DNA of 64,000 bases from Methanomassiliicoccaceae archaeon. Lineage in GTDB: Archaea; Thermoplasmatota; Thermoplasmata; Methanomassiliicoccales; Methanomethylophilaceae. The stretch lies in NCBI GenBank assembly GCA_016284295.1, contig JAEEOP010000041.1, positions 1-64,000 of the forward strand, written 5' to 3'. The translations under genes were made by a program, and so were the position numbers. Shown here one piece after another: positions 1 through 64,000 of the stretch; the first letter of the stretch is position 1, and each line of letters starts with the position of its first letter. The notes beneath the pieces were generated by a model. It ran no database searches. It was given only the letters and a program-made list of their open reading frames with translations, and was not told the origin of the DNA.

Positions 1-116
1 AGATATCGAAGAACTGCAGAGGAATCTTCGACCTTTTTAAGGTCGAAGTACCGAAGGAGCCGATGGCAGGCATGGAGCTATGCGACCTCATGCTGCTCAC
101 CGAGCCAAAAGGATGA
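1..116 (+). CDS. C-terminal end of an unidentified gene (partial)
   Basis: An open frame enters from the left edge and ends at a TGA at 114-116. It encodes about 37 residues ending in LCDLMLLTEPKG. Codon choice (AAG, GTC, GAC, GAG) matches neighbouring genes, which supports real coding. I do not recognise the family. A second frame stops at 38 and is followed by the inverted repeat CTTCGACC/GGTCGAAG, so a gene ending there with a hairpin terminator is an alternative. Confidence 0.35.
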   Translation, partial: ISKNCRGIFDLFKVEVPKEPMAGMELCDLMLLTEPKG

Positions 117-450
117 ATTACTTACACGCCCAGAATTTCGGTTTAACTGAATTATAACTGAACAAGTAGCAATCTGATCATGAACGATAACATAGATGCT
201 AATCGGATTTGCGCAGAAGCTATTCTTGGCCTTCAGCAGAAGCCCACACTGTCATCCGATACCTGAGACTCACAGAATATTCGGCCACGTCAGCGACTTT
301 TTGGGGTCGCAGTTACCCCAAATGTGTTCAAAGTCTGGTTGGTTCATTTCAAACCAAATCCCGGAAGAGGGTTTCAACTTCACATACACTGACATCGGAT
401 ACGATGCACCCGCTTCCTGCACCATTGACTTTCCAAGACCCTGATAAAGA
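117..450. other. Intergenic region without a supported gene
   Basis: This stretch is AT-richer than its flanks. The ORFs listed here (196..444 and the 5' part of 209..1639) have atypical codon use and no recognisable product. I see no tRNA or other RNA gene. It ends in the promoter of the aldo/keto reductase gene. Confidence 0.5.
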
Positions 451-457
451 TTATATT
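451..457 (+). promoter_or_regulatory. TATA box of the aldo/keto reductase-ferredoxin gene
   Basis: TTATATT lies about 25 bp before the ATG at 479. This is the usual spacing between TATA box and transcription start in archaea, so a leaderless transcript starting at the ATG is likely. It favours 479 over the in-frame ATG at 464. Confidence 0.5.
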
Positions 458-478
458 CCCAATATGTCTCGAATCTCC

Positions 479-1639
479 ATGTACTACAACGAATACCATG
501 GCCGCAGGCTGTCCGCACTGGGCTTCGGCGCGATGCGTCTTCCGGTGATTGACGGCAACGATGCCGTCATCGACGAGACAGAGGCCGAGAGGCTCATCGA
601 CAAGGCGTACGAGGAAGGGGTCAACTACTTCGACACCGCATGGGGATATCACGCCGGCAACTCCGAGATCGTGGTGGGGAAAGCTCTGAAGAAGCACCCC
701 CGCGATTCGTTCTACCTCTCCACCAAGTTCCCCGGCTACGATGTGAACAATTTCGGTAAGGTCGAGGAGATCTTCGAGAAGCAACTCGAGAAATGCCAGA
801 CCGATTATTTCGACTTCTATTTCCTGCACAACGTCACGGAGCTGAACATCGACCGCTACCTGGACGATGACAAGTACCACACGTTCAGCTACCTCCTCGA
901 GCAGAGGAAGAAGGGGCGCATAAAGCACCTGGGATTCTCATGCCACGGGAATCTCAACACGATGAGGAGATTCCTAGACAAATACGGCGACCACATGGAG
1001 TTCGGGATGATACAGATGAACTTCGTCGACTACGAGTTCCAGGATGCCCGCAAGAAGGCGGAGATGCTGAATGAGAGGAACATCCCCATATGGGTGATGG
1101 AGCCCCTCCGCGGAGGCATGCTCGCGAAGATCCCCGAGGAAGGACTCAAGAAACTTGATGAGCTCCGCCCCGGGATCAAGCCCGTCGAGTGGGCGTTCAG
1201 GTTCGTGCAGTCCGTGCCGGGCGTGACCATGATCCTCTCCGGAATGAGCAAGATGTCGCAGATGATGGAGAACATCTCTATCTTCGACGAGAAGAAGCCC
1301 CTGAACGAGAAGGAGAAAGAGGTCCTGACGGGAATCGCCAAGGGCATGGTCAGCGGGAAGATCGTTCCCTGCACCTCATGCAAATACTGCCTCACCCACT
1401 GCCCCAAGGGGCTGGACATCCCCTCGTTCATGTCGCATTACAACGAGACCAGCTTCACCGGCGGAGGGTTCATCTCGGCGATGTTCATCATGTCGCTTCC
1501 CAAGGACAAAATGCCTTCGGCATGCATCGGATGCAGGAGCTGCGAGAAGGTCTGCCCCCAGGGCATCAAGATATCCGAGACGATCAAGGAGCTGGACTCC
1601 ATGACCGCAGGCACGGTCAAGGCCATGTCCGGCCAGTGA
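479..1639 (+). CDS. Aldo/keto reductase with C-terminal 4Fe-4S ferredoxin domain
   Basis: The protein is about 386 aa. The first 280 residues form an aldo/keto reductase TIM barrel: the N-terminal LSALGFGAMRLP strand, the catalytic-Asp region NYFDTAWGYHAG and the DFYFLHNV segment. The C-terminal 100 residues carry ferredoxin-type cysteines, CTSCKYCLTHCPKG and CIGCRSCEKVCPQG. Proteins with this architecture are annotated as ferredoxin-linked oxidoreductases; the substrate is unknown. The start at 479 is chosen from the TATA spacing and from the normal AKR N-terminus, so the longer ORF from 209 is not used. A hairpin terminator follows the stop. The gene stands alone, just before a TetR-controlled cluster with two more AKRs. 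Confidence 0.88.
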   Translation: MYYNEYHGRRLSALGFGAMRLPVIDGNDAVIDETEAERLIDKAYEEGVNYFDTAWGYHAGNSEIVVGKALKKHPRDSFYLSTKFPGYDVNNFGKVEEIFEKQLEKCQTDYFDFYFLHNVTELNIDRYLDDDKYHTFSYLLEQRKKGRIKHLGFSCHGNLNTMRRFLDKYGDHMEFGMIQMNFVDYEFQDARKKAEMLNERNIPIWVMEPLRGGMLAKIPEEGLKKLDELRPGIKPVEWAFRFVQSVPGVTMILSGMSKMSQMMENISIFDEKKPLNEKEKEVLTGIAKGMVSGKIVPCTSCKYCLTHCPKGLDIPSFMSHYNETSFTGGGFISAMFIMSLPKDKMPSACIGCRSCEKVCPQGIKISETIKELDSMTAGTVKAMSGQ

Positions 1640-1651
1640 AACACCATCATA

Positions 1652-1677
1652 GCCCCTCACGGGGCCCCTTTTTCTTA
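1652..1677 (+). terminator. Hairpin terminator after the AKR-ferredoxin gene
   Basis: GCCCC-TCAC-GGGGC is followed by CCCTTTTTCTT, a stem-loop with a T-rich tail, 12 bp after the stop codon. Confidence 0.65.
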
Positions 1678-1681
1678 TAGA

Positions 1682-1864
1682 CGACTCTTCTTCGAACCGA
1701 CTGGATCGCACCCGTCTGTATCTGGCGGAGCGCTTGGTGCCTGCCCTGATTATCCTGCCGTCCTTGATCATCCTGGACAGCACGCGATGGAACGCACCGA
1801 ATGCTTTCGCCGGGATGCCGAGTTTCCTGATGAAACCGTAATCGTATCTCATCACATCCTTCAT
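1682..1864 (-). pseudogene. Remnant of a winged-helix DNA-binding protein
   Basis: The minus-strand frame opens at 1864 with MKDVMRYDYGFIRKLG and continues with FHRVLSRMIKDGRIIRAG, which resembles a winged-helix recognition helix and wing as in AlbA_2 C-termini or DUF6088 antitoxins. After about 60 residues the frame runs into the antisense of the neighbouring AKR without a stop, so the original C-terminus appears lost. It may be a decayed regulator, or a real short protein whose end I cannot place. Confidence 0.35.
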
Positions 1865-1885
1865 GTAGATTTTTTACGATATAGA

Positions 1886-1914
1886 ATATGCATATAGTCC
1901 GATTATATGCATAT
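1886..1914. repeat. Two ATATGCATAT palindromes 19 bp apart
   Basis: Identical 10-bp palindromes lie at 1886-1895 and 1905-1914, with a related half site (AATATGCAAAT) at 1927-1937. They lie between the divergent winged-helix remnant and the tetR promoter and look like operator sites. Which regulator binds them is unknown. Confidence 0.45.
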
Positions 1915-1968
1915 TAGAATCAACAAAATATGCAAATGATAAGACCTCTTGCATTTTTATATCTATTC

Positions 1969-1995
1969 TGACATAATGTCAGTGACACAATGTCA
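1969..1995. promoter_or_regulatory. Tandem TetR-type operator before tetR
   Basis: TGACATAATGTCA is a 13-bp palindrome with a single central base. It is followed one base later by the near-copy TGACACAATGTCA. The pair lies just downstream of the TATA-like TTTTTATATC (1954-1963), where the transcript would start, and ahead of the tetR ATG at 2019. This is the expected position for autorepression of the tetR operon. Confidence 0.6.
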
Positions 1996-2018
1996 TAATA
2001 CAAGGACGGACGACACTG

Positions 2019-2675
2019 ATGCCAAGAAAGACACAGGAACTGATCGAGAACAGGCGCAACGAGATCATCGATGCCTGCAGCACCCTCTATTCGAGGAAGG
2101 GCTTCGCGGACATCTCCATGGCAGACATCGCCCAGGAGACGACATTCACACGCACATCCATCTACAACTACTTCCGCACCAAGGAGGAGATCTTCCTGGC
2201 CCTACTCCAGAGGGAGTACGACGGATGGGCGGACGAGATAGATTCCGCAAAGGACAGGGCCGCTGGGATGTCCGACGGGGATCTCGCAGAGATCCTGGCC
2301 GACTCCCTCGAGAGGAGGAAGCAGATGCTTAGGATCCTGTCCATGAACTTCTACGACATGGAGGGGAACAGCCGCATCGAAAACCTCACCGACTTCAAGC
2401 GCTCATACGGAAGGACACTGACATCAGTCAGAGGACTGGTATCCGAATGCCACCCCGATCTCGATGAGGACGATCTCGACGATTTCCTGCACTCCTTCTT
2501 CCCGTTCCTCTACGGGCTGTGCCCGTACACGGAGGTGACGGAACGTCAGAAGGAGGCAATGTCCGCCGCTGGTGTCGGGTTCATCCCCCATTCCGTCCAT
2601 GATCTGACCTACAAACTCGTTCTCAATCTGCTGAAGAAGCAAGGAAGTGGAAAGAATGCCATCGATAACAGTTGA
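2019..2675 (+). CDS. TetR/AcrR-family transcriptional regulator
   Basis: The protein is 218 aa, normal for TetR repressors. Residues 1-60 form the helix-turn-helix domain, with GFADISMADIAQETTFTRTSIYNYFRTKEEIF typical of the family. The C-terminal helical ligand domain is not conserved enough to name an inducer. The gene opens a tightly packed operon: the next start (2656) lies inside its 3' end. Palindromic sites directly upstream suggest it represses itself and the downstream redox genes. Confidence 0.9.
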   Translation: MPRKTQELIENRRNEIIDACSTLYSRKGFADISMADIAQETTFTRTSIYNYFRTKEEIFLALLQREYDGWADEIDSAKDRAAGMSDGDLAEILADSLERRKQMLRILSMNFYDMEGNSRIENLTDFKRSYGRTLTSVRGLVSECHPDLDEDDLDDFLHSFFPFLYGLCPYTEVTERQKEAMSAAGVGFIPHSVHDLTYKLVLNLLKKQGSGKNAIDNS

Positions 2676-2838
2676 TATATCAAATCTCACAAAGGAGCAG
2701 AAGGCGCAGATAGCCAAGGAATTCACCGAATCCATCTCCAGGATCACCGGGATAGACGCCAAGGCGTTCTACATGTTCTTCAACGAGTACCCCAGGGACA
2801 GCATCGCCGTCGGCGGCACCCTGCTCTCCGACAGGTGA
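2656..2838 (+). CDS. 4-oxalocrotonate tautomerase-family protein
   Basis: The product is about 60 aa, the size of a 4-OT monomer. Starting at the ATG at 2656 gives MPSITVDISNLTKEQK, which puts the catalytic proline directly after the initiator Met. This decides the start over the earlier in-frame ATG at 2647. Family members tautomerise keto/enol groups as small multimers; the substrate here is unknown. It overlaps tetR by 20 bp and is followed 4 bp later by an aldo/keto reductase, so it is translated as part of the same operon. Confidence 0.82.
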   Translation: MPSITVDISNLTKEQKAQIAKEFTESISRITGIDAKAFYMFFNEYPRDSIAVGGTLLSDR

Positions 2839-2842
2839 TCGA

Positions 2843-3775
2843 ATGGACATGCCTAGGATCGCATTGGGCGCATGGGCCTGGGGGAACGACGGTACCTTCG
2901 GCGGCAAGCAGGACGAGAACGTCCTCAAAGAGGTGTTCGACACCGCGATGGACAACGGCCTTTACCTGTGGGACACCGCGTACGCATACGGCGCCGGCCA
3001 GTCCGAGAAGGTGCTGGGAGGGTTCATCAAGGGATTGCCCCGCAGCTCCTACATGATCTCCGACAAGCTCACACCGCAGATGATGGACGCATCCTCATCC
3101 CAGCCGGTGAAGGACATGCTGGACAGACAGCTGTCCATCATGAGCCTGGACAGGTTCGACATCTATTGGATACACAACACCGCCGGCGCTCCGGAATGGA
3201 CTAGGAAGGTCGCCGAGTACTTCGAGGGAAAGGAGGACGCCCCGATGATCGGGGTGTCCAACCACGACCTCTCGGAGATCAAGCAGGCGGATGAGATACT
3301 CCATGAGCACGGCCTGAAGCTCTCCGCCGTCCAGAACCACTACAGCCTCATAAACCGCTCCTCCGAGCGCTCCGGCATCCTCGATTACTGCAGGAAGAAC
3401 GGCATCACATTCTTCTCGTACATGGTCCTGGAGCAGGGGGCCCTCACAGGGAAATATGATTCATCCCACCCCATGCCCGAAGGCTCCGCCCGCGCCCAGA
3501 CATACAACCCCTTGATGGACAAGCTGGAGATCATCAACTCCAAACTGTCAGAGGTCGCCTCGAAGCACGGCGTGAACACGGCTCAGATACCGATCGCATG
3601 GGCTATCGCGAAGGGAACACTGCCGATCATCGGCGTCACCGGCAAGAAGCAGGTGGAGGATGCCGTGAAGGCGTCCAACGTTGAACTCAGTGATGACGAG
3701 ATCAGGACGATCGAGGAGACGGCCGACCGCCTCGGCATAGATGCCATCCGCTTCTGGGAGAAGGAGATGAGATGA
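2843..3775 (+). CDS. Aldo/keto reductase
   Basis: The protein is 310 aa, a full-length AKR. It shows the N-terminal IALGAWAWG strand, the catalytic Asp/Tyr region LYLWDTAYAYGAGQSE, the HN pair in DRFDIYWIHN, and the NADP-binding segment near KGTLPIIGVTGKKQVEDA. It probably reduces a carbonyl using NADPH. The gene begins 4 bp after the tautomerase and overlaps the next flavodoxin start, so it belongs to the TetR operon. The physiological substrate cannot be read from sequence. Confidence 0.88.
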   Translation: MDMPRIALGAWAWGNDGTFGGKQDENVLKEVFDTAMDNGLYLWDTAYAYGAGQSEKVLGGFIKGLPRSSYMISDKLTPQMMDASSSQPVKDMLDRQLSIMSLDRFDIYWIHNTAGAPEWTRKVAEYFEGKEDAPMIGVSNHDLSEIKQADEILHEHGLKLSAVQNHYSLINRSSERSGILDYCRKNGITFFSYMVLEQGALTGKYDSSHPMPEGSARAQTYNPLMDKLEIINSKLSEVASKHGVNTAQIPIAWAIAKGTLPIIGVTGKKQVEDAVKASNVELSDDEIRTIEETADRLGIDAIRFWEKEMR

Positions 3776-4251
3776 TGTCGGGAACATTAATCGCATACTT
3801 CTCTGCCAGCGGTGTGACCGAGAGCGTCGCACGCACAATCGCCGATGTGACCAAGGGGGACCTCTTCGAGATCGTCCCTGAGAAGAGATACACCGATACG
3901 GACCTCAACTGGAGGGACTCCAAGAGCAGGAGCTCCGTGGAGATGAACGACCAGAAGGCAAGGCCGAAGATATCGTCGCATGTCGATGACATGGACGAGT
4001 ACGATACTGTCTTCGTGGGATTCCCCATCTGGTGGGGTGTAGCTCCGCGCATCATCGACACCTTCCTGGAGAGCTACGACTTCTCCGGCAAGACGCTGAT
4101 CCCGTTCTGCACATCGGGAGGCAGCGGAGTCGGCAGCAGCGACACGAAACTGCACAAGGATGTGAGCCCCGATGCGAAGTGGAAGCCCGGTAAGCTCATC
4201 AACCGCGCGGACAAGTCGACCGTGGAGAAATGGATCGATTCCCTGGAGTGA
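3772..4251 (+). CDS. Flavodoxin-family protein (cytoplasmic)
   Basis: The protein is 159 aa. It shows the flavodoxin phosphate-binding loop in TLIAYFSASGVTESVA and the isoalloxazine-contacting segments GFPIWWGVAPRII and FCTSGGSGVGSS, as in the Flavodoxin_4 family. It should bind FMN and carry electrons or act as a small FMN reductase. The start at 3772 overlaps the preceding AKR stop; the adjacent ATG at 3775 is an alternative. No signal peptide is present, in contrast to its paralogue immediately downstream. Confidence 0.87.
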   Translation: MMSGTLIAYFSASGVTESVARTIADVTKGDLFEIVPEKRYTDTDLNWRDSKSRSSVEMNDQKARPKISSHVDDMDEYDTVFVGFPIWWGVAPRIIDTFLESYDFSGKTLIPFCTSGGSGVGSSDTKLHKDVSPDAKWKPGKLINRADKSTVEKWIDSLE

Positions 4252-4256
4252 CTTTG

Positions 4257-4871
4257 ATGAGCAGGAACATCATGATGGTGATCGCCATTGTGGCAGTCGT
4301 GGCCATCGCATCGGCGGCGTTCGTGCTCGCCGGCAACGGCGGCGACAGACCGACACCGGTCCCGGACACGCCAGCCGATTCGGACGTGTCCACGGCCGTG
4401 GTGTACTTCTCCGAAACGGAGAACACCAAGGCGGTGGCGGAGAAGATCGCCCAGGCCGCAGGCGGCGACCTGATACGCATAACCCCTGCCATAGAATACA
4501 CCAGCGGCGACCTCGACTACGGGAACAGGGACTGCCGCAGCAATGCGGAGGACCGCGACGACAGCGCCCGCCCCGGGATCGCCAACAGCATGGACCTCAG
4601 CGGATACGACCGCATCTTCCTCGGATATCCCATATGGTACGGCGATTCGCCGAAGATCATGTGGACGTTCGTCGAGACGTACGACCTCTCCGGAAAGACC
4701 GTCATCCCGTTCTGCACCTCAGGGAGCAGCGGCATCGGAAGCAGCGCCACCCATCTGAAGGACCTCACCCATCAGGGCACATGGCTGGACGGCAAGAGGT
4801 TCTCCGGATCGGCTTCATATGAAGACGTACGCTCGTGGGTCGCAGGTATGGGCATGGAGGCCTCCGCATGA
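4257..4871 (+). CDS. Membrane-anchored flavodoxin-family protein
   Basis: The protein is 204 aa from the ATG at 4257, which follows the Shine-Dalgarno-like CTGGAGTGA. The N-terminus MSRNIMMVIAIVAVVAIASAAFVLAG is a single hydrophobic anchor or signal, followed by a Pro/Asp-rich linker. The flavodoxin domain has the FMN loop (VVYFSETENTKAVAEK) plus GYPIWYGDSPKIM and FCTSGSSGIGSS. It resembles the cytoplasmic flavodoxin just upstream and is probably a duplication that gained an export signal. It would place FMN redox chemistry on the outer face of the membrane. Confidence 0.85.
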   Translation: MSRNIMMVIAIVAVVAIASAAFVLAGNGGDRPTPVPDTPADSDVSTAVVYFSETENTKAVAEKIAQAAGGDLIRITPAIEYTSGDLDYGNRDCRSNAEDRDDSARPGIANSMDLSGYDRIFLGYPIWYGDSPKIMWTFVETYDLSGKTVIPFCTSGSSGIGSSATHLKDLTHQGTWLDGKRFSGSASYEDVRSWVAGMGMEASA

Positions 4872-5404
4872 GGATAACCGTGCTCCAGGGCAGCCCCAAC
4901 ACGGACGGCTCCACGGCCATGCTCATAGATAGCTTCGTCAAAGGTGCAGAAGAGAGCGGCCACGCATGCACCGTGTTCAACGTCTGCGACATGGACGTCT
5001 CGCCCTGCGGAGGATGCGTCGCATGCGGATACGAGGGGCCGTGCACCCTCGATGACGATAACAGCAGGATACGTTCGGAGATCCTGTCGTCGGACATGAT
5101 GGTGTTCGCCACCCCTCTGTACTACTTCGGCATGTCCGCACAGCTCAAGGCCGTGGTGGACAGGTTCTGCTCCTACAACTCAAGCATCTCGAGCAGGAAC
5201 ATGAGATCGGCGCTCATCTCCGTCGCATGGAACTCCGACGACTGGACCTTCGATGCGCTCACATCACACTACAGGACGCTGGTCAGGTATCTGAACCTCC
5301 GCGACGAGGGAATGGTCCTCGGAAGAGGCTGCGGAACCCCCTCCATGACCCGTTCTAGCCAGTATCCTGAGAAGGCGTACGAGTTCGGGAAGAGCCTGAT
5401 GTGA
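4868..5404 (+). CDS. Iron-sulfur flavoprotein / NADPH-dependent FMN reductase family
   Basis: The protein is 178 aa from the ATG at 4868 (MRITVLQGSPNTDGST), where the FMN-binding loop follows the first beta strand as in this family. The compact motif CGGCVACGYEGPC is the CX2CX2CX5C cluster ligand set of archaeal iron-sulfur flavoproteins. PLYYFGMSAQLKAVVDR is the second conserved FMN segment. Family members transfer electrons from ferredoxin and can reduce O2 or H2O2. The gene overlaps its upstream neighbour by 4 bp and its stop overlaps the next start, so it is co-translated in the TetR operon. Confidence 0.86.
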   Translation: MRITVLQGSPNTDGSTAMLIDSFVKGAEESGHACTVFNVCDMDVSPCGGCVACGYEGPCTLDDDNSRIRSEILSSDMMVFATPLYYFGMSAQLKAVVDRFCSYNSSISSRNMRSALISVAWNSDDWTFDALTSHYRTLVRYLNLRDEGMVLGRGCGTPSMTRSSQYPEKAYEFGKSLM

Positions 5405-6384
5405 TGAATATGGAATATGCCGAACTTGGGAACACAGGCATCAAGGTCTCACGCATCTGCGTGGGAGGCATGTCCTTCGGGGAACCCTCCGAGGATTTCC
5501 ACAGATGGACGCTCAGCAGAGAGGAGACCAAGGAAGTAATCGGATTCTGCTTCGAGAACGGGATCAACTTCATCGACACCGCCAACACATACAGCCACGG
5601 CACCAGCGAGGAGTTCATAGGACACGCCCTCAGGGAGCTGGAGATACCCCGCGAGGACGTCGTCCTGGCATCCAAGGTGTACTTCAACGAGGGACATCTT
5701 AGCATGGAGGCCATACTCAGGGAGATCGACCTGACTCTGGACCGTCTCGGCACCGACTACCTCGACCTGTATCAGATACACCGCTTCGATTACGGCACCC
5801 CGATCGAGGAGACGATGGAAACTCTCAGCGATCTCGTAGAATCCGGGATAGTCAGGGCGATCGGCGCGTCCGCCATGTACGGATACCAGTTCCACAACAT
5901 GCAGATAGCGGCGGAGAGGAACGGATGGGCGATGTTCTCCACCATGCAGAACCACTACAACCTCCTGTACCGCGAGGACGAGAGGGAACTGATCCCGATC
6001 TGCAGGCAGTACGGGGTGTCGCTCATACCGTACAGTCCACTGGCAGGCGGTCATCTCGCCCATACTGGATGGACGTCAGGAAGCCTCAGAAGCTCCACGG
6101 ACAGGGTCCTGGCCGACAAGTACGACCGTGCGAAGGAGAACGACCTGCAGATAATCGAACGCGTCCATGAGCTGTCCGTCAGGTACGGGGTGTCCATGTC
6201 GCAGGTCTCGCTCGCATGGCATTTCGCCAAGGGCGTCACCGCTCCCATAGTCGGAGGGACAAAGGTCTCGCACATGGAGGATGCAATAGCATCCATCGAA
6301 CTGAAGCTGAGCGACGACGACATCGAGTACCTGGAGGAACCCTATCTCCCCCATGAGATCGTCGGTGCGCTCCGATCATTGTAA
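5404..6384 (+). CDS. Aldo/keto reductase
   Basis: The protein is about 326 aa. It has all AKR landmarks: MEYAELGNTGIKVSRICVGGMSFG, the catalytic segment NFIDTANTYSHGTSEE, the conserved DYLDLYQIHRFD and the late GGTKVSHMEDAI cofactor segment. It is of the bacterial-like YajO/AKR11-14 type. The ATG at 5404 overlaps the upstream TGA (TGATG); an ATG at 5410 is also possible. It is the last gene of the operon that begins at tetR. The GC content falls sharply after its stop. Confidence 0.88.
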   Translation: MNMEYAELGNTGIKVSRICVGGMSFGEPSEDFHRWTLSREETKEVIGFCFENGINFIDTANTYSHGTSEEFIGHALRELEIPREDVVLASKVYFNEGHLSMEAILREIDLTLDRLGTDYLDLYQIHRFDYGTPIEETMETLSDLVESGIVRAIGASAMYGYQFHNMQIAAERNGWAMFSTMQNHYNLLYREDERELIPICRQYGVSLIPYSPLAGGHLAHTGWTSGSLRSSTDRVLADKYDRAKENDLQIIERVHELSVRYGVSMSQVSLAWHFAKGVTAPIVGGTKVSHMEDAIASIELKLSDDDIEYLEEPYLPHEIVGALRSL

Positions 6385-6560
6385 ACCCTGATTGCAAATT
6401 GGTGTCGGGCGATCCTAGCGATCGCTCGCACCTCATTTATGATAGGTTAGACCCGTACAATATCGATGAAAATTTCAGATTTATCTTAAACTTTTTCGAT
6501 TTTTGATGATTTTTTAAGATTGATTTGAAATTGTTATAACTCCGCATCAATAGATGAAGC

Positions 6561-7035
6561 ATGGAGATCGCCAGGAAAGATTATCTGGACCTCCTGTCCG
6601 CATCCAGTGATATGCCCAGGACGGTGAAGGTCCTGATAGGCATGCGCAGGACAGGCAAGACCACGATAATGAATCAGTTCATGCAGATCATTACCGATGA
6701 TACCGACGAAGGAAACATCTTCCATATAGACCTGGACCTAACCTTCGACAAGATATCCGTCGAAGAACTGAAGAACATGATGCAGCCCGTCCTTGATGCC
6801 AAAGGGATGCACTACATCTTCCTGGACGAAATCCAGAACGTGGACGAGTGGGAGAGACTTGTAGCGATGCTGGTGGCCAGGGGCGACTTGCGACATCTAC
6901 ATAACAGGCTCCAGTTCCAAGATACTCTCGTCCTAGCTGTCTACAAAGCTGTCCGGGAGGTACATCGAGATCGAGGTGTTCCCGTTCTCCTTTAAGGAGT
7001 ACATGGAGCTCCGCCCCGGCGACAGGACTGAGAGG
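6561..7035 (+). pseudogene. Broken AAA/DUF4143 ATPase (N-terminal half)
   Basis: The frame encodes MRRTGKTTIM (Walker A) and HYIFLDEIQNVDEW (Walker B), the AAA_14 module of archaeal DUF4143 ATPases. Near 6888 one extra T (GGCGACTTGCGAC) shifts the frame; in the shifted frame the expected DIYITGSSSKILSS continues, then a TAG at 6934, then LSTKLSGRYIEIEVFPFSFKEYMELR. Similarity stops near 7035, where an oppositely oriented AlbA_2 fragment begins. The gene therefore has a frameshift, an amber codon and a lost C-terminal half. Confidence 0.8.
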
Positions 7036-7505
7036 TTCTCCGGCATATCCTCGGGAAGCGAGCCCGGAGATGCGGCCTCCATGCAGTCGTCGTACATCGA
7101 TACCAGGGTGGACCCCGTCGATCTGTAATCCCTGTGGATGATGGCGTTCAGCACGATCTCCCTCACCGCCTCCATGGGGTAATCCGCAGAATCTATCCTC
7201 TGCGTGCCTGAGATCAGAGAGGACATCCTGACATTCCTGCGGATGAAGTTCATCACATCGTCATATTGCCTCAGGACCGAACCCGAGATCTCCATTCTGT
7301 CCTTAAAACCGGTACGTCCCTTGTCGCGCATCGCATGGACGCACCTGAGTGCGGTCTCGATGCGGTCCTCGAGACCTACCATACTGCCATTATCATCGAT
7401 GCCGACGAGTATCCTCCCACCTTCGGAGTTGGATAATCCAACGACGAGTTCGGATATCTTCTCGGAGTACTCCGTTACACACTCCGTCCTACCGTGTTCC
7501 GCCAT
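7030..7505 (-). pseudogene. Truncated AlbA_2/HATPase_c_4 regulator-like gene
   Basis: Reading from the ATG at 7505, the protein starts with the AlbA_2 (Schlafen-like) DNA-binding domain (VVGLSNSEGGRILVGIDDNG) and continues with the HATPase_c_4 segment AVREIVLNAIIHRDYRSTGS. It then loses similarity at PGSLPEDMPENLS, where it meets the 3' side of the broken AAA ATPase on the other strand. Full members are 400-500 aa; only about 155 aa remain. Repeated TGGTCGAAT-like motifs lie upstream of the start. Confidence 0.72.
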
Positions 7506-7522
7506 ACGGATTACAATGCGAT

Positions 7523-7592
7523 GGTCGATTCTAATCGAATTGGTCGAATGATTATCGAATAATGGCCGAATAGTTCGTAAATTGGTCGAATG
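7523..7592. repeat. Iterated TGGTCGAAT motifs upstream of the AlbA_2 remnant
   Basis: The exact 13-mer AATTGGTCGAATG occurs at 7538-7550 and 7580-7592, 42 bp apart. Related copies (ATGGTCGATT, AATGGCCGAAT, ATTATCGAATAA) lie between and beside them. The spacing and position upstream of the minus-strand start suggest an operator array. Confidence 0.5.
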
Positions 7593-7648
7593 TTCATTCA
7601 CAGGTCGCTTTATATAGTCCGCAGTCCGTTGCCTCTTCCGGGTGTCAG

Positions 7649-7948
7649 ATGAAACATATAATCCTCAGCGCAGACGGAGACAGCACTGTGTACTCCGTTC
7701 CGGACCCTGTGGCAGACGACCTGAGGAAGTACCTGGACATATTCTTCGATTGGCTTTATGACGGTCCAGGAAAGGACAGGTACTTCGACGGCTGGGGGTT
7801 CCGCTTTGACGAGAGGGCCTTCATCGAATATCTGAACACCGAGCTCTTCCCGGATGAGGTATCCGCCGAGGTGGAGAACATCGGGTTCATAAGCTTCGAA
7901 AGCCAGGTACCGCCGGAATACCGCGGATCGCCAAGTTTCAACTTCTGA
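7649..7948 (+). CDS. Hypothetical protein, 99 aa
   Basis: The protein is acidic and contains ADDLRKYLDIFFDWLYDGPGKDRYFDGWGFRFDERAFIEYLN. Codon usage is normal for the window, so it is likely expressed. TTTATATAG about 35 bp upstream is a candidate TATA element. I do not recognise the family. There is no signal peptide, membrane segment or metal motif. It sits inside the degraded 6.5-9.7 kb patch and could belong to a mobile or defence-related module. Confidence 0.6.
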   Translation: MKHIILSADGDSTVYSVPDPVADDLRKYLDIFFDWLYDGPGKDRYFDGWGFRFDERAFIEYLNTELFPDEVSAEVENIGFISFESQVPPEYRGSPSFNF

Positions 7949-7984
7949 ATCGTCACAGGATCGGAAGCAATCCTCACATCCCTT

Positions 7985-8191
7985 CTATGCAAGGATGCGC
8001 ATGTTCGTGTTGAGGGAGCCTTTCACCGCCGTGAAGTACACGCAGACCTTGTCCTTCGCGAACTCGTTGATCAACGTCGTCTTGCCTACACGACGCCTGC
8101 CGTAGACGGGAATGAACTGGAATTCATCCGATGCGTATCTCCTGTTGAGTTCCTCCAGTTCGCGGCTCCTCCCGTAGAACAAGGCAATCAC
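7985..8191 (-). pseudogene. N-terminal fragment of an archaeal AAA ATPase
   Basis: The frame reads LFYGRSRELEELNRRYASDEFQF followed by the Walker A region VYGRRRVGKTTLINEFAKDK. This is the standard opening of archaeal AAA/DUF234 ATPases, which are normally 400-480 aa. It stops after about 68 residues, before Walker B. The likely start is the GTG at 8191, or the TTG just after it. Confidence 0.72.
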
Positions 8192-8385
8192 GCCAGCACA
8201 GGAATATATAAACTGCATGATTTGCTGTTTTGCACAATAGTAATTTGTAAAACAGCTATTTGCAAACGCTTCATCGACACCTGAGATTGCTGAATCACGA
8301 TCTTTCTAGGCTCTCCGCTCCGACCTCGAAAGCATCCAAATCTGATCCGCAAATTCGATCCATCAGTAATGCGTAACAATGGCCG

Positions 8386-9696
8386 TCACGACAGCTTCTC
8401 CTCATTTACCACCCAGGTACCCTTCTTCCTTGAACCGGACCTGGCGAGATATCCTCTCATCTTGAGGCCGGAGACTATGCCGCGTGTATTGCTGACCCCG
8501 ATACCGGTGATCTGGGAGACCCTCTCTAAGGTGAAGGTGGGTTCAGACATCAACAGGGACAGGATTAGCTTCTCGTTCTTCGACAATATCTCAGCGACCT
8601 CGTCGTTCCGGAGAGAGCTGCTCCTCCTCGCATCGTATGCGATGGTGACACGGACATTCGCACCGGTCAGTCCGAACGCCTCGCGCCCGTACCTGTCGGT
8701 GATTATCGGTATCCCATGACCTGTATGCTCGCTCAACCCTAATGAACGGAATATCTGCATCAGAGCCTCGTTGACAGGCATGCTGACGCCTTGGAAGAAT
8801 TTCTCCTCGGTCTGACCGTAGGGGATCGACCCGTATGATATCACCTCTAACCTATCTTCGAATATCTGCACCGCAGGCGGAATCCCCAAAGACCAGGTGT
8901 TATGGACCACGGCATTCACCCAGGCCTCTCTGAAGCTGTCCATGTCGAATAGCTTAACATCCTGTCTGATGAAACTGCTCATGTCAACGGCGGTCTCGTT
9001 GATGCTGTTCACATAATCCTGCACACTGAGGAGCTCCCTCATGATGCTGTGACCGGAGAAGTCACTGCTGTATTTCAGTTCGTTACGGGTCCCATCCCTG
9101 AACACAGAGACTGATAACGTAAACGGATTCTGATCAGAAACAAGTAGACCGACCATGTTGAAGGACCCGTCGGAACATGCAAACCCCAGATCCTTCGCAA
9201 GCTTCGATTCATCGACTATGTGGAGCCCCTTCATCCTCATCATGTCGGTCAGCTCGCCGAATGTCAGCTCCTGATTGGAAGAAGGAGTCTCTTTCAGAAG
9301 ATCCGTGCATGATTGGAACATCTTCCTCAGCTCGATGCGGGGAATCACTTTGTTCTCCTCTCCCGATCTGATGAGATACATCCCGCTCTTGGAATACGGG
9401 CGATCGTTGCCTTCCACAAAGACAGAGATGCATCTCACGCCCGGTCTCGGTTCCAGGACCTCCAACTTTGAGATTGGCTCTGGTTCTATGGAGTTGGCTA
9501 TATCCTGGGAGATCGAACGAAGGGTGTCAGTGCCGACATCCACCCCGATAGCTGTCCCATCATCCTTCACGCCGAATATGACTGTTCCCTAGCAGTGCTT
9601 GTTCAGCATCGCGGCTAACGAGACGTAGGCATCTTGCCTCTCTGTCAGGGATCCCCTGTATTCGAGATACTCCGTTTCACGTTCGAAATCAGGCAT
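8386..9696 (-). CDS. AlbA_2/HATPase_c_4 regulator-like protein with in-frame TAG (candidate pyrrolysine)
   Basis: The annotated ORF starts at 9570, but the same frame continues upstream across one TAG (9591-9589) to an ATG at 9696: MPDFERETEYLEYRGSLTER, then AAMLNKHC-TAG-GTVIFGVKDDGTAIG. The residues before the TAG complete the first half of the AlbA_2 domain, so the gene is full length (436 codons) with amber as codon 36. Downstream are the HATPase_c_4 segment (FREAWVNAVVHNTW), GLSEHTGHGIPIITDRYG and a C-terminal winged helix (VSQITGIGVSNTRGIVSGLKMRGYLAR). Such proteins are usually regulators. Pyrrolysine insertion or a recent nonsense mutation would both explain the TAG. Confidence 0.75.
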
Positions 9697-9730
9697 CGAA
9701 TCAATGCATCCTTATGTTGTCTCATATTTT

Positions 9731-9756
9731 AATGTTAATTTAACATTAACATTTAA
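9731..9756. promoter_or_regulatory. AATGTTAA/TTAACATT operator before the AlbA_2 gene
   Basis: AATGTTAA-T-TTAACATT is a perfect 17-bp palindrome at 9731-9747. A further overlapping TTAACATT follows at 9746-9753. It lies immediately upstream of a TATA-like AAAATATGAG on the minus strand, about 30 bp from the ATG at 9696. This is a likely site for autoregulation. Confidence 0.45.
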
Positions 9757-9802
9757 CGCTGTTATCATCAGAACAATCCAAACGATAAAAAAGAATCGAA
9801 AT

Positions 9803-9818
9803 GCCGGGAAAACCCGGC
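9803..9818 (-). terminator. Hairpin downstream of the DUF308-like gene
   Basis: GCCGGG-AAAA-CCCGGC forms a perfect stem just after the minus-strand stop at 9829. It is followed, in the minus direction, by ATTTCGATTCTTTTTT. Confidence 0.6.
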
Positions 9819-9828
9819 TGTTTTGACA

Positions 9829-10305
9829 TCAGTTCTTCTTCATCGCACCGACGATGTTCAGTCCACCGGCGATGATGAGGAAGATTCCGAAGAGCACGAA
9901 TGCGAGGTCCATACGGGTCAGGATCATGATACCTGCGATCAGGATCAGGAGACCGACGATGATTCCAACGATCTTGGAGGAACCGGACTGCTTGAATGCT
10001 CCTACGAAGTACAAAGCACCGACGATGATGGTGATGATACCGATGACGATGAATGTGATGTCTGCGAAAACGTTGGGGATCACAATCAGGAGTATTCCCA
10101 GGACGACCATGATGACTCCCATGACGTCCACGCTCTTGGTCTGGATCATAGGCACCAGACCGGAGATGAGAAGGAACACACCTGCAATGATGAATCCGAC
10201 ACTGAGGGCAAGGTTCTCGTCGATGATGAAGAGGGCACCGACGATGATCAGCAACAGTGCGTTGATGATCATGCTTGTCCTTGACTGTTCTACAATCAAT
10301 TGCAT
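9829..10305 (-). CDS. DUF308/HdeD-like integral membrane protein
   Basis: The protein is 158 aa and almost entirely hydrophobic, with about six short membrane helices in three similar pairs such as NALLLIIVGALFIIDENLALSVGFIIAGVFLLISG. This matches the DUF308 (HdeD) fold family. The function is not known; bacterial HdeD is linked to acid stress. The gene is monocistronic, with its own hairpin terminator downstream. Confidence 0.75.
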   Translation of the reverse strand: MQLIVEQSRTSMIINALLLIIVGALFIIDENLALSVGFIIAGVFLLISGLVPMIQTKSVDVMGVIMVVLGILLIVIPNVFADITFIVIGIITIIVGALYFVGAFKQSGSSKIVGIIVGLLILIAGIMILTRMDLAFVLFGIFLIIAGGLNIVGAMKKN

Positions 10306-10349
10306 GATTATACCTCAAGCCTTAGATTCTAAGACGGTGTATAAATCGT

Positions 10350-10748
10350 TTATTCGGAAAATCGAGCGAGTTCGTCCACCGTTGATTCCAATGTTCCAGC
10401 CTGGGAAACTTCCTCGAACCTTCCTTTGAGGAATCCCTCGGAGTCGCCGGCGGCGAGGATCTTGACGGAAGAGAGTATCTTGTCCGCCTTCTCCTTGCCG
10501 TAATACGATTCCATGTTCGAGATGAGGATCTCCGCCTGTTCGGCCGAGCAGAAGAGCATGTGCGTCACGTTGCCCCTCTTCATCTGCATGAACAGGTGCA
10601 GCTGCGCGTTGCTGGACTTGATCGGCTCATGCTTCCCTTCCATGTCGTCTATGACGGACACCCCGAAAGCCTCGAGTCCCTTGTTCTTTACCATCTCCGC
10701 CTGATCCTTGATCAAACTGCTGGTAGTCGTGAATCCCAATACCGCCAT
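10350..10748 (-). CDS. Hypothetical protein co-transcribed with EFR1
   Basis: The protein is 132 aa, soluble, starting MAVLGFTTTSSLIKDQAEM. It contains THMLFCSAEQAEILISNMESYYGKEKADKIL. I do not recognise the family, and no cofactor motif is visible. Its start lies 4 bp after the EFR1 stop, so the two are probably one operon and may act in the same redox process. Confidence 0.7.
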   Translation of the reverse strand: MAVLGFTTTSSLIKDQAEMVKNKGLEAFGVSVIDDMEGKHEPIKSSNAQLHLFMQMKRGNVTHMLFCSAEQAEILISNMESYYGKEKADKILSSVKILAAGDSEGFLKGRFEEVSQAGTLESTVDELARFSE

Positions 10749-10752
10749 TGTC

Positions 10753-11565
10753 TCACCTCAATCCTTTGTCGTACCTTTCGAAGTCCTCGCGCTTGTACGG
10801 AGGGGTCACACCGAGGCTCCACATGTAGTAGGTGGGATGGAAGTACCTTCCCCTGTCCTTGGTGATGTCGCCCATCTGTATGGCCCTCTTAGGACACATG
10901 TTGACACAGCTCATGCACATCGAGCACATGGCGTCGTCCCACACGGGCTTCCTGTGGTACACCTTTATGATCTGCTCCGGGCAAACATGCTCGCATATCC
11001 TGCATTCGATGCAGTTCTCGTCGTACGAGAACCTGTCGGTGAACCTGAAGTCCTCGTAATCCTCCCTCATCTTCTCGAAGCAGTCGGAACCTGCCATGGT
11101 CCTGCGGTCGCCCTTCTCCCCTGCCTTTATTGATGATATTATACCATCGATAGCGGCATCCGCCGCATCGTTGATCGCCTTGGCCTCATCCTTGCCGGGG
11201 ACGTCCTCGTAGAACACAGCGTTCTCGGGCATCAGGACATCGTACGATGCATCTACCCTGAGCCTGTTGCCGAGAATCTCCTGCACCTGCTCGCAGGCCC
11301 TTCCGGATTCCCCGGCGCATGTCGATACGCAGAACACATGTCCGGGCCTCCTGACCTCCACCGTGGAGAGGAACTCCTCCACCACGGACGGCAGTCCGTG
11401 GAAGTAAACCGGGAAGACGAACCCCACGGGTTCGTCGGATGCGTTGTAGAACGTGCGCTTGTACCTAACTGCGGCGGCCATCTCGACCATGTCGCACTCC
11501 AGAGCGGTCGCGATGCGCTTGGCCGCGTGATAGGAGTTGCCGGTGCCTGAGAACACGAAGATCAT
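10753..11565 (-). CDS. EFR1-family flavodoxin-ferredoxin protein
   Basis: The protein is 270 aa from the ATG at 11565 (MIFVFSGTGNSYHAAKRIA), where the FMN-binding loop begins at once, as in EFR1 proteins. The flavodoxin-like domain covers about residues 1-160. The C-terminus has two 4Fe-4S clusters: CIECRICEHVCPEQ and CSMCMSCVNMCPKRAI. The fusion would carry electrons between flavin and ferredoxin partners. The longer ORF to 11700 lies antisense to the divergent fprA promoter region and is not used. Confidence 0.85.
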   Translation of the reverse strand: MIFVFSGTGNSYHAAKRIATALECDMVEMAAAVRYKRTFYNASDEPVGFVFPVYFHGLPSVVEEFLSTVEVRRPGHVFCVSTCAGESGRACEQVQEILGNRLRVDASYDVLMPENAVFYEDVPGKDEAKAINDAADAAIDGIISSIKAGEKGDRRTMAGSDCFEKMREDYEDFRFTDRFSYDENCIECRICEHVCPEQIIKVYHRKPVWDDAMCSMCMSCVNMCPKRAIQMGDITKDRGRYFHPTYYMWSLGVTPPYKREDFERYDKGLR

Positions 11566-11656
11566 GCCTGACGGATTCTGGTCATCGGATATACCTATTG
11601 CGTTGGGAGTCCCGGACGGGATGGATAATAAATTCGATGAAGGATATGCGGGAATC

Positions 11657-12874
11657 ATGGCTATCACAAAAGGTACGGAGACGAGGATAACGGACGACAT
11701 CTATTGGATCGGCGGCGATGACAGGACCGCGGATCTGTTCGAGGGTTCCATACCGGTCCCCGAAGGCGTCTCGTACAACTCGTACATCATCTTGGATGAG
11801 AAGACCTGCCTCCTCGACACGTGCGATGCATCAATAGCATCCAGGTTCTGGGGCAACTTCCGCAACGTGATGGCCGGAAAGAGCCTGGACTACCTCGTGA
11901 TCAACCATATGGAACCGGACCACGGTGCGGCCATCATCCAGGTCCTCGAGACATATCCCGATGTGACGGTCGTGGGCAACAGCAAGACCTTCGACCTCAT
12001 GAAGAACTTCTACGGCATCGAGCCCGCACACAAGTTGGAAGTGAAGGACGGCGACGAGCTGGTCCTCGGCAAGCACACCCTGAAGTTCATCTTCGCCGTC
12101 ATGGTGCACTGGCCCGAGGTCATGTTCACATACGACAGCAAGGACAAGATCCTGTTCTCCGCGGATGCCTTCGGCACGTTCAAGACGCTCTCGGGAGCGC
12201 TCTACGCGGACGAGGTCGACTTCGACAGGGACTACCTGGAATCTGCCAGGAGGTACTACTCGAACATCGTCGGGAAGTACGGCTCCAAGGTCCAGTCGGT
12301 CTTCAACAAGCTGGAGGGGCTTCCCCTTGAGATGATCTGCCCTCTGCACGGCCCGATCTGGAGGGGAGACGACATCGGATACATCATGGAGAAGTACGTC
12401 CGCTGGAGCCTCTACGAGCCCGAGGACAAGGGCGTGGTCATCGCATACGCCTCGATGTACGGCAACACCGCCTGCGTGGCTGAGAAGCTGGCCATCATGC
12501 TCAAGGGCAAGGGTGTGGAGAGGATCTCCATGTACGACATCACCAGGACCCACCCGTCATACATCCTCGCGGATGCGTTCAGGTTCACCAACATCGTCCT
12601 CGCATCCCCGACGTACAACAACCACCTCCACCCGGCGATGTCCGCAGTATTGGAAGAGATGGAGATCATGACCCTTCAGAACAGGTGCTACTCCGTCATA
12701 GGCAACGGCTCGTGGGCACCCCAGGCGCACAAGGTCATCGACGAGAGGCTGTCGTCCCTCAAGAACATGACGAAGATCGGGGAGAGCCTTGTCATCAAGT
12801 CCTCGATGAAGGACGATCAGGTCGCAGAGCTCGAGGCCTTGGCCGACGAGATAGCGACCTCGATGCAGCCGTGA
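11657..12874 (+). CDS. fprA: FprA, A-type flavoprotein (di-iron F420H2/rubredoxin oxidase family)
   Basis: The protein is about 405 aa from the ATG at 11657 (MAITKGTETRITDDIYWIGG). Residues 1-255 form a metallo-beta-lactamase domain with di-iron ligands in NHMEPDHG, VMVHWPEVMF, FSADAFG and CPLHGP. Residues 260-405 form a flavodoxin domain starting VIAYASMYGNTACVAEK. In methanogens FprA reduces O2 to water with electrons from F420H2, protecting against oxygen; related enzymes use rubredoxin or reduce NO. The gene is divergent from EFR1. A rubredoxin gene is present near 61.4 kb. Confidence 0.92.
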   Translation: MAITKGTETRITDDIYWIGGDDRTADLFEGSIPVPEGVSYNSYIILDEKTCLLDTCDASIASRFWGNFRNVMAGKSLDYLVINHMEPDHGAAIIQVLETYPDVTVVGNSKTFDLMKNFYGIEPAHKLEVKDGDELVLGKHTLKFIFAVMVHWPEVMFTYDSKDKILFSADAFGTFKTLSGALYADEVDFDRDYLESARRYYSNIVGKYGSKVQSVFNKLEGLPLEMICPLHGPIWRGDDIGYIMEKYVRWSLYEPEDKGVVIAYASMYGNTACVAEKLAIMLKGKGVERISMYDITRTHPSYILADAFRFTNIVLASPTYNNHLHPAMSAVLEEMEIMTLQNRCYSVIGNGSWAPQAHKVIDERLSSLKNMTKIGESLVIKSSMKDDQVAELEALADEIATSMQP

Positions 12875-12999
12875 TACCTAGGAAAGTTTAACCGCCTGGG
12901 CATAACTTCCCGACCAGTTGTGGGCATGTGCGGTCATATAAATAACTTGTCTAGCTTGGTCCAGCAAGCCTATTATAACCCCACGGGAATCAACAGAGC

Positions 13000-14004
13000 A
13001 TGGCCTTCACCATAAGACTCTGCCCATATTGCGGCGGGGAGATTTCCGCGGATGACCCGGGATTCTACGTTTGTCAGGAATGCGGAAAGAGGACATTCAG
13101 GTCCAGATCGAATTCAAGGGCGTTCCTCCTCAACAAATCGTACGAGGCGGAATACTCGGACATCCTCAACGGGACCGCCGAGCGCGCCAAGGACTCCCTG
13201 GACAGGATCCAGTCCATCATGGACGGAGCGGAGGAGATCACCGCCGACATGTACTTCACGCGCGGCATAGTGTACTCCGCCCTCGGAGAGGACGGGAAGG
13301 CCCACAACGACTGGAAGAAGGGTCTGGACGCACTCCAGGATGTCAGGTTCATCGACGCTTACATAACAGCGGTCTGCAAATGCATCATGGAGACCATATG
13401 TCTCAAGGAGCGCGAGTTCATGGACTTCAACCCGATCGAGTACATCGACCAGATCTCCACCGAGTTCTCCATAAAGGCGGATGTTCCCTGCAAGGGCGTG
13501 TTCTACATCACCATCTACCGCAACTTCAGGATGTATCAGCAGTCCGGCGGACTGGATGACGACGAGGACATCTATCCCTCGATCATCCCCAAGCTGATCA
13601 ACAGGATCCTCGCATACGGCCGCAACTACCGCACCGTCTGCTCCATCATCGAGGAAGTCCTCGAGGACTTCGACTACAACGAGGACACCTATCGCGAGGA
13701 CGACAACCTCAGGCTGCACGTCTGCGATCTCCTGAAGAAGTCCTACGAGGAGCTCGGAGGCAACTTCTCCGACGAGCACATCGTCCGCATCTTCAGGCAC
13801 TGGAACGACAGCAACATGTTCGAGCTCGAGTACCACCTGGGGGAGCTGATGAAATCCGTCAACGACAACTCCATACTGATGGCCCTCCGCAACTTCCGCT
13901 CCAGCGCCGTCGATGATTTCAATCTGGACGAAGCAGTCGAGGACTACGCTAGGAGGTTCCTGCTCCTCTCCGAGGACGGACAGGACCTCTCACAGAACCC
14001 CTGA
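13000..14004 (+). CDS. Zinc-ribbon protein with helical (TPR-like) body, function unknown
   Basis: The protein is 334 aa. The N-terminus is a zinc ribbon, CPYCGG...CQECGKRTF. The remainder is predicted helical; the segment AEEITADMYFTRGIVYSALGEDGKAHNDWKKGLDAL reads like a tetratricopeptide repeat. No enzymatic motif is visible. A TATA box (TATTATAA) lies about 27 bp before the ATG, consistent with a leaderless transcript. The 3' end overlaps the convergent mntP by 15 bp. Confidence 0.75.
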   Translation: MAFTIRLCPYCGGEISADDPGFYVCQECGKRTFRSRSNSRAFLLNKSYEAEYSDILNGTAERAKDSLDRIQSIMDGAEEITADMYFTRGIVYSALGEDGKAHNDWKKGLDALQDVRFIDAYITAVCKCIMETICLKEREFMDFNPIEYIDQISTEFSIKADVPCKGVFYITIYRNFRMYQQSGGLDDDEDIYPSIIPKLINRILAYGRNYRTVCSIIEEVLEDFDYNEDTYREDDNLRLHVCDLLKKSYEELGGNFSDEHIVRIFRHWNDSNMFELEYHLGELMKSVNDNSILMALRNFRSSAVDDFNLDEAVEDYARRFLLLSEDGQDLSQNP

Positions 14005-14550
14005 GTTCTCCAGGATTATCTTCACGCCTATCAGGATCAGGATCACTCCGCCGAGGATCTCCGCCTTGCGGTTGAGGATGTCCCCGATGATGCTGCCGAT
14101 CTTCACGCCGGCCATCGATATCATCATCGTTATCAGCGCGATCACGAGCACGGGCACCGCTATGTCCATGCCCTCCATCGAGAACGATACTCCTACCGCG
14201 AACGCATCTATGCTCGTGGCCACGGCCAGGACGAGCATGGTCTTCACGTCGATGCTGTCGTCCACATCGTCCTCATCCCCGGAGAGCGCCTCGCGTATCA
14301 TGTTCAGACCTATTATGACCAGAAGCGCGAAGGCTATCCAGTACCCGATGCTCGAGACGTATTGATAGAAAGCGGATCCGAGGTAGTACCCCAGAAGGGG
14401 CATCAGACCCTGGAAGACGCCGAACCACAGGCCCACGATCAATGTCGCCTTCATCGAAGGGGCCTTCATCGCCAATCCTTTGCAGATTGATACGGCGAAT
14501 GCGTCCATCGCAAGCCCTATCGCGATGAGGACGATTGTCAACGGGTCCAT
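13990..14550 (-). CDS. mntP: Manganese efflux pump MntP family
   Basis: The protein is 186 aa with six membrane helices, the size of MntP. Helix 1 holds the conserved LIAIGLAMDAFAVSICKG, and the repeated half holds ATSIDAFAVGVSFS; the two membrane aspartates are the metal-binding residues of the family. An acidic loop (SGDEDDVDDSID) joins the two halves. It should export Mn2+. The 3' end overlaps the convergent zinc-ribbon gene. I see no recognisable yybP-ykoY riboswitch upstream. Confidence 0.9.
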   Translation of the reverse strand: MDPLTIVLIAIGLAMDAFAVSICKGLAMKAPSMKATLIVGLWFGVFQGLMPLLGYYLGSAFYQYVSSIGYWIAFALLVIIGLNMIREALSGDEDDVDDSIDVKTMLVLAVATSIDAFAVGVSFSMEGMDIAVPVLVIALITMMISMAGVKIGSIIGDILNRKAEILGGVILILIGVKIILENSGVL

Positions 14551-14787
14551 GGGGCGTGAGCATTCCCATAATAGAAGAATTTGTCGAGGAGAAGGGACGG
14601 GCCGGTCGGATACATTTTTGTTGAGTTCTCAATATAATGGTATCGGAAGCTACCATACATCCAGTAAATTATGACCAGAGGATGCATCCAACACACTTTT
14701 GTATCTGGATGCTCAAATTCATTCATTTTTTAACAGGATTCTATTTATATCGGTAATCTATGTTGGATATATCATCCAAGTGGTACC

Positions 14788-15189
14788 ATGAGCTCTAAGA
14801 ACCTCACCGACAAGCGCTGCGGAAGATGCGGTCATGAGTGGACAAGTGGCATCGACATGCCCGCCAGATGCCCCCACTGCGGCACGTACCACTGGTACGG
14901 GGAGTCCACCTCCTACACCTGTTTCGTATGCGGACACTCATGGTTCTCGCGCACCTCCAAAACCCCGATGAGATGCCCCAAGTGCAAGACCCGCTCATGG
15001 CAGAGCGGCCCCAGGCGCTTCAACCCCAAGAGCGTGGACACGGACAACAACGACGTCCGCGCGGTCATAGACATGTACCTCCACGGCAAGGGATGCATCT
15101 CCATCGCTATGTCCACGGGCATAGCGCTGTCCAACGTCATCGACATCGTCAAGATCGCCCTGAGCGACGGACGCCAGCCCAGGATGTGA
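14788..15189 (+). CDS. Double zinc-ribbon protein with helical C-terminus
   Basis: The protein is 133 aa with two zinc ribbons in tandem: CGRCGHEWTS...CPHCGTYHW and CFVCGHSWFS...CPKCKTRSW. The C-terminal 45 residues (VRAVIDMYLHGKGCISIAMSTGIALSNVIDIVKIAL) resemble a helix-turn-helix of resolvase type. A DNA- or RNA-binding role is likely; no specific function is known. A TATA-like GGATATATC precedes the start and a strong terminator follows. Confidence 0.7.
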   Translation: MSSKNLTDKRCGRCGHEWTSGIDMPARCPHCGTYHWYGESTSYTCFVCGHSWFSRTSKTPMRCPKCKTRSWQSGPRRFNPKSVDTDNNDVRAVIDMYLHGKGCISIAMSTGIALSNVIDIVKIALSDGRQPRM

Positions 15190-15216
15190 GGATCCTTATC
15201 AATAATAACAAAGAAA

Positions 15217-15238
15217 GCAGCCGAAAGGCTGCATTTTT
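15217..15238 (+). terminator. Hairpin terminator between zinc-ribbon gene and ribH
   Basis: GCAGCC-GAAA-GGCTGC is a 6-bp stem with a GNRA tetraloop, followed by ATTTTTG. It can serve the plus-strand gene; ribH converges from the other side. Confidence 0.7.
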
Positions 15239-15246
15239 GATGTTTG

Positions 15247-15657
15247 TCACTCCAGTCTCTGGAGCATCTTCACGACAGCATCGACGACATCCCTGCCCTT
15301 CTCGATCCTGTCCATTGCCTGGAGCTCGGTCATGCCTGGTCCGGTGACACCGAATCCGACGGGCTTGTTGTACTCGAGTCCGAGGTCCATGATCTTCCTT
15401 GAGGCCTGTGCTATGACGACCTCGTCGTGCTTGGTCTCGCCTGTGATGACAGCACCCAGTGTGATGACCGCATCGATATCCTTGTCCTCCAGAAGCTTCT
15501 TCGTCGCCATGGGGATCTCGAAGCATCCAGGGACCTTGATCTCCTTCACGATCTTCACTCCGAGGAAATCCGCCTCGGCCTTCGCCCTCTCCAACATCAG
15601 CGATGTGACCTCGTAGTTGAACTCCGCCACTACCGCTCCGATCTTGTACGCCTTCAT
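15247..15657 (-). CDS. ribH: 6,7-dimethyl-8-ribityllumazine synthase
   Basis: The protein is 136 aa, typical of archaeal RibH. It shows AEFNYEVTSLMLERA at the substrate pocket, the conserved VPGCFEIPMATKKLL, GAVITGETKHDEVV with the catalytic His, and GFGVTGPGMTELQAMDRI. It condenses 3,4-dihydroxybutanone 4-phosphate with the pyrimidine intermediate. It is the last gene of the ribB-ribL-ribC-ribH operon, 9 bp after ribC. Confidence 0.95.
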   Translation of the reverse strand: MKAYKIGAVVAEFNYEVTSLMLERAKAEADFLGVKIVKEIKVPGCFEIPMATKKLLEDKDIDAVITLGAVITGETKHDEVVIAQASRKIMDLGLEYNKPVGFGVTGPGMTELQAMDRIEKGRDVVDAVVKMLQRLE

Positions 15658-15666
15658 TTCAATACC

Positions 15667-16559
<893 letters not shown>

Positions 16560-16560
16560 G

Positions 16561-17268
16561 TCAGAGCTCCGGGTGGTCCTTCTTGAATTCCTTCCAGGCG
16601 GCGATGACTTCGTTGCCGTCGATAATCTGGATCCCTTCCGCATCGGCGTACTCCTTCACGCTCGCCTTGGGCCTGGAGCCGTAATCGTCGCCCATCATCT
16701 CGCAGATGGTCGCGGACGGCTTCACACCGGCCATGTACATCAGAGCCGTGCAGAGCTCGGTGTGTCCGAAACGGGACTCCAGGATCTTCTCCGATGTGTT
16801 CAGGAGGTGGATGTGCCCGGGTGCCCTGAAATCGGCTCCGAGCTCCTTCTTGATCTCCTCGGTCGGCTTGCCGGAGAAGATGACCTTCGCGTACTCGCTT
16901 GCGGTAAGTGCACGGTCCTTGTCCGTGATCCCGGTATAGGTCTTCCTGTGGTTGACCGTGAGTCCGAAGGACGACTTAGTGCGGTCGTAGGGGATGTCCG
17001 TGGGTGCCATGGCCCTCAGGAGAGGGTACTTCTCGCAATCATCCCAGTAGACGTCCGACATGAATGGGAGACCGAGCTCCTTTGCGGTGGAATACGGGGT
17101 GGTGACGCAGATCAGCCCTCCCGCCTCCTTCCTCATCTTCTGGATAATGGCGGGGGTGACAAACTCGGAGGCGACGGTCATGTCGCACTCCCTCTCCCTG
17201 TCGTCGAAGTCGTATACCAAGATCGGTTTCCCTTTTCTGATATCCTCGAGGATACTCTCTATCTGCAT
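16561..17268 (-). CDS. ribB: 3,4-dihydroxy-2-butanone 4-phosphate synthase
   Basis: The protein is 235 aa. It has the acidic metal site in VYDFDDRERECDMTVASEFV, the ribulose-5-phosphate binding GFTVN-like loop (SSFGLTVNHRKTYTGI), and GHTELCTALMYMAG near the C-terminal active site. It makes the four-carbon unit for lumazine. It is the first gene of the rib operon; a TATA-like TATATTATATTC lies on the minus strand near 17300. Confidence 0.94.
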   Translation of the reverse strand: MQIESILEDIRKGKPILVYDFDDRERECDMTVASEFVTPAIIQKMRKEAGGLICVTTPYSTAKELGLPFMSDVYWDDCEKYPLLRAMAPTDIPYDRTKSSFGLTVNHRKTYTGITDKDRALTASEYAKVIFSGKPTEEIKKELGADFRAPGHIHLLNTSEKILESRFGHTELCTALMYMAGVKPSATICEMMGDDYGSRPKASVKEYADAEGIQIIDGNEVIAAWKEFKKDHPEL

Positions 17269-17471
17269 ATGAACACTGGGCTTTCAATACTAGAAGAATA
17301 TAATATACAGGGCGCATCTACAACTTTTTTGGTAGAAAATACCCATTGGACCGATGTTCTGGCTCATGGTCCAGGAAGCCTATAAAACATCGGTCGGTAC
17401 ATCATCGCGATGTAAGTATCCGTGACTGCCCCATTTTTATAAAGACAGGCTTTAAAGGTGTCCTGATAACA

Positions 17472-18758
17472 ATGGCCGTCGAAGACGCAAAATTCATCAG
17501 AGAGAATGTCAAGGCCCACAACAAATGGTTCGAGGAGTGCATCCCCATGATCGCATCCGAGAACCTCATGAGCCCCCTGGCAAAGGAAATGCTGATCTCG
17601 GACTTCGCAGACAGGTATGCGGAGGGACTTCCCGGAAAGCGCTACTACCAGGGCAACATCTATGTCGACAAGGTCGAGCTGAAGGCGCTCGAGCTCGCGA
17701 AGAAGGTCTTCGACTGTGACTTCGCCGACCTCAGACCTATATCTGGTACTGTTGCGAACATGGCCGTCCTCATGGCCTTCGCCAAGCCCGGTGACATCGT
17801 TACCACCTGCGCCCTCGACCAGGGAGCCCACATCTCCACATGCGAGTTCGGAGCGTTCGGACAGAGGGGAGTGAATTCCGTCAACTACCCCTGGAACGAG
17901 TCCGACATGAACCTGGACGTCGACGGCACGATCAAGGTGCTGAAGGCGGCCAAGCCCAAGATCGCACAGTTCGGTCTCTCCGTGTTCCTGTTCCCTCCGC
18001 CGATCAAGGAGCTCCAGGACACCTTCAACGAGATCGGATGCGTCGTCTGGGAGGACTGCGCCCACGTCCTCGGACTCATCGCCGGTAAGCAGTTCCACGA
18101 TCCCCTCAGGGAGGGCGTGAACATCGTCTCCGCTTCCACCCACAAGACCTTCCCCGGACCCAACCACGGTATCCTTCTGGGACAGAACCTCACTGAGGAG
18201 CAGGAGAAGAAGCTCCAGCACGCAGCGTTCCCCGGAGTCACATCCAGCCACCACCTCCATGCGATGGCCGCACTGGGCATCACGCTGGCGGAGATGGACG
18301 TCTTCGGAAAGGAGTATGCAGCGCAGGCATGCAAGAACTCCCGTGCGCTCGGAGAGGCCCTCTACGAGCTCGGAGTCCCCGTCCTGTGCCCCGACCTCGG
18401 ATTCACCAGATCCCACGCGATCGCTGTCGATGTCTCCGAGTTCGGAGGCGGAAAGCTGTGCGCACAGCTCCTCGAGGATGCCAACATCATCTGTAACAAG
18501 AACATGCTCCCCAGGGACACCAGCTCGGTCAACCCCTCCGGACTCAGGCTAGGATCGCAGGAGATGACCCGTCTCGGAATGAAGGAGAGCGAGATGAAGG
18601 AGGTCGCTGAGCTCATCGCCAGGGTCGTCAAGAAGAAGGAGGACCCCGCTAAGGTGAAGGAGGACGTGAAGGAGCTGAAGAAGCAGTTCGCCACCGTCCA
18701 GTACTGCTTCCACGCCGGAGCCCCCGCGTACGAGTACCACGAACTCGTCGATTTCTGA
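17472..18758 (+). CDS. glyA: Serine hydroxymethyltransferase
   Basis: The protein is 428 aa from the ATG at 17472. It has the SHMT landmarks ENLMSPLAKEMLISDFADRYAEG, GKRYYQGN and the PLP-lysine segment SASTHKTFPGPNHG. It interconverts serine and glycine with a pterin one-carbon carrier. It is of the divergent archaeal subtype with few canonical bacterial insertions. TTTTTATAAAG at 17433 is the TATA box, giving a very short leader. Together with the formate-tetrahydrofolate ligase at 55 kb it suggests folate-type C1 metabolism. Confidence 0.9.
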   Translation: MAVEDAKFIRENVKAHNKWFEECIPMIASENLMSPLAKEMLISDFADRYAEGLPGKRYYQGNIYVDKVELKALELAKKVFDCDFADLRPISGTVANMAVLMAFAKPGDIVTTCALDQGAHISTCEFGAFGQRGVNSVNYPWNESDMNLDVDGTIKVLKAAKPKIAQFGLSVFLFPPPIKELQDTFNEIGCVVWEDCAHVLGLIAGKQFHDPLREGVNIVSASTHKTFPGPNHGILLGQNLTEEQEKKLQHAAFPGVTSSHHLHAMAALGITLAEMDVFGKEYAAQACKNSRALGEALYELGVPVLCPDLGFTRSHAIAVDVSEFGGGKLCAQLLEDANIICNKNMLPRDTSSVNPSGLRLGSQEMTRLGMKESEMKEVAELIARVVKKKEDPAKVKEDVKELKKQFATVQYCFHAGAPAYEYHELVDF

Positions 18759-18769
18759 AACCGTATCCC

Positions 18770-18793
18770 GGGGTCGGTCACTTGGCCGGCCCC
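18770..18793 (+). terminator. Hairpin after glyA
   Basis: GGGGTCGG-TCACTTGG-CCGGCCCC forms an 8-bp stem with one G-U pair, about 12 bp after the glyA stop. There is no long T-run, so strength is uncertain. Confidence 0.5.
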
Positions 18794-19062
18794 CCATATA
18801 CATATATCATTACAGGACAACGGAAACCCATTTCGATTTCCGAACCGTCCTTGTAAGACCGCAGACGCACGGTCCTGTATCCCATCAGTCGCATCATGAA
18901 CAAAATTGACCATCGTGTCGTATTTCAGACAGATTTTGTGCGAGTTACCGACGGATGTCGCCATGAAATCACAGGATCGCGTTAAAAGTCATGGTAAATC
19001 ATAACCTTTCAAATAGGAAATGCCGATCGATCAATCCCGTCCGAATTACGGAGGTTGATCGG

Positions 19063-20373
19063 ATGGGAACGAAGAATTACATCTGTCTCGCAATAATGGC
19101 GGCCATAGTCCTAGCGGCCGTCACACTGACGTTCTGCTCTCAATCGCTCTCGGCCGAAACGGTCGAAACAACCGAGGACACTGGAAGCATCTCCTGGATC
19201 CTCGTCAGCTCCATACTGGTGTTCACAATGGTGCCCGGAATCGCATTCTTCTACGGAGGTATGCTGAGGAAGCAGAGCATGTCGTCCATGATCACCCAGT
19301 GCCTCATCGCCATGGGTGTGATGACGATCTCCTGGATCGCCGTCGGATACTCCCTCGCCTTCGGAGGCGACGGCGCCATCGTCGGGAGCCTTGACTACCT
19401 GTTCATGACCGGGGTGACCGAGAACGCAGCCTCGGGGATATCGGACATGGAGTTCGCCCTCTTCCAGATGATGTTCGCCATGATATCCGCGGCCATCGTT
19501 CTGGGTGCCTGCGCCGAGCGTATCAGGTACACCGCGGTGGTATGGTTCCTGGCGATCTGGTCCGTGGTCGTCTATGCCCCCATGGCCCACTGGGTATGGG
19601 GCGGAGGATGGTTCGACCAGTACCTGGTCGTGCTGGACTTCGCCGGAGGAACAGTAGTTCACATCTGCGCCGGTATCACCGGTATCGCCCTTGCGCTCTT
19701 CCTCGGAAAAAGAAGCGAGAGGGTACGCAACTCGAGAGCCCACAACATCCCCCTGGCGTTCCTCGGATGCGCCCTTCTGTGGATCGGATGGCTCGGATTC
19801 AACGGAGGGTCCGGACTCGCCGCTGACGGCCTTGCGGTCCGTTCGATAGTGGTGTCCATGATGGCCGCAGCCTGCGGTATGATGGCATGGGCCGTCGTGC
19901 AGTACATGGTGGTCGGACGTGTCGGAGTCCTCGGAATGATCGCGGGTTCCATCGCCGGACTGGTCGGGATCACCCCCGCCGCAGGATACGTAGGCATCCC
20001 CGAATCGATGGTGATAGGAGCAGTGGCGGGAGTGCTGTGCTTCTACGCCGTGAGGATGACCAAGTCCAGAATGAGATTCGACGATGCGCTGGACGTCTTC
20101 GCCGTGCACGGTGTCGGAGGAATATGGGGTGCCATCGCGACCGGCATCTTCGCCGCGCCCGAATACACCGGGGAGGTCGCCGGACTGATCTACGGCTCCA
20201 CCGACCTGTTCATCGGACAGATAATAGCCGTCATAGTGACGCTGATCTACTGCTTCTCGGTATCCTACGCCATAATCTGGGTGCTGTCGAAGCTTATGAG
20301 AGTCTGCGTGACGCCGGAGGAGGAGCTCGTCGGCCAGGACCTGATCGAGCACGGAGAGCACGCATACATGTGA
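19063..20373 (+). CDS. amtB: Ammonium transporter Amt
   Basis: The protein is about 436 aa with a cleavable signal-like N-terminus and 11 membrane helices. Conserved segments include FFYGGMLRKQSM, ACAERIRY, the pore region PMAHWVWGGGW, DFAGGTVVHICAG with the first pore His, and DVFAVHGVGGIWGAIATG with the second. It imports ammonium. The ATG at 19063 is supported by the Shine-Dalgarno GGAGG eight bases upstream; the longer ORF from 18991 is rejected. It is followed 9 bp later by glnK. Confidence 0.94.
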   Translation: MGTKNYICLAIMAAIVLAAVTLTFCSQSLSAETVETTEDTGSISWILVSSILVFTMVPGIAFFYGGMLRKQSMSSMITQCLIAMGVMTISWIAVGYSLAFGGDGAIVGSLDYLFMTGVTENAASGISDMEFALFQMMFAMISAAIVLGACAERIRYTAVVWFLAIWSVVVYAPMAHWVWGGGWFDQYLVVLDFAGGTVVHICAGITGIALALFLGKRSERVRNSRAHNIPLAFLGCALLWIGWLGFNGGSGLAADGLAVRSIVVSMMAAACGMMAWAVVQYMVVGRVGVLGMIAGSIAGLVGITPAAGYVGIPESMVIGAVAGVLCFYAVRMTKSRMRFDDALDVFAVHGVGGIWGAIATGIFAAPEYTGEVAGLIYGSTDLFIGQIIAVIVTLIYCFSVSYAIIWVLSKLMRVCVTPEEELVGQDLIEHGEHAYM

Positions 20374-20382
20374 GGTGAAAAG

Positions 20383-20718
20383 ATGAAACTGATAACAGCT
20401 GTGATACGCCCGGAGATGCTGCAGTTCGTGAAGGATGCCCTGAAGGAGATCGGCGTGAACGGTATGACCATCACGCACGTCTACGGGAGGGGAAGCCAGG
20501 CAGGACTGAGGTTCACCACCAGAGCCGGAGAGATCATCATAGACGAGCTGGAGAAGACCAAGGTCGAGATCGTGCTGGAGGACGAGATGGTCGACAAGGC
20601 CGTAGACGCCATAGTGAAATCCGCACAGACCGGAAAGCCCGGAGACGGTCGTCTCATCGTGACCCCGGTGGAGAGATTCATCAGGATCAGGCCTGAACCC
20701 TCAGAGAGCACCGAATGA
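20383..20718 (+). CDS. glnK: P-II signalling protein GlnK
   Basis: The protein is 111 aa, starting MKLITAVIRPEMLQFVKDALKEIG, with the PII B-loop and C-loop (AQTGKPGDGRLIVTPVERFIRIR). The T-loop reads GRGSQAGLRFTTRAGEI; at the position of the uridylylated Tyr51 of bacterial proteins there is a Thr. Regulation by tyrosine uridylylation is therefore impossible, and sensing must rely on ATP/ADP and 2-oxoglutarate. A strong Shine-Dalgarno (GAGGTGAAAAG) precedes the start. The amtB-glnK pairing indicates control of ammonium import. Confidence 0.92.
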   Translation: MKLITAVIRPEMLQFVKDALKEIGVNGMTITHVYGRGSQAGLRFTTRAGEIIIDELEKTKVEIVLEDEMVDKAVDAIVKSAQTGKPGDGRLIVTPVERFIRIRPEPSESTE

Positions 20719-20839
20719 TCTGGGTCGGGGCGGATGTAAATGTCATCCGTCCCCGATCCCTTAACATCGGTTGGATGCTTTCGTTCTTCCTAAATTTTTT
20801 CCAGAACGATTTTATAAAGATGCAAGAATACCATGAACG

Positions 20840-21496
20840 ATGACTTCAGACAACCGTGAGGACTATCTCATCAGCATCCTGAGGCTGAGTGACGGAGACA
20901 AGAATGTCAAGACCACCGAATTGGCCACATTCATGAACGTATCCCCCGCCAGCGTCACGGAGATGACCAAGACGCTCGCGGCCGAGGGGCTGGTTGTGTA
21001 CGAGAGGTACAAGGGCATCAGGCTGTCCCCGGAGGGAATGGCGATGGCCCGCCAGATCCGCAAGAAGCATCACGTAATCGAGCATCTGCTCGTCGATTGC
21101 CTCGGAATGGACCACGACGAGGCGCACGATGAGGCCCACAAGATGGAGCACACCATCTCTGACGGCACTAGCATCAGGATCTGCAACATGGTCGGCAACC
21201 CCGTGGACGAGGACTGCCAGTACTGCTCGGACCCCTGCAAACGCTACAGCCAAGGCACGACCAATGTCATCCAGCTCAACAAGCTCCCCAAGAACAAGGG
21301 CGGCTCCATAGCTTACATCAAGACGGACAACGCCGAGACGATCAAGCAGCTGAACTCCATCGGTTTCGTGCCCGGAAGGGAGGTCAGCATCGAATCCATC
21401 CTCATGGACGGTGGAGACAGGATCATCAAGATCGGCGATCACATGGTCGCACTCAGCTACGAACTGGCATCTGCGGTATTCGTCGACGTGGCTTGA
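20840..21496 (+). CDS. DtxR/MntR-family metal-dependent regulator with FeoA-like C-terminus
   Basis: The protein is 218 aa. Residues 1-65 form the winged helix (TTELATFMNVSPASVTEMTKTLAAEGLVVYERYKGI), followed by the metal-binding dimerisation domain (RKKHHVIEHLLVDCLGMDHDEAHDEAHKMEH). The C-terminal 70 residues are an SH3/FeoA-like domain. An unusual CQYCSDPC motif sits between them. It probably represses iron uptake when Fe2+ is bound. TTTTATAAAG about 27 bp before the ATG is the TATA box, and TTCCTAAATTTTTT next to it resembles sequence near the feo promoters. Confidence 0.9.
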   Translation: MTSDNREDYLISILRLSDGDKNVKTTELATFMNVSPASVTEMTKTLAAEGLVVYERYKGIRLSPEGMAMARQIRKKHHVIEHLLVDCLGMDHDEAHDEAHKMEHTISDGTSIRICNMVGNPVDEDCQYCSDPCKRYSQGTTNVIQLNKLPKNKGGSIAYIKTDNAETIKQLNSIGFVPGREVSIESILMDGGDRIIKIGDHMVALSYELASAVFVDVA

Positions 21497-21579
21497 GACA
21501 ACGATTCTCGATTTGATTTCTGATAGAGAGGTTTTATTGGAAAGAATGGCTCACATCGGCGGGAATCTGCGAGAAATGC

Positions 21580-22053
21580 ATGATTACTTCTGATCAGGAC
21601 ATCGCAAGCAACAAGAGCAACGGTGATCCATTGAAATGCTATTTCGTTGACACCGAACTGCTCAGCTCCAAGGCGGAGGTGCCGTTCAAGACCATCGTCT
21701 CCGGAAGGGCCAGCGACAGGTTCAGAGGCGCCATGGCCGAGAACTACGTATGCCAATCCCTCACCGCGAACGATATGAGCACCTATTACTGGAACCCGGA
21801 CCAGAACACGGAGCTGGACTTCCTTTTCCAGGATTCCGATGGGAAAGTGGTTCCGATAGAGGTCAAATCAGGCGACAGGACCACTTCCAAGAGCCTTGCC
21901 AAATTCCGCAAGACATACTCCCCCAGATCATCGATAAGGCTCTCGTCCAAGAACTTCGGCCACGAGAACGATCTGTACAGCATCCCGCTCTATGCGGCGT
22001 TCTGCATCGACAAAGGCTGGGCCGACAAGGTCGGAGAAGACAGAACAGAATGA
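21580..22053 (+). pseudogene. C-terminal fragment of a DUF4143 ATPase
   Basis: The readable protein is the C-terminal nuclease-like domain of archaeal AAA/DUF4143 ATPases: CYFVDTELLSSKAEVPFKTIVSG, FRGAMAENYVCQSL, ELDFLFQDSDGKVVPIEVKSGD and LYAAFCI. The AAA module that should precede it is missing. The 80 bp upstream hold only short broken pieces. The start codon is therefore arbitrary, and the gene is a truncation remnant. Confidence 0.75.
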
Positions 22054-22061
22054 TGGAAAGA

Positions 22062-22075
22062 CCCCCTTACGGGGG
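22062..22075. terminator. Bidirectional hairpin between DUF4143 fragment and gltX
   Basis: CCCCC-TTAC-GGGGG lies between two convergent genes and can terminate either one. Confidence 0.55.
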
Positions 22076-22087
22076 CCGATTAATGTT

Positions 22088-23767
22088 TCAGCGGTGGGAG
22101 AACACCATCGATATGGAATCCTTGTCCTTGGATTCCACCCTGACGAATCCGATCCTCTCCAGCTGGACCATCTCGTTGGTCTCCTTCATGAGAGATGGCT
22201 CCGCCAGGCCTTCCGCGACGGTACCGTCGGGCATGAGGATCTTCGCCTTCACTCCGTCCGCAGCGACCCACTGAATCGCACGCACGCCCTTCTTGAGGAT
22301 CGACACATCGTTGCCGTTGTACTTCGCAGGCGTGCCGCACTCTATGTTGCAGAGGTCCTTGAGCCTGATCTGCTTATCGTCCATCAGGATCTTGGAATCG
22401 GCCTCCGCAAGATACACGGTCCTGGGCGCCTCCAGCCTATAGTCCCTGTTCCCCCTCTCGGGGTGGTCGGGGTGCTTCGGTGCAGCCCCTTCGATGACAT
22501 CGATGCCGTCGATGTCGTACCTCACCGGGTCCTGGACGAAGAAGTACCTGTTGGCGTCGGTGTCGATGATGTCCCTGTTCATTCCGTAGAGGTTCTGCCA
22601 GGAGAACTCGATGTCCACCGGCTTGATACCGGACTCCACCCAGTACCTCCTGATTGCCTCCGGCCTGATTCCGCGCCTCTTCATGGCCCTGACAGTACCG
22701 GTCCTGACGTCGTCCCATCCGGAGTACTCCCCGTCCCAGATGCTCTGCTTGATTATCGAAGTCTTGAGCACGGTGTCGGGGATGTTGACGAGCCCGTAGT
22801 GGTAGTACTCAGGCTTCTTCCATCCGAAGTAGTCGAAGATGTACTCCTGCCTGAACGTGTTGTTGAGGTGATCCTTTCCCCTGATGACATGCGTCATGCC
22901 CATCTCGTGGTCGTCGATGGCGACGGAGAGGTTCATCATCGGGTACGCGATGTACTTGTCCCCGGTCCTGGGGTGGGGCGTCCTGACCAGCCTGAGGGCA
23001 ACGAAGTCCCTGACCGCAGGGTTGGGGTGGCAGATGTCCGTCTTGACGACGACTACAGCCTCTCCGTCGGCGTAGTCCCCGGCGAGGAACTTGTCGTACC
23101 TGTCCAGCTGCGTCTCGACCGGGAGGTCGTGGCAGGGGCATTTCTGCTTGTTCTCCTTCAGCTTCCTCCAGTCGTCCCCGTCGCATGTGCAGACGTATGC
23201 GTGGCCCATCTCCAGGAGCTTCCTGGTGTAGTCGTAGTACATCTCGAACCTGTCCGACTGGATGTACTGCTTGGTGCACTTGACCCCGAGCCAGTCCAGA
23301 TCCTCCGGGATCATGTCGTACGCATCGGGATCGATCTTCTCGGGGTTGGTGTCCTCGAACCTGAGGATGAGGTCCCCGCCGTACCTCTTGACGTACTCGT
23401 CGTTGAGGATGGACACACGGGTATGGCCGATGTGGAGCGGTCCGGAGGGCCCGGGCGCGATACGCATCACGACCTTGCCGTTGACGTTCTCCAGGTCGGG
23501 AAGCTCGTACTTCCTCTCCTTCTTCTCCTTGACGAGCAATGAGGAGTCGATCTCTTCAAGGGCCTTCTTCTGGGCCTCCAGGCCCATCTTGTTCACATCC
23601 TCCACGATCTGGTTGATGAGGGGCGTGATCTCCCCCGCCTTGGGCCTGAGCTCCGGGCAACTGCCCAGGATCTTCCCTACGACGGCTTTCGGATTGGCTG
23701 TACCTTTGAAGAACACCGCGTTCTGCAGTGCGTATTTTCTGATCGTCTGCTCGATCTCGTCGGACAT
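22088..23767 (-). CDS. gltX: Glutamyl-tRNA synthetase, archaeal type
   Basis: The protein is 559 aa, the usual archaeal length. The class I HIGH motif reads APGSGPLHIGH-like (GPSGPLHIGHTRV), the KMSKS-equivalent lies around VLKTSIIKQSIWDG, and the C-terminal beta-barrel anticodon domain resembles GlnRS (RYFFVQDPVRYDIDG, GNRDYRLEAPRTVYLAEAD). The N-terminal 90 residues form the archaeal helical extension. In archaea this enzyme charges tRNA-Glu and, non-discriminatingly, tRNA-Gln in combination with GatDE. It is monocistronic. Confidence 0.95.
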   Translation of the reverse strand: MSDEIEQTIRKYALQNAVFFKGTANPKAVVGKILGSCPELRPKAGEITPLINQIVEDVNKMGLEAQKKALEEIDSSLLVKEKKERKYELPDLENVNGKVVMRIAPGPSGPLHIGHTRVSILNDEYVKRYGGDLILRFEDTNPEKIDPDAYDMIPEDLDWLGVKCTKQYIQSDRFEMYYDYTRKLLEMGHAYVCTCDGDDWRKLKENKQKCPCHDLPVETQLDRYDKFLAGDYADGEAVVVVKTDICHPNPAVRDFVALRLVRTPHPRTGDKYIAYPMMNLSVAIDDHEMGMTHVIRGKDHLNNTFRQEYIFDYFGWKKPEYYHYGLVNIPDTVLKTSIIKQSIWDGEYSGWDDVRTGTVRAMKRRGIRPEAIRRYWVESGIKPVDIEFSWQNLYGMNRDIIDTDANRYFFVQDPVRYDIDGIDVIEGAAPKHPDHPERGNRDYRLEAPRTVYLAEADSKILMDDKQIRLKDLCNIECGTPAKYNGNDVSILKKGVRAIQWVAADGVKAKILMPDGTVAEGLAEPSLMKETNEMVQLERIGFVRVESKDKDSISMVFSHR

Positions 23768-23835
23768 AGGCCAACGGAATCTATAGGGAGTATATATGGG
23801 ATTATGCGCACATGCACGCAGAAAATGGTAAATGC

Positions 23836-23852
23836 GGCCCCCTGCGGGGGCC
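23836..23852 (-). terminator. Hairpin after the TerB-like gene
   Basis: GGCCCCC-TGC-GGGGGCC lies just beyond the minus-strand stop at 23861 and ahead of gltX. Confidence 0.55.
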
Positions 23853-23860
23853 TTGATTGT

Positions 23861-24289
23861 TCAGTAACAGATGGTGGAAATCCACTCGGACTCTTTCTCC
23901 GACACTACACCATCGACGCCAGCGAAGCAGAGCAGCATCATCACGATGTCGTCCCTGACGTACTCGGGAAGCATGGCGAAGGCGACCTCCGCGAGCTTGG
24001 TGTCGGCGCCGTCCTTGACGAACTGTCCGAGCCTTGCTGTGAATTCGACGGGATCGAAGGGTTCGCCATGGCGGTGGATGGCCAGACCCTGTATGACCGC
24101 ATACTCGGTGATGTCGAGGATGCCGTCAGCTGCCGCGACCTTGCACAGGAATGTCTCCACGAGATCCCAGATCATCGGGAATGCCCTGCTGTAACCGTCC
24201 ATTGTCTGGACCTTGGCGAGGAAGAAACCACCGCGGTCCTCAGATTCTATCGATACGAATTCCTTGAGCAAATCTTCGTATTTGGTCAT
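23861..24289 (-). CDS. TerB-like domain protein
   Basis: The protein is 142 aa, all helical. Two acidic motifs, VAAADGILDITEYAV and CFAGVDGVVSEKESEWI, are the pseudo-repeated metal-binding signature of TerB-like (tellurite resistance/DnaJ-associated) domains. No signal peptide is present. TerB proteins act in stress and membrane-associated complexes in bacteria, but the archaeal role is unknown. It is transcribed alone. Confidence 0.72.
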   Translation of the reverse strand: MTKYEDLLKEFVSIESEDRGGFFLAKVQTMDGYSRAFPMIWDLVETFLCKVAAADGILDITEYAVIQGLAIHRHGEPFDPVEFTARLGQFVKDGADTKLAEVAFAMLPEYVRDDIVMMLLCFAGVDGVVSEKESEWISTICY

Positions 24290-24495
24290 GTTAAGGGAAT
24301 CCCGTTCGTAGTATTAATGGATTATACATCCAACTTGGGACGTCTGAACTTTCCCTCTACCCGACAAGAAACGTCTGGCTGATACCGTTATGGATATGCT
24401 GGACCGTACGATGACCTCTAACACACATGGGATGCTTTACGACCCCCTGCCATCATATGCACCACTGAGGCAATGACTGTGTGCCTCATGGTATC

Positions 24496-24553
24496 CGTAA
24501 AAAAACGTTTCAAAACCCAAGTTTTAAGCGTAAAAAAACGGTTCGTATATAAA
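24496..24553 (+). promoter_or_regulatory. TATA promoter with two upstream CGTAAAAAAACG direct repeats
   Basis: Exact 12-bp repeats occur at 24496-24507 and 24529-24540, 33 bp apart (three helical turns). TCGTATATAAAC follows at once. The arrangement suggests an activator- or repressor-controlled promoter whose transcript would begin near 24575, well before the next protein gene. Confidence 0.45.
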
Positions 24554-24572
24554 CAGAATAATAGCACTCAAG

Positions 24573-24629
24573 CATAGCCAGATTCATACAAACACACATA
24601 ATACGAAAGAGGCTCTGTTGTATGCTATG
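24573..24629 (+). ncRNA. Candidate small RNA stem-loop
   Basis: CATAGC and ATACAA on the 5' side pair with TTGTATGCTATG on the 3' side, giving 12 bp interrupted by a 7-base bulge and closed by a 26-base loop. It lies directly downstream of a well-formed TATA box and has no coding potential. It could equally be the 5' leader of the gene at 24746. Confidence 0.3.
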
Positions 24630-24745
24630 TCAATCGTTGTTCGCTACCCCCATCAACATCGGCGGATCGGATACGATCCGGGTCAAGTTTATACCGTGGA
24701 CCGCTATTGTCGCCCACAGAGGCCTAAGGGCCACAGGTGAACACC

Positions 24746-25024
24746 ATGGGATTAATGGATCACATCAAGGAAGGACTCGAGAAGGCGGATGAGAAGCTCG
24801 GTACCGTCGTGGACGGCGGAAAGGCCGAGGTCGACATCGGCAAGGAGAACTCCAACATCTCCGATGCCACAAGGGACATCGGAAGGAAGATGGTCGAGCT
24901 CTTCGACAGCGGAAAGACCATCGATGACGAGGACGTCATGGCCCTCTACAAAAAGATCGTGGACTCCCGTGCGAAGATCGAGGAGCTCAAGAAACAGCAG
25001 GAAGAGTACAAGAAGAAGCTCTGA
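24746..25024 (+). CDS. Small helical protein, function unknown
   Basis: The protein is 92 aa from the ATG at 24746 (MGLMDHIKEGLEKADEKLG), preceded by GGTGA. The C-terminal half is strongly helical and coiled-coil-like (KKIVDSRAKIEELKKQQEEYKKKL). No family is recognised; no membrane segment is present. A weak hairpin (GGTCG-GGGG-CGACC at 25031-25044) follows. Confidence 0.65.
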   Translation: MGLMDHIKEGLEKADEKLGTVVDGGKAEVDIGKENSNISDATRDIGRKMVELFDSGKTIDDEDVMALYKKIVDSRAKIEELKKQQEEYKKKL

Positions 25025-25268
25025 TTGCTTGGTCGGGGGCGACCCCGCACCACAACTTTTACCATGATGCACCGCAGGCGGCTTCACTTTGATTAATGAC
25101 GGCATCAGGATGACCGGCCGAGGTCTAGAGATCGGACCGGTCCTCCGGAGCAGATCGCATGTCACGGATGGCGGGCAGAGGACTCCTATGACGATGGAAG
25201 GAAAGCCATGCGGCATCCGACGATGGTCGGAGTGCATGTTATTATTATAGTAACCCTTCACACCGGAC

Positions 25269-26531
25269 ATGACCGTCAAGGACTCGCTGTTCGGCGAAAT
25301 CGTGAAAGTGGAGACACATGTGGATCCTGAATCCAAGGATACCTCATCCGTTCTCATGAAGGATCAGAATGCTACATATGTCTTCGATGACCTGAACGGC
25401 GGCAGGGCCGCTGGGAACATCTTCTCGACCAGAGAGAAGATCGCCAAGGCCCTGAACGTCCCGAAGGACGGCATTGTCACCCACCTCCTGGACGCCATAG
25501 GTAGGCCGGAGCGCTGCGAGGTCGTGGATGACCCCGCGTTCCGTCAGTGCAGCAGGGACATCAAGCTTATGTCCCTCCCCATACCGAAGTACTTCCCCGA
25601 GGACGGCGGAAGGTACATCACATCCGGAGTGATCGTCACCGATTACAACGGTAAGAAGAACGTCTCGTTCCACAGGATGATGATTGTCGATGACAGGCAC
25701 ATAGCGGTCAGGCTGGTCCCCAGGCATCTGTTCACCATCTACAACATGGCCAAGGAGGCCGGCGAGGAACTGAAGATCTCGATATGCATCGGAGCCCAGG
25801 CGGAGGTCCTCCTCGCAGCTGCTACATCCATGGACTTCGGCGCCGACGAGCTCGAGGTCGCCTCGTCGATGTGCGTCAAAGGGCACGGCTCGCCCCTGAA
25901 GGTGGGGAGATGCGACAACGGCATCCTGGTCCCCGCCGACACCGACTACGTCCTCGAGGGAAGGATCACCCTGAAGGAGACCAAGGAGGGACCCTTCGTC
26001 GACATCACCGGGACCTACGACTTCGAGAGGCAGCAGCCGGTCATCGAGATTGACAGGATATGGACCTGCAAGGACCCCATATTCCACCTCCTCCTGCCGG
26101 GAGGATACGAGCACTTCATGCTCATGGGGCTCCCCAGGGAGCCCATGATCCTCAAGACCGTCAGGCAGGCGGTCCCCAGGGTGAGGAACGTCCGCCTCAC
26201 CGAGGGCGGATGCTGCTGGCTGAATGGTATCGTATCGATCAAGAAGAACAAGGAGGGTGACGGAGTGAACGCCATCATGGCGGCATTCACAGGACACCCG
26301 TCCATGAAGAACGTCATCATCGTGGACGAGGACATAGACATATTCAATGACCGCGAGGTGGAATGGGCGGTGGCCACAAGGATGCAGGCCGACAGGATCC
26401 TGGTCATCAACAACGCCGCCGGATCGTCCCTGGACCCGAGCTCCCACGGGAAGACCACTTCCAAGGTCGGCTACGACGCCACCATCCCGCTGGACCAGGA
26501 CAGGTCCCTCTACATGAAGGCAAGGCTCTGA
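25269..26531 (+). CDS. UbiD-family decarboxylase, probable anhydromevalonate phosphate decarboxylase
   Basis: The protein is 420 aa, the length of archaeal UbiD homologues and shorter than bacterial UbiD (about 490). Conserved stretches include the N-terminal substrate region CSRDIKLMSLPIPKYFPEDGGRYI, FHRMMIVDDRHIAVRLVPRHL and EHFMLMGLPREPMIL. UbiD enzymes use prenylated FMN to decarboxylate unsaturated acids. In archaea with the modified mevalonate pathway this clade makes isopentenyl phosphate from trans-anhydromevalonate 5-phosphate, so isoprenoid lipid synthesis is the likely role. That assignment is inferred from family and host. A TATA-like TTATTATTATAG lies about 30 bp upstream. Confidence 0.85.
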   Translation: MTVKDSLFGEIVKVETHVDPESKDTSSVLMKDQNATYVFDDLNGGRAAGNIFSTREKIAKALNVPKDGIVTHLLDAIGRPERCEVVDDPAFRQCSRDIKLMSLPIPKYFPEDGGRYITSGVIVTDYNGKKNVSFHRMMIVDDRHIAVRLVPRHLFTIYNMAKEAGEELKISICIGAQAEVLLAAATSMDFGADELEVASSMCVKGHGSPLKVGRCDNGILVPADTDYVLEGRITLKETKEGPFVDITGTYDFERQQPVIEIDRIWTCKDPIFHLLLPGGYEHFMLMGLPREPMILKTVRQAVPRVRNVRLTEGGCCWLNGIVSIKKNKEGDGVNAIMAAFTGHPSMKNVIIVDEDIDIFNDREVEWAVATRMQADRILVINNAAGSSLDPSSHGKTTSKVGYDATIPLDQDRSLYMKARL

Positions 26532-26652
26532 ACTACGATCAAGGTCGAAAGACCTGTGACTTTAGTCGCTAGAATCAGGGTGACCTCTCTTAATAGCCGT
26601 ACCGCGACTCATCCTCTGCAGACCATGCGCATGGATGCATTGGGTGATGAAA

Positions 26653-29600
26653 ATGAACAAGACAATGGCCATCATGGCCGTAGCGCTGAGCGTCTTCACG
26701 GCGTTCTTCATCATTGGGATGGGGAGCGAACTGGAGGCCGAAGGGACCATCCAGGTCGACGGCGCATCATACAGCATCATAACCGATGCGGACACGGTCA
26801 GCTACACGGATGACAGCATCCCCGGCAAGAGGATCTACATAGACTCCCCGTCGGTGAAGGCGGATGCCTTCAAGGGCTGCACCACGATACAGTACGTCGT
26901 ATTCAGCGACAAGGTTAAGACGATAGGCGACAGCGCCTTCGAAGGCTGCAGCAAGCTGCTGTACGTCAAGATGACACAGGTCCAGTCCATAGGGGACTAT
27001 GCTTTCAAAGGGACCGGCATCATAAACAACAACATCTCCTCCGCTCTCACCTCCATAGGGAAGTACGCCTTCTCGGAGTGCAGCGGAATGTACAGCCCCA
27101 TCCTGTCCGGGACGGGAGTGACCGAACTGAAGGAAGGTGTCTTCAAGAACAGCGATGTGAAGATCGAGGACCTGAGGAACATAACGAAGATCGCAGGAGA
27201 CGCGTTCGAAGGCACCTCCCTGAAGGGACAGATCATCGGTGAGAAGCAGAAGGTGAAGCTCAACGGCATCCCTGAGATCACGCTCGGGGATTTCGACTTC
27301 AAGAACCTTGATGTAACTTCAACGAAGAACGTCCTCTACCTCGATTTCTGGGTGGAGCCCAACGTGATGCTCACCAAGACCGACACCAGCGGCACATCCG
27401 AATACCGCAGCGAGCTCTTCGTCTACAACACAGGAGACTACGCATGCCTGGTGCCCTACAACGAGGTGAACACTCACATCGATGCCAGGACCACGACACT
27501 CCATTTCCAAGACATCCTGGGCATGGATGACATAGTCCGCAAGAGCGGGGACGGCAAGCTGACGATGCCTGTTCCCAAGGTTGCGAGCGGCATGTTCAGC
27601 GCATGGTCCGTGGAGGGCCTGAACGGTAACGTCAAAGAGATAACGGAGGCACAATTCTGCGAGCTCGGGACGACGATAGAACCTATCGCATCCTTCGCGA
27701 CCAGAACGATAACCTACGACCACTCGCAGATCAAGGGCGTCACCGGACTGCCCTCCTCAACTACCTTCACCGTCGGGGACAGGTACGCCGAACTCGACGA
27801 CGTGGACGGATACGAGTTCTCCGGATGGAGGGTGGACGGCAAGTTCTACTCCGCCGGCAGTCTGATCGACACCTACTCGGACCACACCGCTGTCAGCGTT
27901 TGGGATGCACTGACATGCAAGGTCGAGATCATGGGTACGGACGGCAAGGTAACTGAGACGATCCAGGTGGAGAAGGGGTCCAGGCTGGACCTGTCAACCC
28001 TTGATTACGATGAGGCCGACGGCGAGGAGTTCATCGGATGGGCCCTCACCATGAACGGGCCGATGCTGGTGACCGATCCCCAGATCAACTCAGACCTCAA
28101 GCTCTATCCTCTCACGAAGGCCAGGCAGTCCTACACAGTCACCTTCGTCGACGACGGCAAGGTCCTGGGCACCCAGCAGTGCTACAAGGGAAAGCAGATC
28201 GCGATCGAACAGCAGAACCCTACCAAGGATGGGAAGATCTTCGAGAACTGGGTTCTGAGGGAGACCGGCACCAAGTACTTCCAGGGCGACAAACTGATGC
28301 TCAGCAAGGACATCGAGCTGGAGGCGGTCTGGAAGACCATCAAGGTCAGGTTGTACTATCACCTGGACCTGGTCGAGAGGTGCGAATACGATTGGGGGAC
28401 CATGGTCACCATCGGCAGCGAATCCGCCGTGAAGAGGGGATACGAACTGCTCGGATGGTCGCTGAACATGAACGGTGCCGTCGATTACCGCGACGGCGAG
28501 ACCGTGAGACTGACCGAGACCATGGAGCTCTACCCCTGCTGGGCGGAGCTCGGGAAGCTGAAGATCACCTGCCACGACTACAACGGCAAGATGACCGTCA
28601 AGGAGGTGGAGGAAGGCGATTCCTTCACGGTCCCTAAGCCCTCCGCCCGGGATCAGGGCGTGTTCCTCGGATGGTCGCTCGGGATGGACAGGCACGTGAA
28701 CTACACCCCGGGGGACTCCTTCGTCGTCTACAACGATGTGGACCTCTTCGAGGTGTGGGATATGGCCAGCAGCCACACGGTGGTCTGCCACGACCATGCC
28801 GGGGGCACCAGGACCGCGACCGTCGAGGACGGATCCACGTTCACCGTGCCGAGGTCCTCCGACCGCAGCGATGCGGTGTTCCTCGGTTGGGCCACCACAG
28901 CCTTGGGAGCAGTGACCTACCAGCCGGGAGACTACTTCAATGTCACATCCGACATGGACCTGTACGAGGTCTGGAAGATGGATAACAACTACAAAATCAC
29001 CATCCATGACCACGATAACATGACGACGGTGACCGAGGTCCCCAAGGGATCCAGGTTCACCGTCCCCAAACCGACCGAGATGACCGACGGGTTCCTCGGT
29101 TGGGCCACGACCTACGGCGGCACCGCCAGATACACCCCGGGAGATTCCTTCACGGTCACCGAGGACATGGACCTATACGAGGTGTGGAGCACCGTGACGA
29201 CGCTCTACGTCACCACGCACGACTACACAGGCAAGCAGACCATGACAGATGTGGAATCCGGAAAGAGGTTCACCGTCCCCAAGCCTGTCGCACGCGACCA
29301 GGCCACGTTCCTAGGATGGGCGACCTCCCCAGAGGGAACACCGATGTACACCCCGGGAGACTCATTTACCGTGACATCCGACATGGACCTCTACGAGGTA
29401 TGGAAGACCACCGACGTGTTCAGCGTCATACTCCACCGCTACGCCGGCGAGACGACCGTGTCCTCTGTCGAAGAGGGCAAGATGTTCACGGTCCCCAAGG
29501 GGTCCTCGAACTCGCAGGGGACCTTCCTCGGCTGGAGCCTGAAATCCGAAGGTACAGTGGACTACACGCCCGGCGACACCTTCGCCGTGACATCGGACAC

Positions 29601-31317
29601 ACACCTCTACGAGGTATGGAAGACATCCACCACCTACGACGTCATCCTCCATGATTACACCGGTAAGACCAAGGTGTCGATCGTCGGCAAGGACACCACG
29701 TTCACGGCACCGAGACCCTCCACCCGCGACGGATGGACGTTCTCCGGATGGGCCCTCACCTACAGCGGCTCCCCCGCTTACATGCCAGGTGACGCCATCA
29801 GAGTATCCTCGAACATGGACCTCTACGAGATCTGGTCGGACAGGTCGCAGCAAGTCGTAAGCCATGAGGTCACATGCCACGGATCCTCTGGCAAGACCTC
29901 CATCGCCAAAGTGACCGACAAGGGAACGTACACCGTACCGAAAGCCCTATCCGATTCCGAAGGCACCTTCCTCGGCTGGAGCCTCTCCAGGAACGGGACG
30001 GTCCAGTACACCCCTGGAGATTCCTTCACAGTGACCGAGGACACCGACCTATACGAGGTATGGGACACCACCGTCGAATACACGGTGACCGTCCACTACC
30101 ACACCGGCGAGTCCGAGTCGTCCAAGATAGTCTCCGGCTCTGCATACACTGTGCCTTCGGCATCCGCCCGCGACGGATACACCTTCATGGGCTGGTCCAC
30201 AAGACCCTCCGGATCTGCATCATACCTGCCTGGAGCACAGATTATCGTCGCCTCCGACATGGACCTCTACCAGGTCTGGACGCAGAAGCAGACGTTCTCC
30301 GTCACCGTCCACGACCAGAACGGTTCTACCTACAACGGATTCGTCGGAGAGTCATTGGACGTTCCGCTCCCGGCGATGACCAGGAACGGATACGACCACA
30401 TCGGCTGGACCACAGCGTACAACGGACAGACGGCACAGTACCCCGCACCCGGGACCGCTCAGACCACATCCTCCTGCAGCTTCTACCCTGTATGGAAGGA
30501 AAAGGAGACCGTGAGCATCATAGTCCACATGGCAGTCACCGACACCGTCAACCACACCGTGTACAAGGGAGACTCCCTGACGCTGCCGGCATCCTTCGGA
30601 AAGGTGTCCGGCAAGACCCATCTCGGCTGGACGCTGAGCCCTGACGGGACCGGCAGGTTCTTCTCGGCTGGATCGGCGATCCACCCCGAGGAGTCCATGG
30701 AGCTCTTTGTCTCCTGGTCCGAACCCGACATCATCAGGATCACCTTCATGAGCGACGGCACCCAGGTCTACTCGGTGAACGCATCCGCAGGCTCGACCTA
30801 CGACCTCTCCAAGGTCGGCACCCCCTCGAAGGAGGGATACGGGTTCCTCGGATGGAGCACCGAAGAGGGCTCCGCCAGGGTCGCCTACGATGAGAACGAC
30901 ACCATAGCGGCCACGGAGAGCATCACGCTCCATGCGGTCTGGGAGAAGCTGGTCGAGGTCACCTACCACAACGACGGGAAGACCGAGACCGAGTACTACG
31001 AGGCAGGCTCAGAAGTGACCCTCAGGAATCTCAGCAAGGACGGATACAGGTTCAAAGGCTGGTCCGCCACCACCGCCGGCCAGGCGCTTGAGAGCCCCCT
31101 GACGGTCTACAGGAACGTGGACCTTTTCGCGATCTGGGAGAAGGAGGAGCAGTCGTCACCGTCGGATGGGATCACTGTCATCGATGGCAAAAACACCAAT
31201 AAGGTCACCGAGAACACAGGGTCCGGTGGACCCATGGATTCCGGCACCATCGCGATTGCTGTTGCAGTCATCGCCGGAGTGATGCTGGCGCTCCTGTTCG
31301 TGGTGAGGAGGGCGTGA
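26653..31317 (+). CDS. Giant cell-surface protein with BspA-like LRRs and about 16 Listeria-Bacteroides repeats
   Basis: The protein is about 1554 aa. MNKTMAIMAVALSVFTAFFIIGMGSELEAEG is a signal peptide. Residues 45-200 are BspA-type leucine-rich repeats (AFKGCTTIQYVVFSDKVKTIGDSAFEGC). From about residue 370 on there are some 16 InlB B-repeat/Flg_new units, each with a core such as FLGWATTYGGTARYTPGDSFTVTEDMDLYEVW. The C-terminus IAIAVAVIAGVMLALLFVVRRA is a membrane anchor. The protein would extend from the cell surface and may mediate adhesion in a gut-like habitat. ATG 26653 follows GGTGATGAAA; ATGs at 26635 and 26647 are alternatives. Confidence 0.9.
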   Translation: MNKTMAIMAVALSVFTAFFIIGMGSELEAEGTIQVDGASYSIITDADTVSYTDDSIPGKRIYIDSPSVKADAFKGCTTIQYVVFSDKVKTIGDSAFEGCSKLLYVKMTQVQSIGDYAFKGTGIINNNISSALTSIGKYAFSECSGMYSPILSGTGVTELKEGVFKNSDVKIEDLRNITKIAGDAFEGTSLKGQIIGEKQKVKLNGIPEITLGDFDFKNLDVTSTKNVLYLDFWVEPNVMLTKTDTSGTSEYRSELFVYNTGDYACLVPYNEVNTHIDARTTTLHFQDILGMDDIVRKSGDGKLTMPVPKVASGMFSAWSVEGLNGNVKEITEAQFCELGTTIEPIASFATRTITYDHSQIKGVTGLPSSTTFTVGDRYAELDDVDGYEFSGWRVDGKFYSAGSLIDTYSDHTAVSVWDALTCKVEIMGTDGKVTETIQVEKGSRLDLSTLDYDEADGEEFIGWALTMNGPMLVTDPQINSDLKLYPLTKARQSYTVTFVDDGKVLGTQQCYKGKQIAIEQQNPTKDGKIFENWVLRETGTKYFQGDKLMLSKDIELEAVWKTIKVRLYYHLDLVERCEYDWGTMVTIGSESAVKRGYELLGWSLNMNGAVDYRDGETVRLTETMELYPCWAELGKLKITCHDYNGKMTVKEVEEGDSFTVPKPSARDQGVFLGWSLGMDRHVNYTPGDSFVVYNDVDLFEVWDMASSHTVVCHDHAGGTRTATVEDGSTFTVPRSSDRSDAVFLGWATTALGAVTYQPGDYFNVTSDMDLYEVWKMDNNYKITIHDHDNMTTVTEVPKGSRFTVPKPTEMTDGFLGWATTYGGTARYTPGDSFTVTEDMDLYEVWSTVTTLYVTTHDYTGKQTMTDVESGKRFTVPKPVARDQATFLGWATSPEGTPMYTPGDSFTVTSDMDLYEVWKTTDVFSVILHRYAGETTVSSVEEGKMFTVPKGSSNSQGTFLGWSLKSEGTVDYTPGDTFAVTSDTHLYEVWKTSTTYDVILHDYTGKTKVSIVGKDTTFTAPRPSTRDGWTFSGWALTYSGSPAYMPGDAIRVSSNMDLYEIWSDRSQQVVSHEVTCHGSSGKTSIAKVTDKGTYTVPKALSDSEGTFLGWSLSRNGTVQYTPGDSFTVTEDTDLYEVWDTTVEYTVTVHYHTGESESSKIVSGSAYTVPSASARDGYTFMGWSTRPSGSASYLPGAQIIVASDMDLYQVWTQKQTFSVTVHDQNGSTYNGFVGESLDVPLPAMTRNGYDHIGWTTAYNGQTAQYPAPGTAQTTSSCSFYPVWKEKETVSIIVHMAVTDTVNHTVYKGDSLTLPASFGKVSGKTHLGWTLSPDGTGRFFSAGSAIHPEESMELFVSWSEPDIIRITFMSDGTQVYSVNASAGSTYDLSKVGTPSKEGYGFLGWSTEEGSARVAYDENDTIAATESITLHAVWEKLVEVTYHNDGKTETEYYEAGSEVTLRNLSKDGYRFKGWSATTAGQALESPLTVYRNVDLFAIWEKEEQSSPSDGITVIDGKNTNKVTENTGSGGPMDSGTIAIAVAVIAGVMLALLFVVRRA

Positions 31318-31488
31318 AGAGAGGGTGAAGAAAGCGGATGCGCGGGGGCGACCTCGCCATCCGCCCAAACGGCCGCAACCTGCGTTCCGAGGTCCCAAGG
31401 CGGCCGTCATACCTCCTACCAGACCGCCGTTCCGGCAGCCCCCCGACTAAAATATATAAGGGACTCGGCCTAGGGAGGCCCGATCAAG

Positions 31489-33420
31489 ATGTCCACAATC
31501 AGACTGGGTAAGAACCACCTCAGATGGTGTTACGAATGCAACCTGCCTATCCTCGAGAAGGAGGAGTGCCCGGTCTGCGGAAGACCCACCGAAGAGGTCG
31601 TTCTCACGCCTCCTGGAGACTCCAGGCCCGCATTCAAGCACGACATCGACCTTCTCCGCGAGACCCTGGACCACGACTACGGCCCGGGCGCCGGAATGGC
31701 GGTCATACCGGACGACCACATCGTCATCCTCAGCAAGGCACCGTCCCTCGACAGGATGGACGAGGTCGTCATCGACGGAGCGGTCATCGCATCGTTCAGA
31801 TACGACATGGGTTCCGGCTGGAAGTTCGTCGCCAGGATGCAGGGCGCGTACCGCATCGGGAAATGCTTCTCGAAGGGATACGTCGTGTGCCACCCAGATG
31901 CGATACCTTTCATCAGAGAGAGCAAGAACCTCATGGCCCCAGGCGTCATCGATGCCGACCCTGACATAAAGTTCGGCGACGAGATCATAATCGTCACGGC
32001 CGATAGAGAGGTCATCGCCACCGGTATGGCCAAGATGACCGGGCCGGAGATGGTGGAGTCCACCAGAGGGGTCGCGGTGAGGACCAGGTGGTACAGGCCC
32101 GAGGAGTTCAGGGACCTGACTCCCAAGAAGAACTCCTGGGACGAGGCCGTCAAGGCCAACGAGGGGGTCATCAAGAGGAGGGTCGACGAGGCCGTCGGAT
32201 TCATCCACAAGACCATCGAGAAGAACAACCTCCCCGCCATCGTATCGTTCTCGGGAGGAAAAGACAGCCTCGCATCGTTGCTGCTCACCCTGGACGCAGG
32301 GCTGAAGCTCCCCATCCTCTTCGTGGACACCGGACTGGAGTTCGACGAGACCGTGGAGCACGTCCACGACGTCTGCCAGAGGCACGGATTACAACTCATC
32401 TAGGAGAAAGCACCCACTGACGCCTTCTTCGGCAACCTGGTCTACTTCGGGCCGCCTGCAAAGGATTACAGGTGGTGCTGCAAGACCAACAAGCTCGGAC
32501 CAACCGTCGGAGCGATCAACAAGAACTTCCCCGACGGAGTTCTCTCATTCATCGGACAGAGGAAGTACGAGTCCGAGCAGAGGAACTCCAAGCCCAGAGT
32601 GTGGAGGAACCCCTGGACCCCCGGACAGGTAGGGGCGTCGCCAATCCAGAACTGGTGCGCAATGCACGTCTGGATGTACATCTTCTACAAGAAGGAGCCC
32701 TACAACGTATGGTACACCAGAGGGCTGGACAGGATCGGATGCTTCCTGTGCCCCGCATCAGACCTCGCCGAGTTCGACGTCGTCGCCGGCAACAGCAAGA
32801 GGTGGGGGCAGTGGAACGAGTACCTGGAGAAGTACATGGCCGACCGCGGACTCCCCAAGGAGTGGAAGGAGTACGGCCTCTGGAGATGGAAGGATGCGCC
32901 CAAATCCATCAGGGAGGAGGTGCAGAGGGTCTCCGGCAAGGAGGTGTCCGAACTGACGAAGCAGACCAAAGCGCCGGAGAAGGGCCCGCTGACGATCAAG
33001 GTCCAGGAGGGATACTCCCCCTGCGTCGTGGGATACAGCATCGAGGCGGCCCTGTCCAGACCGATAGACCTGGAGAAGGTCAGGCCGTTCTGCCATGCGA
33101 TCACATGGATCGTCCCCGACAAGATCGAGGGCGACTTCATCGAACTCGGAGGCGCCACGCTGTACGCCGAGGGATCGATCATCAGCAAATCAGGATCGGA
33201 ACTAGATGCGAGAAGGACGATCGACCACATCTTCCAGCTGATAATGCGTGCGGAGCAGTGCGTCGGATGCGGGCTGTGCGCAGCCAGATGCAGGCCGGGG
33301 GCCCTCTACATGAAGGACGGAAAGGTCCACATCCACGAGGACGACTGCATATTCTGCAGGGAATGCTTCGGACCCTGCCCGTCGGTGAACTTCGCAAGGG
33401 GCGACGAGTTCGAGCAGTGA
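31489..33420 (+). CDS. PAPS reductase-family protein with internal TAG (candidate pyrrolysine)
   Basis: The frame from 31489 stops at TAG 32401-32403, but the same frame continues to 33420 with clear family sequence on both sides: HGLQLI-TAG-EKAPTDAFFGNLVYFGPPAKDYRWCCKTNKLGP. The whole gene has 643 sense codons, the amber being codon 305. Domains in order are an N-terminal zinc ribbon (CYECNLPILEKEECPVCG), a PUA-like region, a PP-loop (FSGGKDSLASLLL) with the PAPS-reductase cysteines CCKTNKLGP and CFLCPASD, and a C-terminal two-cluster ferredoxin domain (CVGCGLCAARCRPG, CIFCRECFGPCPS). The exact reaction is unknown; archaeal relatives are thought to act in sulfur or tRNA chemistry. A TATA (AATATATAAG) and GGGAGG precede the ATG. 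Confidence 0.82.
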
Positions 33421-33426
33421 AGGGCC

Positions 33427-34962
33427 ATGAAGCTCATAGCCCGCCACTCCGATGTGACCGTATCCGAGATGGCGGTCATCCTGAACAGCGACGACGCCCT
33501 CAAGCTCGGAGTCGATCATACCGACAGGGTGCGCGTCACGGGTGATTCGTCGACCATATGTGCCGTGGTCATAACCGATTCGATCGTGGAACCGGGGAAG
33601 GCTATCTTCCCGTCGCAGATCATGGAGAGATGCGGCATCGAGGACGGGGAGGAGTTCCTCATCGAATACAGCCCCATGCCCGAGTCGGTGAGGTCGATAC
33701 GCAGCAAGATCAACGGCAGGAAGCTGAACGGACAGGAGATCCGCTCCATCGTAAAGGACATCCTGGACGGCGGACTGTCCAGCAAGGAGATACTGTCGTT
33801 CGTGTCCGCGTTCAACGTGAACAACGCAGATCTGGAGGAGGTCGCCGACCTCACAAGGGCGATGGCAGATACCGGCAGCATGGTCGACTTCGGTTCCGAG
33901 AGGATACTCGACTTCCACAGCCTCGGAGGCATCCCCGGGAACAAGATCACACCGATCGTCGTGTCCATAGTGGCATCGCAATCGCTCATCATCCCCAAGC
34001 TGTCGTCCCGCGCCATCAGCAGCGCCTGCGGGACATCCGATTTCGTGGACACGTTCTGCGATGTCGAACTCGACACCGAATCCCTCAGGGCGGCGGTGAA
34101 GAAGACGGGAGGGGTGTTCGCCTGCGGGAACGATGATTATGCACCAGTCGGGAGCATCATCATCGATGCGGAGCGCCCCATGGGCATAGACCCCAGGCCG
34201 ATGATGCTCGCCTCGATAATGAGCAAGAAGGTGGCCCTGGGAACAACACATCTGCTGATAGACATCCCCATGGGCAAAGGAGCGAAGATCCCCGACATGG
34301 AGACCGCGGAGGGATTCGCGAAGGACCTGATCGGACTCGGAAGGATCCTCGGAGTGCGCATAGAATGCGCCGTCACCTACGCCGACCAGCCCCTCGGGCA
34401 CATGATCGGCCCCACTCTGGAAGCGAAGGAGTGCATCTCCATGCTGGAGACCGGGGACACCGAGTGCGCCGTCCTGGATAAGGCCTGCGGAATGGCCGGG
34501 ATCATCCTTGAGATGGCCGGCATGGAGAACGGAAGAGCGAGGGCCGAGGGGGCCATCACCTCCGGAAGGGCCCATGAGAAGTTCCTCCAGATAGTCGAGG
34601 CGCAGAACGGCAGCCATGATCTCAAATCGAACGACCTCTCCCCGGGATCGTTCGTCAAGGATGTGCATGCCAAGAGGGACGGGTTCGTCCAATACATAGA
34701 CAACGCCAGCATGGTCGCCATCGCCAAGGGAGCAGGCGCCCCCGAGGACCTGGGCGCCGGGATCGAGATACTTCACGAGAAGGGCGACAGGGTGAAGGAA
34801 GGGGATGTCCTGTTCAGGATCTATGCCGAGAACCAGGCCAAACTGGACAGGTCCGTGGAATCCGCAAGGTCCCGCCGTCCGATGCTGGTGACCAAGGATC
34901 CAGTGGATACAGCACCCCAATGCATGATACTGAAGAGGATATACGAGAGGTCCGAACAGTAA
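33427..34962 (+). CDS. deoA: AMP phosphorylase (archaeal thymidine phosphorylase family)
   Basis: The protein is 511 aa, the length of archaeal AMP phosphorylases, which carry an extra N-terminal domain of about 80 residues. The phosphate-binding region reads FHSLGGIPGNKITPIVVSI, and the substrate loop contains SSRAISSACGTSDFVDTF and FACGNDDYAPVGSIII. The enzyme splits NMPs with phosphate to ribose-1,5-bisphosphate and base in the archaeal pentose bisphosphate pathway. It starts 6 bp after the PAPS-reductase-like gene. No Rubisco or ribose-1,5-bisphosphate isomerase is in the window. Confidence 0.9.
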   Translation: MKLIARHSDVTVSEMAVILNSDDALKLGVDHTDRVRVTGDSSTICAVVITDSIVEPGKAIFPSQIMERCGIEDGEEFLIEYSPMPESVRSIRSKINGRKLNGQEIRSIVKDILDGGLSSKEILSFVSAFNVNNADLEEVADLTRAMADTGSMVDFGSERILDFHSLGGIPGNKITPIVVSIVASQSLIIPKLSSRAISSACGTSDFVDTFCDVELDTESLRAAVKKTGGVFACGNDDYAPVGSIIIDAERPMGIDPRPMMLASIMSKKVALGTTHLLIDIPMGKGAKIPDMETAEGFAKDLIGLGRILGVRIECAVTYADQPLGHMIGPTLEAKECISMLETGDTECAVLDKACGMAGIILEMAGMENGRARAEGAITSGRAHEKFLQIVEAQNGSHDLKSNDLSPGSFVKDVHAKRDGFVQYIDNASMVAIAKGAGAPEDLGAGIEILHEKGDRVKEGDVLFRIYAENQAKLDRSVESARSRRPMLVTKDPVDTAPQCMILKRIYERSEQ

Positions 34963-34997
34963 TCAACGTTTTTATGCGGTACTCATATACCGAGAGC

Positions 34998-35672
34998 ATG
35001 AAGGTGGACCCTAACGATCTGGCAGCGGCGATGGAGCACGATCCAGCTCTCATCGACGAGAACGATGCGCTGAAGTACCATGCGGGCCTGCTGGCCGTCA
35101 CCATGTACAGGGAGAGCCACGAGCTCTGGCTGAAAGGCGAGTACGAGAAGGCCAGGGAGATCAATTTCGAGGCCCACAAGATCACCGGATGCGACATCCA
35201 CCCCGGAGCCACCATCGGCAAGAGATTCTTCATAGACCACGCCACCGGCGTAGTGATCGGGGAGACGACCATCATCGGCGACGACGTCTGCCTCTACCAG
35301 GGAGTGACCTTGGGAGGAGTGTCCACCAGCAAGGGCAAGAGGCATCCCACCCTGAGGAACCACATCGTGGTAGGATGCAACGCATCCATTCTCGGCAACA
35401 TCACCATCGGCAACAACGTCCGTGTAGGTGCAGGATCGGTAGTCCTGAAGGACGTCCCCGACGACTGCACCGTCGTAGGAGTGCCGGGAAGGGTGGTCAG
35501 ATACAAGGGCCTGAAGGTCCAATGCGAGCTGAACCACTGCGACCTCCCCGACCCCGAGGAGGACGAGATCTCAAAGCTCCGCTCGGAGATCGAGATGCTG
35601 AAGAGAGAGATCGAGGAGCTCAAGAAGAGGCGATCCCGACACCCTGCATCCCTCCACAGGATCCATGCCTGA
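34998..35672 (+). CDS. cysE: Serine O-acetyltransferase
   Basis: The protein is 224 aa from the ATG at 34998. The left-handed beta-helix is clear: GCDIHPGATIGKRFFIDHATGVVIGETTIIGDDVCLYQGVTLGG, then RHPTLRNHIVVGCNASILGNITIGNNVRVGAGSVV, with the catalytic histidines at IDHATG and KRHPT. It makes O-acetylserine for cysteine synthesis. The C-terminus ends in a coiled coil (EISKLRSEIEMLKREIEELKKRR), unusual for the family. The start is chosen because TTTTTATGC lies about 25 bp upstream. The next gene is cysS. Confidence 0.9.
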   Translation: MKVDPNDLAAAMEHDPALIDENDALKYHAGLLAVTMYRESHELWLKGEYEKAREINFEAHKITGCDIHPGATIGKRFFIDHATGVVIGETTIIGDDVCLYQGVTLGGVSTSKGKRHPTLRNHIVVGCNASILGNITIGNNVRVGAGSVVLKDVPDDCTVVGVPGRVVRYKGLKVQCELNHCDLPDPEEDEISKLRSEIEMLKREIEELKKRRSRHPASLHRIHA

Positions 35673-35724
35673 CGGCACCCAAGATAGATTTTATAATCGG
35701 GGCTGGATACGACACATCGATCAG

Positions 35725-37152
35725 ATGTCATTGATGATCCATAACACACTGACGAACTCCAAGGAGGAGTTCAGGACCATAGAGCCGGGCAAAGTCAAGA
35801 TGTACGTATGCGGTGTCACCGTCTACGACGACATACACATGGGGCACGCCAGATGCATGATCGTGTTCGACACCGTCGTCCGCTACCTCAGATACCTGGG
35901 CTATCAGGTCACCCACGTCACCAACTTCACCGACGTGGACGACAAGATCATCAACAAGGCGGCGGCCGAGGGAATTGACCCCTTGGAGCTGTCCGCAAGG
36001 TACATCGACAGATACTTCGAAGATTCATCGAAACTGGGAATCAACAGGGCGGACATCTACCCCAAGGCCAGCGAGTGCATCGGGGACATCATCGCCATGG
36101 TCCAGAAGATCATCGACAACGGATTCGGATACGTCACCAGCGACGGCAGCGTGTACTTCTCCATCGATAAGGTACAGAACTACGGAAGACTGGTCAAATC
36201 GAAGCTCGAGGACATGTCCTCCTCCGGAAGGGTCCAGATGGACGAGGAGAAGAGGAACCCCATGGACTTCGCAGTATGGAAAGCAGCAAAGCCCGGAGAG
36301 TGCTCCTGGGATTCGCCCTGGGGAAAGGGAAGGCCGGGATGGCACATCGAGTGCTCCGCCATGATCGACAGGTACCTCGGAGAGCAGATCGACATCCACG
36401 GCGGAGGGAACGACCTCATATTCCCGCATCACGAGAACGAGATTCTCCAGACGGAGGCTGTCACAGGAAAGCCGCTTGCCAACTACTGGATGCACAACGG
36501 TATGCTGCAGGTCAAGGGACACGGCATGACGAAGGAGGAGAAGATGTCCAAGTCCCTGGGCAACTTCTTCACCGTGAAGGACGTGGCCGCGAAGTACGAC
36601 CCCCAGACCATCAGGTTCTACTTCCTCAACACCCACTACATGAGCCCCCTCCTGTACGGGGAGGACATGCTCGAGGAGGCCAAAGCCGCAGACTCCAGGA
36701 TCATCAACTGCTACAAGGACCTCAAATCCTATGTTAAGAACGCCCCCGAGGGCGATGTGGATACCAACGACTGCTGCGACCTCATAGAATCGTACAGGCA
36801 GGCCTTCAGGGACGCGATGGACGACGACTTCAACACCCGCCAGGCGATTGAGGTCATCTTCCAGATGGTCAGGGCCCTCAACAAGGCCATGAACGAGAGG
36901 ACCCTCTGCAAGAAGTCCGCTCAGAAGCACCTCGACCTCCTGGACGAGTTCAACGGCATACTCAACATTATCCCCGAGGAGGAGAGCGACGACGGCACAC
37001 TGGACGATGTCATGTCCATCCTCATAGACCTCCGTGCGGAGCTGAGGAAGAACAAGATGTACGACCTCGCCGACATGATCCGCGACAGGCTGAAGGAGGC
37101 CGGAGTCGTGCTCGAGGACTCCAAGGACGGGGCAAAATGGAAGAAGCTCTGA
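35725..37152 (+). CDS. cysS: Cysteinyl-tRNA synthetase
   Basis: The protein is about 475 aa. It contains the zinc-binding start [19 protein letters not shown] (HIGH motif HMGH), the editing-free GWHIECSAM region, [15 protein letters not shown] with zinc ligands, and [10 protein letters not shown]. It charges tRNA-Cys. The ATG at 35725 follows a TATA box (TTTTATAATC) about 30 bp upstream. Its position next to cysE links cysteine synthesis and use. Confidence 0.95.
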
Positions 37153-38069
37153 GGGCCAAGTCGGAACTGATCCTCTCGAAGGGACTCAGGGTCCCTGCGG
37201 GGTTCGACCATCCGATGGCAGAATCCGACGGAGAGGGCGGCGGCCTGATGATCATCTCGTTCGGCGACAGCCGGATGAGGATGAGGTATTCCGCCGATTC
37301 AGGCGACCTGGAGCTCAGGGAATCCGATGGGAGGTATTCCGTTCACAAAGGCAACGAATGTCTCATAGACGACGTCGGGTTCGTCAGGGCGTACTGCCAC
37401 TCGCCGTATCAGGCGAACGTGAACCTCACGAAGTTCGGCAGTGACGACGAGATATTGTCGTACCTGGACAGACTGGTGTCCACAGGCACCGTCGAGGGAA
37501 TACCGATAAGCGGTTGCTCGGATGCCGACAGGGTCTGCGAGGTCGTCTCCATGATCCATTCCAGATACCCGGACATCCCGATAGGGTACAGCGCATCTCC
37601 CGTGTCCAAAGATGATCTTCTGAGGCTGAAGGCTGCAGGTCTTTCCGAGTTCAAGATCACATTGGGCTCGACGATACCCCGCATCTTCGCACTTGTGAAT
37701 CCCGATGAGGACATGGATGCCATAATCGGATGCCTCAAGGACGCTGTGGAGGTCTTCGGAAAGGGGAAGGTCTGCACCGGAATCTCCGTTGGAATGAACG
37801 AGACCGACGAGGAGATGGTCTCCATGTTCGAGAGGATCAGCTCCGCCGGAGTCCTGACGGACCTGAAGGTCAAGAAGATAACCGCGAAGAACAGGCAGAG
37901 GTTCGAGGACGCACTCGGGAAGATAGAACCCGTGACCGTCGACAGGCTCTGCATGCTCGGCAGCAAGCTGAAAGAGGTCCAGGAAAGGAACGGCCTCGAC
38001 GCCAGGGACATGCACACGTTATGCTTAGCGTGCATGTGCTGCAACATCGTCCCGTTCAGAGATTGCTGA
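37137..38069 (+). CDS. Radical SAM-like TIM-barrel protein lacking the cluster motif
   Basis: The protein is 310 aa. The body looks like an archaeal radical SAM barrel (EGIPISGCSDADRVCEVVSMIHSRYPDIPIGYSASPVSKDDLLRLKAAGLSEFKI) and ends with the Cys-rich tail HTLCLACMCCNIVPFRDC. However, where active relatives have the SAM-cluster segment after the PYQA strand, this protein reads CHSPYQANVNLTKFGSDDE, with no CX3CX2C. It is either an inactive paralogue or has a changed role. It overlaps the cysS end by 16 bp, so it is co-transcribed. Identification of the family is from pattern only. Confidence 0.65.
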   Translation: MEEALRAKSELILSKGLRVPAGFDHPMAESDGEGGGLMIISFGDSRMRMRYSADSGDLELRESDGRYSVHKGNECLIDDVGFVRAYCHSPYQANVNLTKFGSDDEILSYLDRLVSTGTVEGIPISGCSDADRVCEVVSMIHSRYPDIPIGYSASPVSKDDLLRLKAAGLSEFKITLGSTIPRIFALVNPDEDMDAIIGCLKDAVEVFGKGKVCTGISVGMNETDEEMVSMFERISSAGVLTDLKVKKITAKNRQRFEDALGKIEPVTVDRLCMLGSKLKEVQERNGLDARDMHTLCLACMCCNIVPFRDC

Positions 38070-38976
38070 TCCTTCTCCTGGCATCCTCGAGAAGATCGCA
38101 GGACTTGCATCTGGAACCTACTGTAGGCTCCCCGCACTGGCAGAGATGAAGGTCCGCCCCTGCATACTCCTTGTAGAGCATGGGGCGCAATGTATCATAA
38201 GAAGAAAGGATGCTGTGCCTCGAACCGGGAGACCTGTCCTCCAGCTCGTCGACTATGCTCCTGTACTGATTCCTGAGGGCCTCCTGCCAATATGGGCACT
38301 CCCCATCCCAGTACTCCAGGCCGTTGACCAGGGCATACAGCAGGGTCTCCTTCTCCGGGATCAGCCTCAGAGGCAGGAACCTGGGAACCAGTCCGGGCTG
38401 GACCTTCTCGTGCGGTCCGAGCCTCGCCAGCCTCTCCACATCCCCTCTGACGAAATTCATCATGACGGATTGGGCCATGTCGTCCAGGTTGTGGCCGGTG
38501 GCCAGATACTTGGCGCCGATCTTCCTGGCCTCGTCGTTCATCAGCCTCCTCCTGAACACCCCGCAGTAGGTGCAGGGACTGCTGTCCCTGGACAGAGGGA
38601 CGATCTCGTCCATGGTCACGCCCAGTTCGGAGAACGAGCGCAGATGGAACTGGATGTCCCTCTCCTCGCAGAACCTCCTGACGATGTCCACGCTGGGAGG
38701 GCGGTAGTTAGCGATCCCCTCGTCTATGGTTATCGCATGGACCCCCACTCTGTTGCGAGGCCCGAAGACATCCGATATTAGCTTCAGTGCTACGATGCTG
38801 TCCTTCCCTCCGGACACGGCGACGGCGATGTCCTCGCCGGGATAGACCTTGATCTGCTTCCTGATCTCCCTCTTGACCCTCTTCTCCACGAATCTGGAGA
38901 AATGCTCAGGGCACAGGTGCATCCCGTTGTACCTGATGAACGTGACCGCCTCGGAGTTGCACTGATCGCATCTCAT
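38056..38976 (-). CDS. TtuA/NcsA-type tRNA 2-thiouridine synthase
   Basis: The protein is 306 aa from the ATG at 38976. It has an N-terminal zinc finger (CDQCNSEA...CPEHF), the PP-loop AVAVSGGKDSIVALKLI, the catalytic CTYCGVFRRRLMN, and a C-terminal zinc finger (CQCGEPTVGSRCKSCD). This is the TtuA/Ctu1/NcsA architecture. It adenylates a tRNA uridine and inserts sulfur, at U34 or U54. It overlaps the 3' end of orc1 by 71 bp and converges on the radical SAM-like gene with a 14-bp overlap. Confidence 0.9.
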   Translation of the reverse strand: MRCDQCNSEAVTFIRYNGMHLCPEHFSRFVEKRVKREIRKQIKVYPGEDIAVAVSGGKDSIVALKLISDVFGPRNRVGVHAITIDEGIANYRPPSVDIVRRFCEERDIQFHLRSFSELGVTMDEIVPLSRDSSPCTYCGVFRRRLMNDEARKIGAKYLATGHNLDDMAQSVMMNFVRGDVERLARLGPHEKVQPGLVPRFLPLRLIPEKETLLYALVNGLEYWDGECPYWQEALRNQYRSIVDELEDRSPGSRHSILSSYDTLRPMLYKEYAGADLHLCQCGEPTVGSRCKSCDLLEDARRRISNL

Positions 38977-40150
38977 CCGAATCACCGGAGCCCATCTCCT
39001 CGTCGAGGATCTCCTCCAACTTCTTCGCCAGGACCTTCGAGGGTATATCCGGCAGCGATATGAGCGTGGACCTTCCGTTCCCATCGGAGGACACCTTGGT
39101 CCTCACCAGGCTGACCTTCTCCAGCCCCTGCACATGGCTCCAGAACTGGGTGTGCTTCCTCGCGGGGACATCATACTCCTCGCAGACGACCGCGTAGGTC
39201 TTCTCCGCCGAGGACAAAGGGATCACGACGTTCTGCTTCATGGCGCGGGCCACTGCCAACAGAATGAGCTTCTTGTTCAGGTCCAGCGACCTTATCTTCG
39301 ATTCGGACACCATGCTGTAGATGCTGGCCTTCGCCTCGCGGACGTTCTCCACGGTGATCTCTCCGTCGGTCATCCCCTCGGCTATTATAGCCGACCTCTC
39401 CAGCAGCTCCACGGCCATTCTCGCATCGCCATAATCATCTGAGCTCTCCGCGATCTGGTCGATGGCGTCGTCGGATATCCTTCCGGGATACAGCGCCTCC
39501 TCGGCTCTCTCCTTGACTATCTGCTTCAGCTCGTCGTAGTTGTACCTGTCAAACTTGACCAGGGTGGTCCTCTTGAACGTAGACAGCGAGGCCTGGTCCA
39601 TCATCTCGTAGACGGACACCTGCGCCACCAGTATGAGGGAGACGGGGGCGGGTTTGTTGACCTCGTCGGACAGCCTTGTGATCTGATAGATTATGTCCAC
39701 GGTATTCTTCTTCAGCAGCACGTCGACCTCGTCCAATATGATGACCAGCGGCCTCTTGTTCTTCAGGAGGTGGTTCTTGAACACGCGAGCCATATCCTCG
39801 GTGGAGAATCCCCTGTCGGGGTACCCCTGGTCGAAGAAGCGTATCAGGTTGAGCAGCACCGAGTTCTCCGAGTTGCTGTTCCTGCAGTTGACGTAGATGA
39901 TGTCTATCGGCGTCCCTTTTCCGTTGAGGAACGCCTTCATGTCGTCGCAGAACCTCCTCGCCGTGGCCGTCTTGCCTGTTCCGACGGATCCCATCAGGAA
40001 CGCGTTGCACGGACGGTCGTAGTCCACCAGCGGGCGGAAGAGCGTCTCCAGCTCATGCATCTGGGCGTCCCTGCTGACAAGGTTCTTCGGAACGTAGTTG
40101 CTGTCGAATCTGGAGGGATCCTTGATAATGCTGGAGGACTTCTCGAACAT
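38906..40150 (-). CDS. cdc6: Orc1/Cdc6-type replication initiator
   Basis: The protein is about 414 aa from the ATG at 40150 (MFEKSSSIIKDPSRFDSNYVPKNLVSRDAQ), a normal Orc1/Cdc6 N-terminus. It has Walker A GSVGTGKTATARRFC, Walker B LVIILDEVDVLL, sensor regions, and a C-terminal winged helix (VVCEEYDVPARKHTQFWSHVQGLEKVSLV). Such proteins bind origin recognition boxes and load MCM. The 200 bp upstream show a TATA (AATATATT) but no origin-recognition-box repeats I can identify. In-frame ATGs at 40207 and 40216 are alternative starts. Confidence 0.9.
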   Translation of the reverse strand: MFEKSSSIIKDPSRFDSNYVPKNLVSRDAQMHELETLFRPLVDYDRPCNAFLMGSVGTGKTATARRFCDDMKAFLNGKGTPIDIIYVNCRNSNSENSVLLNLIRFFDQGYPDRGFSTEDMARVFKNHLLKNKRPLVIILDEVDVLLKKNTVDIIYQITRLSDEVNKPAPVSLILVAQVSVYEMMDQASLSTFKRTTLVKFDRYNYDELKQIVKERAEEALYPGRISDDAIDQIAESSDDYGDARMAVELLERSAIIAEGMTDGEITVENVREAKASIYSMVSESKIRSLDLNKKLILLAVARAMKQNVVIPLSSAEKTYAVVCEEYDVPARKHTQFWSHVQGLEKVSLVRTKVSSDGNGRSTLISLPDIPSKVLAKKLEEILDEEMGSGDSDEMRSVQLRGGHVHQVQRDAPVP

Positions 40151-40354
40151 CTTCACACCGGTCTCGTGGTCTGTTGCTAGGATGGATTCCACGTGGTTAT
40201 GCCACATCCATGCCATCGGCCAATATATTCTTTTATCATCGATGTCGGGGCGGCTTGGCACTTCCGCTTCGAGGCGGCCGTGGTGCGCTGGATGTACCGA
40301 TTTCGCCGACAATCCGATGTAACGGCTTAATACGATGACGGATGATGCATCGTC

Positions 40355-40981
40355 ATGGCAGGCAGGACCCCCGATGCAGAATCATCCGCCCCCAAGCGCA
40401 GGATGTGCTGGAAATGCCAGAAGTACAACGTCCCCGGCGCGGAGTTCTGCGCGTTCTGCGGAGCCCAGTTCGTCACGGACAACGACCATTACCAGACGGA
40501 CGGCCGCACCATATCGGACACGGATGAGACCGCATACCTGTCCGCACCCCCGCCGAAGATCAAGAGGTCGTACAAGGGGATAGCCCTCATGCTTGCGATC
40601 ATCGCGGTCGGGGTCGTCGTCATCGTGATGGCCGCAGGCGGGACCCATGACGTCGTGTACAACTACGCGCTCACCGACTATGAGGAGGACGGGAACTACG
40701 TGCACGTCGAATACACCCTGAGCGTCAAGAACAACAAGCTCTCGGACGTGTATGTCTCCAATTTCGAGCCTGTCCTGTATATCGGTTCCACTCCGATGCC
40801 ATTCGATGATGACATCTCCTACATCCCGTTCGTGAAAGGGATGACCTGGACATGGACCATATCCGCAGATGTCCCCAAGAGCGATTGGGCACAGGGCGTG
40901 CACATCGGATTCGAGAACAGGATCGACACCAGGAGCTTCGATATAGCCCAGGACACGAACCTGGCCATAAAGAAGTCCTGA
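40355..40981 (+). CDS. Zinc-ribbon membrane protein with extracytoplasmic domain
   Basis: The protein is 208 aa. A zinc ribbon (CWKCQKYNVPGAEFCAFCGAQF) lies at residues 18-40. One transmembrane helix (GIALMLAIIAVGVVVIVMAAG) follows near residue 80. The remaining 120 residues are a beta-rich domain (VHVEYTLSVKNNKLSDVYVSNFEPVLYIG) that would face outside. Two overlapping ORFs in other frames are shadows. The function is unknown. Confidence 0.75.
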   Translation: MAGRTPDAESSAPKRRMCWKCQKYNVPGAEFCAFCGAQFVTDNDHYQTDGRTISDTDETAYLSAPPPKIKRSYKGIALMLAIIAVGVVVIVMAAGGTHDVVYNYALTDYEEDGNYVHVEYTLSVKNNKLSDVYVSNFEPVLYIGSTPMPFDDDISYIPFVKGMTWTWTISADVPKSDWAQGVHIGFENRIDTRSFDIAQDTNLAIKKS

Positions 40982-41060
40982 TGCATCCAGCGCCAAACCC
41001 GGCACCCGGCCATCCAATAAATCCTTTAAGCAGTCCACCCATAGAGGGCACCGATATCAC

Positions 41061-42020
41061 ATGAACGAGATTTGGACGGAGAAGTACAGGCCCAGGAACC
41101 TGGACGATGTGGTTGGTCAGAAGCACGTGACCGAGAGGCTGAAGTCCTATGTGGCCTCCAGGAACATGCCGCATCTTCTTTTCACCGGCCCGGCCGGGAC
41201 CGGGAAGACCACCTGCTCCCTCGCTCTGGCCAAATCGATGTTCGGCGACGAGTGGAAAGGCAACTTCATAGAGCTCAACGCATCCGACGAGAGAGGGATC
41301 GACGTAGTCCGCGGCAAGATCAAGGAGTTCGCCAGGACCGCACCCCTTGGAGGCGCGGAGTTCAAGATCATCTTCATGGACGAGGCCGATGCGCTCACAT
41401 CCGACGCACAGGCCGCTCTGAGGAGGACGATGGAGAAGTTCTCCGGGATCTGCCGTTTCATCCTCTCGTGCAACTACTCTTCCAAGATCATCGACCCCAT
41501 CCAGTCCAGGTGCGCCGTGTTCAGGTTCAAGCCCCTAACCGCGGACGATGTGAGGGAATACCTCCAGAACATCGTCGACAAGGAGAACGTGGACATAGAC
41601 GAGGACGCCATGAACGGTCTGATCCACGTCGCGAGGGGAGACATGAGGAGGGCGGTCAACTCCCTGCAGGTCGCGGCATCGCTGGGAAAGAAGATAGATC
41701 TCGACGTGATCTACCAGACCACCGGAATGGCCAACCCCCAGGCGGTCAAGGATATGATCGAGACCGCACTCGGAGGCAACTTCATCAGGGCCCGCGACAT
41801 GCTGGACGATATAATGATCACATTCGGACTGTCCGGTCAGGACGTCATCAAGCAGATACACTCGACGTTCTTCGACCTCAGCATCACCGATGCGGAGAAG
41901 GTCAGGTTCATGGACAAGACCGGTGAGATCGAGTTCCGTATCGTCGAGGGAAGCAACGAGAGGATACAGCTGGAAGCTCTGCTCGCTTACCTTGTCATGC
42001 TCGGCGGAAAATCGAGATGA
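41061..42020 (+). CDS. rfcS: Replication factor C small subunit
   Basis: The protein is 319 aa. It opens with the typical WTEKYRPRNLDDVVGQKHV and carries Walker A FTGPAGTGKTTCSL, Walker B IIFMDEADALTSDAQAALRRTMEKF, and the SRC arginine-finger motif DPIQSRCAVFRF. With the large subunit it loads PCNA on DNA. Its 3' end overlaps the convergent IMPase-like gene by 26 bp. Confidence 0.96.
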   Translation: MNEIWTEKYRPRNLDDVVGQKHVTERLKSYVASRNMPHLLFTGPAGTGKTTCSLALAKSMFGDEWKGNFIELNASDERGIDVVRGKIKEFARTAPLGGAEFKIIFMDEADALTSDAQAALRRTMEKFSGICRFILSCNYSSKIIDPIQSRCAVFRFKPLTADDVREYLQNIVDKENVDIDEDAMNGLIHVARGDMRRAVNSLQVAASLGKKIDLDVIYQTTGMANPQAVKDMIETALGGNFIRARDMLDDIMITFGLSGQDVIKQIHSTFFDLSITDAEKVRFMDKTGEIEFRIVEGSNERIQLEALLAYLVMLGGKSR

Positions 42021-42786
42021 ACTTCGGGACCATCTTTTCCGAGGCCTCTTGAAGCACTTCTTGGGAAGAGCACATCACCAGTATCCCGTGCTCGTCTACC
42101 AGGCTCTTATCATAGACGGCACCGGCCTTCTCTGCTATGTGCATACCCGGCATGAAATCCCAGATCTTGTTAAGGAATCTGACATGCACATCCAGCCTGC
42201 CTGCGGCCAGATATGAGAAATCCACCGACGCCGCTCCGAACACCTTGAAACGAGCGATATCGGTGTAGCAATCATGGAATATCGCCGCCTGCGCATCCCT
42301 GAACTGCTGAGAGCGCCTGCTGAAATCACCGGTGGACACCAGACACTTCTTCAAAGGCGCGGGATCCGCCGTGTGGATCGGCACACCATTGAGGAACGCC
42401 CCGTCCTCGGATGCGGTGAACATCTCATCGAACACCGGCAGGTATATCGCCGAAGCCTTCGGGACCCCGTCGACCATGAAGCTGCCCTGCATCCCGAAGA
42501 ACGGTATGCCCCTGCTGTAGTTCATCGTCCCGTCGATGGGGTCGATAGTCCATGAGCGGTGCTCTATGCCCTGGTCGGGATTGGTCTCCTCTGAGATGAT
42601 CGCGTCGTCCGGGAACGCCTCCCTGATGGTGGAAATAATGGATTCCTCCGCCAGAACATCCGATCCGGTAACCACATCATAAGTACCTATAGCGGTGCCC
42701 TTCTCCTTCGCGGAGCGGTCACCCTTCACAACGATCTCCGATGCCTTGCGTATGGCATCCTCCAGGACCTTCAGCTCTTCCGACAT
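41995..42786 (-). CDS. suhB: Inositol monophosphatase/fructose-1,6-bisphosphatase family
   Basis: The protein is 263 aa from the ATG at 42786. The metal-binding motifs are ISEETNPDQ, WTIDPIDGTMNYSRGIPFFG and the C-terminal NKIWDFMPGMHIAEKAGA. Archaeal members can hydrolyse inositol phosphate, fructose-1,6-bisphosphate or NADP; which applies cannot be decided. The start is placed after the PaaK stop, with a 3-bp overlap, so both are likely in one operon. Confidence 0.88.
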   Translation of the reverse strand: MSEELKVLEDAIRKASEIVVKGDRSAKEKGTAIGTYDVVTGSDVLAEESIISTIREAFPDDAIISEETNPDQGIEHRSWTIDPIDGTMNYSRGIPFFGMQGSFMVDGVPKASAIYLPVFDEMFTASEDGAFLNGVPIHTADPAPLKKCLVSTGDFSRRSQQFRDAQAAIFHDCYTDIARFKVFGAASVDFSYLAAGRLDVHVRFLNKIWDFMPGMHIAEKAGAVYDKSLVDEHGILVMCSSQEVLQEASEKMVPKFISIFRRA

Positions 42787-42790
42787 GTGA

Positions 42791-44026
42791 TCAGTAACGG
42801 TTGTCGAATATGCGGTTGGTCTTCTTCTCGCTCCTCGGCAGGTATCCGATGTCAACGGCCTTGGGGACGACGGTGACGTTGATCTTGGACTTGACCTTCT
42901 CGACCAGTTCCTTCTCCGCCACTTCGCGGGCCTCCCCCTGGGCGGGGGTCTCGAAGTAGACCGTGATGATGTCCCTGCCCTCCAGGTGGTCGATCATGAT
43001 CTGGTATTCGCTGGTGGCGTCCTTCATCGTTGCAAGGACTTCCTCGAACTGCGCGGGGAACATGTTGACCCCTTTGACCTTGATCATGTCGTCGGTGCGT
43101 CCGACGATGATGTCTATGCGGGGGAACCTGGATCCGCACGGGCACTCGCCGGGGATGATCCTGGTGAGGTCGTGGGTCCTGTACCTGATGAGCGGGGCCC
43201 CCTCCTTCCTGAGGGTGGTGATGACCAGCTCCCCATACTCCCCGTCTGGGAGGACCTCTCCGGTCTTCGGGTCGATGATCTCGAAATAGATGTAGTCGTC
43301 CCACATGTGGATGCCGTTGCGGTAGTCGCAGCTGATGCCGATCCCGGGGCCGTAGATCTCGGTCAGTCCGTATATGTCATAGAAATCGACGCCGAGGTCC
43401 TCCGCGATGCTCTTGCGCATCTTGTCGCCCCAGCGCTCGGAACCGATGATCCCCTTCTTCAGGCACAGCTTGTCCCTTATGCCGCGCTTCTTGATCTCCT
43501 CGGACAGCAGCAATGCGTATGAGGAAGTCGAACATAGGACGGTGGATTTCAAATCCTCCATCATGCGGAGCTGCTTGTCGGTGTTGCCAGGGCCCATGGG
43601 GATCGCCATGGCGCCAAGCCTCTCGCATCCCGCCTGGAAACCAATCCCTGCAGTCCAGAGCCCGTATCCGGGCGTGATGTGGAGACGGTCCTTGTCGGTC
43701 ACGCCTGCCATGACGTAGCAGCGCTCGAACATTATGGCCCAGTCCTCGACGTCCTTCTTGGTGTAGGGGATGACGACCGGTGTGCCTGTAGTACCGGATG
43801 ACGAATGGATCCTGACGATGTCCTTCTCGGGGACGGCCGCAAGTCCAAGAGGATATGCCTCGCGGAGGTCGCCCTTGTCGGTGAACGGTAGCTTCTCGAA
43901 GTCCTCCTGCGTCCTGACTGCGGCCACATCTATGCCCTCGAACTTCTTGGCGTAGAATGGGCTGTGCTCCTTTATCGTGGCCAGTTCGTTGAGGATCATC
44001 TCCTTCTGGTACTCGTTCATCCTCAT
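42791..44026 (-). CDS. paaK: Phenylacetate-CoA ligase-family (PaaK) enzyme
   Basis: The protein is 411 aa, a full PaaK-like member of the adenylating superfamily. Motifs include HSSSGTTGTPVVIPYTKKD (AMP-binding P-loop), YGLTEIYGPGIGISC and IVGRTDDMIKVKGVNMFP. It activates an aryl acid to its CoA thioester. In methanogens these enzymes are linked to salvage of aryl acids for aromatic amino acids via indolepyruvate oxidoreductase; that link is inference. The stop overlaps suhB. Confidence 0.88.
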   Translation of the reverse strand: MRMNEYQKEMILNELATIKEHSPFYAKKFEGIDVAAVRTQEDFEKLPFTDKGDLREAYPLGLAAVPEKDIVRIHSSSGTTGTPVVIPYTKKDVEDWAIMFERCYVMAGVTDKDRLHITPGYGLWTAGIGFQAGCERLGAMAIPMGPGNTDKQLRMMEDLKSTVLCSTSSYALLLSEEIKKRGIRDKLCLKKGIIGSERWGDKMRKSIAEDLGVDFYDIYGLTEIYGPGIGISCDYRNGIHMWDDYIYFEIIDPKTGEVLPDGEYGELVITTLRKEGAPLIRYRTHDLTRIIPGECPCGSRFPRIDIIVGRTDDMIKVKGVNMFPAQFEEVLATMKDATSEYQIMIDHLEGRDIITVYFETPAQGEAREVAEKELVEKVKSKINVTVVPKAVDIGYLPRSEKKTNRIFDNRY

Positions 44027-44763
44027 CTGAATTCACCGTCGTCTATCCGTTGCAGCAGAGAAGCGGCCTCTTCGGAACCGCGGATGGCTGCCTTGGTAAG
44101 CCATTTCCTTGCATTAGATAAACTATGAGTCATCCCTTGTCCAGAAAGATGCATTTTACCCAGCTCGCACATGGCCTCCGAAGAGTCCATGTCGGCGGCC
44201 TTGATCATGCACTTCGCCGCCTTCGATGGATTGGAAGGGACTCCCCTTCCCTCGAGGTACATCCTTCCAAGGCGGACGCCGGCCTTGGGGTAGCCCGCAT
44301 CGAAGCATTTCGTATAGAATTCGATAGCCTTCTGGAGATCCACGGGGATCCCGCGACCCTCCTCGTTCATCACGGCCATCCTGTAGAGCGCGATTATGAG
44401 GCCTTCGTCGGCTGCCTTGGAATACCAGTAGTAGGCCTTCTCCCAGTCCTGCTCAATACCCTCCACGTCGGAGTACATGAAACCGAGATTGAACATCGCC
44501 CTTGCATTCCCGAGCTCCGCTGACTTGTGATAGAGCTCCATGGCCTTGTCCAGGTCCAACCTCATGCCGTAGCCGTGGGCGCGCATGTTGCCCAGATTGC
44601 ACATGGCCTCGGAATTCCCTTGATCGGCGGCAAGGCCGAACCATCTGGCGGCCTCCCTCCTGTCTTGAACGACGCCGTCCCCTTTGAAGAAGAGGTATCC
44701 CATGGCCACCTGAGCATCCGGATCCCCGTTCTGGGCGGCTCTTAGGACCTCCTCGTAACCCAA
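44023..44763 (-). CDS. Sel1-repeat protein
   Basis: The protein is 246 aa made almost wholly of six or seven Sel1-like repeats of about 36 residues, such as GDPDAQVAMGYLFFKGDGVVQDRREAARWFGLAADQGN. No signal peptide or other domain is seen. Such solenoids act as scaffolds. It follows another Sel1 gene by 4 bp and precedes paaK with an overlap, forming one transcription unit. Confidence 0.9.
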   Translation of the reverse strand: MGYEEVLRAAQNGDPDAQVAMGYLFFKGDGVVQDRREAARWFGLAADQGNSEAMCNLGNMRAHGYGMRLDLDKAMELYHKSAELGNARAMFNLGFMYSDVEGIEQDWEKAYYWYSKAADEGLIIALYRMAVMNEEGRGIPVDLQKAIEFYTKCFDAGYPKAGVRLGRMYLEGRGVPSNPSKAAKCMIKAADMDSSEAMCELGKMHLSGQGMTHSLSNARKWLTKAAIRGSEEAASLLQRIDDGEFR

Positions 44764-44767
44764 GGGA

Positions 44768-46207
44768 TCACTTCCTCGATTTCATCATGTTCAGCAGGGC
44801 CGCCGCATCTGGATCGCCCTGCTTCGCAGCCATCTTAAGGTACTTCTTGGCGCGGATGGTGTTCTGCTTGACGTACTTTCCGTCGTAGTAGAGCTTTCCT
44901 AGGTAGAACTGCGCCTCGTAGTAGCCCTGCTCCGAGGATGCTTCCAGGAGCCTGAGACCTTCCTCCACATCCTGCTTGACGCCGGAGCCGGTGACCTTGA
45001 ACATTCCGAGGAACGCCATCGCCGCAGGATGTCCCTTCTCGGCCGCTTCCCCGTACCAGAGCGCGGCCTCCTCCAGGTTCTTCTCCGTGCCCCTGCCTTC
45101 GTAGTAGAAGCATCCGAGGCAGTACTGCGAGTTGACCTCGCCCATCTCCGCCGCCTCCTTGAACCATTTCAGGGCCATCTCGTCGCTCTGCTCGTAGTAG
45201 TAGCCGTTGCCGTACATGCATGCCAGAGCATACTGGGCATAACCGTTGCACCTGTTGGCGGCCTCGGAGAACCAATGGGCCGCCTTCTCATAGTCCTTGG
45301 GGACCTTCTGTCCCTCGAAGCACATGTTGGCGAAGTCGACCATTCCCTGCTGGTAGCCGTTCTCGCATGATTTTTCCAGCCACTTCACAGCCTTTGCCGG
45401 ATCGATCGGGACTCCCTGGCCGTATGCGTAGCACATGCCGATCTGGTACTGGGCCTCCGCATGGCCCTGTTCGGCGGCCTTCTCGAAGAGCTCCGCGGCC
45501 TGCCTGTCGGCGGCGTTGCCCCTCCTAGTGGACAATACCATGCATCCTAGGGAGAACTGGGCATCCATGTTGCCTGCATCGGCGGCCTTCTGGTACCACT
45601 CCATGGCCTTGGACTGGTTGGGATCGGTGTTGCACAGTCCCTGGTCGTACATCTGGCCGATGCGGTACATCGCGGTACCGTCGCCCTTGTCCGCTGCGGC
45701 CCCGAGCCACTTCATGGCCATGTCCTTGTCCTTGGAGATCCCTTTCCCCATCAGGTACATGAATCCGATCTTGGCCTGGGCCTGGACATCGCCCTGCTCC
45801 GCGCATGCGGTATAGAACCTCACGGCCTCGGCATGGCTCTTCTTCACCTTGTCGGTGCCCTTGTCATACATGGCGAACAGCTCCGCGGATGCCGCGGTGT
45901 CCTTCTGCTCGCCTTTGAATCTCAATGCGATGAGATCGTCCATGGCGGCCTCGTCGTTCTTCTCGAACTCCTTGCAGACGATGGCGGCCTCCTTCGAACC
46001 CATGTCGGCGGCCTCCTTGAACAGCGCCTTCGCGGATGCCTTGTCCTTGGCCACGCCGCCCTCGCCCAGATACTGGAAGAGCGCACGGAGATACTTCGAA
46101 TCGGGATCAGACGATAATCTGGATACCTCTGCCGCCTTCGGCAGGTCGTATCCGTCCGAATTGATGTCCATAAGGGCGCGAGCCGAACTGATAGATTCTG
46201 ATGCCAT
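44768..46207 (-). CDS. Large Sel1-repeat protein
   Basis: The protein is 479 aa with about eleven Sel1-like repeats (for example AEQGHAEAQYQIGMCYAYGQGVPIDPAKAVKWLEKSC). The N-terminal 40 residues are not repetitive. It is cytoplasmic by sequence. It heads a minus-strand unit with a second Sel1 gene. The window holds four such genes in total, all probable protein-interaction scaffolds. Confidence 0.9.
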   Translation of the reverse strand: MASESISSARALMDINSDGYDLPKAAEVSRLSSDPDSKYLRALFQYLGEGGVAKDKASAKALFKEAADMGSKEAAIVCKEFEKNDEAAMDDLIALRFKGEQKDTAASAELFAMYDKGTDKVKKSHAEAVRFYTACAEQGDVQAQAKIGFMYLMGKGISKDKDMAMKWLGAAADKGDGTAMYRIGQMYDQGLCNTDPNQSKAMEWYQKAADAGNMDAQFSLGCMVLSTRRGNAADRQAAELFEKAAEQGHAEAQYQIGMCYAYGQGVPIDPAKAVKWLEKSCENGYQQGMVDFANMCFEGQKVPKDYEKAAHWFSEAANRCNGYAQYALACMYGNGYYYEQSDEMALKWFKEAAEMGEVNSQYCLGCFYYEGRGTEKNLEEAALWYGEAAEKGHPAAMAFLGMFKVTGSGVKQDVEEGLRLLEASSEQGYYEAQFYLGKLYYDGKYVKQNTIRAKKYLKMAAKQGDPDAAALLNMMKSRK

Positions 46208-46376
46208 GGATACTTACCTTTTACATCCTTAGTGACGGGCGATATATCAGAATTGCCTTTTTTCGTTTGGAAGATGTGGAGCTATAGACGACATCGGAAC
46301 AAGGAGCGGTTGCCGTAAACGGATTACGGGAGAAATATCTGCTTTAAATCCGCGTCCCGATGGAAAGCCGATAACC

Positions 46377-48449
46377 ATGAGGATAGCGGTCTACGGCAAA
46401 GGCGGTATAGGCAAATCCACGGTCACGTCGAACCTCTCGTACTGCCTCTCGAAGAAGGGCCACAGGGTCATGCAGATAGGCTGCGACCCCAAATGCGACT
46501 CCACCAGACCGCTACTCAGGGGAAGATTCCAGACCACGGTCACCAGGTACATCAGGGACACCCCGCCGTCCAAGAGACGGTTGGAGGACATCGTCGCCGA
46601 AGGGACTGACGGCATCCTCTGCGTGGAGGCGGGTGGCCCCCGGCCCGGCACAGGATGTGCCGGAAAAGGGATCATCAGCATGTTCAGCACCCTGGAGAGG
46701 ATGGGCGTCGATTCCCTCGGGACGGATTTCACATTGTACGATGTCCTGGGCGATGTAGTGTGCGGAGGATTCTCCATCCCTATGCGCCCGGAGCATTCCG
46801 ACATCGTACTGATAGTCACATCCGGGGAGTACATGTCGCTTTTCGCGGCGAACAACATCATGAAGGGGTCCCTGCAGTTCGAGAAGGATGGAGGCAGGGT
46901 GGCAGGGCTCATCCTCAACCGCCGCGGATTGGATAATGAGGATGGACTCGTCGAGGAGTTCTCCAAGGCCACCGGCGTCCCGATCCTAGGAAGACTGGAC
47001 AGGTCCGAGCTGTTCAGGACGTCGGAAGCGACCGGCCGCACACTGTCGGAATCGTATCCGGATTCATCCGAGGCCCGCACATTCATGGACCTAGCCAATA
47101 CCTTATGCGGATTGTCAGCCTCCGGGATCGGCTCACCCGCCCCTCTCACAGATATGGAGCTCGATTCCCTCTATTCGCAGGGGCGTTTCGAGGGACGCGG
47201 GACCTTCGTCGAAGAGACCGTTGAACGCTCTTATTCGGATCCATTGCCTGTGATGGGCGCCCCGCGCAGGATAGGGAAGGGACCCGTGGCCGCTGTCTTG
47301 GAAGCGGGGAAGGTCACCGACATCCCTGTTGTGATACACGGCACAAAATCCTGCGGTTTCACCATGCTCAACGAGGTGTCCGAGCAGAGGATCGCTCATA
47401 TCCTGTCTGATCCCGGAGCATTCGTCGCTCCCGGGGACAACATCGTCAGCACCGACATGAGCGCGGAATCATCCGTGTTCGGCGGAAACGACCGCCTCAG
47501 AGAGACCCTCGAGGGACTTCTGGAAGATAACGTTGTCATAATAGTCATCGCCACATGCCTCCCGGGGATGATCGGGGACGACTGTAGCAAAGTCATATCC
47601 GATCTGGAATCCAAGAATCCCGGGCACAGGATACTCTACGTCGATGCGAACAGGGTGGACTCCGGCTTCGATGCCCACATGGAGGTCATCAGGGCATTCT
47701 CGGAACTGATCGATCCTGGTGTGGAACCCGAGGACGTGTATCTGAACGTGGTGGACGACAATTTCATATCATTCAACAAGGGGGACAACAGGAAGCACCT
47801 CTCATCCCTGCTGTCCGAGATCGGCATGGTCCTTGGGCCAGGATTCCTTAACGACTGCTCGGTCGATGACATCAGGAATCTGAGGAGATACGGCATGTCC
47901 GTCCTCTGCGAAAGCAGCAGGGACAACCTGGCAACAAAGGGCATACTGGAGAGCAAAGGGATCGAGTTCATGGGGAACAGTCTGCCCAGGGGATACTCCG
48001 AAACCCTCGAATGGATGAGGGAACTGATGTCCCTCAAGGGCAAAGGGAGCAACATCCTGGAAAGGATCTCTGAGGAATACGACGGCTGCGTATCGAGATA
48101 CTCGAAGGATCTGTCAGGAAGAAGGATCGACATACTGAGCTGGGATCCGCGGAAGGATGCCTGGATAGCCGATGCCCTGTCGGACTGCGGCTGCGACGTC
48201 ATCATCCATACGCTGGGCGCATCCGACTCCCGGGATCGGCGCATCACAGTTCACGGATCCATGGAGGATCTGACCAATTCCGTCGGACCTTCGGATGCCG
48301 TAATCGACTGCATGAGTACTGATATCGCTGGCACGATGGAGAAGCCGGACACATGGCTGTCCCACCGCGCATCGATGGAACTCATCCGCAGGGTCTGGAG
48401 CTTCGTGATGTCCAAGGGCGAAGGATCATGGGCAGCATGGGGTGATTAA
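46377..48449 (+). CDS. Nitrogenase-like NifH-NifD fusion protein
   Basis: The protein is 690 aa. Residues 1-245 are a complete NifH/ChlL/CfbC-type reductase: P-loop [18 protein letters not shown], and the two cluster cysteines Cys94 ([12 protein letters not shown]) and Cys129 ([16 protein letters not shown]), 35 residues apart as in NifH. After a linker, residues 300-690 are NifD/E/K-like with Cys326 (HGTKSCGF), Cys394 and Cys403 ([12 protein letters not shown]), consistent with a cluster at the subunit interface. In all described nitrogenases, protochlorophyllide reductases and CfbCD the reductase is a separate protein. The substrate is unknown. TTTAAAT about 30 bp upstream is a possible TATA. 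Confidence 0.88.
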
Positions 48450-48450
48450 G

Positions 48451-49578
48451 ATGTATACGAAACCGAGCGGATTCATCGGCGCGGCCATGGCCGTACAGGG
48501 TATAAGGGACGCCACCGTGGTCCTCCACGGACAGAACGGATGCAGGAAGGGATTACTCGCAGGACAGTCGCTCATGGTCCGCACCGAGAGGAGGGATCCG
48601 GAATTCTACGGCAGGGACATGTCGGTCCCTTATTCGAACATACGTCCAGAGGACTACTACAGGGGCACCATCCAGAAGCTGGAGCGTGTTCTCGACCACG
48701 TTTCTGCGGAGGAATACGCACTGAGAGTCGTCATGTGCTCCCCCGGGATCTCGCTCGTCGGGGACGACTGCAGGAACCTTTCATCATCCAAGCAGGGATC
48801 TATGGTCCTGGACACCGACGACCTCCCCGAGGACTGCCCGGGAGGCTTCGACTCCTGCATCAGAAGCATAGTCAAGCACCTATCTCCCTCGCCTGGCAAG
48901 AGGATACCGAACGGTGTGAACATCATCGGGCTCAGCATCATGCACAAGGACTGGTCCAGCTATCTGCATGAGCTCTCCCATCTGCTGAAGGATGCGGGCT
49001 TCAAGGTCATCTGTGCGCTGGGCGCAGGATGCACCACGGAACAAATCGGGCAATCGGTGAACGCCTCTTACAACATAATCGTCGATCCGATGTACTCGCC
49101 GAGGACCGCGGAGCTGTACGAGTCGGAGTACGGTGTGAAGACCATCTCTATCAGCAGGTGCCCAGTAGGATACGATGCCATAGAGGAGCTCTTCCAGCAG
49201 ATCGGGAAAACCACAGGCGTCATACCCGAACATGGATTGAGCATGCTCCGCAAGAGCAAGAGAAGAGGGTACGAGGGAATCGTAGCGTCCGGCAAGAGCA
49301 TGCGTGGACGCACATTCTCCATCATCGCCGACGAATCCACGGAGAAACCTCTCAGAGCATGGCTGGAAGACTCGTTTGGAATGGTGGAATGCGATGACCA
49401 TCCGGATTACCTGTTCGCTCCCGGCGACATAGCCCGTCTGGAAGAGGCTTCCGGCGGCTGCGGGAAGGGTGTAGACATAGGATTCCCCTCATCCAGCGGC
49501 TCGGACTTCCTCAAAAGACCGCTCATGGGGCTCGAAGGATGCATGTACATACTGGATGCACTGTTCAACGATCGCTGA
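48451..49578 (+). CDS. Nitrogenase component 1-like partner subunit
   Basis: The protein is 375 aa from the ATG at 48451, one base after the fusion gene stop and preceded by GGTGATTAAG; the upstream GTG at 48442 is an alternative. Cys31 (HGQNGCRKG), Cys96 and Cys107 (MCSPGISLVGDDC) match the cysteine pattern of the fused NifD-like half, so the two can form a heterodimer around a 4Fe-4S or P-like cluster. The C-terminus GFPSSSGSDFLKRPLMGLEG is the usual NifD/E-like ending. It converges on the AAA ATPase gene with a 172-bp 3' overlap. Confidence 0.86.
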   Translation: MYTKPSGFIGAAMAVQGIRDATVVLHGQNGCRKGLLAGQSLMVRTERRDPEFYGRDMSVPYSNIRPEDYYRGTIQKLERVLDHVSAEEYALRVVMCSPGISLVGDDCRNLSSSKQGSMVLDTDDLPEDCPGGFDSCIRSIVKHLSPSPGKRIPNGVNIIGLSIMHKDWSSYLHELSHLLKDAGFKVICALGAGCTTEQIGQSVNASYNIIVDPMYSPRTAELYESEYGVKTISISRCPVGYDAIEELFQQIGKTTGVIPEHGLSMLRKSKRRGYEGIVASGKSMRGRTFSIIADESTEKPLRAWLEDSFGMVECDDHPDYLFAPGDIARLEEASGGCGKGVDIGFPSSSGSDFLKRPLMGLEGCMYILDALFNDR

Positions 49579-50684
49579 TCTCCGGCCCTGTCGAACTCGC
49601 CCTCGCGGAGCATCTTCTCCAGGTTGTGCCCCTTGCGGATGTCCTTGTCAGTGAGACTGGCGAAGGAGCTCAGTTTCCCGTCGTTCATTATGAAGCAGCA
49701 GTCTGGACGGAGGAAATCGTTAGAGATCAGACCGGTGTTATGGGTAACGAAGATGCACTGGGCCTTTATCCGCGATATGATCGCCCTTATGGCGTTCTCG
49801 GCCGTACGGTAATGGAACATGTCGTCGAAATCGTCGAAGAATATCAGCGCGTCGCGGTCGCTGCACCTGCGCAGCCAGACATACAGACGGGACAGTATCA
49901 TCACGCCTCTGGACACACCGGTCCTGAACGAGATGCTTCCCTTCTCCCTGACCACCGTCAGCCCGTCGCTGTCGTGACCCAAAGTGATGTTGACGGAACA
50001 TGTATCCCTGAGGAACCTGTTGAAGTCATCGACCAGTCCGTTGTCGACGATGTACTTCTCCACATCGTTGCCCTCCTCGATCATACCGATATGGGTGTCC
50101 TTCTTCCACATCGCCATGTAATAGAGGGAGTGATTGGCGAAGTTGAGCACGACCCCGATGGGGCTGTTGGGATCGAACGTGTGCGTTCTGGACAGATCGA
50201 GTATTATGGACTGGCCGTTGCCGAGCACCGGTTCCTCCCTGACGCCCATCGCATCCAAGTCGAAGAACGGTTTGGAGCCGTCGGTGAGGTCGTAACTGTA
50301 CACCGTGCGCCGGTCGATGGTGAGATGTTCGGACACCAGGTGTCCAGGGCCGGTCTACGCATACTCCAGGGTGATTATCGATCCCTTGTTGGCGAACTCG
50401 TAATGGAACGTCGCTCTGTCTGTGTCGGAATCCTTGTTCAGGAAGCAGTCCGGATCCCTCTGGCCGATGTCGTTGCCGAAACCGCCTACGGTGGAGACGA
50501 TGTCCACGATGGCATATCCGAAGGACGTCTTGCCTGCGCCGTTGTACCCTAGGATGATCATCTTGTCGAGGAAATCCCCTCTGACGCACTCCCTGCCATA
50601 CTTGTAGTTCTTCCTGTCCGACAGGTCTATGTGCACCCTATCGCGGAAACAGCGGTATCCCTGGACCCAGAATCTGATGAGCAT
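49407..50684 (-). CDS. AAA-type ATPase with in-frame TAG (candidate pyrrolysine)
   Basis: The ORF track shows two pieces, but both lie in one frame separated by a single TAG at 50357-50355: ITLEYA-TAG-TGPGHLVSEHLTIDRR. From the ATG at 50684 (MLIRFWVQGYRCFRDRVHIDL) the gene has 425 codons plus stop, amber as codon 110. Walker A is ILGYNGAGKTSFGYAI before the TAG, and Walker B is LIFFDDFDDMFHY after it, so the parts form one functional ATPase of the AAA_15/OLD-like RecF type. The last 55 codons overlap the nitrogenase-like gene antisense. Pyrrolysine, or a fresh nonsense mutation, would explain the TAG. Confidence 0.75.
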
Positions 50685-50799
50685 CAGCTGCCGACCTCTG
50701 CGATTGGACATATAGTCCAAGTAAAAAATAACAGCGCAGATAGCCAGAAGGGATGGAAATGATGCCGAAGGTGCCTCAAAGGGCACCTGGACATCGGTT

Positions 50800-51573
50800 T
50801 CAGTTCAGTATCTGGTCGAGCAGCATCACCGGACGTCCCTGATGGATCACGATCTCGCATCCGACATTGTAGACATCCTTGATGTTCTCAGCTGTGATGA
50901 CATCGTTGGCGGGGCCTATCTGCTTGATTCTTCCGGGCTTCTCCATAAGGACGATGTTGTCTGCGAACATCGATGCGATGTTCAGATTATGGCTGATCAT
51001 TATGACCATCACGTTCTTCTGGACCGCGATCTCGTGCATCAGCGACGTTATGAATATCTGATGCCTGATGTCCAGGTTGGATGTGGGTTCGTCCAGGATC
51101 AGGATCTCGGTCTCCTGTACCAATCCCCTTGCTATGGCGACGGTCTGATGCTGTCCGGCAGACAGCTCGTTGAAGGGCCTGTCAGAAAGCTCGGTGAGCC
51201 CCAGGACCTCCAGGGCCTTCTTCACTTTCACTATATCCTGCGGGCTGGTCTTCCACTTGGACTTGTTTGCACGGCCGATCAGCACGGTGTCGAACACGGG
51301 CATGGCGAACACATCGTCCGTCTGCACCGGGACGTAGGAGATCACATTGGCGATCTCCTTCCTGCTCATCTCCTTCACATCCCTGCCGTTGACCTTGACG
51401 GTCCCCGATGTGGGGGTCAGAAGCTTGTTCATGCATTTGATCATGGTCGATTTGCCGACGCCGTTCGGACCTATGATGCATGTGAGGCCGGGGCCTTCCA
51501 GGTGAAGGTCGATCCCGTGGAGGATCTTCTTGTCCCCATAGCCTGCATCCATGTTCTCTATGTCGATCCTCAT
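50800..51573 (-). CDS. ABC transporter ATP-binding protein, FecE/BtuD family
   Basis: The protein is 257 aa. It has Walker A GPNGVGKSTMIK, the Q-loop SYVPVQTDD, the signature LSAGQHQTVAIARGL, Walker B ILILDEPTSNLD and the H-loop MISHNLN. It matches the ATPases of iron-siderophore and cobalamin importers. It is the last gene of a minus-strand operon with permease and binding protein, 4 bp from the permease stop. Confidence 0.92.
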   Translation of the reverse strand: MRIDIENMDAGYGDKKILHGIDLHLEGPGLTCIIGPNGVGKSTMIKCMNKLLTPTSGTVKVNGRDVKEMSRKEIANVISYVPVQTDDVFAMPVFDTVLIGRANKSKWKTSPQDIVKVKKALEVLGLTELSDRPFNELSAGQHQTVAIARGLVQETEILILDEPTSNLDIRHQIFITSLMHEIAVQKNVMVIMISHNLNIASMFADNIVLMEKPGRIKQIGPANDVITAENIKDVYNVGCEIVIHQGRPVMLLDQILN

Positions 51574-51577
51574 GCGA

Positions 51578-52711
51578 TCACCACGTGGACTTCTTCTGCC
51601 TCATGATGAGGTAGAGGAACATCGGACCTCCGATGAACGCAGTGACCACTCCGACCTGCAGCGTTGCAGGTGCGATCGCCGTGCGTCCGACGAAGTCCGC
51701 GATCTCGAGCAGCACCGCTCCGAACATGGCGGACGATAGGACCAGATACCTGTTGTCCGCACCGACGAATATCCTGCAGACATGAGGGGCGACCAGTCCC
51801 ACGAATCCGATGAGACCCGTGAAGCTGACCACTGTGGCCACCACCAACGATATCAGCAGCAGGAGGACGATCCTCATGTTCTCCACGTCGAGGCCCATGG
51901 CCTTGGCAGAATCGTCGCCGGTCGCCAGTATGTTGAGCTTCCTGGAGAAGATCTGCGTCAGGACCACGCCTACGGCGACCACGACGAACATCATCACGAT
52001 CTCCGACCATTCGCAGTCCGCGACGGTACCGACCGTCCATGAGTACAGCTTCGCCAGAGCATCAGGGTCGGCCTGCAGCTTCAGCACGGTGGTGAACGCG
52101 TTGAACATGAACATGATCGCCATACCGGCCATGATCATCATCGTGGGGGATGCCTTCTTCAGCTTCCCAACCCCGAGCATCATGGCCATGGGTATCAGCG
52201 AGAACACGAACGCGTTCACGACTATGGCGTAGTTCCCTGCGACGAAGCTGATCCCCAGGGTGACCGCCAGGGCGGCACCGAAACCTGCTCCGGAGGATAT
52301 TCCTGTGGTATATGGATCCGCGAGGGGGTTCTTCATCACGGACTGCATCACGCATCCCGCGATGGCGAGTCCTGCTCCGGCCACCAGGGCCGCTGCGATC
52401 CTGGGAAGGCGCTCGTCGACGATGATGTAGTCGATCAGCTTGTCGCCCACATTCCCTGTGATATGGTTCCAGATCACCTCGTAGCATTCGAAGAACCCTA
52501 TGTCCATAGTACCGTATGTGATGGACAGACCGGCGACCAGCACCGCCGCGGCTATGCATACGAACACGAAGGTCAGCTTGCGCAGTTCGGACACGCGGTA
52601 CGACTGTATGGTCTCCACAGAGTCGTCCGATGTAAGATCGTCCTCGGATGCCCAGAGGGCTGCAGCCCTCTTCACGACGTTGACTTCGCCGGTCTGCTCA
52701 TCTGCTGTCAT
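51578..52711 (-). CDS. ABC transporter permease, FecCD/BtuC family
   Basis: The protein is 377 aa with about ten membrane helices after a 55-residue cytoplasmic N-terminus. Typical family segments are RLPRIAAALVAGAGLAIAGCVMQSVMKNPLADPYTTGISSGAGFGAAL and GLIGFVGLVAPHVCRIFVG. FecCD permeases import iron chelates, haem or corrinoids. The gene lies between the ATPase and the binding protein; which substrate is moved cannot be decided from sequence. Confidence 0.92.
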   Translation of the reverse strand: MTADEQTGEVNVVKRAAALWASEDDLTSDDSVETIQSYRVSELRKLTFVFVCIAAAVLVAGLSITYGTMDIGFFECYEVIWNHITGNVGDKLIDYIIVDERLPRIAAALVAGAGLAIAGCVMQSVMKNPLADPYTTGISSGAGFGAALAVTLGISFVAGNYAIVVNAFVFSLIPMAMMLGVGKLKKASPTMMIMAGMAIMFMFNAFTTVLKLQADPDALAKLYSWTVGTVADCEWSEIVMMFVVVAVGVVLTQIFSRKLNILATGDDSAKAMGLDVENMRIVLLLLISLVVATVVSFTGLIGFVGLVAPHVCRIFVGADNRYLVLSSAMFGAVLLEIADFVGRTAIAPATLQVGVVTAFIGGPMFLYLIMRQKKSTW

Positions 52712-52722
52712 ATCACATCACT

Positions 52723-54066
52723 TCAGTTGGCGTAGCCGTCCCCGGTATACGTGAATCCCTGGCGGGCATCCGCTCCCTCTCTGACTGCGAAGTCGTCGAG
52801 GTACTCCTGTAGGAAGTCGAGGGCGTCGTCCAGCTTGAACAGCTCGGGATAGAGATGGGCTGCGAGGATGTAGCATCCTGCAGGTCCTGCCGCGAAGGGC
52901 ATCATCTCGAAATCCACGACGTACATCTTCTCGTTCTTGAACTGGGATGTAGCGGAGTAGACGTCCTTGAGATACGTCTCCACAAGTGTGTTGAACTCGG
53001 ACCAGTCGCAGTTCTTCTGGAACATGACGATGACCTCGTCCGTTGCGGAGCTGCTGAAGTTGTCTATGGACTCGATGCCGGTGAAGTTCGTCTTGCCCAC
53101 GTATGCGGGCTGGAAGTTGATCACCTTGTTGAACCACAGCGCGGGACCCTGTGCGGAGCCGAATGCCGCGATTCCCGAGACCTTGTTGGTGTAGCATCTG
53201 ACGGCGGTGATGGTCTTCTTTCCGCCCTCGATCTTGCCCTCGATGGAATCCATCAGGTCCATGGCCTTGTCGTACCATTTCACATACTTGTCTGAAAGGG
53301 ACTGGTCCCCGAGCATGCATGCGAGCTCCAGGACACCCTGGATCACATCGGGCCCCTGGCAGGGCACGATGACGAAGGACATCTTGTCCGCGAGACCGGA
53401 TGCGACGGCCTTGTCCCATATGTAGTCCTGGTTCTGTCCGCCGGTCCACTGCATGAACGTGCCGATGGTGCCCTTGTTGTAGAGGTCGTTGAGGGACTCA
53501 ATTGTGATCTCCCTCCAGGAACCCATGATGGGCATCTTGTCCACACCGGGGTAGACGTTGCTGTAGTTCTTGGGCGTGGTGCTGTCGATCGCCTTGAGCA
53601 TGTCATAGGAACCGATAGCGGGAAGGAGCTGGATGATAAGGTACTCTCCTCCGATCTTGTCGCTGATGGGGTAGTTGACATAGGTGACCCTCTCGTACTT
53701 GTTGAAGTAGTACATCTTGGTCTTCTCCTTGTCGATGATCTTCTGGACGACGGTCGCATCGTCTGCGGTGACCTTGTCGTCGTAGTTCGCGTCGGCGAGG
53801 GGGTAATCCTTCGCCCAGTCGACGTCGTTGGTCTTGTCGTCATCGCCGTTGCAGCGGACGATCCAGTTGATGAGGTTGAGATCTGTCTTGTCTATGACGT
53901 CGTCACCGTTCGCGTTACCGTAGATCCTGAGGCGTGTATCCTCGAAGGATGCCGCAGAATGGTCCTCGCCGCCGTTGTTATTGTTGTTCATAACAGCGAA
54001 GACTGCTATCGCGGCGACAGCGATGATGACTATCGCAATGATCGTGTACATTATCTTCTTGTCCAC
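52723..54066 (-). CDS. Substrate-binding protein with N-terminal dockerin-like repeats
   Basis: The protein is 447 aa and starts with GTG at 54066. An N-terminal membrane anchor (IMYTIIAIVIIAVAAIAVFAV) is followed by two dockerin-type calcium loops: YGNANGDDVIDKTDLNLINWIV and LADANYDDKVTADDATVVQKIID. From about residue 120 it is a periplasmic-binding-protein fold of the FecB/BtuF type (PAIGSYDMLKAIDS, AFGSAQGPALWFNKVI). Binding proteins normally lack dockerins. The domain may attach the receptor to a surface scaffold or bind calcium. It heads the ABC operon. Confidence 0.85.
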   Translation of the reverse strand: MDKKIMYTIIAIVIIAVAAIAVFAVMNNNNNGGEDHSAASFEDTRLRIYGNANGDDVIDKTDLNLINWIVRCNGDDDKTNDVDWAKDYPLADANYDDKVTADDATVVQKIIDKEKTKMYYFNKYERVTYVNYPISDKIGGEYLIIQLLPAIGSYDMLKAIDSTTPKNYSNVYPGVDKMPIMGSWREITIESLNDLYNKGTIGTFMQWTGGQNQDYIWDKAVASGLADKMSFVIVPCQGPDVIQGVLELACMLGDQSLSDKYVKWYDKAMDLMDSIEGKIEGGKKTITAVRCYTNKVSGIAAFGSAQGPALWFNKVINFQPAYVGKTNFTGIESIDNFSSSATDEVIVMFQKNCDWSEFNTLVETYLKDVYSATSQFKNEKMYVVDFEMMPFAAGPAGCYILAAHLYPELFKLDDALDFLQEYLDDFAVREGADARQGFTYTGDGYAN

Positions 54067-54287
54067 ATTATCGCCTTGAGTTGGACTAATAATCCGATGT
54101 ATATAAGCGGGGATTCAGACGTAAATGTTTTACGGAACACGGGAGGACAGCAGCCAGATGTTCCGATAATCAGACATCCAGTGAACTGTGACCACTGCGC
54201 ATCCCGTCGATAATGGCTCTCCAAGGATCGCTGAAACACTGTCAGATTCCCCATGCCCTTTATAAGTGACCTCGACAATCAAGAAGT

Positions 54288-54962
54288 ATGATTTCCGGTA
54301 CGGACGTGATGGAGCCTCTCGAAAAGGCCAAATTCATCGTCCGCAACAGGAGCGATTCTGAATATCTCACCGCCTACAACATCTTCATGAAGGAGGCTAA
54401 GAAGGACAGCGCCGAGGCCGATTACTACCTCGGGCTGATGTACGCCCGCGGACAAGGCGTCAAGAAGGACTACGACAGCGCCCGCACCTGGTTCGAGAAG
54501 GGACTCGAAAGGGGACACCCGGGCTCTGCGTACTATCTGGGCATGATCCATCTGAACGGGCTCCATGTGAGCAAGGATCCGGAGAAGGCCAAGGAGTACT
54601 TCCTCATGGCCGCCGCCAGGGGCGATGTCCGTGCGGAGTACGAGCTGGGGCTGATCCACTTCAAGGACGAGGGCATCCCCCGCGACCTAGAGGCTTCCGC
54701 CCACTGGATGAGGACCGCCGCGGAGCACGGTCATATCGAGGCTCAGTTCATCCTCGGGCAGTTCTACAAGAACGGTGTAGGAGTGAAACCGGATTCTCCC
54801 AACGCCGTCAGGTGGCTGATGAGCGCAGCGCTCAACGGCCACAGAGGAGCACAGGTCCTCCTGGGCAACATGTACAGGACCGGGGACGGCGTCAGCAGGA
54901 ACGATGACGAGGCCGACCGCTGGTACGACATGGCCGACAACATGAAGAAAGGGCTCATGTGA
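54288..54962 (+). CDS. Sel1-repeat protein
   Basis: The protein is 224 aa with about five Sel1-like repeats (AEADYYLGLMYARGQGVKKDYDSARTWFEKGLERGH). No signal or other domain is seen. A TATA box (TTTATAAG) lies 26 bp before the ATG, giving a leaderless mRNA. It is convergent with the formate-THF ligase gene. Confidence 0.9.
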   Translation: MISGTDVMEPLEKAKFIVRNRSDSEYLTAYNIFMKEAKKDSAEADYYLGLMYARGQGVKKDYDSARTWFEKGLERGHPGSAYYLGMIHLNGLHVSKDPEKAKEYFLMAAARGDVRAEYELGLIHFKDEGIPRDLEASAHWMRTAAEHGHIEAQFILGQFYKNGVGVKPDSPNAVRWLMSAALNGHRGAQVLLGNMYRTGDGVSRNDDEADRWYDMADNMKKGLM

Positions 54963-55011
54963 GCCCCTAATAATATTGTTAATAGATGGGGAGGACCCCA
55001 TCGTTTCTGTT

Positions 55012-56688
55012 TCACTTCAGTCCGACGATGGTACCGTCGTCCTTGAGGTCCATCCTCATGGCCGCAGGCACCTTCGGCAGACCGGGCATGAGGGTCAGGG
55101 TACCGCACTCGGGAACGATGAATCCCGCACCGGCGGAGATGTTGATCTCCCTGACGTGGAGCTTCCATCCTTTCGGGACCCCCTTCAGGGTGGACACGTC
55201 GGACAGGGATGCCTGCGTCTTCGCGATGCATATGGGGAGCTTCCCGAATCCGTCCTTCTCGTAGCCGGCGATCCTCTGCTCCACGAGCGGGTCGTATGTG
55301 ACTCCGTCCGCCCCGTAGATGTTCTTGGCGATGATCTCGATCTTCTCCTTGATGGGCTTATCAAGATCGTACAGGAACTTGAAGTCGGTCTTCTTGGTCT
55401 CGATGGTGTCCACAACGGTCTGGGCGAGCTCCTTGGCTCCTTCTCCTCCCTTCATGAACCCGTCGTTGAAGGCGACGGCGACGCCGAGCTCCTTGCAGTG
55501 GTCGCGGATGAAGTCCATCTGCTCCTGAGTGTCCTGGGCGAAGTGGTTGATACCTACCACGACAGGTACCCCGTAGGAGCTCATGTTCTGGATGTGCTTG
55601 TCAAGGTTGCAGATACCCTTCTTGAGGGTCTCCATGGTCAGAGTGGACTCGTCCTCGAGGACTCCTCCGCCGTGTGTCATGAGCGCTTTCACCGAAGCGA
55701 CGATGACGACGCAGGACGGCCTGAGGCCGGATTCCCTGCAGACGATGTCCATGAACTTCTCCCCTCCGAGGTCGGAGGCGAAACCCGCTTCCGTCACGAC
55801 ATAGTCGCCGAGCTTCAGCGCGGTCTTTGTGGCGATGATCGAGTTGTTTCCGTGGGCGATGTTGGCGAAGGGGAATCCGTGGACGAACACGGGCTGTCCC
55901 TCCAATGTCTGGACGAGGTTGGGGTTAATCGCATCCTTGAGGATGACCATCATGGCTCCGACGCAGCCCAGGTCCTTGACGGTGACGGGCTTGTTGTCAT
56001 AAGTGTACGCAACGACGATCCTCTCGAGCCTGGCCCTGAGGTCGGCGCGGTCCTTGGCAAGGCACAGGATGGCGGCGATCTCGGATGCGGATGTGATGAT
56101 GAATCCGGACTCGTGGGGCACTCCGCCCTTGATCTTGTCCTTTCCGAGACCTGTGACGATGTTCCTGAGCTCGCGGACGTTCATGTCCACGGTCTTCCTC
56201 CACACGACGCGTGCGGGGTCGATCTGGTGGACGTTGTCCCTGACGAGCTCGTTGTCCACGATGGCGGACAGCAGGTTGTGGGCCGCCGCGACGGCATGGA
56301 TGTCCCCGGTGAAGTGGAGGTCGATATCCCACATTGGGTATACCTGGGCATAGCCTCCTCCGGTCGCTCCGCCCTTAATACCGAAAGTGGGTCCAAGGGA
56401 GGGTTCCCTGAGGGCGCCGACGACCTTCTTTCCGATGCATCCGAGTCCCTCGACGAGACCGATGGATGTGACGGTCTTCCCCTCTCCGGCGGGAGTGGGT
56501 GTTATGGCCGTGACCATGATGAGCTTTCCGTCCTTCTTGTCCTTGAGCTTCTCCAGGTGCTCGATCGGGACCTTGGCGATGTACTTGCCATAAGGACTGA
56601 TGTCATCCTCGGTGAGTCCGAGTTTGGCGGCGATGTCCTTGATCGGCGCGGGTTTCGCCTGGTAGGCGATCTCGATATCCGTTAACAT
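55012..56688 (-). CDS. fhs: Formate-tetrahydrofolate ligase
   Basis: The protein is 558 aa, a complete Fhs. It shows the ATP site ITPTPAGEGKTVTSIGLVEGL, LREPSLGPTFGIKGGATGGGYAQV, and HNLLSAIVDNELVRDNVHQIDPARVVWRKTVDMN. It makes 10-formyl-THF from formate and ATP. Its presence suggests tetrahydrofolate-based one-carbon supply (for purines or with SHMT) rather than sole use of methanopterin. It is monocistronic. Confidence 0.95.
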   Translation of the reverse strand: MLTDIEIAYQAKPAPIKDIAAKLGLTEDDISPYGKYIAKVPIEHLEKLKDKKDGKLIMVTAITPTPAGEGKTVTSIGLVEGLGCIGKKVVGALREPSLGPTFGIKGGATGGGYAQVYPMWDIDLHFTGDIHAVAAAHNLLSAIVDNELVRDNVHQIDPARVVWRKTVDMNVRELRNIVTGLGKDKIKGGVPHESGFIITSASEIAAILCLAKDRADLRARLERIVVAYTYDNKPVTVKDLGCVGAMMVILKDAINPNLVQTLEGQPVFVHGFPFANIAHGNNSIIATKTALKLGDYVVTEAGFASDLGGEKFMDIVCRESGLRPSCVVIVASVKALMTHGGGVLEDESTLTMETLKKGICNLDKHIQNMSSYGVPVVVGINHFAQDTQEQMDFIRDHCKELGVAVAFNDGFMKGGEGAKELAQTVVDTIETKKTDFKFLYDLDKPIKEKIEIIAKNIYGADGVTYDPLVEQRIAGYEKDGFGKLPICIAKTQASLSDVSTLKGVPKGWKLHVREINISAGAGFIVPECGTLTLMPGLPKVPAAMRMDLKDDGTIVGLK

Positions 56689-56949
56689 GATTCAGCGTAC
56701 CGAATCCCCGACTAATAAGGGTAGCCATGGCCTCGGTCATTTACATGACCATAAAGTCCAAATCTATGAGGGCGTGGCCCCCATATCATGCAAAGATGCG
56801 GGTGTGAACACCGACATCTTCAGTCTGCTCATTTGCAGGATATCTTCACCGGTACTCCGATTATACCTGGAATATAAAACACAGTCAAATCTACCGCCTC
56901 TTATATAGTTAGAGTAACAATACATTATACAGTCAATAGTCTGCTGACT

Positions 56950-57816
56950 ATGGAGTCTGATATCTTGACTGATGATGAAAATGAAACGAAACGTGAACGG
57001 GACGATTTCGATGATTTCAAGAACGAGCAACCGAAAGAAGCTACTAACGCCTCCGAAGTGGCAACAGCCGCTTTACCGGCTTTGAAAGGTATGCTCTCTG
57101 AATACACGATACTGCCGGTAAAGGCGACTGAAGAAGAAAAGAGGGCCGGCCTAGCGAATCCTTCCCTCCTGCCGTTGGTCGGAGGTCTCATCGGCCTGGT
57201 GATTATCATTCTGGTCAAAGTGGTCGAAGTGTTGGAGGAATCCCTGGGGATCATGATGGGCCCGTTCTTTGCGATACTGGTTCTAGCTCTGCCCTTTATC
57301 CTGTTCAGATTCAAATTCTTCGGAAGCATGGTCAGATTCGGCCACGCGCTATTCCCGGAATCATCAGAGAACACCGGTGTCCCGGTAGCAGGCATAGGAT
57401 TGTCGATCTTCGCTATTGGAGGAAGCATGATCCTGTACGTTGTGTTGGCAGGATTCATCGGCACATTCTTCTTGGGGCTCATTGCGGCAATCGCCGAAAT
57501 ATGTGTACTGAATGCATTGGCTTCAGCGAACGCGTGGGCAAACGGAAAGGTCATCAACGTGGTATCTCTGGTTGTTACACTCATCTGTACCGTAGTAGCA
57601 TCCTTGGTATGGATGGTCATCCATGGAAACATAGTGACGGAGATTATGATCGCAGCCGTTGTAATTTCAATACTCTCCACCCTGTGCGGAATAGTTGTAG
57701 CGGCCATATCCAAGAAGAAACTGGGTGAGGTCACCACCGATGCGATCGGTGCATCGGCAGAACTGAGCAGATTGTGGATAATCGGTTTCGCGATAGTAAG
57801 CGTAATGCTGCTCTAA
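56950..57816 (+). CDS. CobS-like membrane protein lacking the catalytic motif
   Basis: The protein is 288 aa with a charged 60-residue N-terminus and six or seven membrane helices. The segment LKGMLSEYTILPVKATEEEK...PLVGGLIGLVI aligns by eye with the start of CobS (adenosylcobinamide-GDP ribazoletransferase), and the end KKLGEVTTDAIGASAELSRL matches its conserved GGxTGDxLGAxxELxE. The CobS metal motif (DGLADTADGL type) is absent: the equivalent region reads FKFFGSMVRFGHALFPESSE. The gene has more AT-rich codons than its neighbours. It may be a diverged paralogue with a new role. Confidence 0.55.
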   Translation: MESDILTDDENETKRERDDFDDFKNEQPKEATNASEVATAALPALKGMLSEYTILPVKATEEEKRAGLANPSLLPLVGGLIGLVIIILVKVVEVLEESLGIMMGPFFAILVLALPFILFRFKFFGSMVRFGHALFPESSENTGVPVAGIGLSIFAIGGSMILYVVLAGFIGTFFLGLIAAIAEICVLNALASANAWANGKVINVVSLVVTLICTVVASLVWMVIHGNIVTEIMIAAVVISILSTLCGIVVAAISKKKLGEVTTDAIGASAELSRLWIIGFAIVSVMLL

Positions 57817-57834
57817 AAACGAATCGAGTAGGGT

Positions 57835-57858
57835 CCGACATAATGCAAATTATGTCGG
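57835..57858 (+). other. Perfect 10-bp hairpin with GCAA tetraloop
   Basis: CCGACATAAT-GCAA-ATTATGTCGG follows the CobS-like stop by 18 bp. Outer bases GGGT/ACCC extend it. It lacks a T-run, so it may protect or end the transcript. Confidence 0.5.
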
Positions 57859-57964
57859 TTACCCTCTCACACTTCCGTACGTAGTTCTTGAATACGAGGC
57901 TTGTCAGTCTGGCATCACACATTGATTGCTTTTTCAGTGACCTTCACGGGTCGATGATCTTACA

Positions 57965-58023
57965 ACAAAGGATACAGCAAGGACAAGCGTCCAAATCTCA
58001 ACCAGTATAGGGATATCCTTTGT
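57965..58023 (+). other. 10-bp inverted repeat ahead of the iron-box promoter
   Basis: ACAAAGGATA at 57965-57974 pairs with TATCCTTTGT at 58014-58023. The intervening 39 bases contain a small GGAC-AAGC-GTCC hairpin. It ends 4 bp before the iron-box palindrome. The 610-bp gap between the CobS-like gene and feoA holds this, the hairpin above and the RNA region below, but no supported gene of normal length. Confidence 0.45.
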
Positions 58024-58027
58024 ACTT

Positions 58028-58070
58028 TTAGGTAAACCTAACATTTAAATATGATTTAGTCATTCCTAAA
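58028..58070 (+). promoter_or_regulatory. DtxR-type iron box and promoter of the upstream feo leader transcript
   Basis: TTAGGT-AA-ACCTAA (58028-58041) is a palindrome of the DtxR/IdeR type. It is followed by TATA-like TTTAAATATG and by TTTAG-TCATTC-CTAAA (58055-58070). A transcript would begin close to the ATG at 58074. The same palindrome type recurs at feoA. Confidence 0.6.
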
Positions 58071-58073
58071 ATC

Positions 58074-58322
58074 ATGCACGGAAGATTGTGCTACGTCGTC
58101 GGGAAGAAGGTCAAGCGCTGATTCCCGCCCGACATCAGACGAAGATCTGGTAACCTCACCGCCCGATGAAGATCGGGAGGAAACGCCTTAGGATGACGAA
58201 CAGAAAGCAGGACCGATTCCCTAACGGGAGAACCTCTGAAGGATGCAACCATATCAATCATCGGCCCGGTCGGATGCGAGTCATAATTAGTAACCTCAAC
58301 CGGAGGTCGGGGGGCCTCCGGT
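58074..58322 (+). ncRNA. Candidate iron-regulated structured RNA upstream of feoA
   Basis: This 250-nt stretch has its own TATA and iron box but no ORF longer than 15 codons (58074-58121, MHGRLCYVVGKKVKR). It can fold: GTCGGG (58098) pairs with CCCGAC (58128); CCCGAT-GAAG-ATCGGG (58162-58177); and ACCGGAGG-(8)-CCTCCGGT (58299-58322). The sequence TAACCTCA occurs just before two of these hairpins (58151 and 58291). It may be a small RNA, a leader, or a remnant of a mobile-element RNA. I could not match it to RNase P or SRP RNA. Confidence 0.4.
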
Positions 58323-58391
58323 AATTTCCCATTCTGCTCTTGGATGATATATCCACTATTTTGTACGGTTCAAAAATTTTGAATCATTCCT

Positions 58392-58422
58392 AAATTATAA
58401 ATACAAACTTAGTTTAACCTAA
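58392..58422 (+). promoter_or_regulatory. feoA promoter with iron box
   Basis: TATA-like AAATTATAAATAC is followed by TTAG-TTTAAC-CTAA (58409-58422), a near copy of the box at 58028. It lies between TATA and the feoA ATG at 58427, so a bound repressor would block initiation. TCATTCCTAAA precedes the TATA, as it also occurs at 58060. Confidence 0.6.
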
Positions 58423-58426
58423 AACT

Positions 58427-58708
58427 ATGAGTCTAGACATTTCGACAGGTGATCGCGCAACACCGATCGAAAGCTTCAGGGGACCTACGGTTCCCGTCTC
58501 GCTGCTTAAACAGGGGGATGCTGGGGTCGTCATGAAGATCTCAGGGAAGGAAGAGGTCCGTAAGTTCCTGGCAGGACTCGGATTTATAGCCGGCACAGAG
58601 ATCAAGATCGTTTCGTTCAACAAGACAGGCGTGATCCTCGATGTCAAAGGATCGAGGATAGCCATCGACGGGAACATGGCGACCAGGATCTACGTGTCCA
58701 GTGAGTGA
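58427..58708 (+). CDS. feoA: FeoA-domain protein 1
   Basis: The protein is 93 aa with an SH3-like FeoA fold: VPVSLLKQGDAGVVMKISGKEEVRKFLAGLGFIAGTEIKIVSFNKTGVILDVKGSRIAIDGNMATRIYV. It has a 20-residue N-terminal extension. FeoA supports Fe2+ import by FeoB. The ATG lies about 30 bp after the TATA box. A second FeoA follows 4 bp downstream. Confidence 0.9.
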   Translation: MSLDISTGDRATPIESFRGPTVPVSLLKQGDAGVVMKISGKEEVRKFLAGLGFIAGTEIKIVSFNKTGVILDVKGSRIAIDGNMATRIYVSSE

Positions 58709-58712
58709 TAGA

Positions 58713-58934
58713 ATGGCTACGTTGAAGGAAACCACCGTTGGCTCGACCGTCAAGGTCAGGAAGATCAACGGAGAAGGAGCCTTGAAGAGACACATTATGG
58801 ACATGGGCATCACCAAAGGGGTTGAGGTCTATGTCCGTAAGGTAGCCCCACTCGGAGACCCTATAGAGGTCACCGTGCGCGGATACGAACTCAGTCTCAG
58901 AAAGGAATATGCGGAGATGATTGAGGTAGAGTGA
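58713..58934 (+). CDS. feoA: FeoA-domain protein 2
   Basis: The protein is 73 aa from the ATG at 58713 (MATLKETTVGSTVKVRKINGEGALKRHIMDMGITKGVEVYVRKVAPLGDPIEVTVRGYELSLRKEYAEMIEVE), a canonical stand-alone FeoA. The GTG at 58701 would overlap feoA1 and is less likely. Two FeoA genes before feoB suggest a heteromeric accessory complex. Confidence 0.92.
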   Translation: MATLKETTVGSTVKVRKINGEGALKRHIMDMGITKGVEVYVRKVAPLGDPIEVTVRGYELSLRKEYAEMIEVE

Positions 58935-58992
58935 GGACCTCAACCGTCTGAACCATCCTGCTCTTCAGGGATGGTTTGAAGGAGTGAAAGAC

Positions 58993-61152
58993 ATGAGTTT
59001 TACAATTGCATTGGCCGGAAACCCGAATTGCGGTAAGACCACGCTGTTCAATGCCCTGACGGGATCGTCTCAGCGTGTGGGTAACTGGCCTGGTGTGACC
59101 ATCGACAAGAAGGTCGGTAGGATCAAGGGAACCGACTCCGAGCTTGTGGATCTGCCCGGAATCTACTCCCTGTCCCCCTACTCGCCCGAAGAGGTGGTCT
59201 CAAGGAATTTCATAATACAGGACAAACCCGATGCTATCATCAACATCGTGGATGCGACCAACCTCGAGAGGAACATGTTCCTCACGCTGCAGCTGATCGA
59301 CATGGGTGTGCCCATGGTCGTGGCGCTCAACATGATGGACGAGGTCAAGAAGAACGGCGACAAGATCGACGTCGACTGCCTCTCGTCATCGCTGGGAGTG
59401 CCGATCGTCCCCATCTCCGCCAAGAGCAGGGACAACGTCGACGCCCTGGTCGAGCAGATCGAGGCGGCCGCCAGGGACGGAAAGGTCCCCAGGGTCATGA
59501 CGTATGACCAGTCCATAGAGGATGCGGAGAAGGCGGCGGAGGAGGCCCTCAGAGGAAAGGTCCCCGACAACAGCATCAGGTTCTACGCGTTCAAGCTGCT
59601 CGAGGACGACACGCTGCTCGAGGAGATGGCGCCCGGTGCAAGGGAATCCATCTCTTCGGAGATCGACGCCCTCGAGAAGGAGTACGACGACAGCGCCGAC
59701 TCCATCATCGCGGACAGCAGATACTCCAAGATCACCGAGTGTGTCACCGGTTCCTACACCAAGGCGCCCAGGGACGAGAGGGGAACGCTGTCCGACCGTA
59801 TCGACAAGATCGTCACCCACAGGATTCTGGGTCTGCCGATCTTCGCATGCATCATAGCATTCGTCTACTTCATCGCCATGTACGACGGCGACTGGGGTAC
59901 ATCCCCCGGAGCATGGGCCACAGGCTGGCTCAACGACTACATCGGCGATGTCATCATCCCCGGCGTGGCCGACTGGTGCGCCGAGAACGGCGTCAACGAG
60001 GTCCTCACCGGACTCCTGTGCGACGGTATACTCACCGGAGTGGGAGCCGTCATCGGATTCCTGCCCCAGATGATCATATTGTTCACATGTCTGGTCATCC
60101 TCGAGGAGATCGGATACATGGCCCGTGTTGCTTTCATCATGGACCGTATCTTCAGGCACTTCAACCTCTCCGGAAAGTCGTTCATCCCCCTCCTCGTAGG
60201 TACCGGATGCGGTGTCCCCGGAGTCATGGCCTGCCGTACCATCGAGAGCGAGGCCGACCGCCGTATCACCGCCATGACCGTCACGTTCATGCCCTGCGGT
60301 GCCAAGCTGCCCGTCATCGCCGCCATCACCGCGGCCCTCGCCGGAGCATGGTGGGTCGGAGTGTTCGCGTACTTCGGCGGAATCGTGCTGGTGATCATAT
60401 CCGGTATCATCCTCAAAAAGTTCAAGCACCTCGCAGGGAAGCCCGCCCCCTTCATCATGGAGCTGCCTCCCTATCACGCACCCGGACTCTGGACCTGCCT
60501 CAAGTCCATCTTCGACAGATCCTGGGCATTCGTGAAAAAGGCCGGAACCATCATCCTGCTCACCGCAGTGCTCATCTGGCTCCTCTCGCACTTCACCTGG
60601 TCCGGACAGTTCATAGACCCCGAATCCGACATGGGAGAATCCATCCTCGCCTGGATCGGAGGCGGACTCGCCTACATCTTCGCACCCCTCGGATGGGGAC
60701 TCGGACCGGACGCATGGAAGCTGTCCTCCGCAACCCTCACCGGACTCATCGCGAAGGAGGATCTCATCGGAACCCTCGCTATCGTCCTGCTCGGCGACCC
60801 CGACATGGCCGAGGACGAGGTCGGAGCGGCTCTCGCCAGCATCCTCACGCAGAGCGGAATCCTGTCGTTCTTCACGTTCAACATGTTCTGCGCACCCTGT
60901 TTCGCTGCCATAGGAGCGATCCACAGGGAGCTCGGAAGCTGGAAGCACACCGGAATCGCCGTGCTGTACCAGTGCATACTGGCATACTTCGTCGCGATGA
61001 TCGTGTATGTCATCTACGGTGCCGCCATCGGGGATCCGCTCGACTGGAGCTCGTACTTCCTCTGCATGGTCTTCGTGATCATACTGGTATACCTGCTCAT
61101 CGCCAAGGACCCCTTCAGACAGCTCGGAAAGAACGGAGAAGTGGCAGAATGA
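58993..61152 (+). CDS. feoB: Ferrous iron transporter FeoB
   Basis: The protein is 719 aa. The N-terminal G domain has G1 AGNPNCGKTTLFNAL, G3 DLPGIYSLSPYSPEE and G4 VALNMMDEV. The C-terminal membrane domain has two Gate modules (LVGTGCGVPGVMACRTIES and the later NMFCAPCFAAIGAI). It imports Fe2+ under anaerobic conditions. The ATG at 58993 follows GGAGTG by 8 bases. It is co-transcribed with two feoA genes and a Cys-rich peptide. Confidence 0.96.
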   Translation: MSFTIALAGNPNCGKTTLFNALTGSSQRVGNWPGVTIDKKVGRIKGTDSELVDLPGIYSLSPYSPEEVVSRNFIIQDKPDAIINIVDATNLERNMFLTLQLIDMGVPMVVALNMMDEVKKNGDKIDVDCLSSSLGVPIVPISAKSRDNVDALVEQIEAAARDGKVPRVMTYDQSIEDAEKAAEEALRGKVPDNSIRFYAFKLLEDDTLLEEMAPGARESISSEIDALEKEYDDSADSIIADSRYSKITECVTGSYTKAPRDERGTLSDRIDKIVTHRILGLPIFACIIAFVYFIAMYDGDWGTSPGAWATGWLNDYIGDVIIPGVADWCAENGVNEVLTGLLCDGILTGVGAVIGFLPQMIILFTCLVILEEIGYMARVAFIMDRIFRHFNLSGKSFIPLLVGTGCGVPGVMACRTIESEADRRITAMTVTFMPCGAKLPVIAAITAALAGAWWVGVFAYFGGIVLVIISGIILKKFKHLAGKPAPFIMELPPYHAPGLWTCLKSIFDRSWAFVKKAGTIILLTAVLIWLLSHFTWSGQFIDPESDMGESILAWIGGGLAYIFAPLGWGLGPDAWKLSSATLTGLIAKEDLIGTLAIVLLGDPDMAEDEVGAALASILTQSGILSFFTFNMFCAPCFAAIGAIHRELGSWKHTGIAVLYQCILAYFVAMIVYVIYGAAIGDPLDWSSYFLCMVFVIILVYLLIAKDPFRQLGKNGEVAE

Positions 61153-61337
61153 CGACCGGTGACTTGATAGTGGGAGGGTTAATCGCCTTACTGATCGTCG
61201 GCGCCATCGCCTGGATCTGGCACGACAAGCGCAAAGGCAAGAGCACCTGCGGGTGCAACTGCTCCGGCTGCTCCAAGTCGCCCAAACTGGTGGCAATCGA
61301 CGAGGGCGACACCTGCGATTGCTGCAAGAAGGACTGA
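61149..61337 (+). CDS. FeoB-associated Cys-rich membrane protein
   Basis: The protein is 62 aa and is not listed separately in the ORF track. MTTGDLIVGGLIALLIVGAIAWIWHDKRKGKSTCGCNCSGCSKSPKL shows one membrane helix and a cluster of cysteines (CGCNCSGC, later CDCC). This is the small FeoB-associated Cys-rich family found after feoB in many anaerobes. It overlaps the feoB stop (ATGA). It may bind Fe2+ or an iron-sulfur cluster at the membrane. Confidence 0.88.
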   Translation: MTTGDLIVGGLIALLIVGAIAWIWHDKRKGKSTCGCNCSGCSKSPKLVAIDEGDTCDCCKKD

Positions 61338-61373
61338 ACCGAAACAAGGGGTACAACCCCTTTCCTTTCATTC

Positions 61374-61393
61374 GGGGGCGCAAGCCCCCTTTC
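61374..61393 (+). terminator. Terminator of the feo operon
   Basis: GGGGGC-GCAA-GCCCCC followed by TTTCT forms a strong hairpin with a GNRA loop and short T tail, 36 bp after the last feo gene. Confidence 0.7.
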
Positions 61394-61434
61394 TATAGTA
61401 CTCATTATAATAGGACGTCGTCGATAGTTCATCC

Positions 61435-61569
61435 ATGAAGTACAGATGCCCCACATGCGGATACATCTACGATGAGGAGAAGGAGGGCGTGAAGTTCGCC
61501 GACCTCCCCGATGATTGGGAGTGCCCTATCTGCGGCGAGCCCAAGTCCGAGTTCGTAGCGATGGACTGA
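61435..61569 (+). CDS. Rubredoxin
   Basis: The protein is 44 aa, too short for the ORF track. [44 protein letters not shown] has both CXXCG iron knuckles and the conserved aromatic core. It carries single electrons on a Fe(Cys)4 site and is a plausible partner of FprA at 11.7 kb. A TATA (CATTATAATAG) lies about 28 bp upstream, so the mRNA is probably leaderless. Its stop abuts the convergent Sel1 gene. Confidence 0.95.
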
Positions 61570-62529
61570 TCACAGACCGTCTATCGTGATGAATTGGGTG
61601 TTCTGCTTACGGCGCAGGTCCTCCAGGAACTCCTGGGCGAGCTTGTTGCCACCGTTGGCGGAACGCCCGAACCTTTTCATCGCCTCTTCCATATTCTGCT
61701 CCACACCCAGGCCGTCGAAGTACATCCTGGCGGTCATGAACAGACCATCTGCATCATCCTCCGATGCGACCTCGTCGTAGAGTTCGAAGGCCTTCTTGAA
61801 ATCCTGCTTGACGCCGTTGCCCTCGTAGTACATGGTGCCGAGGTTGAACTTGGCGGGTCCGAAACCGACTTCCGCCGCCCTGGTGTACCAGTTGAACGCA
61901 TCCTGCAAGGTCCCTTTCGCATTGCCCTCCTCGATGAGCCTGGCATACTTGAACTGGGCCTCGGGGACGCCGGCCTCTGCCGCCATGCGGAACCAGGTGA
62001 CCGCGCCCTTCTCGTCCTTGGCCGTGCCGACGCCCTCGGACATCATGTATCCGATCATGAACATGGCCTGGGGGTTGCCGGCCTTGGCCGCGAGATCGTA
62101 GTAATAATGCGCTTTGACCGGGTCAGGCTCTACCCCGTATCCGTAGAGGTAGATCGCCGCTATCTCGGGGTAGGCCAGGTCGATTCCGTTGTCGGCCGCC
62201 TTCTCGAACCACTGCCTGCAGAGCGTCTTGTCCTCCGGATATCCGTAGGAGCCTGTGTACATCGACCCCAACCTGAACATCGCCGGAGCGTTCCCCGCCT
62301 CGGCGGATTTGGTGTAGAGCCTGACGGCCTCGTCCAGGTCCCTCTCCACGCCCATGCCGTTCATGTACATCTCCGCGAGACCGAAGCTCCCCTCCGGCGA
62401 ACCGAGCTCGTCAGCGCGCCTAAAAAGCGCCACGGCCCTCTCGGGGTTGGTCTCATAGCAGTTGACGGCTTGCATGCAGTACACGGCGGGATCTTCGATA
62501 TCCATGCTGGACCGTATCGTATCCGACAT
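61570..62529 (-). CDS. Sel1-repeat protein
   Basis: The protein is 319 aa with about seven Sel1-like repeats (ADELGSPEGSFGLAEMYMNGMGVERDLDEAVRLYTKSAEAGN). It is a probable scaffold. It begins near 62529 with MSDTIRSSMDIEDPAVYCMQ and ends directly against the rubredoxin stop. It is the fourth Sel1 gene of the window; none shares another domain. Confidence 0.9.
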   Translation of the reverse strand: MSDTIRSSMDIEDPAVYCMQAVNCYETNPERAVALFRRADELGSPEGSFGLAEMYMNGMGVERDLDEAVRLYTKSAEAGNAPAMFRLGSMYTGSYGYPEDKTLCRQWFEKAADNGIDLAYPEIAAIYLYGYGVEPDPVKAHYYYDLAAKAGNPQAMFMIGYMMSEGVGTAKDEKGAVTWFRMAAEAGVPEAQFKYARLIEEGNAKGTLQDAFNWYTRAAEVGFGPAKFNLGTMYYEGNGVKQDFKKAFELYDEVASEDDADGLFMTARMYFDGLGVEQNMEEAMKRFGRSANGGNKLAQEFLEDLRRKQNTQFITIDGL

Positions 62530-62757
62530 ATTGATTGTTTCGCATCCTGGCCTCCATCCCCAGGTTCGGGAATCCCTCCTGTATACCGACAGGGAGGATG
62601 TGTCCGCCCTCCGCTACGATTACCGCAATTCAGGGTCAGCCAGCATATGTTTTCCCACCTCTATCAATACTTAAAGCGATGCACGGCGGACCCATCCAAA
62701 AGACCCCATCATTTCCACTGCACTCCCTTAAATACCGAATCAGCGATTTCCGTAACG

Positions 62758-62955
62758 ATGACAAAAGGACCTCTGGTCTACGCGGCGATCATCCTAGCTG
62801 CACTCCTGATGATCGTCTCCGGACTGATGATAGTCAACAGGGAATTCTTCCTTGCGAACGCCACCTTGATCACCTGCATATCCGGGATCCTCGCATTGGG
62901 CGTCATAGTGGTCCTTGTGATCATGTACATCCGCATGAAGCAGACGAGAGAGTGA
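62758..62955 (+). CDS. Small membrane protein with two transmembrane helices
   Basis: The protein is 65 aa: MTKGPLVYAAIILAALLMIVSGLMIV, a short loop, then TLITCISGILALGVIVVLVIMYIRMK. It is hidden in a longer shadow ORF in the track. A TATA-like TTAAATAC about 28 bp upstream supports the start. No family is recognised. Confidence 0.6.
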   Translation: MTKGPLVYAAIILAALLMIVSGLMIVNREFFLANATLITCISGILALGVIVVLVIMYIRMKQTRE

Positions 62956-63095
62956 CCGAAATACGTCTACGAAATCCGTTAAGGTTCCTAGCCACATAAC
63001 AAAATTAAGCCTCCACCTTTTACCAGCTACGAATATCGTAAACCAGTCTCCCTTATGTTATATAGCACAAAAATCATCAGGTTCACGATGGGATT

Positions 63096-64000
63096 ATGAA
63101 GGTAGGTATAGACCTCGGGACAACATACTCTGCAGTAGCACGGTACGACAAGGCATCCGGGAAACCGGTAATGCTGAACAACGCTTTCGGCAAGGAGATC
63201 ACCCCTTCCGTCATCTGCTTCCTCGATGACGGCGACATCCTCGTGGGAGAGGATGCTAAGGACATGCAGTCCAACGGTACGGGTGTCAACGCAGCCGCAT
63301 TCAAGCGCAACATGGGTGATGACACACCCGTCGTCAGCTTCAATGGGAAGGATTACACAGCCGAGGAGCTCTCCTCGATGCTCCTCAAGCACCTCATAGA
63401 GGATGCCGAGAAAGCGGCCGGAGAGAAGATCGAAGAGGCAATCATCACAGTTCCCGCCTACTTCGAGGATGCTCAGAGGATCGCCACCAAGCGTGCCGGC
63501 GAGTCTTGCGGCATCAAGGTGCCCAAGATCATCAACGAGCCCACGGCCGCTGCGATCTCATACGGTTACAAGCACTCCGCGGACAAGACCCTGCTGGTCT
63601 ACGACCTCGGAGGAGGAACCTTCGATGTCACCATCGTCAAGATCGAGAAGGGTAACATCGAGGTCGTCGGTACCCATGGAAACCACATACTCGGAGGCAA
63701 GGACTGGGACGCGGCCATCGTGAAGTACGTCTGCGACAAGTTCGTCAACGAGTTCGACGTCGACCCCAGGGACGATCTGCCGACCAAGAACGAGCTCATC
63801 GTCGCCGCAGAGGGATTCAAGAAGACCCTGTCCGTGGCAGAGAGCGTCACGATCCCCGTCAACTACGACGGCTGCAGCGAGAAGTACACCCTCACGAGGG
63901 ATGAGTTCGAATCCATGACCGAGCACCTCATGAACGCCACCAAGGACGTCTGCAGCGAGCTAATAGAATCCCTTAATATGCAGTGGACCGACATCGACGA
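63096..64000 (+). CDS. Hsp70/DnaK-family chaperone (partial, runs off the right edge)
   Basis: The first 301 codons are present. The ATPase domain shows the phosphate-1 motif VGIDLGTTYSAVARYD, IITVPAYFEDAQRIATKRAGESCGI, INEPTAAAISYGY and the phosphate-2 motif VYDLGGGTFDVTIVKIE. The segment between residues 60 and 100 is shorter and diverged compared with classical DnaK, so it may be an Hsp70-like paralogue with a different C-terminus. The end lies outside the window. It is absent from the ORF track because it has no stop. Confidence 0.9.
   Translation, partial: MKVGIDLGTTYSAVARYDKASGKPVMLNNAFGKEITPSVICFLDDGDILVGEDAKDMQSNGTGVNAAAFKRNMGDDTPVVSFNGKDYTAEELSSMLLKHLIEDAEKAAGEKIEEAIITVPAYFEDAQRIATKRAGESCGIKVPKIINEPTAAAISYGYKHSADKTLLVYDLGGGTFDVTIVKIEKGNIEVVGTHGNHILGGKDWDAAIVKYVCDKFVNEFDVDPRDDLPTKNELIVAAEGFKKTLSVAESVTIPVNYDGCSEKYTLTRDEFESMTEHLMNATKDVCSELIESLNMQWTDID

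Follow-up and report, generated by a model that had tools for sequence, protein, structure and literature searches.

An AlbA_2-domain regulator gene with an in-frame TAG codon, probably read as pyrrolysine, in a Methanomassiliicoccaceae archaeon

The Regulator Gene and Its Domains

In the window, by which we mean the whole stretch of 64,000 nucleotides analyzed here, the minus strand carries a regulator gene that runs from an ATG at 9696 to a TGA at 8386 (8386..9696). The gene, delimited from the open frame, Pfam matches and an alignment of homologs, comprises 436 codons plus the TGA stop in a single frame, and its sole interruption is a TAG at 9591-9589 (9589..9591, minus strand), which is codon 36 and, judging from the frame and from its variable column in the alignment, the proposed pyrrolysine codon. 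No frameshift was found between 9696 and 8386 on this strand. According to the ORF list, a table-11 gene caller would pick as start the GTG at 9568..9570 (minus strand), seven codons past the TAG, from which a plain ORF of 394 codons is open. The interval 6561-8218 of the window holds truncated genes that are apparently remnants, namely an AAA_14 ATPase fragment on the plus strand and an AlbA_2 fragment and an ATPase_2 fragment on the minus strand.

The product of the read-through frame begins with an SLFN_AlbA_2 domain (PF04326, residues 7-117, 9346..9678, minus strand) that spans the TAG. Pfam detects this domain in the read-through frame only (E=4.9e-12, 46.9 bits vs. a cut-off of 25.3) and does not detect it in the short ORF from 9570. 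The initial annotation had proposed that the missing half of the AlbA_2 domain lies 5′ of the TAG and that the frame contains no shift, and both proposals are borne out by these results. A HATPase_c_4 domain (residues 273-337, 8686..8880, minus strand; E=3.7e-13, 49.7 bits vs. a cut-off of 26) is found in the short ORF and in the read-through frame alike. The C-terminal stretch (residues 378-419, 8440..8565, minus strand) resembles a winged helix-turn-helix, as judged from an HTH_IclR match of 16.5 bits, which is under the Pfam cut-off of 22, and from MarR-like fold matches that come without aligned ranges. The protein had no match in PADLOC or NCBIfam. Its coding score is modest, with 106 for 436 codons vs. 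307 for a citrate synthase gene of 449 codons, and this counts against the full-length reading.

An AlphaFold2 model built from 26 sequences (mean pLDDT 86.5, pTM 0.63) has residue 36 opening a strand (36-41) that immediately follows a helix (17-34). The best solved relative of the regulator is DIP2311 (PDB 3lmm), with E=5e-7 by sequence and E=1.2e-23 by fold. Unlike the regulator, DIP2311 is bacterial and uses the standard code; its identity across the structural alignment is about 18%, and it is titled an uncharacterised protein. Part of the model also matches the fold of the AlbA_2-type domains of Schlafen and SAMD9 proteins (PDB 7cux, 5yd0, 7ksp, and 9o0d; Foldseek E of about 3e-5 to 1e-3), which differ from the regulator in being, by their PDB titles, animal nucleases or nucleic-acid binders. 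A literature search found no functional study of AlbA_2/COG2865 regulators.

Conservation on Both Sides of the TAG Codon

Of 102 genomes of the family searched for homologs, 77 gave matches, the best being 48% identical, and a search for related loci in genome contigs added one distant bacterial locus (L036), which was left unused. We aligned 29 homologs, made up of 28 of the 29 other loci (L026, whose match lacks the N-terminus, was omitted) and a paralog from locus L056. In all 29, the domain region is free of stops. The focal TAG is absent from all of them and is private to this genome among the genomes searched, which counts against the full-length reading. An alignment of homologs had been proposed in the initial annotation as a check, and it shows that the 35 codons before the TAG are conserved like the remainder of the gene. 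Identity to the nearest homolog, L007, is 16/29 upstream of the TAG, 33/64 over residues 37-100, and 155/331 over residues 101-436; by this measure the upstream 35 codons are no less similar to L007 than the remainder, and they therefore belong to the gene. The position occupied by the TAG is a tolerant one, aligned with arginine in nine homologs, glycine in seven, histidine in five, tyrosine and isoleucine in two each, and phenylalanine, lysine, glutamine, and alanine in one each. At this column L007 has TAC (Tyr), one base away from TAG.

In a leave-one-out comparison of 22 rows, with the truncated L020 and L029 and the distant L030-L035 omitted, the focal gene keeps 34 of the 37 columns that are invariant in the others; L007, L027, and L028 likewise keep 34, and most other rows keep more. 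We also considered whether TGA-interrupted homologs were a sign of widespread decay, given that one or two TGA codons are listed for several of them, and rejected the idea: in the five covered by this check (L011, L024, L031, L032, and L056), the TGA is among the final four residues of the match and is a natural stop that was overrun. These results confirm that the read-through frame is a real regulator gene interrupted by the TAG alone.

A Palindrome Upstream of the 9696 Start

A perfect 10+1+10 palindrome, TTAATGTTAA-A-TTAACATTAA, lies at 9729..9749 and ends 32 nt before the ATG at 9696. We propose it as an operator on the strength of a genome scan, a shuffle test and its expected frequency: even allowing up to three mismatches it occurs once genome-wide, and zero occurrences are expected in the window. 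The sequence TTAAAATA (9725..9732, minus strand), picked out by eye, may be a TATA box overlapping the edge of the operator.

Upstream palindromes were then scored in 20 of the 29 homologs (L020, L024, L026, and L029-L035 being omitted), using 110 nt upstream of each start, 200 mononucleotide shuffles each, and the nearest in-frame ATG, GTG, or TTG as the start. Ten of the 20 have a palindrome at a shuffle p ≤0.025, located 30-41 nt before the start in nine of them and 20 nt before it in one. No significant palindrome was found in the other ten, including the paralog from the same genome, and this counts against the full-length reading. Several homologs have the pattern TGGTTC..GAACTAGTTC..GAACCA in common, followed by a TTTAATA-like box. 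In five of the loci (L015, L016, L017, L019, and L025) long near-perfect palindromes of the form TGGTTC(C/G)GAACTAGTTCGGAACTAGTTC.GAACCA are found roughly 35-38 nt upstream of the start, and the TTTAATA-like box follows them directly; this operator layout is conserved in the regulator family. The sequence of the palindrome thus varies by subgroup while its position is constant, in line with a family of autoregulators, and this speaks for 9696 as the start. The position of the focal palindrome suggests autoregulation through a putative operator. The initial annotation had placed the gene start at 9696 and a putative operator in keeping with it; the perfect palindrome 32 nt upstream agrees with the latter, and the former is supported by the conserved upstream codons, by the AlbA_2 domain spanning the TAG, and by the distance of the palindrome.

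TAG as a Sense Codon and the Pyrrolysine Machinery of the Genome

The genome to which the window belongs is a draft of 1,857,069 bases in 45 contigs. One of these, C36, contains a complete pyrrolysine cluster formed by mtmB with an internal TAG, tRNA-Pyl, and then PylS, PylB, PylC, and PylD. The tRNA-Pyl has the anticodon CTA (CUA), and each of the four proteins exceeds the NCBIfam cut-off of its own Pyl model. The best PDB match of PylS is 8ifj (E=9e-175), which we take to be PylS from the methanogenic archaeon ISO4-G1, and this match therefore places the host close to the Methanomassiliicoccales of rumen and gut. TAG is almost certainly read as pyrrolysine in this organism.

How TAG is used was examined in a sample of 459,276 bp, consisting of the window and 20 stretches of contigs C3, C7, C36, C44, and C45. 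These contigs are not a random choice, having been selected from earlier search matches, and one of them, C36, carries the pyl cluster, a point that counts against the full-length reading. Gene calling gave 372 ORFs with a length of 100 aa or more, of which 328 end in TGA, 33 in TAA, and 11 in TAG. A coding-like in-frame extension past the stop was found for 7 of the 11 TAG codons, vs. 25 of the 328 TGA and 3 of the 33 TAA codons (Fisher p=9e-6). A single Pfam domain runs across the codon in six of the seven TAG extensions vs. none of 22 TGA and none of three TAA extensions (Fisher p=8e-6); the scan took in 22 of the 25 TGA extensions, and the other three crossed the ends of the sampled pieces. 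The six TAG-spanning cases are MtmB, a citrate synthase, a PAPS reductase, two nitrogenase-like Oxidored_nitro proteins, and an AAA_21 protein, while the seventh extension belongs to a TPR protein in which no convincing spanning Pfam domain was found. When TAG is read through, 18 of the 391 called genes of the sample hold a TAG, a few of them doubtful, being remnants or having the TAG close to the end. A scan of coding scores on either side of every stop, made without regard to strand, had returned 37 TAG, 36 TGA, and 5 TAA sites, numbers that by themselves do not separate TAG from TGA; it was dropped in favor of called genes and Pfam spans because antisense frames score too. TAG is a sense codon in many genes of this genome, central enzymes included. 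Archaea that read all TAG codons as pyrrolysine have reportedly been described by Kivenson and colleagues in 2025.

Interpretation and Alternatives

Computation established the full frame, the homology across the TAG, the pyrrolysine cassette, and the use of TAG as sense in other genes. We consider it highly probable that the locus is one gene, probably functional, for a regulator with AlbA_2, HATPase_c_4, and winged-helix parts in a pyrrolysine-decoding archaeon of the Methanomassiliicoccales type, that UAG codon 36 specifies a pyrrolysine most likely acquired neutrally, and that the product is most likely a dimeric autorepressor. The initial annotation had the start, the domain half, the frame, and the palindrome right; it gave no cause for passage through the TAG, which the full pyrrolysine system of the genome supplies. 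In the mechanism we propose, UAG codon 36 would be translated by tRNA-Pyl charged by PylRS, yielding the full-length protein, and pyrrolysine would occupy the point where helix meets strand in the AlbA_2 domain, a tolerant place. The regulator would pair through its core, most likely binding DNA as a dimer, and its C-terminal winged helix would bind the gene's own promoter at the palindrome (9729-9749) and repress it, a state that would last until some signal acts on either the AlbA_2 or the ATPase-like domains. Pyrrolysine was most likely acquired neutrally here, because genes of this genome seldom end in TAG and because codon 36 is a variable position.

The main competitor is a recent pseudogene, with the TAG as a nonsense lesion in a gene destroyed like its neighbors, an outcome also raised in the initial annotation. 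The regulator has truncated remnants next to it, at 6.5-8.2 kb, and no other genome searched shares the TAG, so some probability must be left to decay. Nevertheless, we think it unlikely, as the 436 codons hold no second lesion, be it stop or frameshift, the conserved columns are kept as in intact homologs (34/37), the palindromic operator is intact, and TAG is not a lesion by default in a genome that reads it as sense elsewhere. Unlike its truncated neighbors, the regulator has its full length and has retained the conserved residues.

A one-base assembly or sequencing error, with a sense codon as the true triplet, would suit a draft in 45 contigs and a nearest homolog with TAC (Tyr) one base from TAG, but random errors should also yield TGA and TAA, and the domain-spanning cases number six for TAG vs. 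none for TGA or TAA, which leaves an error very improbable. We give as little credit to the idea that the real product is the shorter protein from the GTG at 9570. That 394-codon ORF is open, but the protein would lose the start of the AlbA_2 domain that all aligned homologs reaching the N-terminus have, the codons upstream of 9570 are conserved, and the distance of the operator fits 9696. It is conceivable, though only slightly less improbable than these last two, that the regulator itself senses how much pyrrolysine is available: at low levels of Pyl-tRNA, ribosomes would stop at codon 36, no full-length repressor would be made, and the palindrome-controlled promoter would open. If so, genome-wide recoding would be tied to a dedicated transcriptional response.

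Returning to the reading of codon 36 as most likely neutral pyrrolysine, the gene has published precedents in its order, for which the pyl genes have been described (PMC3941956). One report on ‘Ca. M. alvus’ predicts 16 Pyl proteins beyond the methyltransferases, one of them listed as a transcription factor, puts the share of genes ending in TAG at only 1.6%, and holds that in-frame TAGs newly arisen there persist as stable mutations (PMC4153887). For ISO4-H5, 46 genes with an in-frame amber codon have been counted, including a predicted nitrogenase gene (PMC5011839). In both organisms, as in the present one, ordinary genes contain in-frame TAG, the pyl cassette is complete, and TAG seldom serves as a stop; the present gene differs from their predicted Pyl proteins in its family, that of AlbA_2 regulators. 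The available portions of PMC4153887 and PMC5011839, and a wider literature search, contain no report of an AlbA_2 regulator with pyrrolysine. For the order, TAG recoding has already been reported in dozens of genes, and the regulator is one more case, an ordinary instance of the rule that TAG is sense. If our reading is true, TAG is a working sense codon in the genus, and even central metabolism depends on the supply of pyrrolysine. Table-11 gene callers truncate or split such genes, and regulators, citrate synthases, and nitrogenase-like proteins of these methanogens risk a late start or a broken annotation.

Citrate Synthase and Other TAG-Bearing Genes

Both citrate synthase genes of the genome (L061 on C36 and L062 on C21) contain an in-frame TAG, each at a site of its own. 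Of 31 genomes of the genus that were compared, the present one among them, TAG occurs inside citrate synthase matches here, in the two copies, and in five others. In four of the five (G057, G061, G068, and G069) the TAG site was located, and it is exactly the same one in all four, a further site; the fifth genome is G062. The single citrate synthase match of G069 is TAG-bearing, and G057, G061, G062, and G068 each also have a TAG-free copy. A stop codon kept at one site of a central enzyme in four species is best read as sense. In two further species (L073 and L074), citrate synthase frames have a TAG at the same N-terminal place, upstream of the Pfam match, which may lie before the true start of the gene.

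Locus L056 (7835-11184) contains two adjacent nitrogenase-like genes with one in-frame TAG each, one of them a fusion of the NifH-NifD type resembling CfbC. They are no proof of essentiality, because TAG-free nitrogenase-like genes are also present in the genome. Within the window, a plus-strand gene at 31489-33420 codes for a PUA/PAPS-reductase/ferredoxin protein (PRK13795-type) whose sole interruption is a TAG at 32401-32403, inside the PAPS reductase domain; it is likely another Pyl gene. Finally, the minus-strand gene at 49407-50684, with an internal TAG at 50355-50357, codes for an AAA_21 ATPase that matches PDC-M12A, a candidate defence family of PADLOC, along its entire length, and is possibly a pyrrolysine-containing candidate defence protein.

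Follow-up and report, generated by a model that had tools for sequence, protein, structure and literature searches.

Iron-sparing small RNAs (sRNAs) have evolved several times in bacteria. IdeR, the regulator assigned to one of them, is a member of the DtxR family. RyhB, PrrF and MrsI follow a common logic, in which an sRNA repressed by a metalloregulator cuts the synthesis of iron proteins in iron starvation, and MrsI is predicted to be controlled by IdeR (PMC9410917). IsrR of Staphylococcus is iron-repressed as well; several of its anti-Shine-Dalgarno regions, which contain C and are single-stranded, lie next to or within hairpins, and the RNA aims at the start regions of iron-protein mRNAs and is confined to one lineage (PMC9410917). 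IsrR and the iron-sparing FsrA of Bacillus subtilis, whose C-rich motif binds the Shine-Dalgarno sequence, both reach their sites via C-rich single-stranded regions (as summarised in PMC9410917). Among archaea, sRNA154 and sRNA41 of Methanosarcina mazei act in trans by masking the ribosome-binding sites of their targets (PMC5867862). In iron-starved Haloferax, ferredoxins and other Fe-S proteins fall about two-fold, with DtxR-type proteins considered as the regulators (PMC11349517). A search of published, openly accessible papers returned no iron-sparing sRNA in archaea.

Here we analyze a 64,000-nt stretch of DNA (the window) from contig C45 of a 1.86-Mb archaeal MAG (G000), together with a genus set of 31 genomes. 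Judging from the sequences, the locus in front of feoA very probably encodes an autonomous, trans-acting, DtxR-controlled iron-sparing sRNA of about 255 nt that blocks ribosome binding. Such an RNA is likely the first of the iron-sparing kind in Archaea; it would have evolved independently within one lineage of rumen and gut Methanomethylophilaceae, as a functional analog of RyhB, FsrA and IsrR controlled by a DtxR-type regulator, and may include a built-in micropeptide.

The predicted RNA resembles RyhB, FsrA and IsrR in its mode of action but not in sequence. IsrR is bacterial, Fur-controlled and directed at targets such as nitrate respiration enzymes, whereas the archaeal RNA, which has no sequence similarity to it, combines the seed AUUAGUAACCUC with a TATA promoter, DtxR-type boxes and ferredoxin, rubrerythrin and flavoprotein targets. 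FsrA is likewise Fur-controlled, is aided by FbpA/B/C and shows no homology to the archaeal RNA. RyhB, PrrF and MrsI belong to another domain of life, and no relation to them in sequence or structure was found (Rfam negative). The two M. mazei sRNAs serve the nitrogen response and differ in sequences and targets (PMC5867862).

Results and Discussion

Promoters and gene setting

The gene order in the window is fhs, a gene for a 288-aa membrane protein, the RNA element and feoA1-feoA2-feoB (Table 1). A sequence-only reading of this region had described a DtxR-type palindrome with a TATA box, and the palindrome is indeed present as an exact copy. The single box of that reading is, however, one of a pair: two iron boxes, predicted repressor sites, flank the TATA box of the RNA promoter, and this arrangement is kept in relatives. 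When one mismatch is allowed, the 64-kb window contains three iron boxes compared with 0.56 expected, and these are the pair at the RNA promoter and the feoA box at 58409-58422. The strict form, TTTAGKNNNNCCTAA, occurs three times in the entire G000 genome, with two of the occurrences at the RNA locus. The separate feoA promoter with its own iron box, which had also been proposed, holds up with both boxes and a TATA box.

The membrane-protein gene between fhs and the RNA is unique to G000; in relatives, fhs adjoins the RNA. Tandem second copies of feoA-feoB follow the first in G003, G007, G012, G024 and G028 (L017, L020, L021, L024 and L039), and in such loci the RNA, where present, stands before the first copy only.

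Table 1. Positions of the RNA element, its predicted parts and the neighboring genes (window coordinates)
Feature	Position	Strand	Sequence and remarks
fhs	55012-56688	minus	precedes the membrane-protein gene and the RNA element
Membrane-protein gene, 288 aa	56950-57816		weak CobS-like match, under the Pfam cut-off
Iron (DtxR-type) box 1	58028..58041	+	TTAGGTAAACCTAA, exact 14-bp palindrome 5' of TATA; kept in relatives
RNA promoter TATA box	58044..58051	+	TTTAAATA; aligned in 7/7 intact copies
Iron box 2	58056..58069	+	TTAGTCATTCCTAA, over predicted transcription start region; TTTAGTYRTTCCTAAA kept in 7/7
Structured sRNA gene (probable), ~255 nt	58072..58328	+	same place in 8 genus members; covariation; without Rfam match
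Possible 15-aa ORF	58074-58121		predicted product MHGRLCYVVGKKVKR in G000
Hairpin P1	58076..58091	+	GCAC/GUGC, MFE fold; overlaps the possible ORF
Antisense site 1 (predicted)	58148..58157	+	UGGUAACCUC, perfect 10 bp with flavoprotein leader GAGGUUACCA; particular to G000
Hairpin H2	58159..58180	+	CCGCCCGAU-GAAG-AUCGGGAGG in G000; covariation
Long-range helix P3	58193..58284	+	58193-58217 with 58260-58284; encloses conserved GGAUGYAACC loop (GGAUGUAACC)
Antisense site 2 (predicted)	58231..58250	+	AACCUCUGAAGGAUGCAACC in P3 loop; AACCUC/AGCCUC and GUAACC recur here in relatives
Main antisense seed (predicted)	58286..58297	+	AUUAGUAACCUC, unpaired, anti-Shine-Dalgarno; linker before H3; complement GAGGUUAC(UAA) at iron-gene starts
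3' hairpin H3	58299..58322	+	ACCGGAGGU-CGGGGG-GCCUCCGGU, then UAAUUU and AU-rich tail
feoA promoter	58381..58422	+	box AATCATTCCTAA (~58381-58394), TATA TTATAAATA (~58396-58404), box TTAGTTTAACCTAA (58409-58422)
feoA1	58427..58708	+	Pfam FeoA 1e-12; neighbor with own promoter

Structure and covariation of the RNA

The 5' end of the RNA was placed about 25 nt downstream of the TATA box and its 3' end directly past the last hairpin. Folding of the window RNA is only modestly better than that of shuffled sequences (z = -1.78), so that the finding would be weak on the window alone, and the convincing evidence is comparative. Over the seven intact copies, 95.5% of the cells in the structure alignment are paired, with changes on both sides in 23 of 29 pairs. 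The covariation score of 0.826 compares with 0.269 +/- 0.037 in shuffles and with 0.09-0.23 when slid.

The individual helices contribute to this picture in different ways. For H2 and H3, the alignment involved no choice of partners; in it, 98% of H2 cells are paired and eight of nine pairs display changes on both sides, while H3 is paired in 100% of cells with both-side changes in four pairs. The stem of P1 differs in sequence among relatives, for instance CCGAC/GUCGG in G011. As automatic MAFFT alignments missed P3, the alignment was trimmed by hand, and the both-side changes in 11/11 P3 pairs are partly circular, the partners having been picked by eye. Single-sequence folding provides a check on this helix, with 13-21 pairs around the loop motif in 7/7 species compared with shuffle means of 7-10.

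In six of the seven intact copies, H2 consists of a 9-bp stem with a GGGG loop. This tetraloop, closed by UC...GG, is invariant in the six RNA-bearing species while the stem is variable, and it is possibly a protein site.

The sequence-only reading had pictured about 250 nt of structured, mostly non-coding sequence in which GTAACCTCA is repeated before two hairpins. This description proved accurate, the repeat being found at 58150 and 58290, each ahead of a hairpin (58159-58180 and 58299-58322). It overlooked the third helix (58193-58284), which closes the middle part, and a third AACCUC at 58231, inside the P3 part. The number of anti-Shine-Dalgarno segments (AACCUC or AGCCUC) in the RNA may reach three and varies by species. 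The linker before H3, AUUAGUAACC(UC), is the most conserved part of the RNA, with AUUAGUAACC invariant in 7/7 copies and CUC present in 6/7. The unpaired fraction of the linker AUUAGUAACCUC is 0.54-0.88 as compared to 0.40-0.51 for the whole RNA, and it exceeds the RNA average in 7/7 species. Hence, a conserved antisense segment is exposed within a structured RNA, as in sRNAs that block ribosome-binding sites.

H3 is the probable 3' end or terminator, and scoring of classical intrinsic terminators at H3 revealed no classical U-run terminator. The lack of a strong intrinsic terminator after H3 would fit a long feoA leader that acts in cis, as a 5' UTR or attenuator for feoAAB, reads into feoA and has no targets in trans, as would the position of the element directly 5' of feoA and its shared orientation in every RNA-bearing species. 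However, a TATA box and iron boxes that belong to feoA itself follow about 90 nt downstream, and this iron-box promoter is retained in genus members without the RNA. A cis model also leaves the complementarity to distant iron-protein starts, described below, unexplained. We therefore regard a feoA leader as very unlikely and treat the element as an autonomous, trans-acting RNA.

Distribution in the genus

The element lies between fhs and feoA in eight of the 31 genus members (G000, G003, G007, G011, G012, G018, G024 and G030). BLAST with the element recovered the promoter and the 3' hairpin in relatives with conserved spacing. A covariance search in related genomes, which the sequence-only reading had put forward as a check, found the element in the same eight, with covarying helices: over 102 family genomes, the carriers score E values from 3e-14 to 5e-7, and the next best match has 0.02. 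Weaker matches of this model, at E 0.02-0.8 in further genera of the family, were judged to be noise. Most non-carrier genus members with the fhs-feoA junction display a shorter spacer containing the feoA iron-box promoter only.

In the fhs tree, the eight carriers group with G022 in a single clade with strong support; G022 is without the element at the feo locus, and its genome is 80% complete. The RNA was thus gained once and probably lost in G022. This clade and the restricted distribution point at a lineage-specific RNA gene that is about as old as the clade. The RNA is also present in Thermoplasmata archaeon SIG9 and SIG4 and in Candidatus Methanomethylophilaceae archaeon RGIG4496 (roe-deer omasum), with copies matching those of G018, G012 and G011, respectively. 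A pattern scan of genome contigs for ATTAGTAACC followed by a hairpin returned 23 stretches, three of them in these Thermoplasmata/Methanomethylophilaceae MAGs; the remaining ones, from unrelated bacteria, were taken as chance.

A known RNA family or the end of an insertion sequence (IS) had been named from the outset as identities that would speak against a new sRNA, and we found neither. At permissive thresholds, Rfam gave a single chance-level match near the element for the window and none for the six homologous loci, and a DNA search of a plasmid collection with the element gave no match. A mobile-element end or repeat without a functional RNA might account for the patchy distribution in the genus, and an IS110-type element does lie within the G030 copy. 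Against this stand the single copy in the G000 genome, the same syntenic position in eight species, the compensatory changes and the lack of a plasmid-collection match; moreover, the IS breaks up the element in G030, and the other copies are free of it. Syntenic conservation thus disfavors this origin, which we consider extremely improbable in comparison with a functional sRNA gene. The insertion itself (DEDD_Tnp_IS110 and Transposase_20; L006:1731-2771) separates H2 from P3 in a locus that is nearly identical to that of G018 around it, and hence represents a natural disruption of the RNA.

Candidate targets of the linker

Seven RNA-bearing genomes were searched in full for GAGGTTAC, the complement of GUAACCUC, at 0-9 nt before an ATG, with no genes preselected; matches within ORFs were removed by hand and genuine starts counted by hand. 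All five genuine starts in G000 belong to iron proteins, namely two 2x[4Fe-4S] ferredoxins, a rubrerythrin, an FMN_red-family flavoprotein with the CX2CX2CX5C motif of the Fe-S flavoprotein type, and a hybrid-cluster protein of the prismane family. Both ferredoxin leaders, GAGGTTACTAAAATG, form 11-12 perfect base pairs with the linker. All five targets pair with the linker more strongly than any of the 61 gene leaders of the window, a comparison that reflects strength rather than discovery as the five were preselected by the octamer. The hybrid-cluster protein gene was rejected as a conserved target, its site being present in G000 only.

Among the other carriers, G007 has such starts at two ferredoxin genes, at those for rubrerythrin and flavoprotein and at an unrelated gene. 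The starts found are those of ferredoxin, rubrerythrin and flavoprotein in G018, of rubrerythrin and flavoprotein in G003, and of rubrerythrin and a transporter in G011; G024 has none. Leaving G012 aside, iron genes make up 15 of 17 genuine starts in six RNA-bearing genomes; in 15 RNA-less genomes the figure is 2 of about 11 (Fisher p = 4e-4). The pattern is also rarer there, with 43 raw matches in the 15 RNA-less genomes compared with 67 in the seven RNA-bearing ones. The variant GAGGTTAT, which includes one G-U pair with the seed, precedes six genes for ferredoxin, rubrerythrin or flavoprotein among the starts of RNA-bearing species, and a single clear non-iron gene besides; its carriers include the ferredoxins of G003, G011 and G012, the rubrerythrin of G024 and the flavoprotein of G012. 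Complementarity to the start regions of iron proteins thus exceeds that to other genes, as in iron-sparing sRNAs. The clade-restricted covarying structure, the invariant unpaired anti-Shine-Dalgarno motif and the iron-protein targets obtained without preselection together support the iron-starvation sRNA that the sequence-only reading had proposed.

G012 behaves differently. Its main seed reads GUAACCAUG in place of GUAACCUC and has lost CUC (L044 / L050), and none of its approximately five GAGGTTAC starts belongs to an iron protein. This RNA has a further site, GAUAACCUC, and the ferredoxin and flavoprotein leaders carry GAGGTTAT. The pattern is suggestive of seed drift, although not significant.

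Leaders of orthologous iron genes

Rubrerythrin leaders of RNA-bearing species contain GAGGTTAC in 6/8 cases, with GAGGTTAT and GAGGTTTAT in one each, compared with GAGGTTAC in 1/21 RNA-less relatives; for the flavoprotein, the counts are 5/6 (and GAGGTTAT in one) versus 0/18, and both p-values (4e-4 and 1e-4, respectively) ignore shared ancestry. The RNA-less flavoprotein relatives look leaderless and are more distant homologs. Ferredoxin leaders separate less, with mostly GAGGTTACTAA, GAGGTTATTGAA or close forms in RNA-bearing species and mostly GAGGTAAT in RNA-less ones. Exceptions among the RNA-less species are GAGGTTAT in the ferredoxin of G013, G014, G019, G023 and G027, GAGGTTAC in the rubrerythrin of G015 and GAGGTTAC (GAGGTTACTAA) in the ferredoxin of G022. 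Within the leaders of RNA-bearing species, GAGGTTA is invariant and followed by C or T, while the preceding 18 nt are variable.

These data need to be weighed against coincidence, in which the RNA is real and GAGGUUAY is a lineage-specific Shine-Dalgarno flavor inherited in orthologous, highly expressed genes. Since the RNA-bearing species form one clade, they are not independent samples, and the exceptions above place GAGGTTAT or GAGGTTAC before the same genes in some RNA-less relatives. When RNAs were swapped among species, pairing with a species' own targets was no better (permutation p = 0.29), so that co-evolution finer than the common seed is not supported and the apparent shift of seed and target in G012 is only an anecdote. 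On the other hand, the same octamer occurs before non-homologous iron genes and before paralogous ferredoxins while the rest of their leaders have diverged, which argues against mere inheritance, and it is nearly absent from other genuine starts of the same genomes. The usual archaeal anti-Shine-Dalgarno is AUCACCUCC. The UAC of the target does not gain pairing with AUCACCUCC but completes the sRNA duplex; the octamer deviates from the best archaeal Shine-Dalgarno exactly at the positions that match the RNA, which again argues against mere inheritance. The RNA-less flavoprotein relatives, finally, have no such site. Coincidence is thus quite unlikely in our view, and we retain the iron-protein mRNAs as predicted targets of the sRNA.

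Proposed mechanism

With plentiful iron, a DtxR-family repressor would occupy both iron boxes that flank the TATA box of the RNA. Upon iron scarcity the repressor would be released and the RNA transcribed along with feoAAB. The unpaired anti-Shine-Dalgarno segments, chiefly AUUAGUAACCUC, could then pair with GAGGUUAC/U where ribosomes bind the mRNAs for ferredoxins, rubrerythrin, the Fe-S-type flavoprotein and, in G000, the hybrid-cluster protein. Initiation would be blocked, translation of iron proteins would drop and iron would be spared. We infer transcription, iron repression and its regulator, pairing in vivo and the direction of the effect from features read in the sequences: the conserved structure, the clade restriction, the promoter boxes, the complementarity to iron-gene starts and the conservation of leaders. 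As the Shine-Dalgarno sequence to be covered lies just a few bases from the start codon, repression is likelier than activation, and an invariant unpaired stretch complementary to iron-protein starts suggests that the RNA probably switches those proteins off under iron scarcity. The archaeal RNA offers a named regulon, a conserved seed and iron boxes, and natural controls exist in the RNA-less relatives and in G030 with its IS-split copy. This makes it directly testable whether methane-producing gut archaea control their use of iron through an RNA.

A possible micropeptide

The sequence-only reading had offered, as an alternative to an sRNA, a leader with a 15-aa peptide, and had suggested looking for a conserved short ORF. 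Positionally equivalent ORFs are found in 5/7 species with the common core Y-(I/V)-(I/V/K)-G, whereas the ORF is missing in G011 and very different in G007. Given these two species and the autonomous appearance of the element, the peptide does not qualify as the main function. A dual-function RNA that combines pairing with a mostly basic micropeptide of 15-34 aa could draw on the shared core; the predicted products in relatives are MMQYIIGQKRNRRQC, MMQYIIGQKRKATRRL, MMQYIIGPRRR... and MCYIKGCERLR.... Yet in addition to G011 and G007, the lengths vary, two ORFs pass through hairpin H2, the nucleotides behind the common core also build hairpin P1, and the differences are too few for a test of codon constraint. 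We consider this second function rather unlikely.

Iron boxes elsewhere

The third strict iron box of G000 (C11:6360-6374, L354) precedes a gene for a SAM-dependent methyltransferase by about 60 nt. In other genus members, the box-TATA-box arrangement is also found near position 1500 of L005, L008 and L012, before ATPase-like genes (MDGFVGREEQL...GRMRLGKTALLQKF), and in L011 before a TatD-like hydrolase. By their promoter sequences, the ATPase-like and TatD-like genes are possibly further iron-regulated genes.
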